From Acidimicrobiia bacterium (GTDB taxonomy: Bacteria > Actinomycetota > Acidimicrobiia > Acidimicrobiales > AC-14): a stretch of DNA of 45,059 nucleotides. The position numbers and the translations under genes were made by a program. Location: NCBI GenBank assembly GCA_023264995.1, contig JAHFUR010000034.1:1-45059 (forward strand), written 5' to 3'. The notes under the pieces were generated by a model. That model saw nothing but the letters and a program-made list of their open reading frames with translations, had not been told where the DNA came from and ran no database searches. Each line of letters starts with the position of its first letter. Position 1 is the stretch's first letter. This document shows positions 1 through 45,059 of this stretch, in pieces.

Positions 1-161
1 AACGAGGAGCCGGTGACGGTGACGGAGTCGCCAGCCTTGCCAGCGGTGCTGGAAAGGTTGAGGGTGGCCAGGTTGGTGCAGGCGAAAGCCGCTGCGCCAG
101 CGATGACCGATGCCGCTGCCGCGGCGCCGAAGACGGTTGTGACTTTACGACGGAGATTCAT
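1..161 (-). CDS. Secreted TIG/IPT-like protein, N-terminal part (runs off window)
   Basis: Only the first 53 residues are inside the window; the rest lies to the left. It opens with a basic MNLRRK stretch followed by an Ala-rich hydrophobic segment to about residue 27, which looks like a Sec signal peptide. After it comes KAGDSVTVTGSS, the first strand of an IPT/TIG-type immunoglobulin-like fold. The same plan, with almost the same KAGDxVTxTG motif, is seen in the gene at 1135-1725, so the two are paralogues. The ATG at 159-161 has an AGGTAGG Shine-Dalgarno-like site 11 bases upstream. An extracytoplasmic structural role is likely; no specific function can be assigned. Confidence 0.75.
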   Translation of the reverse strand, partial: MNLRRKVTTVFGAAAAASVIAGAAAFACTNLATLNLSSTAGKAGDSVTVTGSS

Positions 162-620
162 TTCGTGAATGACCTACCTTTGTTCTGTTGGCGAATGTGC
201 CAGTCGGACTGCCCACCGAAATGGAGTGTGGACTGACAGCAGTCTTCCATGCAATAGGTGGACCTTAGCTAGACTCAATGTGCAGCTACGCGACTACGTG
301 AGCATGAGAATTCGGCCGTGTTCTCGCCCGGCGAACGCGCCGAAGTGCGCTGGTCGTGGCCAGCAACATTGCGTCGGAAGCGAACGGCTATGTCTTGCCG
401 CTCGACAGATCGGGAGGAACGGCGATACCTCCCCGTGGCACGACCGAGGGTGGGCAAATACACAGAAGACAGCGGGGAGGAGATCGCCTCCTCCGACGAT
501 AGTAGATCCGGGTGTCTGATCCACCGGATTGGCAAATCTGTAACCGGATTGACATCAGAATGATTGTTGACCGTCGAATTCAACGGGTGTGCCGGAGCGG
601 GCGCCGGCGTCCGATTGCGG
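162..620. other. Intergenic region without a convincing gene
   Basis: Reading frames here are short, overlap one another on both strands and match no family I recognise. The segment separates the minus-strand TIG-like gene on its left from the STAS gene, so it should hold the promoter of the former and the 3' end of the latter. I see no clear operator or terminator. Confidence 0.5.
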
Positions 621-1001
621 CTATCCCACGCCGGCTCGGGAGCCGGTCTGGCTGGCGATTGCTGCTCGGGCCTTGGCCGGAGTGCTCGCCACGACGACGA
701 TCCGATCGAAGCCGGTCATGCTGATTAGCCGTCGCACGTTCGGCCGGGTGCAACACATGGCCACCGCGCCGCCGGCCTCCCGGACACGCCGGATGCCACC
801 CACGAGCGCGCCGAGGCCAGCGGAGTCCACGAAGCGGACCTCGCGTATGTCGACGAGGACCGCGCCGGCGCCGACGGCGTCGGCAAACCGCTCCCTCACC
901 TGTGACGCACAGAAGGAGTCGATGTCGCCGGTGACCCGGATCACCGCAGGCTCCTGGCGGTCGTCGAAGGACACGGTCGCGTGCTTGTCGGCGAGGTGCA
1001 T
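621..1001 (-). CDS. STAS-domain anti-sigma factor antagonist
   Basis: A 126-residue protein made almost entirely of one STAS domain. The core VLVDIREVRFVDSAGLGAL matches the SpoIIAA/RsbV pattern, in which the serine of DSAGL (Ser60 here) is phosphorylated by an anti-sigma factor kinase and dephosphorylated by a PP2C/SpoIIE phosphatase. In its unphosphorylated form such a protein binds the anti-sigma factor and frees a sigma factor. A SpoIIE phosphatase is encoded about 5.5 kb away (6391-7419) and could be its partner, but no kinase or sigma gene is in the window. A cysteine pair (MCC) follows in the fourth strand. The ATG at 999-1001 has no obvious ribosome binding site. Confidence 0.88.
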   Translation of the reverse strand: MHLADKHATVSFDDRQEPAVIRVTGDIDSFCASQVRERFADAVGAGAVLVDIREVRFVDSAGLGALVGGIRRVREAGGAVAMCCTRPNVRRLISMTGFDRIVVVASTPAKARAAIASQTGSRAGVG

Positions 1002-1134
1002 GAATCCAGTTTGGGCCGTGCGATCGGTGAGTTCGTGGTTGATCTGATTGCAATTCGGCGACAGAGCGACGCGGGAACGGGCCGACCCCAGCGATCGGCC
1101 CGTTCCCGGTTGGACTGGCAGGTTGCCGATCCGA

Positions 1135-1725
1135 TCAGCCCTTGGTGGTCACCCGGACAGGCGCAGCCGTCGTACCGCCACGACGGCTGGTGGCAAGAGC
1201 GGCAATGCCGGCGGCGAACATCCCGACGCCGGCTACGCCGAGTGCGACGAGGGCGAGTGTGCCGTTGCCCACCGAGTTGTCACTCCGCAGCAGACCTGGC
1301 ATGCGATCAGTGGTGTCCGACGTGGTGGCGGCACCGAGAACCGGGCTCTGGCCGGAAGGACCGACGACGGTCATCACGGCCCGGATCGGGGAGAGCGTCA
1401 GGTTGCCTGCCCTGGCCTGGGTGACGATGATCACGTAGTTGCCAGGCTGCGTGCCGGGCGGGACGACGAACGAGGCCGTGATGGTCTGGTTGTCGGGCTT
1501 GGCCAGCTCAGCGATGACTGGACCGTCCAGGGCGTTGAAGCGGACCTGGACGGGATCGGTCAGCCGGAAGCCGGTGCCGGTGATGGTGACTGTGTCGCCG
1601 GCTTTGGCCTTGACGGTCGAGAGGTTGACAACCGGCCCCGAGACGCAGGCCCAAGCGGCTGCGGCGGCGAGGACGACGACGGCGATGCTGGCCATGGCTC
1701 CGAATACGAAACGTCTTGCGTGCAA
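1135..1725 (-). CDS. Secreted TIG/IPT-like protein with C-terminal membrane anchor
   Basis: A 196-residue protein with an N-terminal signal segment (hydrophobic to about residue 27) and an Ig-like domain beginning KAGDTVTITGTGF at about residues 41-53, whose later strands run through PPGTQPGNYVIIVTQ. After a linker, a hydrophobic helix (about 153-177: LALVALGVAGVGMFAAGIAA) is followed by a short basic tail, so the domain should be held outside the membrane. It is a paralogue of the partial gene at 1-161. The start is a TTG at 1723-1725, chosen because AAGGAG stands five bases upstream; the internal ATG at codon 11 would cut into the signal peptide. It lies 155 bases downstream of the regulator operon and could be read through from it. 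Confidence 0.8.
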   Translation of the reverse strand: MHARRFVFGAMASIAVVVLAAAAAWACVSGPVVNLSTVKAKAGDTVTITGTGFRLTDPVQVRFNALDGPVIAELAKPDNQTITASFVVPPGTQPGNYVIIVTQARAGNLTLSPIRAVMTVVGPSGQSPVLGAATTSDTTDRMPGLLRSDNSVGNGTLALVALGVAGVGMFAAGIAALATSRRGGTTAAPVRVTTKG

Positions 1726-1880
1726 TGTCTCTCCTTCGTCGGGAACCGGGATTCAGCTGATGCCGCGGCATGCCGGGACACCAGCCGCCCGTCCGGGCAT
1801 CCTCGCCGCGGGAGGCGACGATGGTCCGCCGATCGTGTGTCGGTTCGGTTACAGGTAGGACGCGCGGGTGACAGTGACGG

Positions 1881-2075
1881 TCAGCGGGTGGGAAGTGATG
1901 TGGTCGTCGTCGAGGTCGTCGTCGTCGAGGTCGTCGTCGAGACCGCCGGCCTCGGGTCGAGGAGGTCGAAGGGGACCTTGTCGTCGGCGACCGGCCGGGG
2001 GGACGTGTCCGTCGGCACCCCGCACGATGCGGCCAGGAGAGTGGCGAGGAACGCACCGAGAAGACGTCGGCTCAT
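1881..2075 (-). CDS. Short lipoprotein, truncated relative of GerMN/LpqB-type lipoproteins
   Basis: A 64-residue product with a lipoprotein signal (LLAASC, lipidated Cys18) followed by CGVPTDTSPRPVADDKVPFDLL, the opening typical of GerMN-domain lipoproteins that accompany actinobacterial MtrAB-like two-component genes. A Ser/Thr-rich linker then ends at a TGA where the GerMN domain should begin. The DNA beyond the stop holds only a short continuation in another frame (ending at 1849) and no GerMN sequence. The ATG overlaps the kinase stop as ATGA, so the gene is translationally coupled to the two-component genes. It may be a decayed lipoprotein or a natural mini-lipoprotein; I favour truncation. 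Confidence 0.7.
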   Translation of the reverse strand: MSRRLLGAFLATLLAASCGVPTDTSPRPVADDKVPFDLLDPRPAVSTTTSTTTTSTTTTSLPTR

Positions 2076-3472
2076 GTGACGACGGGGAGGCGGACCACAA
2101 ATCTCGCCCCCCCTCCCTCCCTTTCCTCCACCCAGACCCGGCCGCCGTGCAGCGTCACATGCTCGCGTACCAGGGCCAGTCCGAGCCCGCTGCCTTCTCC
2201 GGCGCCCCTCATGCCGGCGGCCCGCCCGCGGAAGAAGCGGTCGAAGACCTTGTCGCGCTCGTCAGGCGGCACGCCGGGACCCGAGTCCTCGACGGCGAAG
2301 CCGGCCCAGTCGCCGTCGCGCTCCACGACCAGGCGGGCCACGCCGCCACCGTGGCGCCGGGCGTTGTCGGCCAGGTTCGCGAGGACCCGCTCGAGGCGCC
2401 GCTTGTCGGCGGAGACGACCGCATCGCCGGCGCCGGGCCCGATCTCGACCGCAAGGTCCGGATCCGGCCCGGTGCGGGCGGCCTCGACGACGAACTGCAC
2501 GAAGCTGATGTCCTCGACGACTAGCTCCTCGACGCCGGCGTCGAGCCGTGAGATCTCAAGCAGGTTCTCGACCAGCCTCTCGAACCGGCCAATCTCGGCA
2601 CCGAGGAGGTCGATGCCCGTCCGAGCCCGCTCGGGCATCTCCTCCCGGCGCGAGCTGACGACGGCCAGGGCGGCGGCCAGGGTGGTCAGCGGCGACCGGA
2701 GCTCGTGACTGACATCGGACGCGAAACGTGCGTCCCGCCGGATGCGCGTCAGGAGCGCCTCGGTCATCTGATTGAAGGAAATGGCCATCCGTGACAGCTC
2801 GGGATCTCCCGATTCCTCGAGGCGGACGTCGAAGCGCCCGCTGGCGACGGCGGCCGCAGCCGCCGAGACTGCGCTGACCGGTGAAAGGACCCTGCGACTG
2901 GCCCACCGACCCATCGTGGCCCCGGCCAGGGTGGTGATCAGGGCGGCGGCGATCGAGGAGTTCAAGAGGATGCGGAGCGTCCGGTCGAGCTCGACCAGCT
3001 GGAACACCTCGAAGTAGGCGCCGTCGACGGCGGGCAACGGGATGCCGACGACGAACTGGGGGACGCCACCAAGCCGCACGAGCTGGCGGGCGGCGCCGCC
3101 GGCGTCCACCGTCTCCCGTAACGCGATGGGGAGCGAGTCCCGGCCTACGGTGCTCGACGCCGCGAACCAGGTCTGGCCGCGCCGGAGGATGGGCGTCGAT
3201 CGCGCCGGGAGCTCGACCGACGCGAGCAGTCGTGGGATGTCGGTGTCGGCGGATCCCAGCGTGATCTTCACCAGGCGGGCGTTGACGTAGGTCTGTCGCA
3301 GCGCCGACGTCTCCCGCTGCCGCAGCAGGTAGGACCGGGCGAGCTCGTAGGTGAGCGACGCGAGCGAGGCGGACAGCAGGAGGGCGCCCACCGCGAAGGC
3401 CAGGGTGAGCCGGGTGCGCAGGCTGATGGTGCGCTGCCACCCGGTCGCCGGGCCGGCCCAACTGAGCTTCAC
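2072..3472 (-). CDS. Sensor histidine kinase (MtrB-like)
   Basis: A 466-residue membrane kinase. Transmembrane helix 1 is at about 21-42, an extracytoplasmic sensor region follows to about 165, transmembrane helix 2 is at about 168-188, and a HAMP segment runs to about 245. The phosphoacceptor box is DVSHELRSP (His256). The ATPase domain shows the N box LANLADNARRHG, the G1 box VEDSGPGVP, the F box and the G2 box GEGSGLGLAL. All catalytic motifs are intact. The start overlaps the response regulator stop and its stop overlaps the lipoprotein start, both as ATGA. The order regulator-kinase-lipoprotein is that of MtrA-MtrB-LpqB, suggesting an envelope or osmotic stress sensor; the upstream chloride transporter in the same operon fits that. 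Confidence 0.93.
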   Translation of the reverse strand: MKLSWAGPATGWQRTISLRTRLTLAFAVGALLLSASLASLTYELARSYLLRQRETSALRQTYVNARLVKITLGSADTDIPRLLASVELPARSTPILRRGQTWFAASSTVGRDSLPIALRETVDAGGAARQLVRLGGVPQFVVGIPLPAVDGAYFEVFQLVELDRTLRILLNSSIAAALITTLAGATMGRWASRRVLSPVSAVSAAAAAVASGRFDVRLEESGDPELSRMAISFNQMTEALLTRIRRDARFASDVSHELRSPLTTLAAALAVVSSRREEMPERARTGIDLLGAEIGRFERLVENLLEISRLDAGVEELVVEDISFVQFVVEAARTGPDPDLAVEIGPGAGDAVVSADKRRLERVLANLADNARRHGGGVARLVVERDGDWAGFAVEDSGPGVPPDERDKVFDRFFRGRAAGMRGAGEGSGLGLALVREHVTLHGGRVWVEEREGGGARFVVRLPVVT

Positions 3473-4149
3473 GGTTCCAGCTTGTAGCCCAGGCCGCGCA
3501 CGGTGACGATGTGGCGGGGGTGGGTGGGGTCCTTCTCCACCTTGGTGCGCAGCCGGCGGATGTGCACGTCGACGAGGCGGCCGTCGCCGAAGTAGCCGTA
3601 GCCCCAGACCTTGTCGAGGAGCAGCTCACGGCTGAGGAGCCGGCCGGGGTTCTGGGCCAGCTCGCACAGCAGCTTGAACTCCGTCTTCGTGAGCGAGACC
3701 TCGGCGCCTCCGACCCGTACGGTGCCGGCATCGGGAAAGACTTCGATGTCGCCGAAGACGGGGCGGGTCGGGCCCGACTCCGACCGGGTGGCCCGGCGGA
3801 GCAGGGCGCGGATGCGGGCCGACAGCTCCTTGGGGACCGCCGGCTTGACCATGTAGTCGTCCGCCCCCGCTTCCAGGCCGGCCACCACGTCGTGGCTGTC
3901 CGAGCGCGCCGTGAGAATGAGGATGGGCACGTCGCTGCTGGACCGGAGCCGGCGGCACAGCTCGAACCCGTCCATGCCCGGCAGCATGAGGTCGACGAGG
4001 ACGACGTCGACCGGCCGGAGCGCCAACGCCTCGATCCCGGCCTCGGCGCTCTCGGCCAGCTCGACCGTGTGGCCCTCGTCCTCGAGAACGAGCTGCAACG
4101 ACAACCGAATCCGCGCATCGTCCTCGACGATCAGGATTCGTGAGCCCAT
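3469..4149 (-). CDS. OmpR/PhoB-family response regulator (MtrA-like)
   Basis: A 226-residue regulator. The receiver domain (about 1-120) has the acidic pair VEDD near residue 10, phosphoacceptor Asp53 in LVDLMLPGMDG, the Thr of ILTARSD and the conserved lysine in DDYMVKP. The C-terminal winged helix (about 130-226) has LTKTEFKLLCELAQNPGR, RRLRTKVEKDP and the ending TVRGLGYKLEP typical of OmpR-type DNA-binding domains. It is phosphorylated presumably by the kinase encoded directly downstream. The CLC gene stop lies 8 bases before its start, so it belongs to the same transcript. Confidence 0.94.
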   Translation of the reverse strand: MGSRILIVEDDARIRLSLQLVLEDEGHTVELAESAEAGIEALALRPVDVVLVDLMLPGMDGFELCRRLRSSSDVPILILTARSDSHDVVAGLEAGADDYMVKPAVPKELSARIRALLRRATRSESGPTRPVFGDIEVFPDAGTVRVGGAEVSLTKTEFKLLCELAQNPGRLLSRELLLDKVWGYGYFGDGRLVDVHIRRLRTKVEKDPTHPRHIVTVRGLGYKLEP

Positions 4150-4157
4150 AGCCTGTC

Positions 4158-5891
4158 CTACTGCTCCTCGGGCTCGAGCCGGTCGAGGATGTCCCCGACG
4201 TTGACGATATCGCCGGCGCTGATCGTGCCGACGAAGGTCGGACCGTCACAGACGGCCAGGAGCTGCACGTCCGCGTCCTCCATGATCCGGATGGCGTCGG
4301 CGAGGAGCCAAGAGGTCGATGCGACCGGGATGTCGCGCCGCATGATCGAGCCAACCGTCGTCGCCCCCCAGGCGTCCCGATCCACGCCGGCGAGCTCCCC
4401 GGTGCCGGCGATACCCAGAAAGTTGCTGGATTCGACCACCGCCACCGACTGCTGCCGTGTCCCTACGAGGTGCTGCCAGAAGAACTCCTCCACGGTGGCG
4501 TCCGGGGGTACGGTCCGGGCGTCGGTGTCGACCAGGGTGGCGAGTGGCAGCTGGAGCCGGCCCTCGAGATGACCCACCCGGCCACCAACCTGGTACGGCG
4601 AGATCGACGCCCGTCCGATGACCAACTGGGCCACGACGGCCGCGATGAGCCCCGGGACGACGAAACCCGGCCGGCCGGTGAACTCGGCCACGAACACCAC
4701 GGCGGCGAGCGGTACGTGGTAGCCGGCTCCCAGGAAGGCGGCCATGCCGACCACCGGGAACAGGCCGGCGTTCCCGGAGTCGAAGAGGCCTCCCACGACC
4801 CGGCCGATGAGGGCGCCCTGGATGACGAGTGGGATGAAGAGGCCGCCGGACCCGCCACCCGCGACGGCGGCGGCGGTGCCGGCCACCCGCAGCGTGCCGA
4901 GAGCGACGATGGCGAACACACTGCGTTCCGGCGCCAGGGCCCAGCGCAAGGCGTTGTAGCCGGGACCGAGGCTCAGCGGGGCGTGGGCGATAAGGTGGCC
5001 CCCGAGGACCGTGGCCGCCAGCACCGCTCCGGCGCCGGCGATCCGCACCGCCGGACGCCCGGTCGTCGACGCCTTCTTGGCGGTCTGCATGACGGCGGCG
5101 AAGGCGCGGGCCAGGAGGCCGGCGGCAAGCCCGACGGCCGCGGCGCCGCCAAGGTCGACGAGGTTGAAGGGCGGCTGCCCGGCGATCGGCAGGATCGGGT
5201 CGGTACCGGCCAGGGCGGCGAAGACGACGTAGCTGGCGGCGGCGCTGATGGCGGCGGGAAGGAGCATGCGATGGGCGATGTCGCGTTGGTAGGGCACCTC
5301 GAGGGCAAAGACCAGTCCCGTGACCGGCGCCTTAAAGATGGCCGCCACCCCGGCCGCCGCACCGGCGACGAGCAGCACCTTGGCGTCCTCGGGGGAGAAG
5401 TAGCGTCCGAACCGCCGTTGGATGCGGGTGCCGATCGCGGCGCCGAGGTACAGCGACGGCCCTTCATATCCGAGGGGGGCACCCGACCCGAGGGTGGCCA
5501 TCGCCGCCGCGAGGCGGGCGAGCACCGGCCGCTGCTCCATACGCCGGCCCCGGTCGTGGAACGCCCGGATGTACACGTCGGAGGTGGCAGGGCTCGCCCC
5601 CGCTCCTCCGTAGCGCAGGAATGTAGCTGCGAGAAGCAAACCCGCCGCAGGCATGACGGCCTGGGCGGCGACCGGGAGCGCGAGTACGCCACGCAGCAAC
5701 CTCATCGTGAGCTTGTCGAAGCCGGCGACGGCCAAACCGGTCACCGCGCCGGTCGCGCCAGCGAGGAGGAGCACCTGCTGGGATCGCTTGGAGAACGCCA
5801 CCAGCCGCTCACGGTCCATCGCGGGCCACGCGGGCCGCCTGCTGGCAGGAGTCGAACCCTCGTCGCCCGGATCCGTGCGCTTCCTCGTCAT
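4158..5891 (-). CDS. CLC-family chloride channel/transporter with two CBS domains
   Basis: A 577-residue integral membrane protein. CLC hallmarks: GYEGPS (141-146, with Glu143 in the gating-glutamate position of GREGP), FKAPVTGLVFALEV (186-199) and GGGSGGLFIP in the second half. The C-terminal 125 residues form a CBS pair (about 450-575), which in CLC proteins often binds nucleotides. By comparison with E. coli ClcA, the second glutamate of the EE pair (Glu203, the internal proton glutamate) is Val199 here, a change found in channel-type CLCs, and the usual GSGIP loop is divergent (GAGASP). It overlaps the MarR stop by ATGA and sits 8 bases before the two-component genes. Confidence 0.92.
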   Translation of the reverse strand: MTRKRTDPGDEGSTPASRRPAWPAMDRERLVAFSKRSQQVLLLAGATGAVTGLAVAGFDKLTMRLLRGVLALPVAAQAVMPAAGLLLAATFLRYGGAGASPATSDVYIRAFHDRGRRMEQRPVLARLAAAMATLGSGAPLGYEGPSLYLGAAIGTRIQRRFGRYFSPEDAKVLLVAGAAAGVAAIFKAPVTGLVFALEVPYQRDIAHRMLLPAAISAAASYVVFAALAGTDPILPIAGQPPFNLVDLGGAAAVGLAAGLLARAFAAVMQTAKKASTTGRPAVRIAGAGAVLAATVLGGHLIAHAPLSLGPGYNALRWALAPERSVFAIVALGTLRVAGTAAAVAGGGSGGLFIPLVIQGALIGRVVGGLFDSGNAGLFPVVGMAAFLGAGYHVPLAAVVFVAEFTGRPGFVVPGLIAAVVAQLVIGRASISPYQVGGRVGHLEGRLQLPLATLVDTDARTVPPDATVEEFFWQHLVGTRQQSVAVVESSNFLGIAGTGELAGVDRDAWGATTVGSIMRRDIPVASTSWLLADAIRIMEDADVQLLAVCDGPTFVGTISAGDIVNVGDILDRLEPEEQ

Positions 5892-6394
5892 CCGGAGTCC
5901 TCCGGGAGCCGGGGATCCCAGCCCCAGAGGTCCGGGGTCGCCAGCGCGCCGGCGGCGTCGGCGAAGGCGTGCAGCGCCTTCACCGCGCCGGCCAGCTCGT
6001 CGTCGGTCATCCGGTCGGCGATCGTCGCCAGGTCGCGCCGGCGTCGGACGGTGACGCGTTCCATGGCAGCGCGACCGCCTGGTGCAAGATGGACTTCGAC
6101 CACGCGTCGGTCGTCCTGGCTGGCAATCCTTTCGATGAGACCCTTGCGGACCAAGCGGTCACACAGGCGGGTGGCGCTGGACGGATGGATGTCGAGCGCA
6201 TGGGCGATGTCGGTGACCGTGACCCGGACCTCCCCGGCGAGCAGCACAAGGGTCCTGAACTGCGGCAGGGTGATCTCCTCGTCGCCAGCAAGTGACCGGG
6301 CCGCCACGCTGACCAGCGCCCGCGACGCAACCAGGAGCGCATCGACTGCGTCGTCGGGCGGCGTCGCATTCCACGCCGGACGCCGGCCGTTCAT
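5888..6394 (-). CDS. MarR-family transcriptional regulator
   Basis: A 168-residue winged-helix protein. The DNA-binding core is LPQFRTLVLLAGE, VTDIAHALDIHPSSATRLCDRL (recognition helix) and a wing with DDRRVVEVHL, flanked by N- and C-terminal helices for dimerisation. MarR proteins usually repress their own operon and nearby genes until a small ligand binds. Here the gene is second in an operon, coupled by ATGA overlaps both to the SpoIIE phosphatase before it and to the chloride transporter after it, so the transporter is its obvious target. A candidate operator is the GCAATTATTGC palindrome at 7595-7605. A second, clearly related MarR is at 11184-11675. Confidence 0.92.
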   Translation of the reverse strand: MNGRRPAWNATPPDDAVDALLVASRALVSVAARSLAGDEEITLPQFRTLVLLAGEVRVTVTDIAHALDIHPSSATRLCDRLVRKGLIERIASQDDRRVVEVHLAPGGRAAMERVTVRRRRDLATIADRMTDDELAGAVKALHAFADAAGALATPDLWGWDPRLPEDSG

Positions 6395-7419
6395 CGCGGC
6401 CGAGCCCGGGCAAGCACGAGGATCACGTCGTCGTCAATCCCGCTGGCGCAATGCGACTCGAGGTCCACCAGGATGGCATCGAGGACTTCACCGGGATCCG
6501 CGGTGGTCGAGTGCCTTGCGAAACTGGATGCCAGGTCGAAGGGTTGGCCGGCGGCGTTGCGGCCCTCGAACGCGCCGTCGCTGTAGGCAAGGACGCGCGC
6601 GTCTGGAGCAAGTGGCGTCACCGATGCAGCCGGCTCTGAACCCATACACAGTGGCAAGGAGGTCGGCTCCTGAAGGGCGGCGACGCGTCCTCCAGCGGCC
6701 ATGAGGAGCAATGGGTGCCCGCAGCGAACCGTCACCATGGCGTCGGCCGCCGGATCGAACTGGACGAGGACGGCGGTGGCGAACTCCTCGCCGGAGGAGT
6801 CGGAGTAGCGGGCTCCGGTCGAGTCCATCGCGGTCGCCACGTCGGCGAGCAGGGGTTCGGTGACCGCCCGGCTGCGGAACTCGCCGAGCAACACCGATGC
6901 GAGTCGGACCGCATCAAGTCCCTTCCCTCGAACGTCACCCACGACGAGCCGGACGCCCCACGGCGTCGGAACGACGCCGTAGAAGTCCCCCCCGATGTCG
7001 GCCTCCACCGAGGCCGATCGGTAGCGGGCAGCGAGGCGGACGCCGTCGAGCTCATCGGGGATCGGGTGAAGGATGCTGAGCTGGGCAACCTCCGCCACCC
7101 GGGTTACGGCGACCAGCTTCGCATCCCGGCGGGCGCGTTCAAGCGCCAGCCTGATGGCGAGCGCGCCCCCGAGCGCGACGGCGACCACTCTCACGACGTG
7201 GGCCGAGCTCCCGAATGTGCCGTCGGACCAGCCCAGCGCGATGGCGGTGATGACGGCGACAATTGCGGCGACCGCCGTGTCGCGCGTCGTGGCCAGCGCC
7301 GAGGCGACGAAAGGGCCGAAGACGAGGGTCACGACCAACGAGGCATCGGAGCCGTACACCAGGTCTACCCCGGCGGCAGCGGCCAAGGTGGCTGCGGTTA
7401 CCCAACGGCCACCGGTCAC
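6391..7419 (-). CDS. Membrane SpoIIE/PP2C-type serine phosphatase
   Basis: With the GTG at 7417-7419 the protein has 342 residues: hydrophobic helices in about the first 95 residues (for instance SLVVTLVFGPFVASALA), then a SpoIIE-type phosphatase domain with ADIGGDFYG, VVGDVRGKG and the closing DDDVILVLAR, the metal-binding acidic motifs of this family. It should dephosphorylate a STAS antagonist; the STAS protein at 621-1001 is the only candidate here. The frame stays open to a TTG at 7624-7626, but the extra 69 codons look non-coding and AT-rich at their beginning, and a GGAG lies 9 bases before the GTG, so I prefer the shorter form. First gene of the six-gene operon; its stop overlaps the MarR start. 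Confidence 0.87.
   Translation of the reverse strand: MTGGRWVTAATLAAAAGVDLVYGSDASLVVTLVFGPFVASALATTRDTAVAAIVAVITAIALGWSDGTFGSSAHVVRVVAVALGGALAIRLALERARRDAKLVAVTRVAEVAQLSILHPIPDELDGVRLAARYRSASVEADIGGDFYGVVPTPWGVRLVVGDVRGKGLDAVRLASVLLGEFRSRAVTEPLLADVATAMDSTGARYSDSSGEEFATAVLVQFDPAADAMVTVRCGHPLLLMAAGGRVAALQEPTSLPLCMGSEPAASVTPLAPDARVLAYSDGAFEGRNAAGQPFDLASSFARHSTTADPGEVLDAILVDLESHCASGIDDDVILVLARARPR
7258..7329. repeat. 72-bp exact direct repeat, copy 1 (inside SpoIIE gene)
   Basis: The 72 bases at 7258-7329 recur without mismatch at 7635-7706, 377 bases away in the same orientation. This copy is in frame within the phosphatase gene and codes for a transmembrane segment, so it is the likely donor. 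Confidence 0.97.
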
Positions 7420-7594
7420 GCCTGAGGGCTCCGGCGATGCGGAAACCTCGGCTCGGCCCGTAGGAGCGGCCCCGCCCCGCTCCTCTCCCGACGCCCGGGT
7501 CAGCGCACCGCGCTGTGATCGCTCCGATCGCAGACGCCGGTCGACTCCGGAGACTCTTCGGCTTCCGACGGGCTTCGGGAATGCATGCAGAAAA

Positions 7595-7605
7595 GCAATT
7601 ATTGC
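7595..7605. promoter_or_regulatory. Palindrome GCAATTATTGC, candidate MarR operator
   Basis: Perfect 5-base arms around one central base in an AT-rich island upstream of the SpoIIE-MarR-CLC operon and of the divergent antiporter gene. MarR proteins commonly bind short TTGC/GCAA-type inverted repeats. Assignment to the MarR at 5888-6394 is an inference. Confidence 0.35.
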
Positions 7606-7634
7606 ATTGAGGCATGTACACTGCAACTCGCGCG

Positions 7635-7706
7635 GACAATTGCGGCGACCGCCGTGTCGCGCGTCGTGGCCAGCGCCGAGGCGACGAAAGGGCCGAAGAC
7701 GAGGGT
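7635..7706. repeat. 72-bp exact direct repeat, copy 2 (intergenic)
   Basis: Second copy of the segment at 7258-7329, lying between the SpoIIE gene and the CaCA antiporter gene. It carries no start, stop or domain of its own and appears to be a displaced fragment of the phosphatase gene. Confidence 0.97.
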
Positions 7707-7793
7707 GACGCCTGCTCGGTCGGTTCCGGCTGCTGCCCCGCCCAGTACCACGGCTTTCGCGCCGCTGGGCCCGAAGAGACCAGACTTCGTGAG

Positions 7794-8789
7794 ATGGTCC
7801 TCAACCTGGCGCTGCTGCTTGTCGGCCTAGCCGTGCTGGCCAAGGGAGCGGACGTCTTCGTGATCGGTGCCGTGAGGCTGGCGGTCGTGCTCCGCGTGTC
7901 ACCGTTGGTGGTCGGTGCCGTCGTGGTCGGCTTCGGCACCGGTGTCCCTGAGTTGCTCGTCTCGTCGCTGGCCGCGTCACGGGGCGAGCTCGACCTCGCG
8001 GTCGGGAACGTGATCGGCTCCAACCTGGCCAATCTCACCCTGGTCCTGGGCGCAGCCGGCCTGATAGCCCGACCCGAGATCCTCCCGCGGGTGGTGCGCC
8101 GTGAGGCGCCGCTCTGCTTGGCCACCGTCGCGCTCCTGGCTCTGCTGGTCCAGGGCGGATTGACGCGTTGGGAGGGCATTGCCCTGCTCGGGACCCTCGG
8201 TCTCTGCGTGGCAATCATGTTGCACGGCCACGAGCCGTCGCCACCTCCGGGATCGGCGGAGGCCGACCGTGTCGCCGACCTGGAGGAAGAGGTCGGGGAC
8301 CTCGCCGAGGACGGAGGGGGTGAGTTCCCGGGCGTCGTACGGACCGCTCTTTCCCGACAGGTGGCTCAGGTCGTAGCAGGCCTCGTCGCCACGGTCGCCG
8401 GCGCCCAGATCCTCGTTGTCGGCGCCCAGCACATCGCGTCAGACCTCGGGCTCACAGGTGGTTTCGTCGGCCTCACCCTCGTGGCGGTCGGAACGTCACT
8501 GCCGGAACTCGTCACGGGGATCCAGAGCGCACGCCGTGGCGAGACCGCACTTCTCGCCGGCAATGTACTGGGCAGCAACGTGTTCAACTGCACGGCCGTC
8601 GCCGGCACCGCCGCCCTAATAGGGCCCGGCAGGCTCGACGATGCGGGCCTGACGGTGGTCGCCGCGACATCGATGGTGTGCGTCGCCGCCCTCGCCTGGC
8701 TCTTCCTCGGACTCGGGGGCCGCCTTCGACGTGGGGAGTCGGCGGTGCTGCTCACGATCTACGGCGCCACCCTTCTCCTCGTACGCTGA
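7794..8789 (+). CDS. CaCA-family calcium/sodium (cation/proton) antiporter
   Basis: A 331-residue membrane protein with the two inverted alpha repeats of the Ca2+:cation antiporter family. Repeat 1 has GFGTGVPELLVSS and GNVIGSNLANL (about 43-80); repeat 2 has AVGTSLPELVTG and GNVLGSNVFN (about 235-270). The Glu of each PE motif and the GSN asparagines line the ion site. An acidic loop (LEEEVGDLAEDGGG) lies between the halves on the cytoplasmic side, as in YrbG-like members. The frame is open upstream to 7614, but that extension is the duplicated phosphatase fragment, so I start at the ATG at 7794, where the first hydrophobic helix begins. It points away from the CLC operon and toward the CASTOR-like channel. 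Confidence 0.92.
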   Translation: MVLNLALLLVGLAVLAKGADVFVIGAVRLAVVLRVSPLVVGAVVVGFGTGVPELLVSSLAASRGELDLAVGNVIGSNLANLTLVLGAAGLIARPEILPRVVRREAPLCLATVALLALLVQGGLTRWEGIALLGTLGLCVAIMLHGHEPSPPPGSAEADRVADLEEEVGDLAEDGGGEFPGVVRTALSRQVAQVVAGLVATVAGAQILVVGAQHIASDLGLTGGFVGLTLVAVGTSLPELVTGIQSARRGETALLAGNVLGSNVFNCTAVAGTAALIGPGRLDDAGLTVVAATSMVCVAALAWLFLGLGGRLRRGESAVLLTIYGATLLLVR

Positions 8790-9016
8790 CTCATTGCAGA
8801 TCCAGCAAGGGTGGCGCGACGAGCCCGAGTCGGCTGCTCACCTCGATGTGGGACCACTGCGTCCTTGGGTGGGGGACAGCCCCTTCGGAACGGCGGTCGT
8901 GTGGTGTACACCTCGGCTGGCCTGGCACACTGGTCCCGCCACGGTCGGGTGGTGAGATGCCGGGAAGCCTGGTCGGCCAACTGAAGACTCGTCACCGATC
9001 ACCGGAGATCCAGCGC

Positions 9017-9199
9017 GTGGCTGTCCACGATCCGAACCCATCGAAGCCTCGTCCGACGATTCCGGGCGCACCGGGAGCGTTGGGGCCCGAGGTCGTCGTC
9101 CATCGCTTGTTTGCCCTGACCGCCGCTGCCGACGCCCTGTCCGCGCCGTCGGGTACGCCGGTCGTTCCGGGATTGTCCGCCGGGAGAGGAACCTTCTGA
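9017..9199 (+). CDS. Possible 60-residue leader protein before the CASTOR-like gene
   Basis: A GTG at 9017-9019 with GGAG nine bases upstream opens a 60-codon frame rich in Pro, Ala and Val. Its TGA overlaps the next start as TGATG, an arrangement typical of translational coupling. No family is recognised. It may be a small protein, a translated leader or chance; the coupling and binding site are the only support. Confidence 0.3.
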   Translation: MAVHDPNPSKPRPTIPGAPGALGPEVVVHRLFALTAAADALSAPSGTPVVPGLSAGRGTF

Positions 9200-11163
9200 T
9201 GTCAGCACGTCGCTCCTTCCGAAGGCGCCTTCGCTACAAGTTCGACACCGTCCTGGCGCGCGGCACCATCGCAGTGATCCTCTGGTTGGCTCTCATCACC
9301 GGGGCCGTGGTGCTCGTCACCGGCACCATGCTTTCGGTGCTCGAGGTGTTGGTCCATGGTCACCATGTAGGCATCGTCGAAGGGGTCTGGCAGAACCTCT
9401 TGCGAAGCCTCGAGCCGGCGGCGATGGAGGCTGACGTGGGGTGGCCCCTTCGCCTCCAGTCGCTGTTCGTGGTGCTCTTCGGGATCTTCGTTGGAAGCTC
9501 GCTGATCGGCCTGATCGCGAGCGGGATCGAACGGCGGGTCGACGAACTGCGCAAGGGCCGAAGCGAGGTGCTCGAGGAGGGCCACGTGTTGATCCTCGGC
9601 TGGTCCGACAAGGTCTTCCCCGTGATCGCCGAGCTCCTCCTCGCCCATCGAGCCCAACGCCACAGCGTCATCGTCGTTCTCGCCGATCGCGACAAGATCG
9701 AGATGGAGGACGCCATACGGGCCCGCGTTCGCCACTTCGGCCATACCCGGCTCGTCTGCCGTAGGGGCGATCCAGCCAATCCGGCGGACCTGGCACTGGT
9801 GAGCCCGTATCACACCAGGTCGGTGATCGTGTTGGGCGACAACCGCACCGAAGGTGATGCCCAGGTGATCCGGGCTGTGCTGGCGCTCATGGACGACGAG
9901 GAACGGTTCCCGACTGTTCGGGTCGTGGCCGACTGCACCCGCCCGGAGAATGCAGATGCGCTCAGAGAGGCCTCCGGAGGGCAGGCGATCGCCATCGCGT
10001 CGTCCGACCTGATCGCCCGCATCACCGCGCAGGCTTGCCGCAACACCGGCCTGGGAACCGTATTCCAGGAGATCCTGGACTTCGGCGGCGTCGACATCTA
10101 CTTCCACGACGACCCCCGGCTCGCGGGGCGGGCCTTTGGCGACCTGGTCCTCTCCTACGAACAGGGGGCTCCCATCGGCATCCGCTACTCCGACGGGATC
10201 GTCGACCTGAACCCGCCCGACGGCCACGTCGTAGCGGAGACCGAGACCGTCGTGGTCATCACAGGGAACGCGGAGGACATCGACCTCCGCGCCGAACCGG
10301 CGCGCCCGGTGCTGCCTCCACCGAGCTCGGCCGCGAGCGACCTGCGCCCGAGCAGGTTGCTGATGGTCGGCTGGAACCCCATGGCGCCGGCGATCCTCGC
10401 CGAGCTCGACAAATGGGTGGAGCCGGGGTCGACGATCCGGGTGCTGATCGACGGAGGTCTCGTCAGCGAGAGCGAAGTGACAGTACCCGGCTTGCGCTCG
10501 CTGGAGGTGTCGGTGACGACGGCCTATGAATCAGCCCCCCAGAAGGTTGCCGAGCTCTGCGCCAAAGAGCAGTACGAGCGGGTCGTCGTGCTCTGCTATC
10601 GCACGAAGCTGACGGCGGAGGAAGCTGACGCACGCGCCCTCATGACCCTGCTGCAGCTGCGCCAGTTCCGCCAGGACAACCCCGAGAAGGGTAGGCAGAT
10701 GAGCGTGCTGACCGAGGTCCTCGACATCCGGGACGTCCAGCTCGCCAGGGTCGCCGGCGCGGAGGACTTCATTGTCAGTGAGCGGATCACTGCCCTGATG
10801 CTGGCCCAGTTGGCCGAGGTGCCCGAACGGGAGAAGGTCTTCGCCGATCTCTTCGAGGTCACCGGCTCGGAGGTCTGCATGCGGCCCGTATCCGACTACG
10901 CCGAGCCTCAGCCTGGCCTCCCCTTCGGCGCCTACGTGGCCGCCGCACATCAGGTCGGGCACCTTGTGATCGGCTATCGCTCGACCAGCGCCCGTGGGAA
11001 GGACCTCGCCTCGGCCATCCAGTTGGACCCGCCGAAGTCGAAGCCAGTGGACCTTCAGCCCAACGACCGCCTGATCATCGTCGTGAGCCGCGAGAACGAT
11101 CCGGCCGTCGCCACCGCTTCGGGCCAAGGTGCCGGCCAGCGCGACGAGAATGGTCAGCGGTAG
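9199..11163 (+). CDS. CASTOR/POLLUX-like ion channel protein with RCK-type domains
   Basis: A 654-residue protein. Two transmembrane helices (about 22-50 and 88-112) enclose a pore-loop-like stretch, as in the ion channels CASTOR and POLLUX of plants and their bacterial homologues. The rest is cytoplasmic with two Rossmann-like regulatory (RCK/TrkA-N type) units: the first starts at EGHVLILGWSDKVFPVI (about 128), the second at SRLLMVGWNPMAPAIL (about 386). Each is followed by a smaller regulatory lobe, for example ERVVVLCYRTKLTAEEADARAL. Such channels gate K+ or Ca2+ flux by ligand binding to the RCK ring. AGAGGAA eight bases before the ATG supports the start. It follows the CaCA antiporter on the same strand, consistent with a cation-homeostasis role. 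Confidence 0.85.
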   Translation: MSARRSFRRRLRYKFDTVLARGTIAVILWLALITGAVVLVTGTMLSVLEVLVHGHHVGIVEGVWQNLLRSLEPAAMEADVGWPLRLQSLFVVLFGIFVGSSLIGLIASGIERRVDELRKGRSEVLEEGHVLILGWSDKVFPVIAELLLAHRAQRHSVIVVLADRDKIEMEDAIRARVRHFGHTRLVCRRGDPANPADLALVSPYHTRSVIVLGDNRTEGDAQVIRAVLALMDDEERFPTVRVVADCTRPENADALREASGGQAIAIASSDLIARITAQACRNTGLGTVFQEILDFGGVDIYFHDDPRLAGRAFGDLVLSYEQGAPIGIRYSDGIVDLNPPDGHVVAETETVVVITGNAEDIDLRAEPARPVLPPPSSAASDLRPSRLLMVGWNPMAPAILAELDKWVEPGSTIRVLIDGGLVSESEVTVPGLRSLEVSVTTAYESAPQKVAELCAKEQYERVVVLCYRTKLTAEEADARALMTLLQLRQFRQDNPEKGRQMSVLTEVLDIRDVQLARVAGAEDFIVSERITALMLAQLAEVPEREKVFADLFEVTGSEVCMRPVSDYAEPQPGLPFGAYVAAAHQVGHLVIGYRSTSARGKDLASAIQLDPPKSKPVDLQPNDRLIIVVSRENDPAVATASGQGAGQRDENGQR

Positions 11164-11183
11164 CTTCTCCGACGCGGGGATCG

Positions 11184-11675
11184 CTACGAGTCCCGGCGAC
11201 CCCACCCCGAGGACCACGGCTGGTCAGGGGTGTCCTCCGCGGCCTCGACGAAGGCGCCCAGCGCTTCGACCATTCCTTCGAGCTTGTCAGGCGGGACCTT
11301 GGCGAGGATGCGGGCGATCTCCTTGCGGCGAGCGGAGATCGCGCTGTCGACGAGCGTCTTCCCCAGGGGAGCGATCGTCACTACGACCTCGCGCCGGTTG
11401 GACGGCCTGGCCTCCCTGGCGACGAGATTCCTGGCCATCAGCCTGTCGCACAGCCCGGTCACGGTCGACGGGCTGACGGCCAGGAGCTCGGCCAACCTGC
11501 CGGCATTGAGCGCACCGTCCCTGTCCAGCAGCACCAGAGCCCGAAACTGGACGAGGGTGACGTCCGCCCAGGCCGGCAGCGACCGAGCTGCGATGCCCAC
11601 GACTGCCCGCGATGCCAGAAGCACCGCATCGGTGGCCGCATCGAAGCTCGATCGCCGCACGATCCCTGCCGTCAT
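11184..11675 (-). CDS. MarR-family transcriptional regulator
   Basis: A 163-residue winged-helix protein with LVQFRALVLLDRDG, GRLAELLAVSPSTVTGLCDRLMAR (helix-turn-helix) and the wing PSNRREVVVTIAP. Its N-terminal helix (DAATDAVLLASRAVVGIAARSLP) closely resembles that of the MarR at 5888-6394, so the two are paralogues. The ATG at 11673-11675 shares one base with the Flp pilin stop (TGATG), so it is coupled to that gene. It converges on the CASTOR-like gene with only 20 bases between the stops. Ligand and targets are unknown; the neighbouring ion channel is a reasonable candidate target. Confidence 0.9.
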   Translation of the reverse strand: MTAGIVRRSSFDAATDAVLLASRAVVGIAARSLPAWADVTLVQFRALVLLDRDGALNAGRLAELLAVSPSTVTGLCDRLMARNLVAREARPSNRREVVVTIAPLGKTLVDSAISARRKEIARILAKVPPDKLEGMVEALGAFVEAAEDTPDQPWSSGWGRRDS

Positions 11676-11872
11676 CAGCCGAGCGAGTTTCCGATTGCGT
11701 CGAACTTGCTGCTGGCCTGTCCGCCCAAGGCGGTCAAGGCAACGATGCAGACGACTGCGATGAGCGCGAGCAGAAGCGCGTACTCCACCAGGGCTGCTCC
11801 TCGCTCGGACGCGCCGAAGCGGGCGCGGATATACGTGGTCATCCCCGCCCCGCTGAGATCGACGAGCTTCAT
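11675..11872 (-). CDS. Flp/Fap-type pilin prepilin
   Basis: A 65-residue small pilin. It has a charged leader, then ERGAALVEYALLLALIAVV: cleavage after the Gly leaves AALVEY, fitting the Flp consensus G/XXXXEY with Glu5 and Tyr6 of the mature form, followed by one hydrophobic helix and a short polar tail. The ATG at 11870-11872 has a strong AGGAGG four bases upstream, so this start is preferred over longer forms. Flp pilins are cut by a TadV/CpaA peptidase and assembled by a Tad machine. No other tad gene is in the window, so this is an orphan pilin gene in tandem with a MarR regulator. Confidence 0.85.
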   Translation of the reverse strand: MKLVDLSGAGMTTYIRARFGASERGAALVEYALLLALIAVVCIVALTALGGQASSKFDAIGNSLG

Positions 11873-12114
11873 GGGTCCTCCTGTTCCTGCGCCTCGTGGC
11901 GCTTCGCTGACCCATGGAACGTCGGGTAGGCCCACGAAATTCTCGATAGGTCAAGCGCCTCATTTCGTTGCACGAAGTGTCGGCGCTCCGAATCGTCGAA
12001 GGGCGGCGCATGCGATAGGCGAGCCGTGACACCCTGCGTGCCAGTGGAGTGCAATTCGGGACAGTCGATCCGACCGCTCACCACCCGCGCTGAAGGGCGC
12101 TGCGCCCTCCGTCG

Positions 12115-13572
12115 TCAGCCGGTCCCGCCGCCGTCGGTCTTGGCCCGCTCCACCACGAGCGCTCCGACCTTGGTGCCGACGGCCAGTCCCGTCTCGTTGT
12201 CCGACCGCCAGTGGATGCCACCCCAGAGCCGGGAGTTGGACGCTTCCTGTGCCTTCGCTCGGAAGTCGGCGGCGTCCTTCGGGAACAGGTAGGAGAGCAC
12301 CTCGGCAGCGGCGCCGGAATAGGTGGCGTGGCCGGAGATATAGGACGGGAAGAACGGGGTGTCGATGTAGGGGTTCCAGGCCTTGTCGATCCCCAAATCG
12401 CGGATGCCGTTCTGAGGTCGGGGGTCCCAGTAGGTGAACTTGGCGTCCCATGCGGCCACGCCGGCATCCGACATGGCGACCGCAGCGAGCGCGAGGGTCC
12501 GCTCGGAGCGGGGCTCCGTCGGCAGCTCGTTCCGCAGGTAGGCCAGTAGAACGTTCATCCACACGCCGGCAGGAAGCGGCGTGCCCTGCCCTCCAGCCCA
12601 GAAGGTGGCCGCCTTCTTCTGGTCCTCGGTCAGGGAGTTCTTGACCGCGACGATCTCCCGGGCCTGGGTCAGGAACTCCGGCGACCCGAAGACTGGCGGC
12701 GGACCGGGACGGAACTGATTGCCGGCCGTCATGACCCATGTCTTCCACTCGCCGGCGCAGGGCTGGACCGGGTTGGCCACACTGCCGGGGGGCGGTGACC
12801 AGTAGCGGGGGGCGCCGCCCGGGGCCTTCTTTGCGCACGGCTTCTCCGCTCCGTCCGCCTTCGCGAAGGCGATGACCTTCTCGGCCACCTTGCGGCCCAG
12901 CTCGAGGCCGGCATCAACGTCGCTCCGGCGGTTGGCGCCGGCGGCCACGCGGGAGTCGGCGGCCTGGTCGGCGGCCTCGTCCAGGCGCAGTGCCGGTCGT
13001 TCGGGGAACAGATAGGCGAGAACTCGAGACGCGGCGCCAGCGATGGCGGCGTGCTCGGAGGGGTACGAAGGATCCGGTCCAGGCTCAGCCAGCCGGTCGC
13101 CGAGGTCCGGCGCCTTGCGGTTGTACTCGTACTTGTAATGCCAGGTGGCCACGAGGGCGTCGTACACCGCCACGCTCATCAGGGCGTAGCCCCGAGACGA
13201 CAGCGGCGGGTCCTTGGCCCGCGCCGAAACGAATTCGAGGTTCATCTCGAGCCAAGGCGTGCTTACGGGCTCGCCGGCGGCCGCCCACTTCCGCACGATG
13301 TCCTTGACCTCAGGCGTCCGTTTCGCCGAGAGACCCCGTATCTCCTGGTCCTCGGCCTTCTCCTCCGATGACCCTTTGGCGGGCGGGGGCGGGACCGGTA
13401 TCTCGGCCGACGAGGCCAGCACCCACGTCTTCCAGGTCCCAACGGCGGGTTCGGCCTTCCGCCCGCTCCCCGCGTCGTCCTTGCCATCGCCACAGCCGGC
13501 GGCCACCAAGCCGAGCGCCACCAACCCCACGAGGGCCCTCCGCCAAGACGTGCCATGCCTCTGTCGGTCCAT
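12115..13572 (-). CDS. Lipoprotein with duplicated PAP2 / vanadium haloperoxidase-like domain
   Basis: A 485-residue secreted lipoprotein (lipobox VAAGC, Cys27). The C-terminal half has the acid phosphatase/haloperoxidase signature: YISGHATYSGA (His415) and GGIHWRSDNETG (His454), with WDPRPQ before them. The N-terminal half repeats the same order of motifs: TWKTW (47-51) against EWKTW (275-279), SEHAAIAGAAS (His174) and GANRRSDVDAG, where the second catalytic His is replaced by Asn. The protein is therefore a tandem duplication in which only the C-terminal copy keeps both histidines. Such enzymes use vanadate for halide oxidation or hydrolyse phosphate esters; which applies here cannot be told. 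The ATG at 13570-13572 is chosen because it gives a proper lipoprotein signal. Confidence 0.85.
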   Translation of the reverse strand: MDRQRHGTSWRRALVGLVALGLVAAGCGDGKDDAGSGRKAEPAVGTWKTWVLASSAEIPVPPPPAKGSSEEKAEDQEIRGLSAKRTPEVKDIVRKWAAAGEPVSTPWLEMNLEFVSARAKDPPLSSRGYALMSVAVYDALVATWHYKYEYNRKAPDLGDRLAEPGPDPSYPSEHAAIAGAASRVLAYLFPERPALRLDEAADQAADSRVAAGANRRSDVDAGLELGRKVAEKVIAFAKADGAEKPCAKKAPGGAPRYWSPPPGSVANPVQPCAGEWKTWVMTAGNQFRPGPPPVFGSPEFLTQAREIVAVKNSLTEDQKKAATFWAGGQGTPLPAGVWMNVLLAYLRNELPTEPRSERTLALAAVAMSDAGVAAWDAKFTYWDPRPQNGIRDLGIDKAWNPYIDTPFFPSYISGHATYSGAAAEVLSYLFPKDAADFRAKAQEASNSRLWGGIHWRSDNETGLAVGTKVGALVVERAKTDGGGTG

Positions 13573-14173
13573 GCCGAGACGATACTGATGGCGCGTATCT
13601 GGCGCGTAATGAACGATTAACACCCGTGTTGCGCGGGGCGCGGCTGTTGGCGGCCTGACTTCGTGGTGATGTAGATGTCTGGCTCGGCCACGTCCAGGAA
13701 CATGTGTCCAGTCCCGAACTCGGACGGCAACTCGCTGGATCAGTCGTTGGGGACTTGATCAGAAAACCCGGCGGTCCGGGCTGAGCTCGGCGCCCCTCGG
13801 TGAGCCGAACGAGTCCACAAAAAGTCCACACAACACCGCGGAACTGGGCGTCCCTGCGTGGAACAGCGAGCAGGCGAAATGGTCTTCCACCTGCACTTTC
13901 GCGAATGAGCCCAGGTCAGGGAGCGGGCATGAACTCACTCGTAATGAGCAGGTCGTCGGTTCGAATCCGACCTCGGGCTCCGACGAATGCCCTCCACCCC
14001 GGTCCGTAGATTTTCCGGGTGGAGCGGTACCGAAGAGCACGCCCAACGAGCAGGGCGCTGCGGCCGGCAACGTCGGACGGTCCCGCCGCCCTCCAACGCC
14101 TGCACGTGGCGGTCCCGGCGGTCAATCGTCAAGCCAGCCCGCCGAGGGTCCCGGGCGGTGAGGGGGATCTCTC
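13573..14173. other. Intergenic region holding a tRNA-like fragment
   Basis: No protein gene is convincing here. Open frames across it include peptides of the type EPEVGFEPTT, the familiar antisense translation of a tRNA T-arm, not a real protein. The region marks the change from compact chromosomal genes on the left to a looser, accessory set on the right. Confidence 0.6.
13932..13979 (+). other. tRNA-Thr(CGU)-like 3' half, candidate attachment site or pseudo-tRNA
   Basis: Anticodon arm CTCA-CTCGTAA-TGAG (anticodon CGT), a five-base variable region, T arm GTCGG-TTCGAAT-CCGAC and acceptor strand CTCGGGC are all present and correctly spaced. The 5' half is not: the best upstream acceptor candidate (GCCCAGG at 13909) pairs imperfectly and no D arm can form. 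CCA is not encoded. Fragments running from the anticodon loop to the 3' end are the usual core left by tyrosine-integrase insertion into tRNA genes, so an att remnant is likely; a decayed tRNA is the alternative. Confidence 0.6.
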
Positions 14174-14179
14174 TACCAT
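14174..14179 (+). promoter_or_regulatory. -10 box TACCAT of the RHH pseudogene
   Basis: TACCAT ends six bases before the ATG at 14186, the same spacing as for other apparently leaderless genes in this window, and decides between the ATGs at 14180 and 14186. Confidence 0.4.
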
Positions 14180-14334
14180 ATGGCCATGGCTCGGCGAGAG
14201 GTACTCGTGCAACTCGATGACGAGCTGGTCGAGCGGCTGGATCGACTTGCGCAGGCGCGGGGGACCAGCCGGTCCGAGCTGCTTCGTCGCGGGGCTGCGC
14301 GGTGTTGGACGCGTCGGAGCAGCTCGCCGACCGG

Positions 14335-14370
14335 GTTATCGCGCGCCGCAGTCGTGCCGTACTCGTGCGG
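14335..14370 (+). repeat. 36-bp imperfect direct repeat, copy A
   Basis: Matches 15101-15136 at 31 of 36 positions, same orientation. It overlaps the 3' end of the broken RHH gene and lies 56 bases before the chlorite dismutase start. Confidence 0.75.
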
Positions 14371-14414
14371 TAGAGGCCGCACCACAACCGTCGAAATGCG
14401 TTGGCAAGCAGCGG

Positions 14415-14420
14415 TAGCGT
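14415..14420 (+). promoter_or_regulatory. -10 box TAGCGT of the chlorite dismutase gene
   Basis: TAGCGT followed by six bases and the ATG at 14427; no Shine-Dalgarno sequence, so a leaderless transcript is likely. The -35 element is not clear. Confidence 0.45.
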
Positions 14421-14426
14421 GAAGGC

Positions 14427-14972
14427 ATGCCGATTCTCCCCGTGATCTTCGCAGGAGGGGACGAGGGCGCCTGGCGGGTCCGGAGCATTGCTGCGGTCGT
14501 TGGGTCGTCGCTTCCGGCCGTCGAGCGTTTGGCGATCTTCGAAGGGGTACGCGTTGCTCCGGCCGCCGCCACTTGGGCGCTTGCCGGGGTCGTCGGCCAC
14601 GAGCGTTATGTGGGGGCTCGCGAGCACAACGAACTCGCGGCCTGTTCACCGAGCCTCGGACGCCCAGCGGCAACGCGGGCCGCACTGATCACGATTCGGA
14701 AGTCCGAGGCATGGTGGGCGTTGGCGCAGGACGAGCGGCGCGAGATCCTGGAGGAGCAGTCTGGGCATATCGCTATCGGCCTGAAGTATCTGCCTGCGGT
14801 TGCCCGCCGTTTGCATCACTGCCGGGACCTTGGCGAGCCATTCGACTTCCTGACCTGGTTCGAGTTCGCGCCTGAGGACGCGGAGGGTTTCGGCGAATTG
14901 GTCGCCATGCTGCGCGCGACCGAAGAGTGGGATTTCGTCGACCGCGAGGTGGAGATCGGCCTCGAGCGGTAG
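14427..14972 (+). CDS. cld: Chlorite dismutase, short dimeric (lineage II) type
   Basis: A 181-residue haem enzyme that would convert chlorite to chloride and O2. The region AWWALAQDERREI, EEQSGHIAIGLK, YLPAVARRLHH, RDLGEPFDFLTWFEFAP and LRATEEWDFV follows the short dimeric Cld family throughout. His114 falls exactly at the number of the proximal haem ligand known for Nitrobacter winogradskyi Cld, and Arg127 at that of its catalytic distal arginine. The first domain has the expected FAGGDEGAW and SNERY-like GHERYV motifs. A typical lineage II length is about 180 residues. It stands alone: no perchlorate reductase genes are near. It sits between a broken RHH gene and an unknown gene beside a tRNA fragment, so acquisition by transfer is plausible. 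The in vivo substrate may not be chlorite. Confidence 0.87.
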   Translation: MPILPVIFAGGDEGAWRVRSIAAVVGSSLPAVERLAIFEGVRVAPAAATWALAGVVGHERYVGAREHNELAACSPSLGRPAATRAALITIRKSEAWWALAQDERREILEEQSGHIAIGLKYLPAVARRLHHCRDLGEPFDFLTWFEFAPEDAEGFGELVAMLRATEEWDFVDREVEIGLER

Positions 14973-15100
14973 GAGCATTCCGCCGACGTCGATGACCGAG
15001 TTGCCAACGCAATCGAATCGGCGTTCTGCTCGGGCGAGGTCACCGGGGACCCAACGCAGCGATCGCGTACGGGTCCGTTGCCAGGTCGGCCGCCGTGAGC

Positions 15101-15136
15101 GTTATCCGGCGCCACAGTGGTGCCGAACTCGTGCGG
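15101..15136 (+). repeat. 36-bp imperfect direct repeat, copy B
   Basis: Second copy of the element at 14335-14370 (five mismatches). It precedes the -10 box and start of the gene at 15151, so it may carry upstream promoter or operator sequence. Confidence 0.75.
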
Positions 15137-15138
15137 CC

Positions 15139-15144
15139 TACGCT
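15139..15144 (+). promoter_or_regulatory. -10 box TACGCT of the gene at 15151
   Basis: TACGCT, six bases, then GTG at 15151-15153. Same spacing as at the chlorite dismutase gene; supports a leaderless GTG start instead of the upstream ATG at 14992. Confidence 0.4.
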
Positions 15145-15150
15145 GCTCGC

Positions 15151-15864
15151 GTGAGCGATGGTGTTCCGCATGGCGACGACAGCGACCTGATCCCCGGCTT
15201 GAACGCCGAGGCGGCGCACCGCCTGTCGGCGTCGTGGGATGACGGCGGCCTGTGGAACGACATCTGCTGGCTGGCCGAGCGGTTCCTTGCCTCCGATGAA
15301 AGCAATGCGCGGGCGGTCGCATGGCACCATCTTGTGTTGGCAATCGGGAACTTCAAACGGCCGACCGGTCGTCGGTTGCGACCTGCGCACTTGTCGCCGA
15401 GACCCTCTGGATCGTCGTCCGAGCGGGCCCCAACCCTTCTTGTTCCAGGTCTTGATCGGCCCGTGATGGTTACGGACATCGCGACATGGCGCTGTCTCGC
15501 AGAATCGATACCGGGCGCGGGCGTCGCAACCACGACGACCTTGCTGAGCGCGCTCTGGCCCGGTGATCACATCGTGTTCGACTGGCGGGTGCATGCCGCT
15601 GCGAACGCTCTTCGGATTGGGGCAGCGATGGAGCCGACCCCTGGCGTGACACCCGAATCGACTGTTGGCGCGACGGAAACCTTCGAGGACTACCGGCTAG
15701 TCCGAAAATGGGTCGTCAAAACGGCAATGCGCGTCGGTGCAAAACCAGTAGATATCGAGCGGGCGCTCTACCGGCTGTCACAGGGCGTGCCCGACGAGCC
15801 TGGACGGACGTGGATGCAGTACGCGACGGCTGTTGCAGAACGACTCGGCCCCGCTGCGCAATAG
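15151..15864 (+). CDS. Hypothetical protein with a DWRVHAA motif
   Basis: A 237-residue soluble protein with no signal peptide or transmembrane helix. I do not recognise the family. A segment TTTTLLSALWPGDHIVFDWRVHAAANAL (about 130-157 in two parts) recalls a motif of helical, HhH-GPD-like uncharacterised proteins in which an acidic residue is followed by an arginine and a helix; this similarity is weak. The C-terminal part (EDYRLVRKWVVKTAMRVG, then DIERALYRLSQG) is helical. The GTG start is chosen from the -10 box six bases upstream. It is downstream of the chlorite dismutase gene on the same strand, but a separate promoter argues against one operon. Confidence 0.6.
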   Translation: MSDGVPHGDDSDLIPGLNAEAAHRLSASWDDGGLWNDICWLAERFLASDESNARAVAWHHLVLAIGNFKRPTGRRLRPAHLSPRPSGSSSERAPTLLVPGLDRPVMVTDIATWRCLAESIPGAGVATTTTLLSALWPGDHIVFDWRVHAAANALRIGAAMEPTPGVTPESTVGATETFEDYRLVRKWVVKTAMRVGAKPVDIERALYRLSQGVPDEPGRTWMQYATAVAERLGPAAQ

Positions 15865-16016
15865 GTGCCGAGCACTGGGGACTACTCCCTTCCGCCGCGC
15901 GCGTGCGAACTCGGGCGCCTTCTCCTTGCACCCCATCGGGCGCCTCCTCCGAGGGCCGAGACCGCCGCTTCAAGTGCTGCAATCGGGTCCGTTCTCAGCT
16001 CACAGGCCGATCGCAT

Positions 16017-16599
16017 TCAGGGTTTCGTCTTATTCGCGCCATAGAACATCTTGAACCCGAGGTGTTGCACCAAGCCGCCGTACTGGCGGAAGAGCCATCT
16101 GTCGACCGCATCGATCCGCTTATATCGGGTCAAAGCCTCAAATAGCAGCAAATCGAAAGCGGCTGACTCGAACCAATCAATGTCACGGGTGTACCTTGCG
16201 ACGCAGCGGGCACCTATTACGCGTCGAAACCCTTCGACATCCGCTTCTGGACCGTCAAGCACTGAGCAGGACCCGAAGTACAGCGTCTTTCCGTGACACT
16301 TTCCGGCAAGTTCTCGCCCTAGCGCCTCCAGCGTCAACCCTTTGGCGTCCGAAGTACAGAGTTCCAGCGCTTCCATGGAAACCGATATAGCCGACTGAGT
16401 AGTCTCGGTACTGATCCTGTGGCCATTTCCGAAGCACTTCTAACGCCCCATCGACGGTACGGGCGCGATAGTCCATGTAGCGAACCTGCCCTAGGCGCTC
16501 CAGATACACCAGCAAGGGCTCAACGCTCTCTCGTGCGGTGAGGCGGGATGACCATCCGCCCTCGATGCAGAAGATCCCCGGTCTTGCCCTGCCCGGCAT
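16017..16599 (-). pseudogene. Frameshifted caspase/CHAT-like protein (DUF6642-type)
   Basis: Two frames join into one protein. The first (16599 down to about 16340) reads GIFCIEGGW, then PLLVYLERLGQVRYMDYRA and DYSVGYIGFHGSAGTLYFG. The second (about 16340 down to 16017) reads LTLEALGRELAGK, HGKTLYFGSCSVL and a helical tail. The HG of GFHGS and the Cys of FGSCS are placed like the catalytic His-Cys pair of caspase-fold (CHAT-like) proteins. The change needs a +1 shift around the CAAAGGG run near 16340; I see no known programmed slippery site, so a disrupting mutation is more likely. ATG 16599 has GGGAGG five bases upstream. The family name is from memory and moderate in certainty. Confidence 0.68.
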
Positions 16600-16764
16600 G
16601 CCCACCTCCCGCCTGGAGGCTAGCGGCTCACCTGCTCACGCCACGCGAGCGAGTGGCACAGCTTCACAGGTTGTTCCTGCCGAAGGGTCCGGCTTCCCGA
16701 GTGCTACCTCGCGCATGAGTAGTGCCGAATTCCGGGCGGCCACCGAGCGGCCTGAGCCTTCTGC

Positions 16765-16791
16765 GCCAAATTGGGCTCGCTGGAATTTGGC
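16765..16791. promoter_or_regulatory. Inverted repeat GCCAAATT-N11-AATTTGGC
   Basis: Perfect 8-base arms at 16765-16772 and 16784-16791 in the 320-base gap between the divergent caspase-like and HEPN-like genes. It could be an operator or a hairpin; no regulator is assigned. Confidence 0.4.
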
Positions 16792-16909
16792 ACAGGTGCC
16801 CCGCTGACGGTAACGGCGTGCGATCTAGCCGTGCGTCGCCTTCCGGCCGCTTGCATTTGTTGGCAAGGCCGTCATCTGGGCCACCGCCGCCCTTAGCGCA
16901 GACAATGTA

Positions 16910-16915
16910 TAGAGT
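16910..16915 (+). promoter_or_regulatory. -10 box TAGAGT of the HEPN-like gene
   Basis: TAGAGT within the AT-rich GTATAGAGT lies five bases before the ATG at 16921; no Shine-Dalgarno sequence is present. Confidence 0.4.
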
Positions 16916-16920
16916 GCTGC

Positions 16921-17877
16921 ATGCCTGATCGGGTTCAGCTTATCACCGACCTGTGCCAAGCGTGGGTGGACGAGATAGTACAACCTGACGGCAGCATCAT
17001 CGTCCGGCTAGACGCCAAGGACAACCCTCTTACGCGCAATGGTCTATTCCCGCACTCGATGACGCATGCGGAACTCCGAGCTGCGACTCTCGGACTGCTA
17101 AACGTTCTGTCGATCCCGAACTATCAGGTTATCGGACCCGACGACAAACTGCTGTGGGGGTGGTGTGCCGAAATATTCGATACCGGCTACGGCTACTTCC
17201 AACCAAGGTCTCCGGCGGACATGGAGCTGCGGAGCCTATTCATGGCGACAGCGCATGCCTCCCTTGCCGATCCTCAAATAGTCGTCGCCCATGAGCGGGA
17301 CCCATTGGCCTTACAGGCCTTGCCGACGTCGACTCGGCAGGCCCTCGCCCTGATCGAGGACCACTCCACAGTCTCGGCATACCTATGTTTTCCTTTGCTT
17401 GAAGGGGTGCTGCGAAAGACCCTTGGCGAGTTCGTGGCTCGTGATGGAGGGGTCCTGAAGCCCTTCTCCGTTGCTGGAATCGCCTACGGCAGGCCTAAAG
17501 GCCGGCTTCAGTGCAATAGTTTGGCGCATATGCTCCACCTGCTAGAGAGTGATCAGCAAGAGAAGGGCGGTGCCCTGGCCGACGACCTTGCCGTAGCCAG
17601 CAACCACTTACGAAGGTCGCAACCAGGAACAGGAAAACATCCCTACGAGATGATCGGATTCTGGCGAAACTCGTCTCTTCACGGCAACGTCTCCCTCATC
17701 AACATGGGGGCTCGCCTGTTTCACCTCGTGAATCTAATAGCCTTGCACAACTTGATTGACGTGAAACTGCAGCCGGCCGACTATGACCATTTGGCGGATA
17801 TGGCGCGAAGGAGAATAGCGTCCCAAGCGAGCGCGGTTCGCTGGTCATATTATCCATCCGAAATAGTCCGGACGTAA
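16921..17877 (+). CDS. Hypothetical protein with a C-terminal HEPN-like R-x4-H motif
   Basis: A 318-residue soluble protein. The C-terminal half is helical: SAYLCFPLLEGVLRKTLGEF (about 152-171), then LAHMLHLLE and GFWRNSSLHGN (Arg249, His254). R-x4-6-H after such a helix is the active-site motif of HEPN RNases, often seen as RNxxxHG. The N-terminal 130 residues are of unknown fold. The gene has clearly lower GC than its neighbours and sits alone in an accessory block, with its own apparent promoter. HEPN proteins frequently act in abortive defence or as toxins cutting RNA; whether this one does is an inference. No partner antitoxin is adjacent. Confidence 0.65.
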   Translation: MPDRVQLITDLCQAWVDEIVQPDGSIIVRLDAKDNPLTRNGLFPHSMTHAELRAATLGLLNVLSIPNYQVIGPDDKLLWGWCAEIFDTGYGYFQPRSPADMELRSLFMATAHASLADPQIVVAHERDPLALQALPTSTRQALALIEDHSTVSAYLCFPLLEGVLRKTLGEFVARDGGVLKPFSVAGIAYGRPKGRLQCNSLAHMLHLLESDQQEKGGALADDLAVASNHLRRSQPGTGKHPYEMIGFWRNSSLHGNVSLINMGARLFHLVNLIALHNLIDVKLQPADYDHLADMARRRIASQASAVRWSYYPSEIVRT

Positions 17878-18315
17878 AGTCGCGTGGCGATAGCTCAACT
17901 CTGCACGACCTTCATGTTTCAGGCCAGCAAACTCGAAAGACATCCGCCCGGGAACCGGCGAAGTCGGGCAAGAGCGCCGCTCGATAACGCTCCTGCGGCC
18001 CCCCGCATGGACACCCGCGTCCGGAACGTGTCGTCATGGGTGGCTCTGCGCCGTCGCGAAGACCCGCATAGCGGCGCGGTCGGCCGCCCCGCTATGGAAC
18101 CAGAACGCGCCGTACGCCGGCCTGCGTAATGGCGTACATCCCTGGGCCTGCATGCACGGTCTCCACGATCACGGCGATCTCCGCCCAGTGGCGCTCCGGC
18201 AAAGGCGGGGGGCGTCGGCGTGCACGCCCTCCCGCCGGGCGCCCGACCGCCACAGCGGCGAGGAGCAGCATCCCGCCCGGCGCCGGCGGAGTGCAGCTCG
18301 ACCCATACTGCGGAC
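17878..18315 (+). other. Intergenic region without a convincing gene
   Basis: About 440 bases with overlapping short frames on both strands and no recognised domain. It marks the return from the lower-GC accessory block to ordinary high-GC sequence. The right end holds the CATACT -10-like box (18304-18309) of the next gene. Confidence 0.5.
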
Positions 18316-19791
18316 GTGCCCCGACGGGAGACGACCCCAACGACGCGGACCACACGCTCGGCCGTGACAATGGCCTCGTGGCGAAGCACGCCGGGCTTCC
18401 ACCGCACGGTTGGGCTGGTCTTCCTGGCTGCCTTCTCACTTCTCTTCCTCGTTCGGGTCGGCGGCGAACGGCTCGCTGCGCCCTTCGGGGATTCGGGCGA
18501 CGGGTACAACGGCGCGACATGGTCCAGCGGGTCGAGAGCGCTGCGGAATGACCCCGTCGCGTCCCGGCTCGGCGCTCGAAGCCCCGAGGAGCCCTACGGG
18601 TTCGCGACCTACGCCCACCATCCGCCGCTGATCTATCTCGCCACCGCCGGGGCCCAGGCCATCACCCCTTCACATCCCGAGCTGGCTGCCCGGCTGCTCG
18701 TTGCCTCCAGCACGCTGGTGTCGGCCTTCCTGTTGTTCGGCGTCCTTCTCCAACTTGGCGTGCGGACCTCCATCGCCGTCGGTGGCGTCGTCCTCGGCTA
18801 TTGCGTTCCCATGCTCTTTACGTTCGGCACCATGCTGGACACGACGACCCTGGCCATGGCGCCGGCCGCCGGCTACCTCTTGGTGTGGGTGAGATCCCAT
18901 CGCGGCGTCGGGCGGGCATCGACGGTTGGGGTCCTGGCCGGGGTGTTGTGCCTGGGCAGCTGGGAAGGCGTCATCCTCGTCGTGGCGACGGGCGCGCTCA
19001 CGATGTTCGGGCGCCGGACCGAGGCCAGCCGGGCGACGGCGGCGGCGATCGCCTGGGGAGCAGCCGTCGGCCTGGCGCTCACGTGGACTTGGCTCCTCTG
19101 GGCCAACGGATCGCTGGACGTGGTGTTCCAGTTCGGCAAGCTCCGCGTTGCCGGCGACCAGTCTGGGGTCGAAACGGCGACGCTGACGGAGTCGATCGTA
19201 CGCCAGAGCCATCACCTCGTTGCGCTGTTCGGGGTGGCCCTCATCCTTGGGCCGCCGGCGTTCGTCGCTGCCATCCGGATGGCGCGCTACCGGATGGTGG
19301 AGACGGCTCTCCTGGTCACCGTCGGCCTGTACTCGCTGGTCTTCTTCTCGGGGGCGGCGTACCACGCCCATTGGAACTACTGGCTGATGTTGCCGCTGGC
19401 CGTCGGCTTCGCCGCGCTCGGCGAAGCGATTGCGTCCCGGCCCGCCATCCTCGTCATTGCGGGTGCGGTCGTCGGAGCAGTGTCGATCGTCTTCTCGCTC
19501 GTCTACCACTCCAGCGAAGAGGCCGCGTTGCGGCGTGGGACCAGCGTCGGTCGCCAGCTCGCCTCGGCGGCGTGGCCGGTCGACCAGCCGCTGGCCTATG
19601 CATCGGAGGAGAGGTACTCCTCCTTCCCACCCCTGGCCTACTACGCCGGCCGCCCTGCGGCGCTGGTCGACGAGACCTCGGCCGACCCCCGGCACCTTGT
19701 CTTGTTCGACAGCCGGTGCGGGGTCGTCCTCGACACTGTCGCCGCGTACCGCGACCGGTCGTCACGGCAATGCCCGTCGCCGGCGAAGTAG
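18316..19791 (+). CDS. Polytopic membrane protein, probable GT-C-type glycosyltransferase
   Basis: About 491 residues with some ten hydrophobic helices. After the first helix (GLVFLAAFSLLFLVRV) comes FGDSGDGYNGATW, an acidic first loop of the type used by GT-C glycosyltransferases (PMT/ArnT-like), then FATYAHHPPLIYL. The C-terminal part is soluble and outside (SSEEAALRRG to the end, with LAYYAGRPAALVDE). These enzymes move sugars from polyprenyl-phosphate donors to lipids or proteins. The GTG at 18316 stands six bases after a CATACT box and would be leaderless; the ATG at 18370, just before the first helix, is the alternative. Substrate unknown. Confidence 0.7.
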   Translation: MPRRETTPTTRTTRSAVTMASWRSTPGFHRTVGLVFLAAFSLLFLVRVGGERLAAPFGDSGDGYNGATWSSGSRALRNDPVASRLGARSPEEPYGFATYAHHPPLIYLATAGAQAITPSHPELAARLLVASSTLVSAFLLFGVLLQLGVRTSIAVGGVVLGYCVPMLFTFGTMLDTTTLAMAPAAGYLLVWVRSHRGVGRASTVGVLAGVLCLGSWEGVILVVATGALTMFGRRTEASRATAAAIAWGAAVGLALTWTWLLWANGSLDVVFQFGKLRVAGDQSGVETATLTESIVRQSHHLVALFGVALILGPPAFVAAIRMARYRMVETALLVTVGLYSLVFFSGAAYHAHWNYWLMLPLAVGFAALGEAIASRPAILVIAGAVVGAVSIVFSLVYHSSEEAALRRGTSVGRQLASAAWPVDQPLAYASEERYSSFPPLAYYAGRPAALVDETSADPRHLVLFDSRCGVVLDTVAAYRDRSSRQCPSPAK

Positions 19792-19867
19792 CCGAACGAC
19801 GATCGGACGCATCGCGGTCCCGGACAGGGCGCAATCCGGCGAGCGCGCCAGCTCCGAAGACCTGCAC

Positions 19868-20410
19868 ATGAGAGACGGTGCAGTCTTCAGCCAGCTTGAC
19901 TCGACGGGGACCTTCCACCGGGACAGTCTTCTGGGCCGCATCTTCCACCCCGGTACCGCCTCCTACCGAGAGGTCACCCCTACCGAGAGCCTGCACATCG
20001 CCGTGACGCCGGACAACCACGTGTCGGTCCACGTCGACAGGGTCTCCCCGGTCGCACACGGCGCCGACGGCCGGAGCCGGTACTCCTTCGCTCGCGTCCT
20101 TCGTCACAACCTGGCCCACGGCGTCGACTCGACGGTGCGGATGTGGCACCGCCACGGCAGCAACCACCGCTGCGAGATGGACTGCGAGATCGTGGCCGTG
20201 CAGGAGGATGCCACCGACGAGCGGCCGGTGATGTACGAGTTCAGCTGCCGGGCCGCCGGCGCCGAGGGGTGCCGCTGGAAGACCAGGGCGCCGAGCGAGG
20301 AAGAGCTCCTCGCCCGGGTGACCGAGCACGCACGCACCGCGCACAAGGTCAGCGCCGTGAACGGCACGCTCGCCAACTACGCCCGAATGGTGTCGCGGCA
20401 AGCCCGCTGA
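19868..20410 (+). CDS. Hypothetical protein with C-terminal DUF1059-like domain
   Basis: A 180-residue protein. The last 60 residues (YEFSCRAAGAEGCRWKTRA, then SEEELLARVTEHARTAHKV) match DUF1059: a Cys-containing strand pair followed by a helix ending in His. The first 120 residues (HIAVTPDNHVSVHVDRVSPV, then WHRHGSNHRCEMDCEIV) form a second, unrecognised domain rich in His and Cys, which might bind metal. DUF1059 proteins are usually about 60 residues and stand alone, so this is a fusion. The ATG at 19868 was chosen because upstream codons overlap the previous gene; no good ribosome binding site is seen. Confidence 0.7.
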   Translation: MRDGAVFSQLDSTGTFHRDSLLGRIFHPGTASYREVTPTESLHIAVTPDNHVSVHVDRVSPVAHGADGRSRYSFARVLRHNLAHGVDSTVRMWHRHGSNHRCEMDCEIVAVQEDATDERPVMYEFSCRAAGAEGCRWKTRAPSEEELLARVTEHARTAHKVSAVNGTLANYARMVSRQAR

Positions 20411-20433
20411 ACCGGCCCTCACGGGCCACCTCG

Positions 20434-20439
20434 TACAAT
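20434..20439 (+). promoter_or_regulatory. -10 box TACAAT of the bicupin gene
   Basis: TACAAT is followed by seven bases and the GTG start at 20447. This is the closest match to the actinobacterial -10 consensus in the window and implies a leaderless transcript. Confidence 0.55.
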
Positions 20440-20446
20440 CCGTGAG

Positions 20447-21406
20447 GTGACCACGACCGCGCCGGGCGCGATCAATGTCGGCGAGGCCATCGAGGACTGG
20501 ACGGGCGACGCCCGGTTCTTCGAGTACAGCCAGGCGGCGGACCCTATCGGCAGCGGGGCGACGTCGGCCGTCCCGATCATGTCGTTCGGGCCCGAGCTGT
20601 ATGGGAGCGGCCCGACCAGGGTCGTCCCCCTCGACCTGTCGGTTGAGCTGCGTACCCCCTACCCGGCAACGACGCCGGCGCTGCTGGCCAGCTTCGTGCG
20701 CATCAACGCCGGCGAGGAGCTGGCGCTCCACCCGAACGCCACCAGCCAGCTCCTCTACTGCATCCGCGGTCGGGGCCACTCACGCGTCGGGCCAGGCGTC
20801 GTGCGCTGGAAGGCCGGCGACTTCCTCACGCTGCCGGCCGACACGCCGGCCGTGCACGTCGCCGACGAGACCGCCAGCCTTTACCACGTGGCCGATACGC
20901 CGTTGCTGGACTACTTGGGCGTCGTGGCGTCCACCCCCCGCTTCCGGCCGACAAGGTTCTCCGCAGAGGCCACCCGTGCCCGTTTGGCCGAGGTCGCCGC
21001 CGATCCCGGCGCCAACGGCCGGAGCCGGGTGTCGGTCCTCCTGAACAACGCGCAGTTCGATCAGACCTTGACCGCCACGCACACCCTCTGGGCCATGTTC
21101 GGCGTCTTGCCCGCCGGCCGCGACCAGCTCCCTCATCGGCACCAGTCGGTGGCCGCGGACCTCATCGTGGACTGCCTCCCCGGCTGCTACACCCTGCTCG
21201 GCGACGGCGTCGACCCGGCGTCCGGGCGGATCATCGACCCCACGCGAGTGGATTGGGAGCCGGGTGGGGTCTTCGTCACGCCTCCCGGCAAGTGGCATTC
21301 GCACCACAACGAGACCGGTCGCGACGCCCATCTGATCCCCGTGCAGGATGCCGGGCTTCAGACCTACTTGCGATCGCTCGACATCCGGTTCTCCCGCCCG
21401 GGCTGA
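20447..21406 (+). CDS. Bicupin protein (gentisate dioxygenase-like)
   Basis: A 319-residue protein with two cupin domains. Cupin 1 (about 65-160) includes LHPNATSQLLYCIRGRGHS, WKAGDFLTLPAD and AVHVADETASLYHVAD. Cupin 2 (about 215-310) includes LPHRHQSVAADLIVD, WEPGGVFVTPPGKWHSHHN and the closing strands. The HRHQ and WHSHHN histidines of the second domain could bind a metal as in gentisate 1,2-dioxygenases; in the first domain the metal ligands are incomplete. Activity on an aromatic acid is possible but not shown. The GTG start is fixed by the TACAAT box seven bases upstream. Its 3' end meets the minus-strand DUF3039 gene at a hairpin. Confidence 0.75.
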   Translation: MTTTAPGAINVGEAIEDWTGDARFFEYSQAADPIGSGATSAVPIMSFGPELYGSGPTRVVPLDLSVELRTPYPATTPALLASFVRINAGEELALHPNATSQLLYCIRGRGHSRVGPGVVRWKAGDFLTLPADTPAVHVADETASLYHVADTPLLDYLGVVASTPRFRPTRFSAEATRARLAEVAADPGANGRSRVSVLLNNAQFDQTLTATHTLWAMFGVLPAGRDQLPHRHQSVAADLIVDCLPGCYTLLGDGVDPASGRIIDPTRVDWEPGGVFVTPPGKWHSHHNETGRDAHLIPVQDAGLQTYLRSLDIRFSRPG

Positions 21407-21412
21407 ACGGGC

Positions 21413-21432
21413 CCCCGGGTCAGGACCCGGGG
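21413..21432. terminator. Bidirectional hairpin between convergent genes
   Basis: CCCCGGGTC and GACCCGGGG (9-base arms, two-base gap) lie exactly between the bicupin stop and the DUF3039 stop. There is no T tract, so it would act as a GC-rich hairpin terminator for both strands. Confidence 0.45.
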
Positions 21433-21707
21433 CTGTCGGGCAGGCCGCCGTTGAACACGCGATAGGTCTCGTAGATGTCCTTGCACGCCGCGCACATCGG
21501 GAGCTTGGTCGGGTCTCGCTGGGGAACGAAGACCTTGCCGCACAGCGCCTCGAGCGGGGTGCCGTAGATCCGCGCTTCGACGACCTTAGCGGCCGCGCCG
21601 CCCTCGGCTTTCACGATGTGCGCAACCTGAGGCTCACCGGTCATGAGGTCGTCGTCAGGGCGGGTGACGATGACCTCTTTCACGCCAGTTCCGAGCGGTG
21701 TGGGCAT
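21420..21707 (-). CDS. DUF3039 family protein
   Basis: A 95-residue protein, common and conserved in actinobacteria. It shows AHIVKAEGG, RIYGTPLEALCGKVFVP and RDPTKLPMCAACKDIYE: the CGK cysteine and the CxxC pair probably make a zinc site. Function is unknown. I use the ATG at 21705-21707; a TAGCCT -10-like box seven bases upstream on the minus strand supports a leaderless start. The frame is open further upstream, but those codons are not part of the family. Confidence 0.88.
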   Translation of the reverse strand: MPTPLGTGVKEVIVTRPDDDLMTGEPQVAHIVKAEGGAAAKVVEARIYGTPLEALCGKVFVPQRDPTKLPMCAACKDIYETYRVFNGGLPDSPGS

Positions 21708-21800
21708 GGGGCCAAGGCTACCCAGGAACCCAGGCGCACGGAGGGCCGCACCGGGCATCGCGTCCGATGCCTGGCGCGGCCGCCACCCGCCGGCGACCGA

Positions 21801-22247
21801 CTAGGCGGCCGGCTTCGCCCCGGTCCGGGGCCCGCCACCGTGGCCGCCGGGGCCGCCCGTCTCGGTGGCGGTGACCTTGAACGCGGCGTCGAACTTCACC
21901 GTGACCGGCGTGCCGTCGGCCTTGAGCATGTGGGCCTCGTAGACGTCGCCCTCGGCGTCGGTCTCCACCCGTTGCACCGTCCCGCCCGGCACGGCGGCGA
22001 GGGCGGCAGCCGTCACCTTGGCCGCGGTGTCACCGGTGAGGAGCTCCTCCTTGACACCGTTGGTGCCGACGTGGCCGCCCTTGGTCGGGTCGAAGCTCGA
22101 TCCCTGCGGTGCGGCCCCGGTGGCGGGCGCCGTGGCCCCGCCCGACGTCTGGGCGTTGGCCGTCGCGCTCAACAGGCCGGCGCCGGCCGCCCCCGCGAGG
22201 GCCACAGCCAGCGCCCCTCCAATCGCGGCTTTCCTGATTCGGTTCAC
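21801..22247 (-). CDS. Secreted PepSY-like protein
   Basis: A 148-residue exported protein. The signal peptide (RIRKAAIGGALAVALAGAAGAG) ends near ANAQT. The domain LTGDTAAKVTAAALAAVPGG, RVETDAEGDVYEAHM, TPVTVKFDAAFKVTATE is a PepSY-type fold, which in secreted proteins often inhibits peptidases or binds ligands. The tail is Gly/Pro-rich (GGPGGHGGGPRTG). The GTG at 22245-22247 has AAGGAG six bases upstream. It follows the cyclooxygenase-like gene on the same strand with a 115-base gap holding a hairpin. Confidence 0.82.
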   Translation of the reverse strand: MNRIRKAAIGGALAVALAGAAGAGLLSATANAQTSGGATAPATGAAPQGSSFDPTKGGHVGTNGVKEELLTGDTAAKVTAAALAAVPGGTVQRVETDAEGDVYEAHMLKADGTPVTVKFDAAFKVTATETGGPGGHGGGPRTGAKPAA

Positions 22248-22270
22248 GTGTGGCTCCTTCGTTCCATGAC

Positions 22271-22287
22271 GCCCGGTCGCTCCGGGC
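22271..22287. terminator. Hairpin downstream of the cyclooxygenase-like gene
   Basis: GCCCGG-TCGCT-CCGGGC, a perfect 6-base stem in the gap between the minus-strand cyclooxygenase-like gene and the PepSY gene. It may terminate the former or sit in the leader of the latter; it lacks a T tract. Confidence 0.35.
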
Positions 22288-22362
22288 TCATGAAGAAGGA
22301 TCGGCCCCTGGCCTGGGAGGAGCCTCGGGGCGTCCTCGCAACTTGCGACGAATCGGAAGGGC

Positions 22363-23946
22363 CTACTGCCGCCGCCAGTCCCGGCGGGTCAGGCTGATGA
22401 AGTACTGGTCGGAGCCGGGGACGTTGCGGTGCAGGATGTCGGAGAGGCTCCTGGTGGAGGTGAGGATCTCCATCCCCAGCGGCGAGAACGTCTCCGTCGT
22501 GAAGACCCGGGGCGACAGCAGCGGGTTGGTGAACGCCTGCGAGAACGCGTCGATCCCAACCATGCGCCCGACGACGGAGGGGAGCACCGAGTTGGGTCGG
22601 GTGTCCTCTGCGTACAGGCCGGTGTAGAACTCGATCCGATCGGGAGTGCGGTACAGGTCCTCCAGGGCGCGTTGGGCTCTCGGGTCCCCGGACACCTGGT
22701 CGAACGCCGTCACGCGCGGGAACTTGGCCAGCTCCCGGTAGTCGTTGTAGGACGCCAGCTCCACGGCACGGCCCTTCTCGACGCTCCACTGCTGGACACC
22801 CCGGAGCTCCGGGCTGGTGTTGAAGACGGTCACCTTGCCCGCCGGCTGGCTCGACGCGTCCTCCATCACCCGCCCGAGGCCGTGCTCGGTGAGCATCCGG
22901 GTGTCATAGAGCGTGTCGTGGACGGACACTTCGCTGCCCCCGACGACATAGGACTCGGGAACGAGCGGGTGCCACCGGTAGACGAGGTTGAACTCCACCG
23001 CCATCCAGTTGGTGCGGTACCAGGGCGGGTTCTTGAAACTGGTCGGGTCGGCGCGGAACTGGAAGTGGTACGGCGTGATGTGGTTGATGTACTCGTTGAC
23101 GACGATCTTGATGAGCAGGACGATCATGATGTTGCGGGCGGTCTCGAACAGCTGGTCGTCGTCCCAACCCGGGTACGCCCGGTGCAGTTCCCGAGCGACG
23201 CGGTTGTGCTCGCGCAGGAACAGGACGTTCATCAGCACGAAGCCGAGTTGCAGGTTCCCGGTGTCGCTACCCAGGGCGAAGAACGTGGCCAGCTTCTCGG
23301 CCGGCGGAGGCGCCAGCCGGGTGTGGACCCAGGTGACCTTGTCGAACTCGGCCTTCTGGTTGCCGTCGGCGCCGTACAGGTAGGGCGGGTATTCCTCACC
23401 GTTGATGACCTGGCTCTTCAGCAAGCCACCCTCGTGCGCACGTAGCTGCTCGGTCACCTCCCGCGTGAGCCCATAGATCTGCATGAGATCGATCTCGTGG
23501 TTCGAATCGTTCTTGCGGGCGTCGGGCCCGTGGGGTGGCGGCGTGCGGTCGCTCCGCAAGAAGCCGTCGGTGAACCACGCGGCGAAGTAGGAGAACAGGA
23601 CCGTCGATTTCGGGCACGGCGTGAACTCGCCCTCGGGGCGGACGAAGACGTCGGCGACGTCGGCCGCGGGCGGGAGGTCTGCCGGCGGCGCCGCCGGCGG
23701 TAGGTGGCGGCCGCTGAACTTCCGGTCGGTGAGCGACGCCCACGACGTGTAGTCGGCCATCGTGCTGAACGGGTTGGGCCGGTACGGCATCTTGGCGCTG
23801 GCGCTGTTGACCAGCCGGCCGTTCACCCATCGTTCGACCTTGGGGTGACGCTGGGCCCAGTGCCACAGCGGGGCACCATGGGTGAGCAGGTAGAGCTCAC
23901 GCCGGTTCTCCCCGCCGTCCCTGCTGGTGTCCCGTCCATTGCCCAT
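22363..23946 (-). CDS. Cyclooxygenase-like animal-type haem peroxidase / fatty acid dioxygenase
   Basis: A 527-residue protein of the animal haem peroxidase superfamily, closest in motif layout to prostaglandin H synthase (COX) and alpha-dioxygenases. VEFNLVYRWHPLVPESY aligns with the COX motif around Tyr385 and His388: Tyr323 would be the radical tyrosine and His326 the proximal haem ligand. SNHEIDLMQIYG (about 148-159), LQLGFVLMNVLFLREHNRVA (232-251) and NPLLSPRVFTTETFSPLG near the C-terminus also fit. The COX distal pair Gln203/His207 (FAQHFTH) appears as FAAWFTD, so Ala123 and Asp127 replace it. No signal peptide or EGF domain is present. The start at 23944-23946 leaves only 53 bases to the divergent phospholipase gene. 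A role in oxidising membrane-derived fatty acids is inferred. Confidence 0.85.
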   Translation of the reverse strand: MGNGRDTSRDGGENRRELYLLTHGAPLWHWAQRHPKVERWVNGRLVNSASAKMPYRPNPFSTMADYTSWASLTDRKFSGRHLPPAAPPADLPPAADVADVFVRPEGEFTPCPKSTVLFSYFAAWFTDGFLRSDRTPPPHGPDARKNDSNHEIDLMQIYGLTREVTEQLRAHEGGLLKSQVINGEEYPPYLYGADGNQKAEFDKVTWVHTRLAPPPAEKLATFFALGSDTGNLQLGFVLMNVLFLREHNRVARELHRAYPGWDDDQLFETARNIMIVLLIKIVVNEYINHITPYHFQFRADPTSFKNPPWYRTNWMAVEFNLVYRWHPLVPESYVVGGSEVSVHDTLYDTRMLTEHGLGRVMEDASSQPAGKVTVFNTSPELRGVQQWSVEKGRAVELASYNDYRELAKFPRVTAFDQVSGDPRAQRALEDLYRTPDRIEFYTGLYAEDTRPNSVLPSVVGRMVGIDAFSQAFTNPLLSPRVFTTETFSPLGMEILTSTRSLSDILHRNVPGSDQYFISLTRRDWRRQ

Positions 23947-23999
23947 GGTCCGTCGTACCCCCCGTGCAGGCGCCGGCCACACACGCTATGCGAAGCTCT
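23947..23999. promoter_or_regulatory. Divergent promoter region of the oxygenase and phospholipase genes
   Basis: Only 53 bases separate the two preferred starts, so both promoters must overlap here or lie inside the opposing gene. GCTATG (23985-23990) is the best -10-like sequence for the plus strand, but it is weak. A shared control site is likely from the spacing alone. Confidence 0.4.
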
Positions 24000-26900
24000 A
24001 TGCCGCAGGCGGGGCGGGGCGGAATGGGGGCGGCGACGGGGATGGGGACCGACGAACAGACCTGGCAGGGACGGCTCGGCCGGCTCGTGCGCGCGCTGGC
24101 GGTCCCGCTGGCCACCATTGCCGTCTCGCTGGCGTTGATCCAGTTCAAGACCGACGTCAAACCGAAGGTCGACCCGACGAACGTGTCGTGCCTCAAGAGC
24201 GACACGCTCAGCGCGCTCGTGCGGCGGTACCCGGCCGAGATGGCGACCGCGCAGCTCACGCGATGGGCGGACTGCGGCCAGGACCTCAAGGCCCGCGCCC
24301 GGAAGACGCTGCCTTGGGACGCCGCCCTCATCGCCACCATCACGGTCGGCCTGGTCTGGTCGGTACGCGTCCTCTACCAGCGCCGGCGCTGGAAGCTGGC
24401 TGGCCTGTTCGGCGCCCTGCTCACCGCCGCCTATGTGGTCGGCGACGGGTGGGAGGACCTCACCCTGCGCCACGTCCTGACCGGAGCCGTGGGCTCACAC
24501 CGCCTGCCGTGGTTGGCCGCCGTCAAGATGGGAGGCGTCCTGGGCGCCGTCCCTGTGGTGGCCACCGCCATGCTGCTGACGGCGTCCCGTACACGCCCTG
24601 ACAAGGACCTGCCGCCGCAACTGGTCGGTCCGCCGGACCCAGTCCCGGGAGAAACGGCGCAGGTGAGCGGGGGGGCCTCCGATCACGGGCCGGCCCAGTC
24701 CTCGGTCGAGCGGACCAGTCTCGCCACGCAGTACCGTGACCCGGCGGAGGCGAACAGGCCGATCGCCGACGGCGTCACGGTCTCACAGGAGCGGACAAGG
24801 GGCGTTGCCTGTTCCGGGGGTGGCATCCGCTCCGCGGCCTTCGCCCTCGGCGCGCTCCAGGCCCTTGACGAGAGTCCGACGCAGCTTGGTCCGGATGGGA
24901 AGGGGATGACCGAGCTCGAGCAGTGCCGCTGGCTCAGCTCGGTGTCCGGCGGTTCCTACATGGCCGCGGCATGGATGCTGGCGCGGAGCCCGGGGGACGG
25001 CTCCCCGCCGGCGGCGACCACGCGGCCCTGGGCCCGGCAGTCCCCGGAGGAGGACTTCCTCCGCCGGCACTCCTCCTACCTGGCGCCAGGGTTGAGCGGC
25101 AAGCTCTGGGCCCTCGTCTGGTTCCTCCTCGGCCTCGTCCTCAACGTCGGTCTTATCGGCCTGGCCATCGCATTCGTCATGCTGCCCTACGGATGGGCGA
25201 CGAGCGCCGGCCAGGTGGACCGCCTCGTCAAGAGTGCCGTCGTGACCCTGCCGGAGGGAGGGTGCATCCACCTCCCGGACGCGACGTGGTTCCTGGCCCA
25301 GGCCGGCGCCAAGCTCCGGCTCTCCGTCGGCGCCCAGCCCACCCCGGCCGGCGCCGGCGCCGTCGAGCTGCCACCGTCGAAGGGAGCGACCCCCAAGGCG
25401 TCGGCCACCGCCGACGGCTCGCCAGCAGTGGCGCTCGCCTTTGCCGCCGGCCAGACGACGAGCACGACGACGGCCACGACGACACCCTCCTGTGTGCCTG
25501 CGTCCAGGACACCGTCGAGCGCCGGCCTCCCGCCGAGCGCCCCTGGCAACGTGTTCCCGAAGGGCTCCCGCGTCCCAGTCGCGCCCGGTACCGGGCTGCT
25601 CGTCGAGGGCGAGACGGTCTCGGGATGTGTGGTCGCGGCGTCCCCCAACATCCCGACGGGGACCTGCGCCGCCGCGTCGCTCCAGGTCACCGGCATCCCG
25701 CCGGGGAGCCGGGTCGAGTCGGCGCCACTCGCCCTTCTGGCGCTGGACGGGGCGGCGGTGGCCGACCCGAGCGGCGAGCACCCCCTCGTCCGGTCCTGCG
25801 GCGCCAAGGCGTGCCAGACCTTCTCCCTCCCGGGCGTCATCGCATGGCCGGTTCGGGGCCTGCTCGGCCTGTTCCTGGTCATGGGCGTGGCCATGGTGGC
25901 CGTCCCGCCCAAGGATTCGGAGCATCACGTCGGCCGTGAAAGCCGGGTGCACTGGCTGGCCATCCTGACCGGCACCGTGGTCCTGTTCGTCGTCATCGTG
26001 CCGTGGGTGGTGACGTGGCTGGAACACAGCCGCCACCTCTTGGAGGACCGGTTGCCGGTCGCGTCGGGGGCCAGCGGCGCGACCATCCTCACTGCGCTGC
26101 TGGCGCAGGTCCGGTCCGGGTCCGGCCGATCGACGTCCGAAGCCGAGACGGGCCGACCGAAGGCGCTGGCGCAACGGCTCGGCGGCGGCGCCCGAAAGGT
26201 GCTCATCAGGCTGGGAGCCTGGGTGGCAGGGCCCGTGCTCCTCCTCGGTGCGGCCCTTGCCATCGCCGTGTCGGGGGCGTCGCGAGGCTTGATCCCGCAC
26301 CAGCTCCTCGTCTTCCTCATCATCACCGGCTGGCTCGTTGCCGTCGGGTCTGGCGCCGATCTCAACGAATGGTCACTGCACCCCTACTACCGCGACCACC
26401 TCCGCGGCGCGTATGGGATGCGGGTGCGCGACGCCGACCAACCACCTGGCTCCCGCCCGCTGGACGACCCTCTCGCCAAGCTCGGGCCGGTCGGCCGAAC
26501 AGAACTGGTCCTTTGTGCCACCGCCAATATCGCCGACTCGTCGATGACCTCTCCCGGTCGCCCGGCGATCCCGTGGACGTTCACCAAGGACCGCATCGGC
26601 AGCATGGCCATCGAGGCGGCAACGGGCCACGGGACGTACGCGCCAGCCCAGTTGGGGACACGGTTCGCTGATCTCGACTCGATCTGGACCGCGGTCGCGG
26701 TGTCAGGCGCGGCCTTCTCACCGGCGATGGGGAAGATGAACCGCCCGGAACGGTGCCTCTTTGCCCTGGGCAACCTGCGCTTGGGCGTCTGGTACCCGAA
26801 CCCGGTCTACTTCCCTGACCGGCCGGCTCACCTGGAGAGCGCCCACTTCGACCGGCAGTGGTACGAGACCCACCACACCCGTCCCTGGTACCTGCTCAAG

Positions 26901-27542
26901 GAGGCATTCGGGCTCCACCGGCTGAAGGACCCGTGGGTCTACGTCACCGACGGCGGCCACTACGAGAACCTCGGCCTCGTGGAGCTGCTGCGCCGGCGAT
27001 GCCGGGAGATCTACTGCTTCGACGCCAGCGGCGACAGCCCCGACACGTTCGGGACCATGGCCGAAGCCATGCGGCTGGCCCGGGAGGAGCTGAACGTCGA
27101 GGTCGTGATGCGCCCGGAGCCTATGAAGCCGGACTCGTCCGGGATCTCGCGGATGGGCGTGTGGGCCGGTACGGTCGCCTATCCGGCCATCGGCGACGGC
27201 GAGCCAGAAGTCGGCTGGATCGTGCTGGCCAAGCTGGCCGTCCCCCGGACGGCGCCGTTCGACATCGTCGACCTGGCCCGCTCGCTGCCGTCGTTCCCGA
27301 ATCACCCCACGGCGGACCAGCTCTACACCGACCAGAAGTTCGAGGCCTACCGCGCACTGGGGCACCACCTTGGCCGCGAGGCGATCACGGTTGGGCACAG
27401 GATCCGCACGCTCCTGAGCAACGGCCAGGTCACCGAGGCGGAGGCGGTCGAGCAGGTCAACGACTGGCTGTGCTCCCGCCCCGACCCGGTGAAGTGCATC
27501 GAGCCAACCAAGCCGCCGGCCGGTCGCGTCACCACGAAATAG
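24000..27542 (+). CDS. Large membrane patatin-like phospholipase
   Basis: About 1180 residues. The patatin catalytic parts are clear: oxyanion-hole glycines in CSGGGIRSAA (Gly273-275), nucleophile Ser316 in LSSVSGGSY and the catalytic Asp984 in VTDGGHYENLGL. These would cut acyl chains from phospholipids. Unlike simple patatins, it has four hydrophobic helices in the first 195 residues, a pair near 370-400, a large Ser/Thr/Pro-rich insert (about 415-615) and further helices near 630-790, with the DGG half of the active site after them. The catalytic halves are thus split by a membrane region. I use the ATG at 24000; a GTG at 23964 in frame would overlap the divergent promoter. Its neighbour encodes a cyclooxygenase-like enzyme, suggesting release of fatty acid for oxygenation. 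Confidence 0.85.
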   Translation: MPQAGRGGMGAATGMGTDEQTWQGRLGRLVRALAVPLATIAVSLALIQFKTDVKPKVDPTNVSCLKSDTLSALVRRYPAEMATAQLTRWADCGQDLKARARKTLPWDAALIATITVGLVWSVRVLYQRRRWKLAGLFGALLTAAYVVGDGWEDLTLRHVLTGAVGSHRLPWLAAVKMGGVLGAVPVVATAMLLTASRTRPDKDLPPQLVGPPDPVPGETAQVSGGASDHGPAQSSVERTSLATQYRDPAEANRPIADGVTVSQERTRGVACSGGGIRSAAFALGALQALDESPTQLGPDGKGMTELEQCRWLSSVSGGSYMAAAWMLARSPGDGSPPAATTRPWARQSPEEDFLRRHSSYLAPGLSGKLWALVWFLLGLVLNVGLIGLAIAFVMLPYGWATSAGQVDRLVKSAVVTLPEGGCIHLPDATWFLAQAGAKLRLSVGAQPTPAGAGAVELPPSKGATPKASATADGSPAVALAFAAGQTTSTTTATTTPSCVPASRTPSSAGLPPSAPGNVFPKGSRVPVAPGTGLLVEGETVSGCVVAASPNIPTGTCAAASLQVTGIPPGSRVESAPLALLALDGAAVADPSGEHPLVRSCGAKACQTFSLPGVIAWPVRGLLGLFLVMGVAMVAVPPKDSEHHVGRESRVHWLAILTGTVVLFVVIVPWVVTWLEHSRHLLEDRLPVASGASGATILTALLAQVRSGSGRSTSEAETGRPKALAQRLGGGARKVLIRLGAWVAGPVLLLGAALAIAVSGASRGLIPHQLLVFLIITGWLVAVGSGADLNEWSLHPYYRDHLRGAYGMRVRDADQPPGSRPLDDPLAKLGPVGRTELVLCATANIADSSMTSPGRPAIPWTFTKDRIGSMAIEAATGHGTYAPAQLGTRFADLDSIWTAVAVSGAAFSPAMGKMNRPERCLFALGNLRLGVWYPNPVYFPDRPAHLESAHFDRQWYETHHTRPWYLLKEAFGLHRLKDPWVYVTDGGHYENLGLVELLRRRCREIYCFDASGDSPDTFGTMAEAMRLAREELNVEVVMRPEPMKPDSSGISRMGVWAGTVAYPAIGDGEPEVGWIVLAKLAVPRTAPFDIVDLARSLPSFPNHPTADQLYTDQKFEAYRALGHHLGREAITVGHRIRTLLSNGQVTEAEAVEQVNDWLCSRPDPVKCIEPTKPPAGRVTTK

Positions 27543-27567
27543 CCGCGCCCTGCGGCACACTGGACAC

Positions 27568-27594
27568 ATGCCTGACCGGCGCGGCGCGCCATGA
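27568..27594 (+). CDS. Possible 8-codon leader peptide
   Basis: ATG at 27568 is six bases after a CACACT -10-like box and encodes MPDRRGAP before a TGA that overlaps the kinase-fusion start as ATGA. This may be a leaderless upstream frame that couples translation into the next gene. It is too short to judge by composition. Confidence 0.25.
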   Translation: MPDRRGAP

Positions 27595-30050
27595 TGAGCA
27601 GCCACGGTCCCGGTGCGGTGCCGGTGCTCAGGGTCGCCGACCTGCACAAGGCGTTCGGGCGCCGGCCGGTCTTGCGGGGCGTGACCTTCGAGCTCCACCG
27701 GGGCGAGATCCTGGCCCTCGTCGGCGAGAACGGCGCCGGCAAGTCGACCGTGGTGCAGTGCGTGGCCGGGACCTTGCCGAGGGACCGCGGCACGGTGGAG
27801 GTGCACGGGCGCCCCGGGTCGGCCCCGGCGCCCGGTGTGGGGTACCGCGACATCGAAGTGGTGTGGCAGCACCTGGCCCTCTGCGACAACCTGAGCGTGG
27901 TCGCCAACCTCTTCCTGGGCGACGAGCTGCTCGAGCACGGGATGCTCGACGACGCCGGCATGGTCGAGGAAGCCAAAGCCCTCTTCGCCCGCCTCCACAT
28001 CCCGGCATCGGACCTGCGCCGGCCGGTAGGCGCCCTTTCCGGCGGCCAGCGCCAGCTCGTGGCCATCGCTCGGGCCCTCCGCCGTGACCCCTCCGTTCTG
28101 GTCCTCGACGAGCCGACGGGCTCGCTCGGCGCCCAGGAGACCGCCGTCGTCGAGCGGCTCCTGGCCGAGGTGCGGGCAAGCGGGACCGCCATCCTGATGG
28201 TGTCCCACCAGCTCGACCAGGTCTTCGGCCTGGCCGACCGCATCGCCGTCCTGCGCGACGGCCACATCCTGGCCGACGTGTCGTCGCTCGAAGTCCACCC
28301 CGACGACGTCCTCGCCCTCATGTCGGGCATCGAGACCGACTCGGCGGCCCGGCGCCAGCTGCGCCGGCTCCGGAGCTTGGTCGAGCAGCTCGCCGACGTG
28401 GAGCCGGCGGCCAGCCTGCCCCTCATCGTGTCGGCTATGGCCGAGGCGCTCGGCATCGACCGGCTGTGCATCCACCTCCTCCACCCAGGCGACACCGACG
28501 CCCCGCCCCGTCTCACGCGATCGGCGGCGCTGGGCATGCCCGATGGCCTCCTGCGCGCCCTCGGCTCGCTGCCGGCCGACGGGCGGGGTGGGCCCCCGGG
28601 CCTGGCCGCCGCCACCGGCCAGGCCGTGCTTGTCGACGACGCCCGCCTCGACCCGCTCTGGGCCCCGTTCCTCGCCGCCGGCCCCACCCAGCTCCGCAGC
28701 TTCTGGTCGGTGCCCATCGTCGGGTCGACCGGCGTGCTCGGGACCATCTCCGGCTACGCCGACACCAGCGGCCGGCCACAGGCCGACCAGCTCGAGCTGG
28801 TCTGGCTCTATGCCGGGCACGCCGCTGCCGCCATCGAGCGCGAGCACCTCCTCACCGAGGCGACCCGTAGGAACCGGGTCCTGGAAACCCTCCGCGGCGT
28901 CCTCGACACCCTGGCCGGCCCGCAGCCCGCCCACGGCGGCCTGACCCTGGCCCTGCTGGCCCTCTGCCGGGGCCTGCGGGCCGACGCCATCGCCTTGCAC
29001 CGGCCGGACGGTGAACGGTCCGAGCTCTCGACCGGGCCGCTCGGCGTACCGCCCGAGCACGCCCGGTCCCGGCAGAGAGAGGCAGCCGAGGCCGTGCGCC
29101 GCGCCGCGTCCGGCGACCACGGCGTCCGCCGGTTCGGAGGCGACGTGCTCGCCGTGCCGCTGGACACGCCGGCCGGGCGCGCCGTCGTGACCGCGTGGTG
29201 GGCCGGCGGTCCCCCGTCGGACGAGGCCTCCGACCTGCTCGGCGACGCGGCCCGGTCGCTCCGTCTGGCCATCGAGCGCGAGGCGCTGGAAGGAGCTCGG
29301 GCCGAAGCCGCGTCCTTGCGCCGCTCCCAAAGGTTGCAACGGGAGTTCCTGTCCCGCATGAACCACGAGCTGCGCACGCCCCTCACCGCCATCCAGGGGT
29401 ACGCCTCGACCCTCCGCCAGCCCGACGTCGACTGGGACGACGCGTCGCAGCGGCGCTTCCTCGACTCGATCGCGTCGGAGTCGGCCCGGATGGGACGGCT
29501 CATCGGCGACCTCCTCGACTTCAGCGCCATCGATTCCGGCGCGATGCGCCTGGCCCCTGACTGGTGCGACCTCGCGCTGGTGCTGGAGGCCGCCAGGCGA
29601 TGTGTCCGCTCGCCCCGGTCGCTCATCGCCGTGCACATGCCCGCCGACCTCCCGTCCGTGTGGGCGGACCACGACCGGCTCGAACAGGTCTTCGTCAACC
29701 TGCTGGACAACGCCGTCCTTCACGCCACGGGGCTCACGGAAGTCTCGGTCGACGCATGCCACGACCCGGCTGCCGGCACCATCACGGTGCGGGTCCGTGA
29801 CGACGGCCCCGGCATCCCCGCGGCGCTGGGCGACCGCGTCTTCCTCCCCCACGAGCGGGGCGCCGATGCCGGCCCCGGCCTGGGCCTCGGCCTGGCCATC
29901 GCCCGCGGCATCGTCGACGCCCACGGCGGGACGATCAGGATCGACCCCGCGGCGAGCGGCGCGGTGATGGTGGTCGTCCTGCCCGTCGAGCCGGCCGGCG
30001 CCGGCGGCACCGACCGAGACCTCGAGCTGCCGGTCGGAGAGGCCCGATGA
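27591..30050 (+). CDS. ABC ATPase - GAF - histidine kinase fusion protein
   Basis: An 819-residue protein. Residues 1-250 are a full CUT2 (ribose/xylose-type) ABC ATPase: Walker A GENGAGKS (45-52), signature LSGGQ (149-153), Walker B VLVLDEP with Glu174, and His206 in the H loop. Residues about 265-420 and 430-565 look like two GAF domains. A coiled stretch leads to the phosphoacceptor MNHELRTPL (His592), then the N box FVNLLDNAVLHAT, G1 RDDGPGIP and G2 GPGLGLGLAI. No transmembrane helix is visible, so membrane contact would come through a permease. All ATPase and kinase motifs are intact. It is coupled by ATGA to the response regulator and precedes a sugar ABC operon whose own ATPase is a paralogue of its N-terminus. 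I infer that it senses transport. Confidence 0.92.
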   Translation: MMSSHGPGAVPVLRVADLHKAFGRRPVLRGVTFELHRGEILALVGENGAGKSTVVQCVAGTLPRDRGTVEVHGRPGSAPAPGVGYRDIEVVWQHLALCDNLSVVANLFLGDELLEHGMLDDAGMVEEAKALFARLHIPASDLRRPVGALSGGQRQLVAIARALRRDPSVLVLDEPTGSLGAQETAVVERLLAEVRASGTAILMVSHQLDQVFGLADRIAVLRDGHILADVSSLEVHPDDVLALMSGIETDSAARRQLRRLRSLVEQLADVEPAASLPLIVSAMAEALGIDRLCIHLLHPGDTDAPPRLTRSAALGMPDGLLRALGSLPADGRGGPPGLAAATGQAVLVDDARLDPLWAPFLAAGPTQLRSFWSVPIVGSTGVLGTISGYADTSGRPQADQLELVWLYAGHAAAAIEREHLLTEATRRNRVLETLRGVLDTLAGPQPAHGGLTLALLALCRGLRADAIALHRPDGERSELSTGPLGVPPEHARSRQREAAEAVRRAASGDHGVRRFGGDVLAVPLDTPAGRAVVTAWWAGGPPSDEASDLLGDAARSLRLAIEREALEGARAEAASLRRSQRLQREFLSRMNHELRTPLTAIQGYASTLRQPDVDWDDASQRRFLDSIASESARMGRLIGDLLDFSAIDSGAMRLAPDWCDLALVLEAARRCVRSPRSLIAVHMPADLPSVWADHDRLEQVFVNLLDNAVLHATGLTEVSVDACHDPAAGTITVRVRDDGPGIPAALGDRVFLPHERGADAGPGLGLGLAIARGIVDAHGGTIRIDPAASGAVMVVVLPVEPAGAGGTDRDLELPVGEAR

Positions 30051-30745
30051 CGGACGACTCGACGGTGGTCCTCCTCATCGAGGACGACCCCAACATCGTC
30101 GACCTGGTCCGGGCCAACCTCCTCGCACGCGGCTTCGCCGTCGTCGTGTCCCGTACCGGCGCCGATGTCACCGCCCTCGTCCGCGACAGCGGGGCGCACC
30201 TCGTCCTGCTCGACCTGATGCTCCCCGGCGTCGACGGGTTCGACCTGTGCCGCGACATCCGAGCGGCGTCGCTGGTCGGCATCATCGTCGTCTCGGCCCG
30301 GCGGGGTGAGCAGGACAAAGTGCGGGCCCTGAACCTGGGGGCCGACGACTACCTCACCAAACCGTTCGGCATCGACGAGCTCCTGGCCCGCATGACCGCG
30401 CTCCTGCGCCGGAGCCGCTCGGCGCCGGCCGCCGGTCCCGGCCGGCCTCTGGTCTTCGGCACGGTCAGCATCGACCTCGACGCCCAGCTGGTGACCAAGG
30501 CCGGCGAGCCCGTCCACCTGACACCGACCGAGTTCGCCCTCCTGCGCGAGCTGGCGCTGGCTCCCGGTCACCTGCTCACCCATGCCACCTTGCTGCGCAA
30601 GGTGTGGGGCCCGGGGTACGAGACGGAGACCGAGTACACCCGGGTCTACGTCCGCCGCCTACGGGCCAAGCTCGAGGACGAGGGCGGGCCGGCGCTGATC
30701 GTCACCGAGCCCCGGGCCGGCTATCGGATGGCAGCGGCAGAGTAG
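30047..30745 (+). CDS. OmpR/KdpE-type response regulator
   Basis: A 232-residue regulator. The receiver has IEDD at 11-14, the phosphoacceptor Asp in LLDLMLPGVDG (about residue 56), VVSARRGE and the lysine of DDYLTKPFG. The winged helix has LTPTEFALLRELALAPGH, HATLLRKVWGPGYETETEY and YVRRLRAKLED, ending TEPRAGYRMAAAE. The KVWGPGY and ETEYTRVYVRRLR features are like KdpE. Its start overlaps the stop of the ABC-kinase fusion as ATGA, so the two are a cognate pair. The region immediately downstream (30762-30842) holds repeats that it may bind. Confidence 0.94.
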   Translation: MTDDSTVVLLIEDDPNIVDLVRANLLARGFAVVVSRTGADVTALVRDSGAHLVLLDLMLPGVDGFDLCRDIRAASLVGIIVVSARRGEQDKVRALNLGADDYLTKPFGIDELLARMTALLRRSRSAPAAGPGRPLVFGTVSIDLDAQLVTKAGEPVHLTPTEFALLRELALAPGHLLTHATLLRKVWGPGYETETEYTRVYVRRLRAKLEDEGGPALIVTEPRAGYRMAAAE

Positions 30746-30761
30746 TTCCCGTATTTACGTT

Positions 30762-30842
30762 TCGTTCACGAGAAGTGACCGAACTTCTCTACCTCGTTCA
30801 TGTCGGTCTCCTTACCCTTTCGTTCAGGTGACCTCGGTCACC
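30762..30842. promoter_or_regulatory. Operator-rich promoter region before the sugar-binding protein gene
   Basis: Three direct copies of TCGTTCA stand at 30762, 30794 and 30820. Between and after them are two inverted repeats: GAGAAGT-N6-ACTTCTC (30770-30789) and GGTGACC-TC-GGTCACC (30827-30842), both with perfect 7-base arms. OmpR-family regulators bind direct repeats, so the TCGTTCA copies are candidates for the adjacent regulator, while the palindromes fit a dimeric repressor. Confidence 0.55.
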
Positions 30843-30871
30843 CATTTCGTCGGTCGATCAGGAGAAGGCTC

Positions 30872-32083
30872 ATGAAGGTGAGTTCCCGGCACGCAGTACC
30901 CATGTTCACGGCCCTTGGCGCCGCTGTCGTCCTTGTGGCGTGCAGCAGCTCGTCGTCCACCAAGACCACCGCCACCACATCCGGTGGGAAGACCAACGTG
31001 TCCATCTCCGCGTCGGCCTTCACCGCCGACTTCTCGGCCATGGCCCAGCTGAAGTCCCTGGCGGCCCAGGGCAAGGGAAAGATCGCCGTCCTCCTTCCCG
31101 ACACCACGACCTCGGCCCGCTATGAGGCCTTTGACCGGCCCTACCTGACCAAGGCCTTCCAGGCCGCCGGCCTCACGGCCAGCGACTTCAAGATCGACAA
31201 CGCCCAGGGCAGCGCCAGCACCATGCAGACGCAGGCCGAGGCGGCCATCACCGAAGGGGCGAGCGTCCTGCTCGTCGACGCCATCGACTCAGGCAGCGGC
31301 GCGGCCATCGAGGCCAACGCCACGGCCAAGGGCGTCAAGGTCATCGACTACGACCGGCTGGTCAAGGGCGGCGCCGCCGGGCGGGTCTACGTGAGCTTCG
31401 ACAACGTCAAGGTCGGCCAGCTCATCGGCCAGGGCGAGATCGACTGCATCGCCTCATGGAACGTCCAGAAGCCGAACATCCTGGTCATGAACGGTGACCC
31501 GACGGACAACAATGCCAGCTTGTTCGCTCAGGGTTACAACGGCGTCTTGAAGCCGATGTTCGACAACAACACCTACGTAAAGGTCGGCGAACCGGCCGGC
31601 ACCTGGACCCCGTCGGTGGCGGCCACCACGTTCGACCAGCAGTACACGGCCCACAAGAACATCAATGCCGTGATCACGCCGAACGATGACAACGCCAACG
31701 CCGTCATCGCCCAGCTCCAGAAGCTCAACATCCCGGCCAAGACCTTCCCGACCACCGGTCAGGACGCGTCGTTGTCGGGCCTGCAGAACATCCTCAAGGG
31801 CTACCAGTGCGGCACGGTCTACAAGCCGATCTACCTCGAGGCCCAGGGTGCGGCCGCCGTCGCCCTCTACCTCCGGGCCGGGCAGACCCCGCCGGCGTCG
31901 CTGGTGAACGGCTCGACGCAGGACCCGTCGAACAACAGCGCCATCCCCTCGACGCTGCTGACCCCGGTCTGGGTGACCACCCAGAACCTGCAGGCCACCG
32001 TCGTCACTGACGGCGCGGTCAAGGTGTCCGACCTCTGCATCACCTCGCTGGCCAGCGCCTGCGCCACCGCGGGTATCAAGTAG
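30872..32083 (+). CDS. Xylose-type sugar ABC transporter substrate-binding lipoprotein
   Basis: A 403-residue lipoprotein (lipobox LVAC, Cys24, then a Ser/Thr linker). The type I periplasmic-binding fold follows: GKIAVLLPDTTTSARYEAFD, QTQAEAAITEGASVLLVDAID, GVKVIDYDRLVKGGAAGRVYVSFDN and PNDDNANAVIAQLQKL. VIDYDRL and YVSFDN resemble D-xylose-binding XylF. AGGAG lies upstream of the ATG at 30872. It begins the transporter operon (binding protein, ATPase, permease, oxidoreductase). The sugar itself cannot be fixed from sequence; xylose or a related pentose is the best guess. Confidence 0.9.
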   Translation: MKVSSRHAVPMFTALGAAVVLVACSSSSSTKTTATTSGGKTNVSISASAFTADFSAMAQLKSLAAQGKGKIAVLLPDTTTSARYEAFDRPYLTKAFQAAGLTASDFKIDNAQGSASTMQTQAEAAITEGASVLLVDAIDSGSGAAIEANATAKGVKVIDYDRLVKGGAAGRVYVSFDNVKVGQLIGQGEIDCIASWNVQKPNILVMNGDPTDNNASLFAQGYNGVLKPMFDNNTYVKVGEPAGTWTPSVAATTFDQQYTAHKNINAVITPNDDNANAVIAQLQKLNIPAKTFPTTGQDASLSGLQNILKGYQCGTVYKPIYLEAQGAAAVALYLRAGQTPPASLVNGSTQDPSNNSAIPSTLLTPVWVTTQNLQATVVTDGAVKVSDLCITSLASACATAGIK

Positions 32084-32088
32084 CACCA

Positions 32089-32934
32089 GTGAGCACCAAC
32101 ATGGCGCCGGCGCCGTCCGCGCCGTCCCCGTCGCCGGCAATGGGGCCGGCGGCGGGGGGTGGCGAGGCCCTCCTCAGCCTTCGGGGCATCTCCAAGCATT
32201 TCGGGCCTGTGCAGGCCTTGGCGGATGTCACCTTCGACATCCCCGCCGGCCGCGTCACCGCCCTCATCGGGGACAACGGGGCCGGGAAGTCGGTGCTGAT
32301 CAAGTGCATCGCCGGCATCCATGCTCCCGACGCCGGCGAGTTCCTGTGGGAGGGCCAGCCGGCCCACATCCGCAACCCGGTCGATGCCTCGACGCTCGGT
32401 ATCGAGACCGTCCACCAGGACCTCGCCCTGTGCAACAACCTCGACATTGTCCAGAACATGTTCCTCGGGCGCGAGCGGGTACGGCACCTGGCCCTCGACG
32501 AGGAGGACATGGAGAAGGCGGCGGCCAAGACGCTGGCCGGGTTGGCCGTCACCACGGTCCGCTCGATCCGCCAGCCGGTCGCCTCGCTCTCCGGCGGCCA
32601 ACGCCAGTCGGTGGCCATCGCCAAGGCCGTGCTCTGGAACTCGAAGCTGGTCATCATGGACGAACCCACCGCCGCCCTCGGCGTGGCCCAGACGGCGATG
32701 GTGCTGTCCCTTGTCCGGCGCCTGGCCGACCGGGGCCTGGCCGTGATGCTGGTGTCGCACAACATGAACGACGTGTTCGAGGTGGCCGACCGGGTGGCGG
32801 TCTTGCGGCTCGGCCGCTTGGTGACGGTCAAGCCGGCGGCCGAGCTCGACCGCCAGATCGTCGTGGACCTCATGACGACGGGCGCCTCCACCCGAGACGT
32901 CAACCCGCCGTCCCAACCGGGGGTGCAGCCATGA
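32089..32934 (+). CDS. Sugar ABC transporter ATP-binding protein (single domain)
   Basis: A 281-residue ATPase with Walker A GDNGAGKSV, signature LSGGQRQS, Walker B LVIMDEPTAALG and the switch His of VSHNMND. It is of the CUT2 class but has one ATPase domain, unlike the double-domain XylG/RbsA. It shares the HxxxxCxN(N/D)L pattern and overall order with the N-terminal domain of the kinase fusion. The start is GTG 32089 or ATG 32101; no binding site separates them. It lies five bases after the binding protein gene and overlaps the permease start as ATGA. Confidence 0.92.
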   Translation: MSTNMAPAPSAPSPSPAMGPAAGGGEALLSLRGISKHFGPVQALADVTFDIPAGRVTALIGDNGAGKSVLIKCIAGIHAPDAGEFLWEGQPAHIRNPVDASTLGIETVHQDLALCNNLDIVQNMFLGRERVRHLALDEEDMEKAAAKTLAGLAVTTVRSIRQPVASLSGGQRQSVAIAKAVLWNSKLVIMDEPTAALGVAQTAMVLSLVRRLADRGLAVMLVSHNMNDVFEVADRVAVLRLGRLVTVKPAAELDRQIVVDLMTTGASTRDVNPPSQPGVQP

Positions 32935-34232
32935 GCAAGATCGACGGGCTCCCGATGATCGGCGACCCGAACGCCGAGGGTGCCCTCGCCGACGCCAGCG
33001 CCGGGGCCGACATCGCCGTCGGCCCCGAGCTGGTGGCCAACTCGCTGGGCGAGTACCTGCGGGTCGCAGTCTCACGGGTCAAGGGCGGCGACAGCGGCAT
33101 CCTCCCCGTCGTCGGTGGCCTCATTCTCATCTCCGCCCTGTTCCAGTCGTTGAACTCCCACTTCCTCACGTCGGGGAACCTGGTCAACCTTCTCATCCAG
33201 GGGGCGGTGTTCATGCTCCTGGCCATGGGCCAGGTGTACGCCCTGCTCCTCGGGGAGATCGACCTCTCGATCGGCTTCGTCAGCGGCATCGGCGGCATCG
33301 TCACCGCCGAGCTGGTCAAGCAGTCGACCGGGTGGCCGTGGTGGGCGGCCATCATCGTCGCCCTTCTCGTCTGCGCCACGATCGGCGCCGTCCAGGGGAC
33401 GATCATCACCCGGGTCGGGCTCCCGTCGTTCGTGGTGACCCTGGCCGGGCTCCTTGGCTTCCAGGGGGTCATGCTGCTGATCCTCGGCAACGGCGGGTCG
33501 GTGCCGATCAACGACAAGGTCATCAACGACCTGGCCAGCGGCAACCTCACGCCGGCCGCCACCTGGGCCGTACTCCTCGGGGTGGTCGCCGCTTTCGGGG
33601 TGCGCACCTGGCGGCGAGAGGAGGGCCGGCGGGCGAGCGGGCTCGTGGCCCCGCCCCGTAGCCTCACCGTGGTCAAGGTCGCCGGCGCCCTGGGTGCCGC
33701 CGTCGTCGTCGCCCTGATCTGCAATGCCGACCGGGGCACGCTGGTGCCGATCCGGGGCCTGCCCTGGGTGGTCCTCATCGTGCTCGCCGTCCTGACGGCC
33801 TGGACGCTGCTCCTCGGGCGGACCAAGTTCGGCCGCTACGTGTACGCCATCGGCGGCAACGCCGAGGCCGCTCGCCGGGCCGGCGTCCGCCTGGCGCGCA
33901 TCCGCACCATGGCCTTCACGCTGTCGTCGTTCACCGCCGGCATCGCGGGCATCGTCTACGCCTCCCGCTTGCGGTCGGTGTCGACGGCCCTCGACGGGGG
34001 CACGCTCGTGCTCTACGCCGTCGCCGCCGCGGTGATCGGCGGGGCCAGCCTGTTCGGCGGCCGGGGCAAGGCCATCCACGCGGTCCTCGGGGGCCTGGTC
34101 ATTGCCGCCATCGACAACGGCATGGGCCTGCAGGGCTACAGCGCGGCGGCGAAGTACGTGGTCACCGCACTCGTCCTCCTGGCCGCCGTCACCATCGACG
34201 CCGTCGCCCGCCGGGGCCGAACATCACGATAG
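32931..34232 (+). CDS. Sugar ABC transporter permease (XylH/RbsC type)
   Basis: A 433-residue permease with a cytoplasmic N-terminal tail of about 55 residues and 10 or more transmembrane helices. Family markers are YALLLGEIDLSIGFVSGIGG, RVGLPSFVVTLAGLLGFQG and GRYVYAIGGNAEAARRAGV (the loop contacting the ATPase), then GIAGIVYASRLRSVS and VIGGASLFGGRGKAIHAVLGG. A helix-poor loop between about 210 and 250 (RTWRREEGRRASG) is longer than in RbsC, as in XylH. It would form the channel with the single-domain ATPase and perhaps with the kinase-fused ATPase. Confidence 0.93.
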   Translation: MSKIDGLPMIGDPNAEGALADASAGADIAVGPELVANSLGEYLRVAVSRVKGGDSGILPVVGGLILISALFQSLNSHFLTSGNLVNLLIQGAVFMLLAMGQVYALLLGEIDLSIGFVSGIGGIVTAELVKQSTGWPWWAAIIVALLVCATIGAVQGTIITRVGLPSFVVTLAGLLGFQGVMLLILGNGGSVPINDKVINDLASGNLTPAATWAVLLGVVAAFGVRTWRREEGRRASGLVAPPRSLTVVKVAGALGAAVVVALICNADRGTLVPIRGLPWVVLIVLAVLTAWTLLLGRTKFGRYVYAIGGNAEAARRAGVRLARIRTMAFTLSSFTAGIAGIVYASRLRSVSTALDGGTLVLYAVAAAVIGGASLFGGRGKAIHAVLGGLVIAAIDNGMGLQGYSAAAKYVVTALVLLAAVTIDAVARRGRTSR

Positions 34233-34261
34233 GGACCGCCGCTCCCGTCCGGGCCGCCCTG

Positions 34262-35296
34262 GTGGGGTACGGCCTGGCCGGGCGGGTCTTCCATGCCCCG
34301 TTCATCGAGGCCGTACCAGGCATCGAGCTGGCGGCCATCGTGACCACCGACGCCGGCCGGCAGGCCGATGCCCGCGCCGCCCATCCGGGGGTGGTCATCG
34401 TCGAGGGCACGGCCGCCCTCTGGCCTGCGGTGGCGGACCTCGGGATCGACCTCGTCGTCGTGGCCGCGCCGAACCGGGCCCACGCGCCCGTCGCCCTGGC
34501 CGCGCTCGGCGCCGGCCTTGGTGTCGTGGTCGACAAGCCCTTTGCGGCCACCGCGGCAGACGGGGCCCGGGTCGCGGCCGAGGCCGCGGGCCGAGGACTG
34601 TTCCTGAGCGTCTTCCACAACCGGCGCTGGGACGGCGACTTCCTCACCGTCCGCCGACTGGTCGAGTCCGGATCCCTCGGCGACGTCTGGCGGTTCGAGT
34701 CCCGCTACGAGCGGTGGCGGCCTGACCGCACGCTGGACAGTTGGAAGGAGCGAGCCGACCCCCAGGATGCGGGCGGCATCCTGGCCGACCTGGGCAGCCA
34801 CCTCATCGACCAGGCCATCGTGCTCCTCGGCCGGCCCGTCTCGGTCGACGCCGAGCTCTGCCGGCGCCGGCCCGGCGCCCTGGTCGACGACGACTCCTTC
34901 GTCGCCCTGAACCACGCGGGCGGGGCCACGTCGCACCTTTGGGCCAGCTCGACGGCCAGCCGCCCCGGGCCCCGCTTCCGTGTCCTCGGGTCGCGGGCCG
35001 GCTATGTGGCGTGGGGGATGGACCCGCAGGAACGGGACCTGCGCGCCGGCCTGCTCCCTCGGGGCGCCGGCTGGGGCGAGGTGCCGGAGCCGGCGTGGGG
35101 CACAGTGGGCGCCGGCGACGCAGCCACTCCCGTCCCGACCGAGCCTGGCGACTACGGCCGGTTCTACGAGGGGGTGGTGGCAGCGCTCCGACACGGCGCC
35201 TCGCCGCCGGTCGACCCCGCCGATGCCGTCGCCACGCTGGAGGTGATCGACGCCGCCCGCCGGAGCGCGGCCCTCGGCCGGCGTGTCGCCGTCTGA
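34262..35296 (+). CDS. Gfo/Idh/MocA family oxidoreductase
   Basis: A 344-residue NAD(P)-dependent sugar dehydrogenase-like protein. The Rossmann motif GYGLAGRVFHAPF, VVAAPNRAHAPVALAAL, the DKPFA motif (equivalent to EKP) and DLGSHLIDQA are typical of the family; the last holds the catalytic acid/His region. The first standard start codon is GTG 34262, but the usual first strand (RAALVGYG) is encoded just before it, so translation may begin a few codons earlier at a rare start overlapping the permease end. As last gene of the sugar operon, it may oxidise the imported sugar. Confidence 0.88.
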   Translation: MGYGLAGRVFHAPFIEAVPGIELAAIVTTDAGRQADARAAHPGVVIVEGTAALWPAVADLGIDLVVVAAPNRAHAPVALAALGAGLGVVVDKPFAATAADGARVAAEAAGRGLFLSVFHNRRWDGDFLTVRRLVESGSLGDVWRFESRYERWRPDRTLDSWKERADPQDAGGILADLGSHLIDQAIVLLGRPVSVDAELCRRRPGALVDDDSFVALNHAGGATSHLWASSTASRPGPRFRVLGSRAGYVAWGMDPQERDLRAGLLPRGAGWGEVPEPAWGTVGAGDAATPVPTEPGDYGRFYEGVVAALRHGASPPVDPADAVATLEVIDAARRSAALGRRVAV

Positions 35297-35308
35297 TTCA
35301 CTGACCGG

Positions 35309-35518
35309 ATGATCACGGCCTTCGGGGCGCTCGCCGTCACCTTCATGATGGCCATGTACGCCCTGGAGCGCCGGGGGCCCCGGTTCGTCCTGGCCTTCGC
35401 CGGCGGGTGTGTGCTGTCGAGCACCTACGGGTTCCTCTCCGGCGCCTGGCCCTTCGGGGTGGTCGAACTGGTCTGGGCCGGCGTGGCACTGGGGCGCTGG
35501 CGCGAACGCAACGGCTGA
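35309..35518 (+). CDS. Small two-helix membrane protein
   Basis: A 69-residue protein with two hydrophobic helices (FGALAVTFMMAMYAL and FVLAFAGGCVLSSTYGF) and a third weaker one (VVELVWAGVALG), ending in a basic tail. I do not recognise a named family, though similar small proteins are common in actinobacteria. It starts 12 bases after the oxidoreductase and precedes the LuxR regulator. Confidence 0.65.
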   Translation: MITAFGALAVTFMMAMYALERRGPRFVLAFAGGCVLSSTYGFLSGAWPFGVVELVWAGVALGRWRERNG

Positions 35519-35579
35519 CCGCCGGGCGGCGGCCTCGGGAGCCCGCCCACCGCCTCCCTGTCCGCGCGAGCATCCTCGG

Positions 35580-38339
35580 GTGCGCAGCCCGCTCCTCGTC
35601 GGCCGTACCGACCAGCTCGGAGTCCTCTCGGCCGCCGCCGAGGCGGCACGGGCGGGTCGGGGCTCGTGGCTGACGATCCTGGGCGAAGCCGGGATCGGCA
35701 AGTCGCGCCTCGCGGCCGACTTCGCCCTCAGCCGGTCCGAGGGCACGGCGGCGGCCATCGGCCGCGCCTCGTCAGTCGACCGCACCACACCCCACCGACC
35801 GCTGGCCGAAGCGGTGCTGTCGGCCGCCCGTTCCATCGGGCCGCCGGCCGCCGACCACCCCGCCGCTCCCTACGCCGCCGCCCTGTCCCACTTCGTCCCC
35901 CACTGGCGGGTCGGCCCGGCGGAGGTGGCGCAGGAGTCGCCCGCCATCCTCGGGGAGTCGCTGCTGGTCGTCCTGGGATGGCTGGCCGGCGACCGAGACG
36001 CCGTCCTGGTCCTCGACGACCTCCATTGGGCCGACAGCGCCACGCTGGCCGTGTGCGACTACCTCGCCGACCACGCCGGCAGCTCGAAGGTGCTCGTCGT
36101 GGCCACGGCGCGGACCGGCGAGGTCGTCCCCGCACTTGAGGCCATCATCGCCCGATGGCCCACGCTCGTCCTCGGCCCGCTGTCCGACGACGAGGTCAGG
36201 AGCCTCGTGGAATCGTGCCTGGGCGCCGCACCCGAGCCGGCGCTGCTCAGCCGGGTACGTCACGCCGCCGGCGGGCTACCGCTCCTCGTCGAGGACCTCG
36301 TCGACGTCGGGGCCCCCGCCGACACGCGTTTCGGCGCCTTGGTGCGCCAACGGTTCCGGGCGCTTGCGCCGGGCGCCCGGCGGGGTGTCGTGGCCGCAGC
36401 CATGCTCGGCGAGCGCTTCGAGTGGGACGACCTGGCGGCGTCGGTGCGACCGGGCGGGGTGGATCCTTCGTCGGTGGTGGACGCAGGGCAGGCGGCCCAG
36501 CTCATCGAGCACGACGCCGACGGCCTCCGTTTCCGGCACGCCCTGACCCGCGAGGTCGTACTGGCCGACGCCGGCTCGTTGGCACACGAGCTGACGGCGG
36601 CGGTCGCCGGGGCGCTCGAAGCGTCACCGGCCCCCGGGTCGGCAGCCCGGGCCGCCGAGCTGTGGGCCGGCTTGGGCGAGCTGGACCGGGCGGCTCACCT
36701 GCTCGAGCGCGCCGCGGTGGCAGCGCGCACCGAGGGTGCTCCCGGCCTGGCCCTCGACCTCCTCGACCGCGCCCTTGAGCTGGCGCCGGACCGGGCGACG
36801 CAAACCCGAGTCGGCGTCAGCCGCCTGGCCCAGCTCACGGCGAACGGGCGGGCCGCCGATGCCAAGGCCGCCGGCGTCGGCCTCCTCGACGCCACTGCGC
36901 ACGATCGCCCGTCCCAGCGGCGGGTGCGCACGCTCCTCGCCCGCTCGTCGCTCGACGCCGGCGACGCCCTCGCCGCCACCGTCCACCTCGACGCCGTCGC
37001 ACTCGATGCCGGCGTCCGAGCGGAGGTGCTCGTGCTCCGCTCCCGCGCCGCACTGCAGTCGTCGGCCCGAGACCGCCGATCGGTCGCCGAGCACCTCGCC
37101 CACCAGGCGGTCGGCGCCGCCGATGCCGAAGCTCGGCCCGACCTGGCTTGTGAGGCGCTCGACCTCGCCGCCCGGTGCGCGAGGAGCCGTTCGATGGCCG
37201 ACGCCGACGCCCTCCTCCGGCGGGCGCTGGCCATCGCCGAGGATCATCACCTGGCGTCATGGCGGCTCCGCCTGCTGAACGAGCTCGGTACGGTCGACAT
37301 GCTGCGCACCGCCGACGGGGACCGGCTGCACCGGGCGTTCGACGAGGCGATGGCACTCGGGGCACTCGACGTCGCCGCCGGTACGGCGCTGAACGTCGCC
37401 GCGATGCACGCCATGCGTGGCGAGCTCGACGCGGCACGCGACACCGCCGAGCGGGCCCGGGGGATGGCGACCCGGCTGGGGCTCCGCCCGCTCGTCGCCG
37501 CCGCATGGGTGACCGAAGGGCTGACCTTCGGGTTCCGGGGCGATCGGCAAGGTCTCGAACGCCGCCTGAAGGCGGCCGCCGACCTCGCCCCCGGTGACGC
37601 CGACCTCGGTGCCTTTGCGTGGGGGGCCGGTCGGGGCCTGTGCGCTCTGCTCAGGGAGGAGCGCGACGACGCCGTCCATGCCTTCCGCAGGGCGGTGCAG
37701 GTCGATGCCCCCGTCGGGTCTCTCGACACCGGCTCAGGCCCCCTGCTCCTGGTCCTGGCCGCAAGCGGGGCGGCGACCGCTGACGACCACGATGCGGCGA
37801 AGGCGGCGGCAACTCCCGGGGCGGGATGGTCCGACCTCTGGCTCGGCTTCGGCGAGGCCGCGGTCGCCGGTCAGCAGGGAGACGCCGCCGGCGCCGCGGC
37901 GTGCTTCGGCGCCGCCGACGTCGCGGCCCGGCGTCACCCCTTGTTCCGGGCGATCGGGTTACGCCTGCTGGCCGAGCCCGCACTCCGTGACGGCTGGGGT
38001 GACCCGGCCGGCTGGTTGCGCGAAGCCGAGGCCGAGTTTGTCGCCGGGGGCCAGGAACGCATCGCCGGGGCATGTCGCTCGCTGCTCAGGCGCACAGGGT
38101 CGACGGCGACCCGTCGCCGCGGCGCCGACCGGGACCTACCGCGCCAGCTGCTGGAAGCCGGCGTGACAGCGCGCGAAGCGGAGGTCCTCACGCTGGTGGG
38201 CGAGCGCCTCACCAACAAGGAGATCGCCGCCCGGCTCTACCTTTCGGCCCGCACCGTGGAAAAGCACGTCGCCAGCCTCCTGGCCAAGCTCGGCGTTCCC
38301 GACCGGAGCGAGCTGGCCCGGAGCGCGTCCCGAACCTGA
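35580..38339 (+). CDS. LAL-type (large ATP-binding) LuxR-family regulator
   Basis: A 919-residue regulator of the MalT/LAL kind. An N-terminal AAA-type NTPase has LLVGRTDQL, Walker A GEAGIGKS (35-42) and Walker B VLVLDDLHWAD (about 140-150). The middle is a long Ala-rich array of helical repeats, probably TPR-like. The C-terminal LuxR helix-turn-helix has AGVTAREAEVLTLVGERLTN, KEIAARLYLSARTVEKHVAS and LLAKLGVPDRSEL. Such proteins couple ATP and inducer binding to transcription activation. The GTG at 35580 is chosen because the family begins with LLVGR near the N-terminus. It lies beside the sugar operon and may regulate carbohydrate genes, which is an inference. Confidence 0.9.
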   Translation: MRSPLLVGRTDQLGVLSAAAEAARAGRGSWLTILGEAGIGKSRLAADFALSRSEGTAAAIGRASSVDRTTPHRPLAEAVLSAARSIGPPAADHPAAPYAAALSHFVPHWRVGPAEVAQESPAILGESLLVVLGWLAGDRDAVLVLDDLHWADSATLAVCDYLADHAGSSKVLVVATARTGEVVPALEAIIARWPTLVLGPLSDDEVRSLVESCLGAAPEPALLSRVRHAAGGLPLLVEDLVDVGAPADTRFGALVRQRFRALAPGARRGVVAAAMLGERFEWDDLAASVRPGGVDPSSVVDAGQAAQLIEHDADGLRFRHALTREVVLADAGSLAHELTAAVAGALEASPAPGSAARAAELWAGLGELDRAAHLLERAAVAARTEGAPGLALDLLDRALELAPDRATQTRVGVSRLAQLTANGRAADAKAAGVGLLDATAHDRPSQRRVRTLLARSSLDAGDALAATVHLDAVALDAGVRAEVLVLRSRAALQSSARDRRSVAEHLAHQAVGAADAEARPDLACEALDLAARCARSRSMADADALLRRALAIAEDHHLASWRLRLLNELGTVDMLRTADGDRLHRAFDEAMALGALDVAAGTALNVAAMHAMRGELDAARDTAERARGMATRLGLRPLVAAAWVTEGLTFGFRGDRQGLERRLKAAADLAPGDADLGAFAWGAGRGLCALLREERDDAVHAFRRAVQVDAPVGSLDTGSGPLLLVLAASGAATADDHDAAKAAATPGAGWSDLWLGFGEAAVAGQQGDAAGAAACFGAADVAARRHPLFRAIGLRLLAEPALRDGWGDPAGWLREAEAEFVAGGQERIAGACRSLLRRTGSTATRRRGADRDLPRQLLEAGVTAREAEVLTLVGERLTNKEIAARLYLSARTVEKHVASLLAKLGVPDRSELARSASRT

Positions 38340-38441
38340 CGCCAGGATGGGGGCACTCCACCCATGTGGTGCGAGAGAAAAGGGCGGAGGATGGCGACAG
38401 CCCGCCACCGAGGCGGCGCCTCGGTCCTTGAGGAGGACACC

Positions 38442-38732
38442 ATGCCCATCGTTGCCGTGTTCGAGTTCCCCGGCGAGGACGTCGCCAAGTACCACAAGGT
38501 CTTCGAGGTCGGCGGCGCCCCGATCCTCGACCAGCCCAAGCGTCTGAGCCACATCTGCTACCTGACCGGCACCGGGTGGACCGTCGTCGACGTCTGGGAG
38601 GACGAGGCCTCCTTTGCCGCGTTCGGCGAGGTCATCGGCCCGGCCACGGTCCAGGCCGGGCTCGACGCCAAGCCGCTGGTGTACCCCCTGGAGGGGACCA
38701 TCGCCGCCGACGGCACCCGGGCGACGTACTGA
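38442..38732 (+). CDS. Small dimeric alpha/beta-barrel-like protein
   Basis: A 96-residue protein. The strand-helix pattern VAVFEFPGEDVAKYHKVF, HICYLTGTGWTVVDVWEDEASFAAF and a C-terminal strand with PLEG resembles ABM/EthD-like ferredoxin-fold proteins, a diverse group that includes monooxygenases and stress proteins. No catalytic residue can be named. A strong GAGGAGG stands before the ATG at 38442. Its 3' end meets the nitrogen operon at a hairpin terminator. Confidence 0.7.
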   Translation: MPIVAVFEFPGEDVAKYHKVFEVGGAPILDQPKRLSHICYLTGTGWTVVDVWEDEASFAAFGEVIGPATVQAGLDAKPLVYPLEGTIAADGTRATY

Positions 38733-38740
38733 GCCGGTGG

Positions 38741-38781
38741 GGGTGATGGGGGGCTCGCACGCCGCCGGCCCTCCATCACCC
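38741..38781. terminator. Bidirectional terminator hairpin
   Basis: GGGTGATGG (38741-38749) pairs perfectly with CCATCACCC (38773-38781). After one mismatch, GGGC/GCCC extends the stem by four pairs, leaving a 14-base loop. It lies between two convergent genes. Confidence 0.65.
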
Positions 38782-38806
38782 TGCCGGGCGACCGCCGGCG
38801 AGCCCG

Positions 38807-39509
<703 letters not shown>

Positions 39510-39513
<4 letters not shown>

Positions 39514-41090
39514 ACGCTCGATTCCAGGTCGGCCGCTTCCGGCTTGGCGCCCAGGGCCGACCTCCCCGGGAAGCCCGCCGGCGTGGTGTAGGTGGTGCCC
39601 TGCCCGAACTCCAGGTGGTAGGCGGTGGTGCCGTGCTCGTGGATGTCGAGGCCCTCCTGCTCGCCCTCCTTGCTGACCCGGAGGCCCCAGTCGCCCTTGA
39701 TGGCCATGATGGCCTTCATGATCACCATGGACACGCTGAACACCACGATCACGCAGGTGATGCTGCCGATGAGCTGGGTGCGGAGCTGGGCGGTCCCCCC
39801 TCCGTAGAAGAGGCCGGTCACGACGGTACTGGTATCGGCACCCGTCGACGTCGGGATACCGAACGCTCCAGTGGCGAAAAGACCGACGGAGATCGTCCCC
39901 CAGATGCCGGCACAACCGTGCACAGCGACGGCGCCGATCGGGTCGTCCCAGCGCCGGGCCTCCATGAAGTCGACAGCCAGGGGGACGACGATGCCGGCGA
40001 CCCCGCCGATGAGGATGGCGCCCCCCGGTGAGACCCAGTAACACGGCGCGGTGATGGCCACCAGCCCGCCGAGGAACCCGTTCAACGACATGCCCAGGTC
40101 CCACTTCTTCGATCTCGGGTAGACGAAGAGCACGGCGATCATGCCGCCGGCGCAGGCGGCCAGCGTGGTGTTGGCCGCCACCCGCCCGATGCCCTCCCAG
40201 TCCATGGCGGAGAGGGTGGAGCCGGGGTTGAACCCGTACCAGCCGAACCACAGGATCACGGCGCCGATAGCCGCGATGTTCAGGTCGTGCGGGGGAGTTG
40301 GGCCGCCGCCGTCCTTGGTGAACTTGCGCCCCAGGCGTGGGCCCAGCGTGATGCAGCCGGCCAGGGCGATGAACCCGCCGACGGTGTGGACCACCGTGGA
40401 ACCAGCGAAGTCACGGAAGACGGTGCCGCCGGCCAGGCCGTGGAACCAGCCCATCGTGTTGCCCAACCAGCCCCCCGGTCCCCAAACCCAGTGCCCGAAG
40501 ATCGGGTAGATGAACCCCGAGACGCACGTGCTGTAGAGGATGTCGCCCTTGAAGCCGGTGCGGCCCACCATGGCGCCCGACGTGATCGTCGAGGCCGTGT
40601 CGGCGAAGGCGAACTGGAAGAGGAAGAAGGCGAGGAACGCGACTCCGGTGGTCCCGTAGGCGGGGGTGGCCCCGTGCAGGAAGAAGTTGCTGTGCCCGAT
40701 CAGGCCGTTGCCCGTGCCGAACTGGAAGGCGAACCCGAAGGCGAAGTACAGGAGCCCGCAGAGGCAGGTGTCGAAGACGCACTCCATCATGATGTTCACC
40801 GACTCCCGAGACCGGGCGAAGCCCGCTTCGAGGGCCATGAACCCGGCCTGCATGAAGAACACGAGGAACGCTGTCACCAGCACCCACACGGTGTTGATCG
40901 GGCTGATCAGATCGCTGGCCTGCTGCGCGCTCTGGCCCAGGGCAGATGCTCCGGCCGCCGTCTCGAAGAGCATGCCGAACGCCTTCATGACGCCGAGGAT
41001 CGACAGGATCCCGAGCAGCTTGCCCCCCAGGATCAGGCCGAAGATCCGGCGGGTCTCCTGCTGGCGGAATTTCCGGAGTCTGTTTCGCAT
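39510..41090 (-). CDS. amt: Ammonium transporter
   Basis: A 526-residue Amt/MEP/Rh protein with 11 or more helices. Markers: FMQAGFMALEAGFARSRESVN, FADTASTITSGAMVGRT, STVVHTVGGFIALAG (His235) and AVAVHGCAGIWGTISVG (His391), the latter two giving the twin histidines of the pore, and LWFGWYGFNPGST. The C-terminal tail (KEGEQEGLDIHEHGTTAYH) carries the usual regulatory segment contacted by PII. An extra hydrophobic N-terminal helix (FGLILGGKLLGILSILGV) makes it longer than AmtB. The ATG at 41088-41090 is eight bases after a TACCGT box on the minus strand. First gene of the amt - winged helix - PII operon. Confidence 0.94.
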
Positions 41091-41633
41091 GGTCGGGGAC
41101 GGTACGAGACATCCATTACGCGTCCATGCAGCCGCCGTTACCTCTCTGCGTCGCTTTGCTGACAGTAATCTGAACACTCGGGCCTCCACCGCCCTGACGC
41201 GGACCGGTCCGCGATGGCCAGGCGTCGAGTAGGTCGGAGCTCGTGGGGCGCGGCGTGCGCGCCCACCTCGTAGCCGCCGACCCGCCGTCATCGTGGCGTC
41301 GAGCGGCAGAAGATGCCGCGCGGCCGGCGGGGCACGGGCGAACGGCCAGCGACACGGCGATTGCGCCTTTAGTGGCGACCCCTCGAGCGACGTTCACAAG
41401 GGCGGGGCGCGCTTGGGGCATCGGGCCGTTCTGGAATGAGGGGGTCCGACCGCGATCACCGGCGCTTTCGGCTGGCCCGCCCGTCCACGGCCAGCCGGTT
41501 CTGGGACGCGCGTCGGGGGCGCCCTCGCGCGTTATCGCTCGGTTCGCGTCCGCACGGGACTGACCAGGATCCGGCGATTCTGCTCGGGTCTCAGTGGCAT
41601 TCGACCGGGACGCATGCTGTATACTCTTGCTGT
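41091..41633. other. Intergenic region between amt and the VapBC module
   Basis: About 540 bases without a convincing gene. The left end holds the amt promoter (TACCGT at 41099-41104 on the minus strand). The right end holds the VapBC promoter. No clear repeats were seen. Confidence 0.5.
41620..41625 (+). promoter_or_regulatory. -10 box TATACT of the VapBC module
   Basis: TATACT is a near-perfect -10 hexamer; the ATG at 41634 follows after eight bases without a Shine-Dalgarno sequence. Confidence 0.6.
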
Positions 41634-41852
41634 ATGGGTGCGACTCGGACGCAGGTCTACCTCACGGGCGATCAGCGGCGAATGATCGACGAGATCGCCC
41701 AGGCGGAGGGCGTAACCCTTGCGGAAGTGGTTCGGCGAGCCCTGGACGCATATCTCGGGGCCGAACGCGACGCTGCCGCCGCCCTGGCCTCGACCTTCGG
41801 CGCCGATCCCGGAGCATCCATGCCGAGCCGCGACGAGTGGGACCGTGGCTGA
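41634..41852 (+). CDS. vapB: VapB-type ribbon-helix-helix antitoxin
   Basis: A 72-residue protein. TQVYLTGDQRRMIDEIAQAEG and TLAEVVRRALDAYLG form the ribbon-helix-helix DNA-binding domain; the tail (GADPGASMPSRDEWDRG) would wrap around the toxin. It overlaps the toxin gene by eight bases, the classical order of antitoxin then toxin. It should repress its own TATACT promoter together with the toxin. Confidence 0.87.
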   Translation: MGATRTQVYLTGDQRRMIDEIAQAEGVTLAEVVRRALDAYLGAERDAAAALASTFGADPGASMPSRDEWDRG

Positions 41853-42192
41853 CATCCTCGTCGATACCGATATTTTCATCGACCATCTTCGGGGGGCCGT
41901 AGAGATGAAGCCGGGTCGACACAGGCTCCACTATTCGGTCGTTACTCGGGCTGAGCTCTTCGCCGGAGCTACGGGCACCGGGTTGGCGGCTCAGGTGCTT
42001 GTGCCGTTCAGGGAGATACCCGTCGACCGCCCCATCGCCGAACGCGCCGGACGCATCCGCCGCGAGTCCGGGCTGCGGATGCCTGACGCCCTCATCGCAG
42101 CAACGGCGCTGGAGCGGCGTCTTGGTCTCGCAACACGAAACACCAAACACTTCGAGCAGGTTCGGGGTCTGCGAATTCGAGCACTGCTCTGA
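41845..42192 (+). CDS. vapC: VapC-type PIN-domain toxin RNase
   Basis: A 115-residue PIN nuclease. ILVDTDIFIDHLRG (Asp7), TRAELFAGA (Glu37) and RMPDALIAATALE (Asp81) supply the acidic metal-binding residues, and LATRNTKHFEQV closes the active site. VapC toxins cut tRNA or rRNA. The start is GTG 41845 inside the antitoxin gene; an ATG-less extension upstream is merely antitoxin coding sequence. The gene looks intact and functional. Confidence 0.9.
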   Translation: MADILVDTDIFIDHLRGAVEMKPGRHRLHYSVVTRAELFAGATGTGLAAQVLVPFREIPVDRPIAERAGRIRRESGLRMPDALIAATALERRLGLATRNTKHFEQVRGLRIRALL

Positions 42193-42535
42193 GTCTCTCG
42201 GTACGGGCAGGACGTGCCGGACTGCATCGGTCGGGCGACGCTGCAGCCCGACCAGGATCCGCGGTGTCCGGCCTTACCACTCAGGCGCTCGCCTGCCGAC
42301 GACGTCGTGCTCGTCAAACACCGGCGCTTCTGCTCGGTCGTTGGCGGAGCGTCGCGGGCCGCCCGTCGTGTCGTTCATGCTGGTCGGACGTACGCATGGC
42401 GTCGCCATCGCCTGTCCACCGGTGCGTCATGCTCCAAGCCTTGCTGCCGGACGCCACGGGTCAGAGCGCTCTCGGTGGGACGGTTGAACTTCCCAAAACA
42501 ACACCCATCCCCGGTCGCGACGCCATGATGGGCAG
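42193..42535 (+). other. Intergenic region after the VapBC module
   Basis: About 340 bases without a recognisable gene or repeat. The right end contains CATGAT (42524-42529), six bases before the next start, a -10-like box. Confidence 0.5.
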
Positions 42536-43342
42536 ATGGGCCTTGATGCATTCGTGTGCTGCCGATGCCTTGAGGACGGATGCGCAGCGCCTCCACCGGT
42601 CGCTGCCCGGCACGACCCCGAGGACGGCGTCGTTGCAGAACAGAGTTCCCTGTCCAGCAACGCGTTCGAGGACTTCGAGCACTGGCTGGCGACCGCGTGC
42701 GAGCACCCAGACATGCGGGTGGCGTCCGTTCATGTCGGCAACTGGGGTCTGTTAAGCCAGTTCCGAACGGCGCTCCAACGGCGGGGTGACTGGGGGAATG
42801 TCGATGCGCTCGTGGCTTCGATCCCATCGGGCAACGGAGGTTCCACCACTGCGACCGCAGCATCAGAAGCGCTAGCACAGCTGGAGGCGTTCGCGTCGTC
42901 ATCCTTCCGCTGGACCGCTCCCAAGCTCATTGACGCCACGACGAAGGAGGTCGTAGGGGAAGGGGTGGGCGAACCAGACGGCCTCTTCGTCTTCGCAGGA
43001 TCCCTCGAAGGCGGACTGGACTTGCATGGGCGCTTTTTCGTTCGCCAGCAGCAGACGGGCGCCCTTCTATTCCGAGCGGCGACCTTCACCCAAGAGCTGA
43101 TCGCTGACTCGGACGGCTCGCCGGTCGCTGCGACCCTCGTGTCAGATGCTCAGTCTCTCACTTGGCCGATCGTGTTGACGGCCGGCACTGGAGATGGCGA
43201 GATGGACCAACTGCTCTATCCGGCAAGGTTGCGCGTCGTGTTTGAAGTCGAGGGCCCGATGAGCTTCGAGCGCATCGTCAGCCCACTCCGAGCGGTGCTC
43301 ACCGCGGCTGTCGTCCACGACCATCCAGTGCACTGGACGTGA
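42536..43342 (+). CDS. Hypothetical protein
   Basis: A 268-residue soluble protein opening MGLDAFVCCRCLEDG, a start I associate with uncharacterised proteins of bacterial accessory regions. FEDFEHWLATACEHPDMRVAS and VGNWGLLSQFRTALQRRG follow, then a beta-rich second half (DGLFVFAGSLEGGLDLHGRF, LLYPARLRVVFEVEGP). The CxxC near the N-terminus might bind zinc. Function is unknown. It lies between a toxin-antitoxin pair and a transposon end, so it is probably mobile cargo. Confidence 0.65.
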   Translation: MGLDAFVCCRCLEDGCAAPPPVAARHDPEDGVVAEQSSLSSNAFEDFEHWLATACEHPDMRVASVHVGNWGLLSQFRTALQRRGDWGNVDALVASIPSGNGGSTTATAASEALAQLEAFASSSFRWTAPKLIDATTKEVVGEGVGEPDGLFVFAGSLEGGLDLHGRFFVRQQQTGALLFRAATFTQELIADSDGSPVAATLVSDAQSLTWPIVLTAGTGDGEMDQLLYPARLRVVFEVEGPMSFERIVSPLRAVLTAAVVHDHPVHWT

Positions 43343-43481
43343 CGGTCGTGCCCCTTCCGCTCATCGGCGGCGGAGGGCTGCGGGCGGGAAGTGCCGTTAT
43401 CTGGAGCCCCTCGTTCGAAACCGTTGCGGCGTAAGGGCGTCTGCGTTGTGGACATGTCCTCGACGAGGCCGTCGGCGTGAG

Positions 43482-43862
43482 TCAGCGTCGAGCCCGCTGC
43501 TCCCCGAGGCAACGGGCAACCTGATCGCGTAGCTGGCCGTTCTCGGCGCGGAGCTGCACGACCTCCGTCCTCGTGGCATCGAGACGCTGGCGGAGCGAGG
43601 CAACGCTGGCCCGGTGCTTTGCCGCGGCCGCCGCCGCTGGACGCCCGGTGCTCGGTCGAAGACCGGTGATCGTTGCCCGCAGGTCGTCCTGGCTGTAGAG
43701 CCACGAGCGGGAGACGCCGGCGGTAGCCGCGACCGCGGAGAACGTGACGGCTTCGCCGGCGGCAGTCAGCTGCTCGACCGCGGCGGTGGCCCGGCGCAGC
43801 GCCTCCCGGCGACGCTCAGCAGCGGCCGCGGTGAGGTGGTGGGTGTTGTCGGCTCGGGTCAC
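43482..43862 (-). CDS. DUF6262 protein (TnpC-like) of a Tn554-type element
   Basis: A 126-residue protein: TRADNTHHLTAAAAERRREAL, an AVTFSAVAATAGVSRSWLYSQ helix-turn-helix, then a C-terminal coiled coil (ASLRQRLDATRTEVVQLRAE). This is the plan of DUF6262/TnpC proteins encoded next to Tn554-type tyrosine recombinases, where they assist orientation or efficiency of transposition. The start GTG at 43860-43862 overlaps the recombinase stop as GTGA. Confidence 0.82.
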   Translation of the reverse strand: MTRADNTHHLTAAAAERRREALRRATAAVEQLTAAGEAVTFSAVAATAGVSRSWLYSQDDLRATITGLRPSTGRPAAAAAAKHRASVASLRQRLDATRTEVVQLRAENGQLRDQVARCLGEQRARR

Positions 43863-45059
43863 GACGGCGGACCGTCCTCCATGCTCTCGAGGGCCGGGAT
43901 GATGTGGTCGAGGCTGGCCTGGACTTGGCGGAGGTTCTCGGCCAGGCGGAAGTGGCCGTTGGCATCGGCGCGGGCGATCAGTTTGCGGTTGGCCGTTGCC
44001 TGGGCGCGGTGCACGTCGAGGAACTCTGGCGTCGTCTGGAAGTCCGGGCAGGTGAGACAGGCGTTGGGGTGCGGGCAATCCTGCTGCGGTGGCCGGCCGC
44101 AGTAGCCGTTGGGCAGGCTGTCTCGCACCCGGGAGAGGTTGTGCTTGACCCACTCCGCCTCGGCGGTGAGGGCGCCGGGGTCATAGGGCACCGCCTCGCC
44201 GGTGACGTTCACCCGCTGGCGGCAGTAGTGCTCGAAGGCGTCGCGCACGGTGTGGTCGTGGATCTGCGCGTATCGGGCGGTCATGCGAGGGCTGGCGTGG
44301 CCGAGGAGCTTCTGGATGACGTGCTGGGGGACGCCGGCGTTGATGAGCCTCGTCCCGACGGTGTGGCGGAACTGGTGTGGAGCGACGTGGACGGCCAGCC
44401 CCGCCTCGTCGCGCACGTCGATGGCCTGTTGCCACCGGCACAGCTGCGCGGACATGGTGACGCGGGCGTAGGGCTTGGCGCCGTCGGCGTTTTCCAGGAT
44501 CCCCGGGAACAGCCACGGTGACCCCATCGGGAACAGCTGGCGGACATGGGCCTGCTGGGCACGGATCGCCGTGGCCGCCTTGGCGCTGAGGGGAATGAGC
44601 TGTTCGTTGCTGAGCTTGCTGTTGGCGAAGCGGAGGCAAGGCCATCCGGCGCTGTCGTCGATGAGGGGGTTGAAGGCGAGCTCGCAGGCGTCGCCGCCCC
44701 GCATCCCCGTCTCCATCAACACGATGAGGAGGTGGCGCGCCGTCGGGTTGGCGATGCGGGCCAGGTTGGCCTCGGACTCCAACTGGGCCATGACGAACTC
44801 GGGGATGAAGCGGGGCAGCGCGTCGGCCGGCCGGCTCACCTCCTCCTCGTAGATGACGGCGTCTGCCGGAAGCCCGTCGAGGGTGCCGTGGCGCCGGCCC
44901 CAGTCGAGGAACACCTTGACGAAGGTCAGCGACTGCGAGCGCGTCGAGGTGCCCCAACGGCTCGTCGCCATCCACGACAGGTAGTCCACAAGCAGGTCGC
45001 GGGTGACGCCGGAGGCGTCGTCGACGCTTGGGTGTCGGTGGTCCAGGAACTCTGAGAAC
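43859..45059 (-). CDS. Tyrosine recombinase (Tn554 TnpB-like), N-terminus beyond window
   Basis: At least 400 codons are present and the frame continues past the right edge. Catalytic residues of the tyrosine recombinases are clear: Arg in ETGMRGGDACEL, HQFRHTVGTRLINAG (HxxR), KLLGHASPRMTARYAQI (GH and nucleophile Tyr). Before them lies a SAM-like N-terminal core-binding domain (LDHRHPSVDDASG, then DYLSWMATSRWG). A C-terminal extension has CPHPNACLTCPDFQT, a Cys-rich zinc-like motif typical of Tn554-type TnpB, and helical tail. It moves DNA by site-specific recombination. Coupled by GTGA to the DUF6262 gene. The transposon terminus should lie near 43343-43481, where I could not define it. Confidence 0.9.
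   Translation of the reverse strand, partial: FSEFLDHRHPSVDDASGVTRDLLVDYLSWMATSRWGTSTRSQSLTFVKVFLDWGRRHGTLDGLPADAVIYEEEVSRPADALPRFIPEFVMAQLESEANLARIANPTARHLLIVLMETGMRGGDACELAFNPLIDDSAGWPCLRFANSKLSNEQLIPLSAKAATAIRAQQAHVRQLFPMGSPWLFPGILENADGAKPYARVTMSAQLCRWQQAIDVRDEAGLAVHVAPHQFRHTVGTRLINAGVPQHVIQKLLGHASPRMTARYAQIHDHTVRDAFEHYCRQRVNVTGEAVPYDPGALTAEAEWVKHNLSRVRDSLPNGYCGRPPQQDCPHPNACLTCPDFQTTPEFLDVHRAQATANRKLIARADANGHFRLAENLRQVQASLDHIIPALESMEDGPPS

Follow-up and report, generated by a model that had tools for sequence, protein, structure and literature searches.

We found a divergent pair of genes in an Acidimicrobiia bacterium, one coding for a haem protein whose modelled structure has the cyclooxygenase (COX) fold without the COX active site, the other for a membrane protein with the motifs of patatin-like phospholipases. 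Both genes are real. Relatives of the patatin-like protein lie beside two other families of dioxygenase-type genes, and the combination of a phospholipase with a haem dioxygenase therefore looks like a recurrent bacterial pairing, of which the pair described here looks like a one-off, COX-like version. The window, that is, the whole stretch of DNA analysed (45,059 nucleotides), comprises positions 1-45,059 of the forward strand of contig JAHFUR010000034.1 (assembly GCA_023264995.1), to which all coordinates refer.

Results

The gene of the COX-like haem dioxygenase (10S-DOX type; 22363..23946, minus strand) encodes 527 aa from an ATG at 23946, or 539 aa if the open reading frame (22363-23982) is read from a GTG at 23982. 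Its assignment draws on Pfam family PF03098, a COX-2 match, a structure model and a 27-row alignment. The membrane patatin/cPLA2-fold phospholipase-like protein (24000..27542, plus strand), assigned by its motifs, a sub-threshold PF01734 match and a low-confidence fold match, has 1180 aa from an ATG at 24000, or 1192 aa from a GTG at 23964 (open reading frame 23964-27542). Third-position G+C is 0.92 in the COX-like and 0.89 in the patatin-like frame, and neither protein matched NCBIfam. A reading made from the sequence alone had given the two genes a shared 53-base promoter region. The 53 bases between the divergent ATGs (23947..23999) are there, but a scan of this gap for promoters (by the sigma-70 consensus) and terminators found nothing, so that the supposed promoter region is a mere distance; should the upstream GTG starts be real, the two frames overlap and the gap vanishes. 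Divergent gene pairs need not be co-expressed. The next gene downstream encodes an ABC-ATPase/histidine-kinase protein and is part of a transporter run.

The COX-like protein matches Pfam An_peroxidase (PF03098) with 157 bits. Compared with PDB chains, it scores 230 bits against COX-2 over residues 31-524 and 63 bits against the best non-COX chain. Its structure model (pLDDT 81) superposes on COX-2 with a Z score of 40.7 and an rmsd of 2.2 over 475 residues (model residues 12-522), membrane-binding helices included; the best peroxidases reach Z 31 and alpha-dioxygenase (alpha-DOX) Z 28. The sequence-only reading called the enzyme divergent; among solved structures, COX-1 and COX-2 are closest to it, by sequence as well as by fold.

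Within the 27-row alignment, which includes the window protein, the equivalent of the COX radical Tyr385 is Tyr323 (codon 22978..22980, minus strand) and that of the proximal haem ligand His388 is His326 (22969..22971, minus strand), each conserved in 26 rows with the 27th gapped. Both residues had been named in the sequence-only reading and are confirmed here, with numbering from the ATG at 23946; the equivalents of Trp387 and Tyr348 are conserved as well. The place of the distal His207 is taken by Asp127 (23566..23568, minus strand), an Asp in 27/27 rows that stands in an FTDxF motif as in the 10S-dioxygenase (10S-DOX) of Nostoc, a change which that reading had overlooked. The distal Gln203, kept by 25 of the 27 rows, is Ala123 in the window protein. 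Further replacements are Arg120 by Ala49, Gly526 by Val463, Ser530 by Ala467 and Gly533 by Gln470, and the place of Tyr504 holds Tyr, not Phe. The protein thus has the COX fold with membrane-binding helices and the Tyr/His pair, and lacks both the distal His207/Gln203 and the Arg120/Gly526/Ser530/Gly533 channel. Comparison by eye with Table 2 and section 20 of PMC13049297, where the Nostoc motifs are printed, located FTDxF, YIxxITP, FxxxY and GxDAFxQA.

These residues indicate that the COX-like protein most likely makes a fatty-acid hydroperoxide, and that a prostaglandin-type endoperoxide is an unlikely product, since the active site fits a simple 10S-DOX-like hydroperoxide better. With the distal His and, in the window copy, the neighbouring Gln missing, the protein is probably no more than a weak peroxidase; this expectation is not firm, as replacement of the distal His in a fungal 8R-DOX only lowered catalysis, according to a passage in a review.

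The patatin-like protein carries the GGG, VSGGS and DGG motifs claimed for it before: a GGGIR oxyanion loop (residues 273-277; 24816..24830, plus strand), SVSGGS with the predicted nucleophile Ser316 (24945..24947, plus strand) and TDGG with the predicted catalytic Asp984 (26949..26951, plus strand), 668 residues past the Ser. In an alignment with nine relatives (10 rows), the GGG, SGG and DGG columns are invariant, including Ser316 and Asp984, as is the Arg of the loop, and the superfamily motifs GGGxR, SxSGG and DGG are all present. Ser316 follows a predicted strand (311-315) and precedes a helix (317-329), both predicted with low confidence. Hydropathy gives several membrane segments. Both Pfam scores are sub-threshold (PF01734, 19.6 bits, gathering 27.7; PF01735, 9.3 bits, gathering 23); among five relatives scanned, L109 passes both families (40.5 and 27.2 bits), L103 passes PF01734 (35.1 bits) and three pass neither. 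A PDB sequence search with the window protein alone found no match up to E 1, and a search with the family profile gave weak matches only, which included VipD, cPLA2 and ExoU and had E values no better than 0.0036. The low-confidence structure model (mean pLDDT 52.5) resembles human cPLA2 delta best (Z 20.6), followed by cPLA2 alpha (Z 19.8), with patatin at Z 15; the CBASS effectors CapE and CapV are also among its structural matches (Z 15-17).

Within the flanks examined, a COX-like gene lies beside a patatin gene in 1 of 33 COX-like loci, the window itself, which comes from one draft assembly. A P450 gene is found near the COX-like gene in 7/33 loci (directly adjoining in 6/33) and a catalase-related gene in 9/33 (directly adjoining in 8/33, four of these being near-identical plasmids); both families contain fatty-acid-hydroperoxide enzymes. 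The sister COX-like copies L022-L024 are paired with a P450, not with a patatin. In a test of whether the P450-linked and the catalase-linked COX-like genes each make up one clade, the tree took 3 changes for either linkage when counted by group (3 and 4 counting all rows), values reached in 56 and 52 of 500 shuffles, respectively. A patatin relative occurs in one of 20 other COX-like-positive genomes or records, on a separate contig, and no COX-like gene was found in two same-genus and seven same-family genomes, both families being sporadic in distribution. Nor does a COX-like gene appear at ten further actinobacterial patatin loci, of which eight come from 7 of the 10 other genomes positive for the patatin, one is the second copy in the window genome and one is a 4 kb stretch of G350. 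On these counts we reject a conserved COX-like/patatin pair, and the adjacency check suggested along with the sequence-only reading, now carried out, speaks against the exact pair, since relatives seldom have the two genes side by side.

Searches by tblastn found neither a P450 (with the companion P450s as queries), nor one joined to the dioxygenase, nor a catalase-related hydroperoxide lyase gene in the window. In the organism's own genome the best match to the companion P450 reaches 26% identity, too little for a close copy, and a search without positive control gave no catalase-related match.

On 11 of 39 plasmids, a relative of the patatin-like protein has a di-haem RoxA/FadCcp-like or an alpha-DOX-like gene no more than 5 kb away. 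Among the 12 plasmids that carry both a patatin and a dioxygenase-type gene, 11 have them linked at this distance, where 0.18 would be expected. A second patatin type is linked to a dioxygenase-type gene on 6 of 8 plasmids, and these are all the plasmids on which both occur (0.32 expected), but five of them are near copies of one another. The linked plasmids represent few lineages, about four by our own grouping. The RoxA-like genes belong to PF21419, and the alpha-DOX match scores 330 bits. In the tree, the window patatin groups with actinobacterial proteins that have no dioxygenase nearby, not with the linked proteobacterial ones. Of ten patatin plasmid regions examined on account of their patatin match, seven lacked a dioxygenase-type gene up to 8 kb away and three had one, two of these three having been chosen because their linkage was already known. 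TIR proteins are the neighbours of other patatins of the family at L108 and L110, and a PycTM Pycsar effector is the neighbour at L105. The proposal of lipid release followed by oxidation is partly supported, in that the general pairing recurs with other dioxygenase families, whereas the exact combination of COX-like protein and patatin does not recur.

Discussion

The fold, the residues, the gene order and the recurrence of patatins beside other fatty-acid-dioxygenase-type genes are observations; we infer the catalysis, the substrate and product, the coupling of both proteins and any signal or defence role. That the window pair acts as a small lipid-oxidation unit, with the phospholipase freeing a fatty acid that the COX-like protein oxidises, appears to us evenly poised between true and false. 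The membrane phospholipase would cleave membrane lipid with its Ser316/Asp984 dyad and so release an unsaturated fatty acid. A radical on Tyr323, beside the haem bound by His326, could then abstract hydrogen and allow the addition of O2, which would yield a fatty-acid hydroperoxide like the 10S-hydroperoxide of the Nostoc enzyme. At related loci, this hydroperoxide may be handed to the neighbouring P450 or catalase-related haem enzyme. As no such gene adjoins the window gene, the final product here could be the hydroperoxide itself, or it may be processed by a gene elsewhere.

The chief rival to this lipid-oxidation unit is accidental adjacency: a 10S-DOX-type gene would have been acquired on its own and come to lie next to a membrane patatin with which it has nothing to do, its partner P450 or other enzyme being coded elsewhere. 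We consider this a serious, if somewhat doubtful, explanation. It agrees with the single occurrence of the pair, the sporadic distribution of both families, the failure to find the COX-like gene in the same-genus and same-family genomes and the P450 partners of L022-L024. However, members of other haem fatty-acid-dioxygenase families are found next to patatins of this family far more often than chance would give, and the organism's genome offers neither a close companion P450 nor, in the search without positive control, a catalase-related match. The pair might instead serve in conflict with phages or rivals, as a cassette in which a signalled patatin effector degrades membrane lipid and the dioxygenase makes a toxic hydroperoxide. 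The TIR and PycTM neighbours of family patatins and the CapE/CapV likeness of the model are consistent with this, as is the toxicity of the Pseudomonas 10S-DOX when over-expressed, an effect that the authors of that work ascribed to the hydroperoxide (PMC4496055). Yet neither protein matched a PADLOC defence model, and no cyclase or TIR gene adjoins the pair, the downstream gene belonging to the transporter run, which makes a defence cassette improbable.

The remaining two explanations concern the haem protein itself. The polyunsaturated substrate that a true bacterial cyclooxygenase would turn into a prostaglandin-type cyclic endoperoxide is usually absent from bacterial membranes, which counts against such an enzyme. 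A passage of a 2025 review does say that bacterial COX-like enzymes contribute to PGE2 synthesis (PMC11941309), but the window protein has Ala, Asp, Val, Ala and Gln in place of Arg120, His207, Gly526, Ser530 and Gly533; we reject this identity on these active-site residues and regard it as very improbable. More improbable still is an ordinary peroxidase within the animal-peroxidase superfamily, as membership in PF03098 might suggest. We reject it because the scores against peroxidases, for sequence as for fold, are far below those against COX; in addition, the distal His is Asp in every aligned row and the window copy has also lost the distal Gln.

To our knowledge, few enzymes of bacterial oxylipin formation are known, and the source of their fatty-acid substrate is seldom clear. 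We tentatively suggest, as a reading that may well prove wrong, that there exists in bacteria a modular oxylipin cassette, frequently located on plasmids, in which a membrane phospholipase of patatin/cPLA2 fold is combined with one of three haem dioxygenase families (COX/10S-DOX-like, di-haem RoxA/FadCcp-like or alpha-DOX-like) and, optionally, a P450 or catalase-related enzyme. The window would then be the COX-like version, an independently assembled counterpart of the animal route from cPLA2 to COX, and the sister COX-like/P450 pairs would be unfused counterparts of fungal DOX-CYP proteins. If the recurrent pairing holds, bacteria would share the two-step logic of animals, release and then oxidation, and concrete plasmid loci could be named for testing, such as Methylobacterium radiotolerans plasmid pMRAD01 with its patatin, di-haem and P450 genes.

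Comparison with known systems

In titles and abstract openings from searches of open-licence papers we found no report of bacterial patatin/dioxygenase or COX-like/P450 pairs, which does not prove them unreported; PMC8720084 yielded no mention of fusions or patatin, and passages of PMC11719350 none of the Nostoc enzyme. The existence of bacterial COX-like sequences, which form family 4 of the peroxidase-cyclooxygenase superfamily, was already known: passages of PMC4420034, from 2015, mention them, though as no more than putative proteins and with no account of gene neighbourhood. According to printed descriptions, the window protein resembles the linoleate 10S-dioxygenase of Nostoc punctiforme (UniProt B2J5P4) in its length of about 540 aa, its COX-type membrane-binding helices and its conserved Tyr and His. 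Compared through printed motifs, the two share an Asp where COX has the distal His (FTDxF), the YIxxITP centre and the GxDAFxQA terminus, whereas the window protein has Ala for the distal Gln, Tyr at the Tyr504 place and a patatin as neighbour. The Nostoc product can be transformed by a catalase-related hydroperoxide lyase, as stated in a passage of PMC13049297.

With animal COX-1 and COX-2, the window protein has the oxygenase fold in common, but key COX residues are replaced. Similarly, cPLA2 delta and alpha are the best fold matches of the low-confidence phospholipase model, which differs from cPLA2 in its membrane segments, the large insert between Ser and Asp and the lack of a C2 domain detectable by Pfam. 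Likeness of fold to animal COX and cPLA2 is no proof of pathway descent. The dioxygenase-type genes near relatives of the window patatin are of the same type as the di-haem oleate 10S-DOX/diol synthase system of Pseudomonas aeruginosa (FadCcp), as judged by family, and as plant alpha-dioxygenase; relative to the window COX-like protein, FadCcp is an unrelated and alpha-DOX a distant oxygenase family. The COX-like genes that lie near a P450 in relatives of the window gene recall the DOX-CYP fusions of fungi (linoleate diol synthases of PpoA type), but bacteria have two separate genes, and no such P450 adjoins the window gene. These COX-like/P450 pairs bear on the origin of the fungal fusions, for which a possible ancient bacterial ancestor is discussed in passages of the 2026 review PMC13049297.

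Divergent gene pair in the window

The sequence-only reading had placed a cyclooxygenase (COX)-like haem protein back to back with a membrane phospholipase, and this arrangement is confirmed: the COX-like gene (22363-23946, minus strand, 527 residues) and the patatin-like gene (24000-27542, plus strand, 1180 residues) both begin with ATG and diverge across a gap of 53 bases from ATG to ATG (23947-23999). GTG starts further upstream are possible for both genes, and the ORFs would then overlap. The genome assembly (3.8 Mb, 81 contigs, completeness 98%) also holds, on contig C1, two more distantly related genes of the animal-peroxidase family, separated by about 14 kb (L002 and L003; 71 and 57 bits). 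The window further encodes a protein joining an ABC-transporter ATPase, a GAF domain and a histidine kinase (27591-30050), followed by a response regulator and then a periplasmic binding protein and a permease. An ion channel protein of the Castor/Pollux type is encoded at 9199-11163, and the edge of the window carries a phage-type integrase gene (43859-45058).

COX-like haem protein

The COX-like protein scores 157 bits against Pfam An_peroxidase. Among solved structures, the top 35 of 60 chains listed were all COX-1 or COX-2 (best 230 bits); the best other chain among the matches listed reached 63 bits, and alpha-dioxygenase (alpha-DOX) 28 bits. A structure model built from 17 aligned sequences (mean pLDDT 81.4, pTM 0.86) matched COX-2 with Z 40.7 and rmsd 2.2 over 475 residues, in an alignment beginning within the COX membrane-binding region, compared with Z 31 for the best peroxidases and Z 28 for alpha-DOX.

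In a residue comparison of the window protein and 26 relatives (27 rows, COX numbering), the equivalent of Tyr348 is present in all rows and those of Tyr385, Trp387 and His388 in 26, the broken copy L063 showing a gap. The place of the distal His207 is taken by Asp throughout, while Gln203 is retained in 25 rows, with Ala in the window protein. Arg120 is absent from the six commonest letters at its column, which cover 26 of 27 rows (Ala in 17). Phe529 is replaced by Asp and Ser530 by Ala in every row, and Gly533 by Gln in 24.

COX-like relatives are sparsely distributed. They occurred in 7 of 396 genomes of the phylum, the window's own counted, in 10 of 298 genomes from the order of Smaragdicoccus, the centre counted, and in 12 of 72,556 plasmid records; a scan of genome contigs yielded six loci. 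No COX-like gene was found in two same-genus and seven same-family genomes, and in the tree the window copy groups with three copies that all come from another actinobacterial genus (SH-aLRT 99).

Neighbours of the COX-like gene

We compared 33 COX-like loci: the window, 20 loci of 18 genomes and 12 plasmid records, four of them near-identical Paracoccus yeei. Flanks extended to at most 10 kb, several being cut by contig ends, which in two loci leave hardly any sequence on one side. A cytochrome P450 of a single family lies near the COX-like gene in seven loci from Actinomycetota, Rhizobium and Sinorhizobium (directly adjoining in six, 4.1 kb off in L026), and a catalase-related protein in nine (directly adjoining in eight, 5.6 kb off in L066). 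Neither was found at 17 of the 33 loci, the window included. The companion P450 (E < 1e-40) occurred in five of 396 phylum genomes. In four of these, at most 4.1 kb separates it from the COX-like gene; the remaining genome, whose P450 is 34% identical, is not among the COX-like-positive ones.

The sequence-only reading would lead one to expect the COX-like/patatin pair as recurrent neighbours, which was not borne out: a tblastn search with the window patatin and a motif scan of long ORFs placed a patatin near the COX-like gene in the window alone among the 33 loci. A Pfam scan of 98 of 186 neighbours, some with redrawn boundaries, plus the window patatin found P450 in six neighbours and catalase in three; patatin was not among the 25 of 120 families listed, down to two members, so that apart from the window patatin no more than one of the neighbours could belong to it.

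Other gene runs were observed at these loci. On the Paracoccus yeei plasmid (L034:3141-7617), a di-haem RoxA-like gene is followed by a catalase-related and a COX-like gene, the latter two overlapping by 4 bases; near copies are L035, L041 and L042. Large AAA_16 signalling ATPases with BTAD, cyclase or kinase domains directly adjoin the COX-like gene in four loci (L025:5929-9351, L039:7605-10607, L040:7561-10584, based on annotation and similarity, and L066:5480-9514). DUF1353 genes recur near lipid-oxidation loci (L037:7662-8366; L038:12023-12619, by annotation only; L101:12182-12901).

Window patatin and its relatives

The window patatin scores 19.6 bits against the Patatin Pfam, under its cut-off; a relative on a Phyllobacterium plasmid exceeds the Pfam cut-offs for patatin and for the cPLA2-type family (PLA2_B), both of which the window protein misses. 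GGGxR, SGG and DGG are invariant in the window patatin and nine aligned relatives. The predicted nucleophile Ser316 is 668 residues from Asp984, with predicted membrane segments between. The model from this 10-row alignment is poor overall (mean pLDDT 52.5), and within that limit its top fold matches were human cPLA2 delta (Z 20.6) and alpha (19.8), then PlpD (17), CapE (17) and patatin (15), with each match range spanning both chain ends.

The family occurred in 11 of 296 phylum genomes, the window's own included, which has a second copy on another contig. Of 20 other COX-like-positive genomes or records, one has a patatin relative; its interrupted COX-like gene lies on a separate contig.

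Patatin beside other dioxygenases on plasmids

A plasmid search with the companion P450 gave nine records and led to Methylobacterium plasmids. In three of the four examined, a window-patatin relative and a di-haem cytochrome c peroxidase-like gene lie back to back, accompanied by a regulator and the companion P450. The di-haem genes scanned match PF21419 (RoxA-like); the oleate 10S-dioxygenase (10S-DOX) and diol synthase of Pseudomonas have been described as di-haem proteins similar to RoxA (PMC4496055). After the patatin in Phyllobacterium come TPP-binding genes and a joined catalase-related/alpha-dioxygenase protein (330 bits to plant alpha-DOX). Such joined proteins were seen at L109:11372-14221 (Phyllobacterium plasmid) and L113:5930-8758 (Rhizobium sp. 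N731), and combine a dioxygenase with a possible hydroperoxide-using domain.

Coordinates were compared for 39 patatin (best place per record), 32 di-haem and 19 alpha-DOX plasmid records. Twelve of the 39 carry both a patatin and a dioxygenase gene, 11 of them at most 5 kb apart, against 0.18 expected from random placement on these 12 records. By our grouping, the linked plasmids form about four lineages: Methylobacterium (four), two unlike Rhizobium (one each), and a Rhizobium group (four) with Phyllobacterium (one). A second patatin type, found via Sinorhizobium fredii NGR234, has a di-haem gene within 5 kb in five of eight records, these five being near copies, and lies within 5 kb of alpha-DOX in Calothrix. 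The 39 patatin records include none of the 12 plasmid records with a COX-like gene.

Discussion

The proposal that lipid release precedes oxidation is partly supported: pairing of a patatin with other dioxygenases recurs on plasmids (11 of the 12 that carry both), but the exact COX-like/patatin pair was found in the window alone among the 33 loci. For the window pair the likeliest reading, to which we give about an even chance, is that a fatty acid is released and then dioxygenated to a hydroperoxide. Its main rival, accidental adjacency, is less probable but has to be taken seriously. The window patatin clusters with actinobacterial patatins in the tree, and none of the tested oxidising enzymes was found near ten such loci (L082-L091: eight from seven of ten other patatin-positive genomes, the own second copy, and one from genome G350; L090 and L091 span only about 4 kb). 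Of ten plasmid regions selected by patatin match, three contain a dioxygenase-type gene, two of these having been chosen since coordinates had already revealed it. The other seven lack one, and among them are the closest sisters of two linked patatins. The window patatin family is therefore not tied everywhere to lipid oxidation and, provided that the two window genes function together at all, their pairing looks to have been assembled independently. Elsewhere the patatin lies near TIR genes, a Pycsar effector, or genes for lysozyme or peptidase. Three such loci have a defence-like setting, the patatin relative adjoining either several TIR-domain genes or the PycTM Pycsar effector (L105:7059-10800, L108:4072-9974, L110:3313-12111).

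The gene kinds of the window pair are already known, and bacterial COX-like sequences, described as putative proteins, were reported in 2015 (PMC4420034). The present analysis adds that phospholipase-dioxygenase pairing recurs across dioxygenase families, and it adds the bacterial COX-like/P450 pairs. A close counterpart is the linoleate 10S-dioxygenase of Nostoc punctiforme, whose printed motifs F-T-D-x-F, YIxxITP and GxDAFxQA are those of the COX-like protein. The Nostoc enzyme is reported to convert oleate and linoleate into 10S-hydroperoxides, the linoleate product being transformable by a catalase-related lyase (PMC13049297). Judged by these motifs and reported products, the COX-like family is predicted to work like 10S-DOX.
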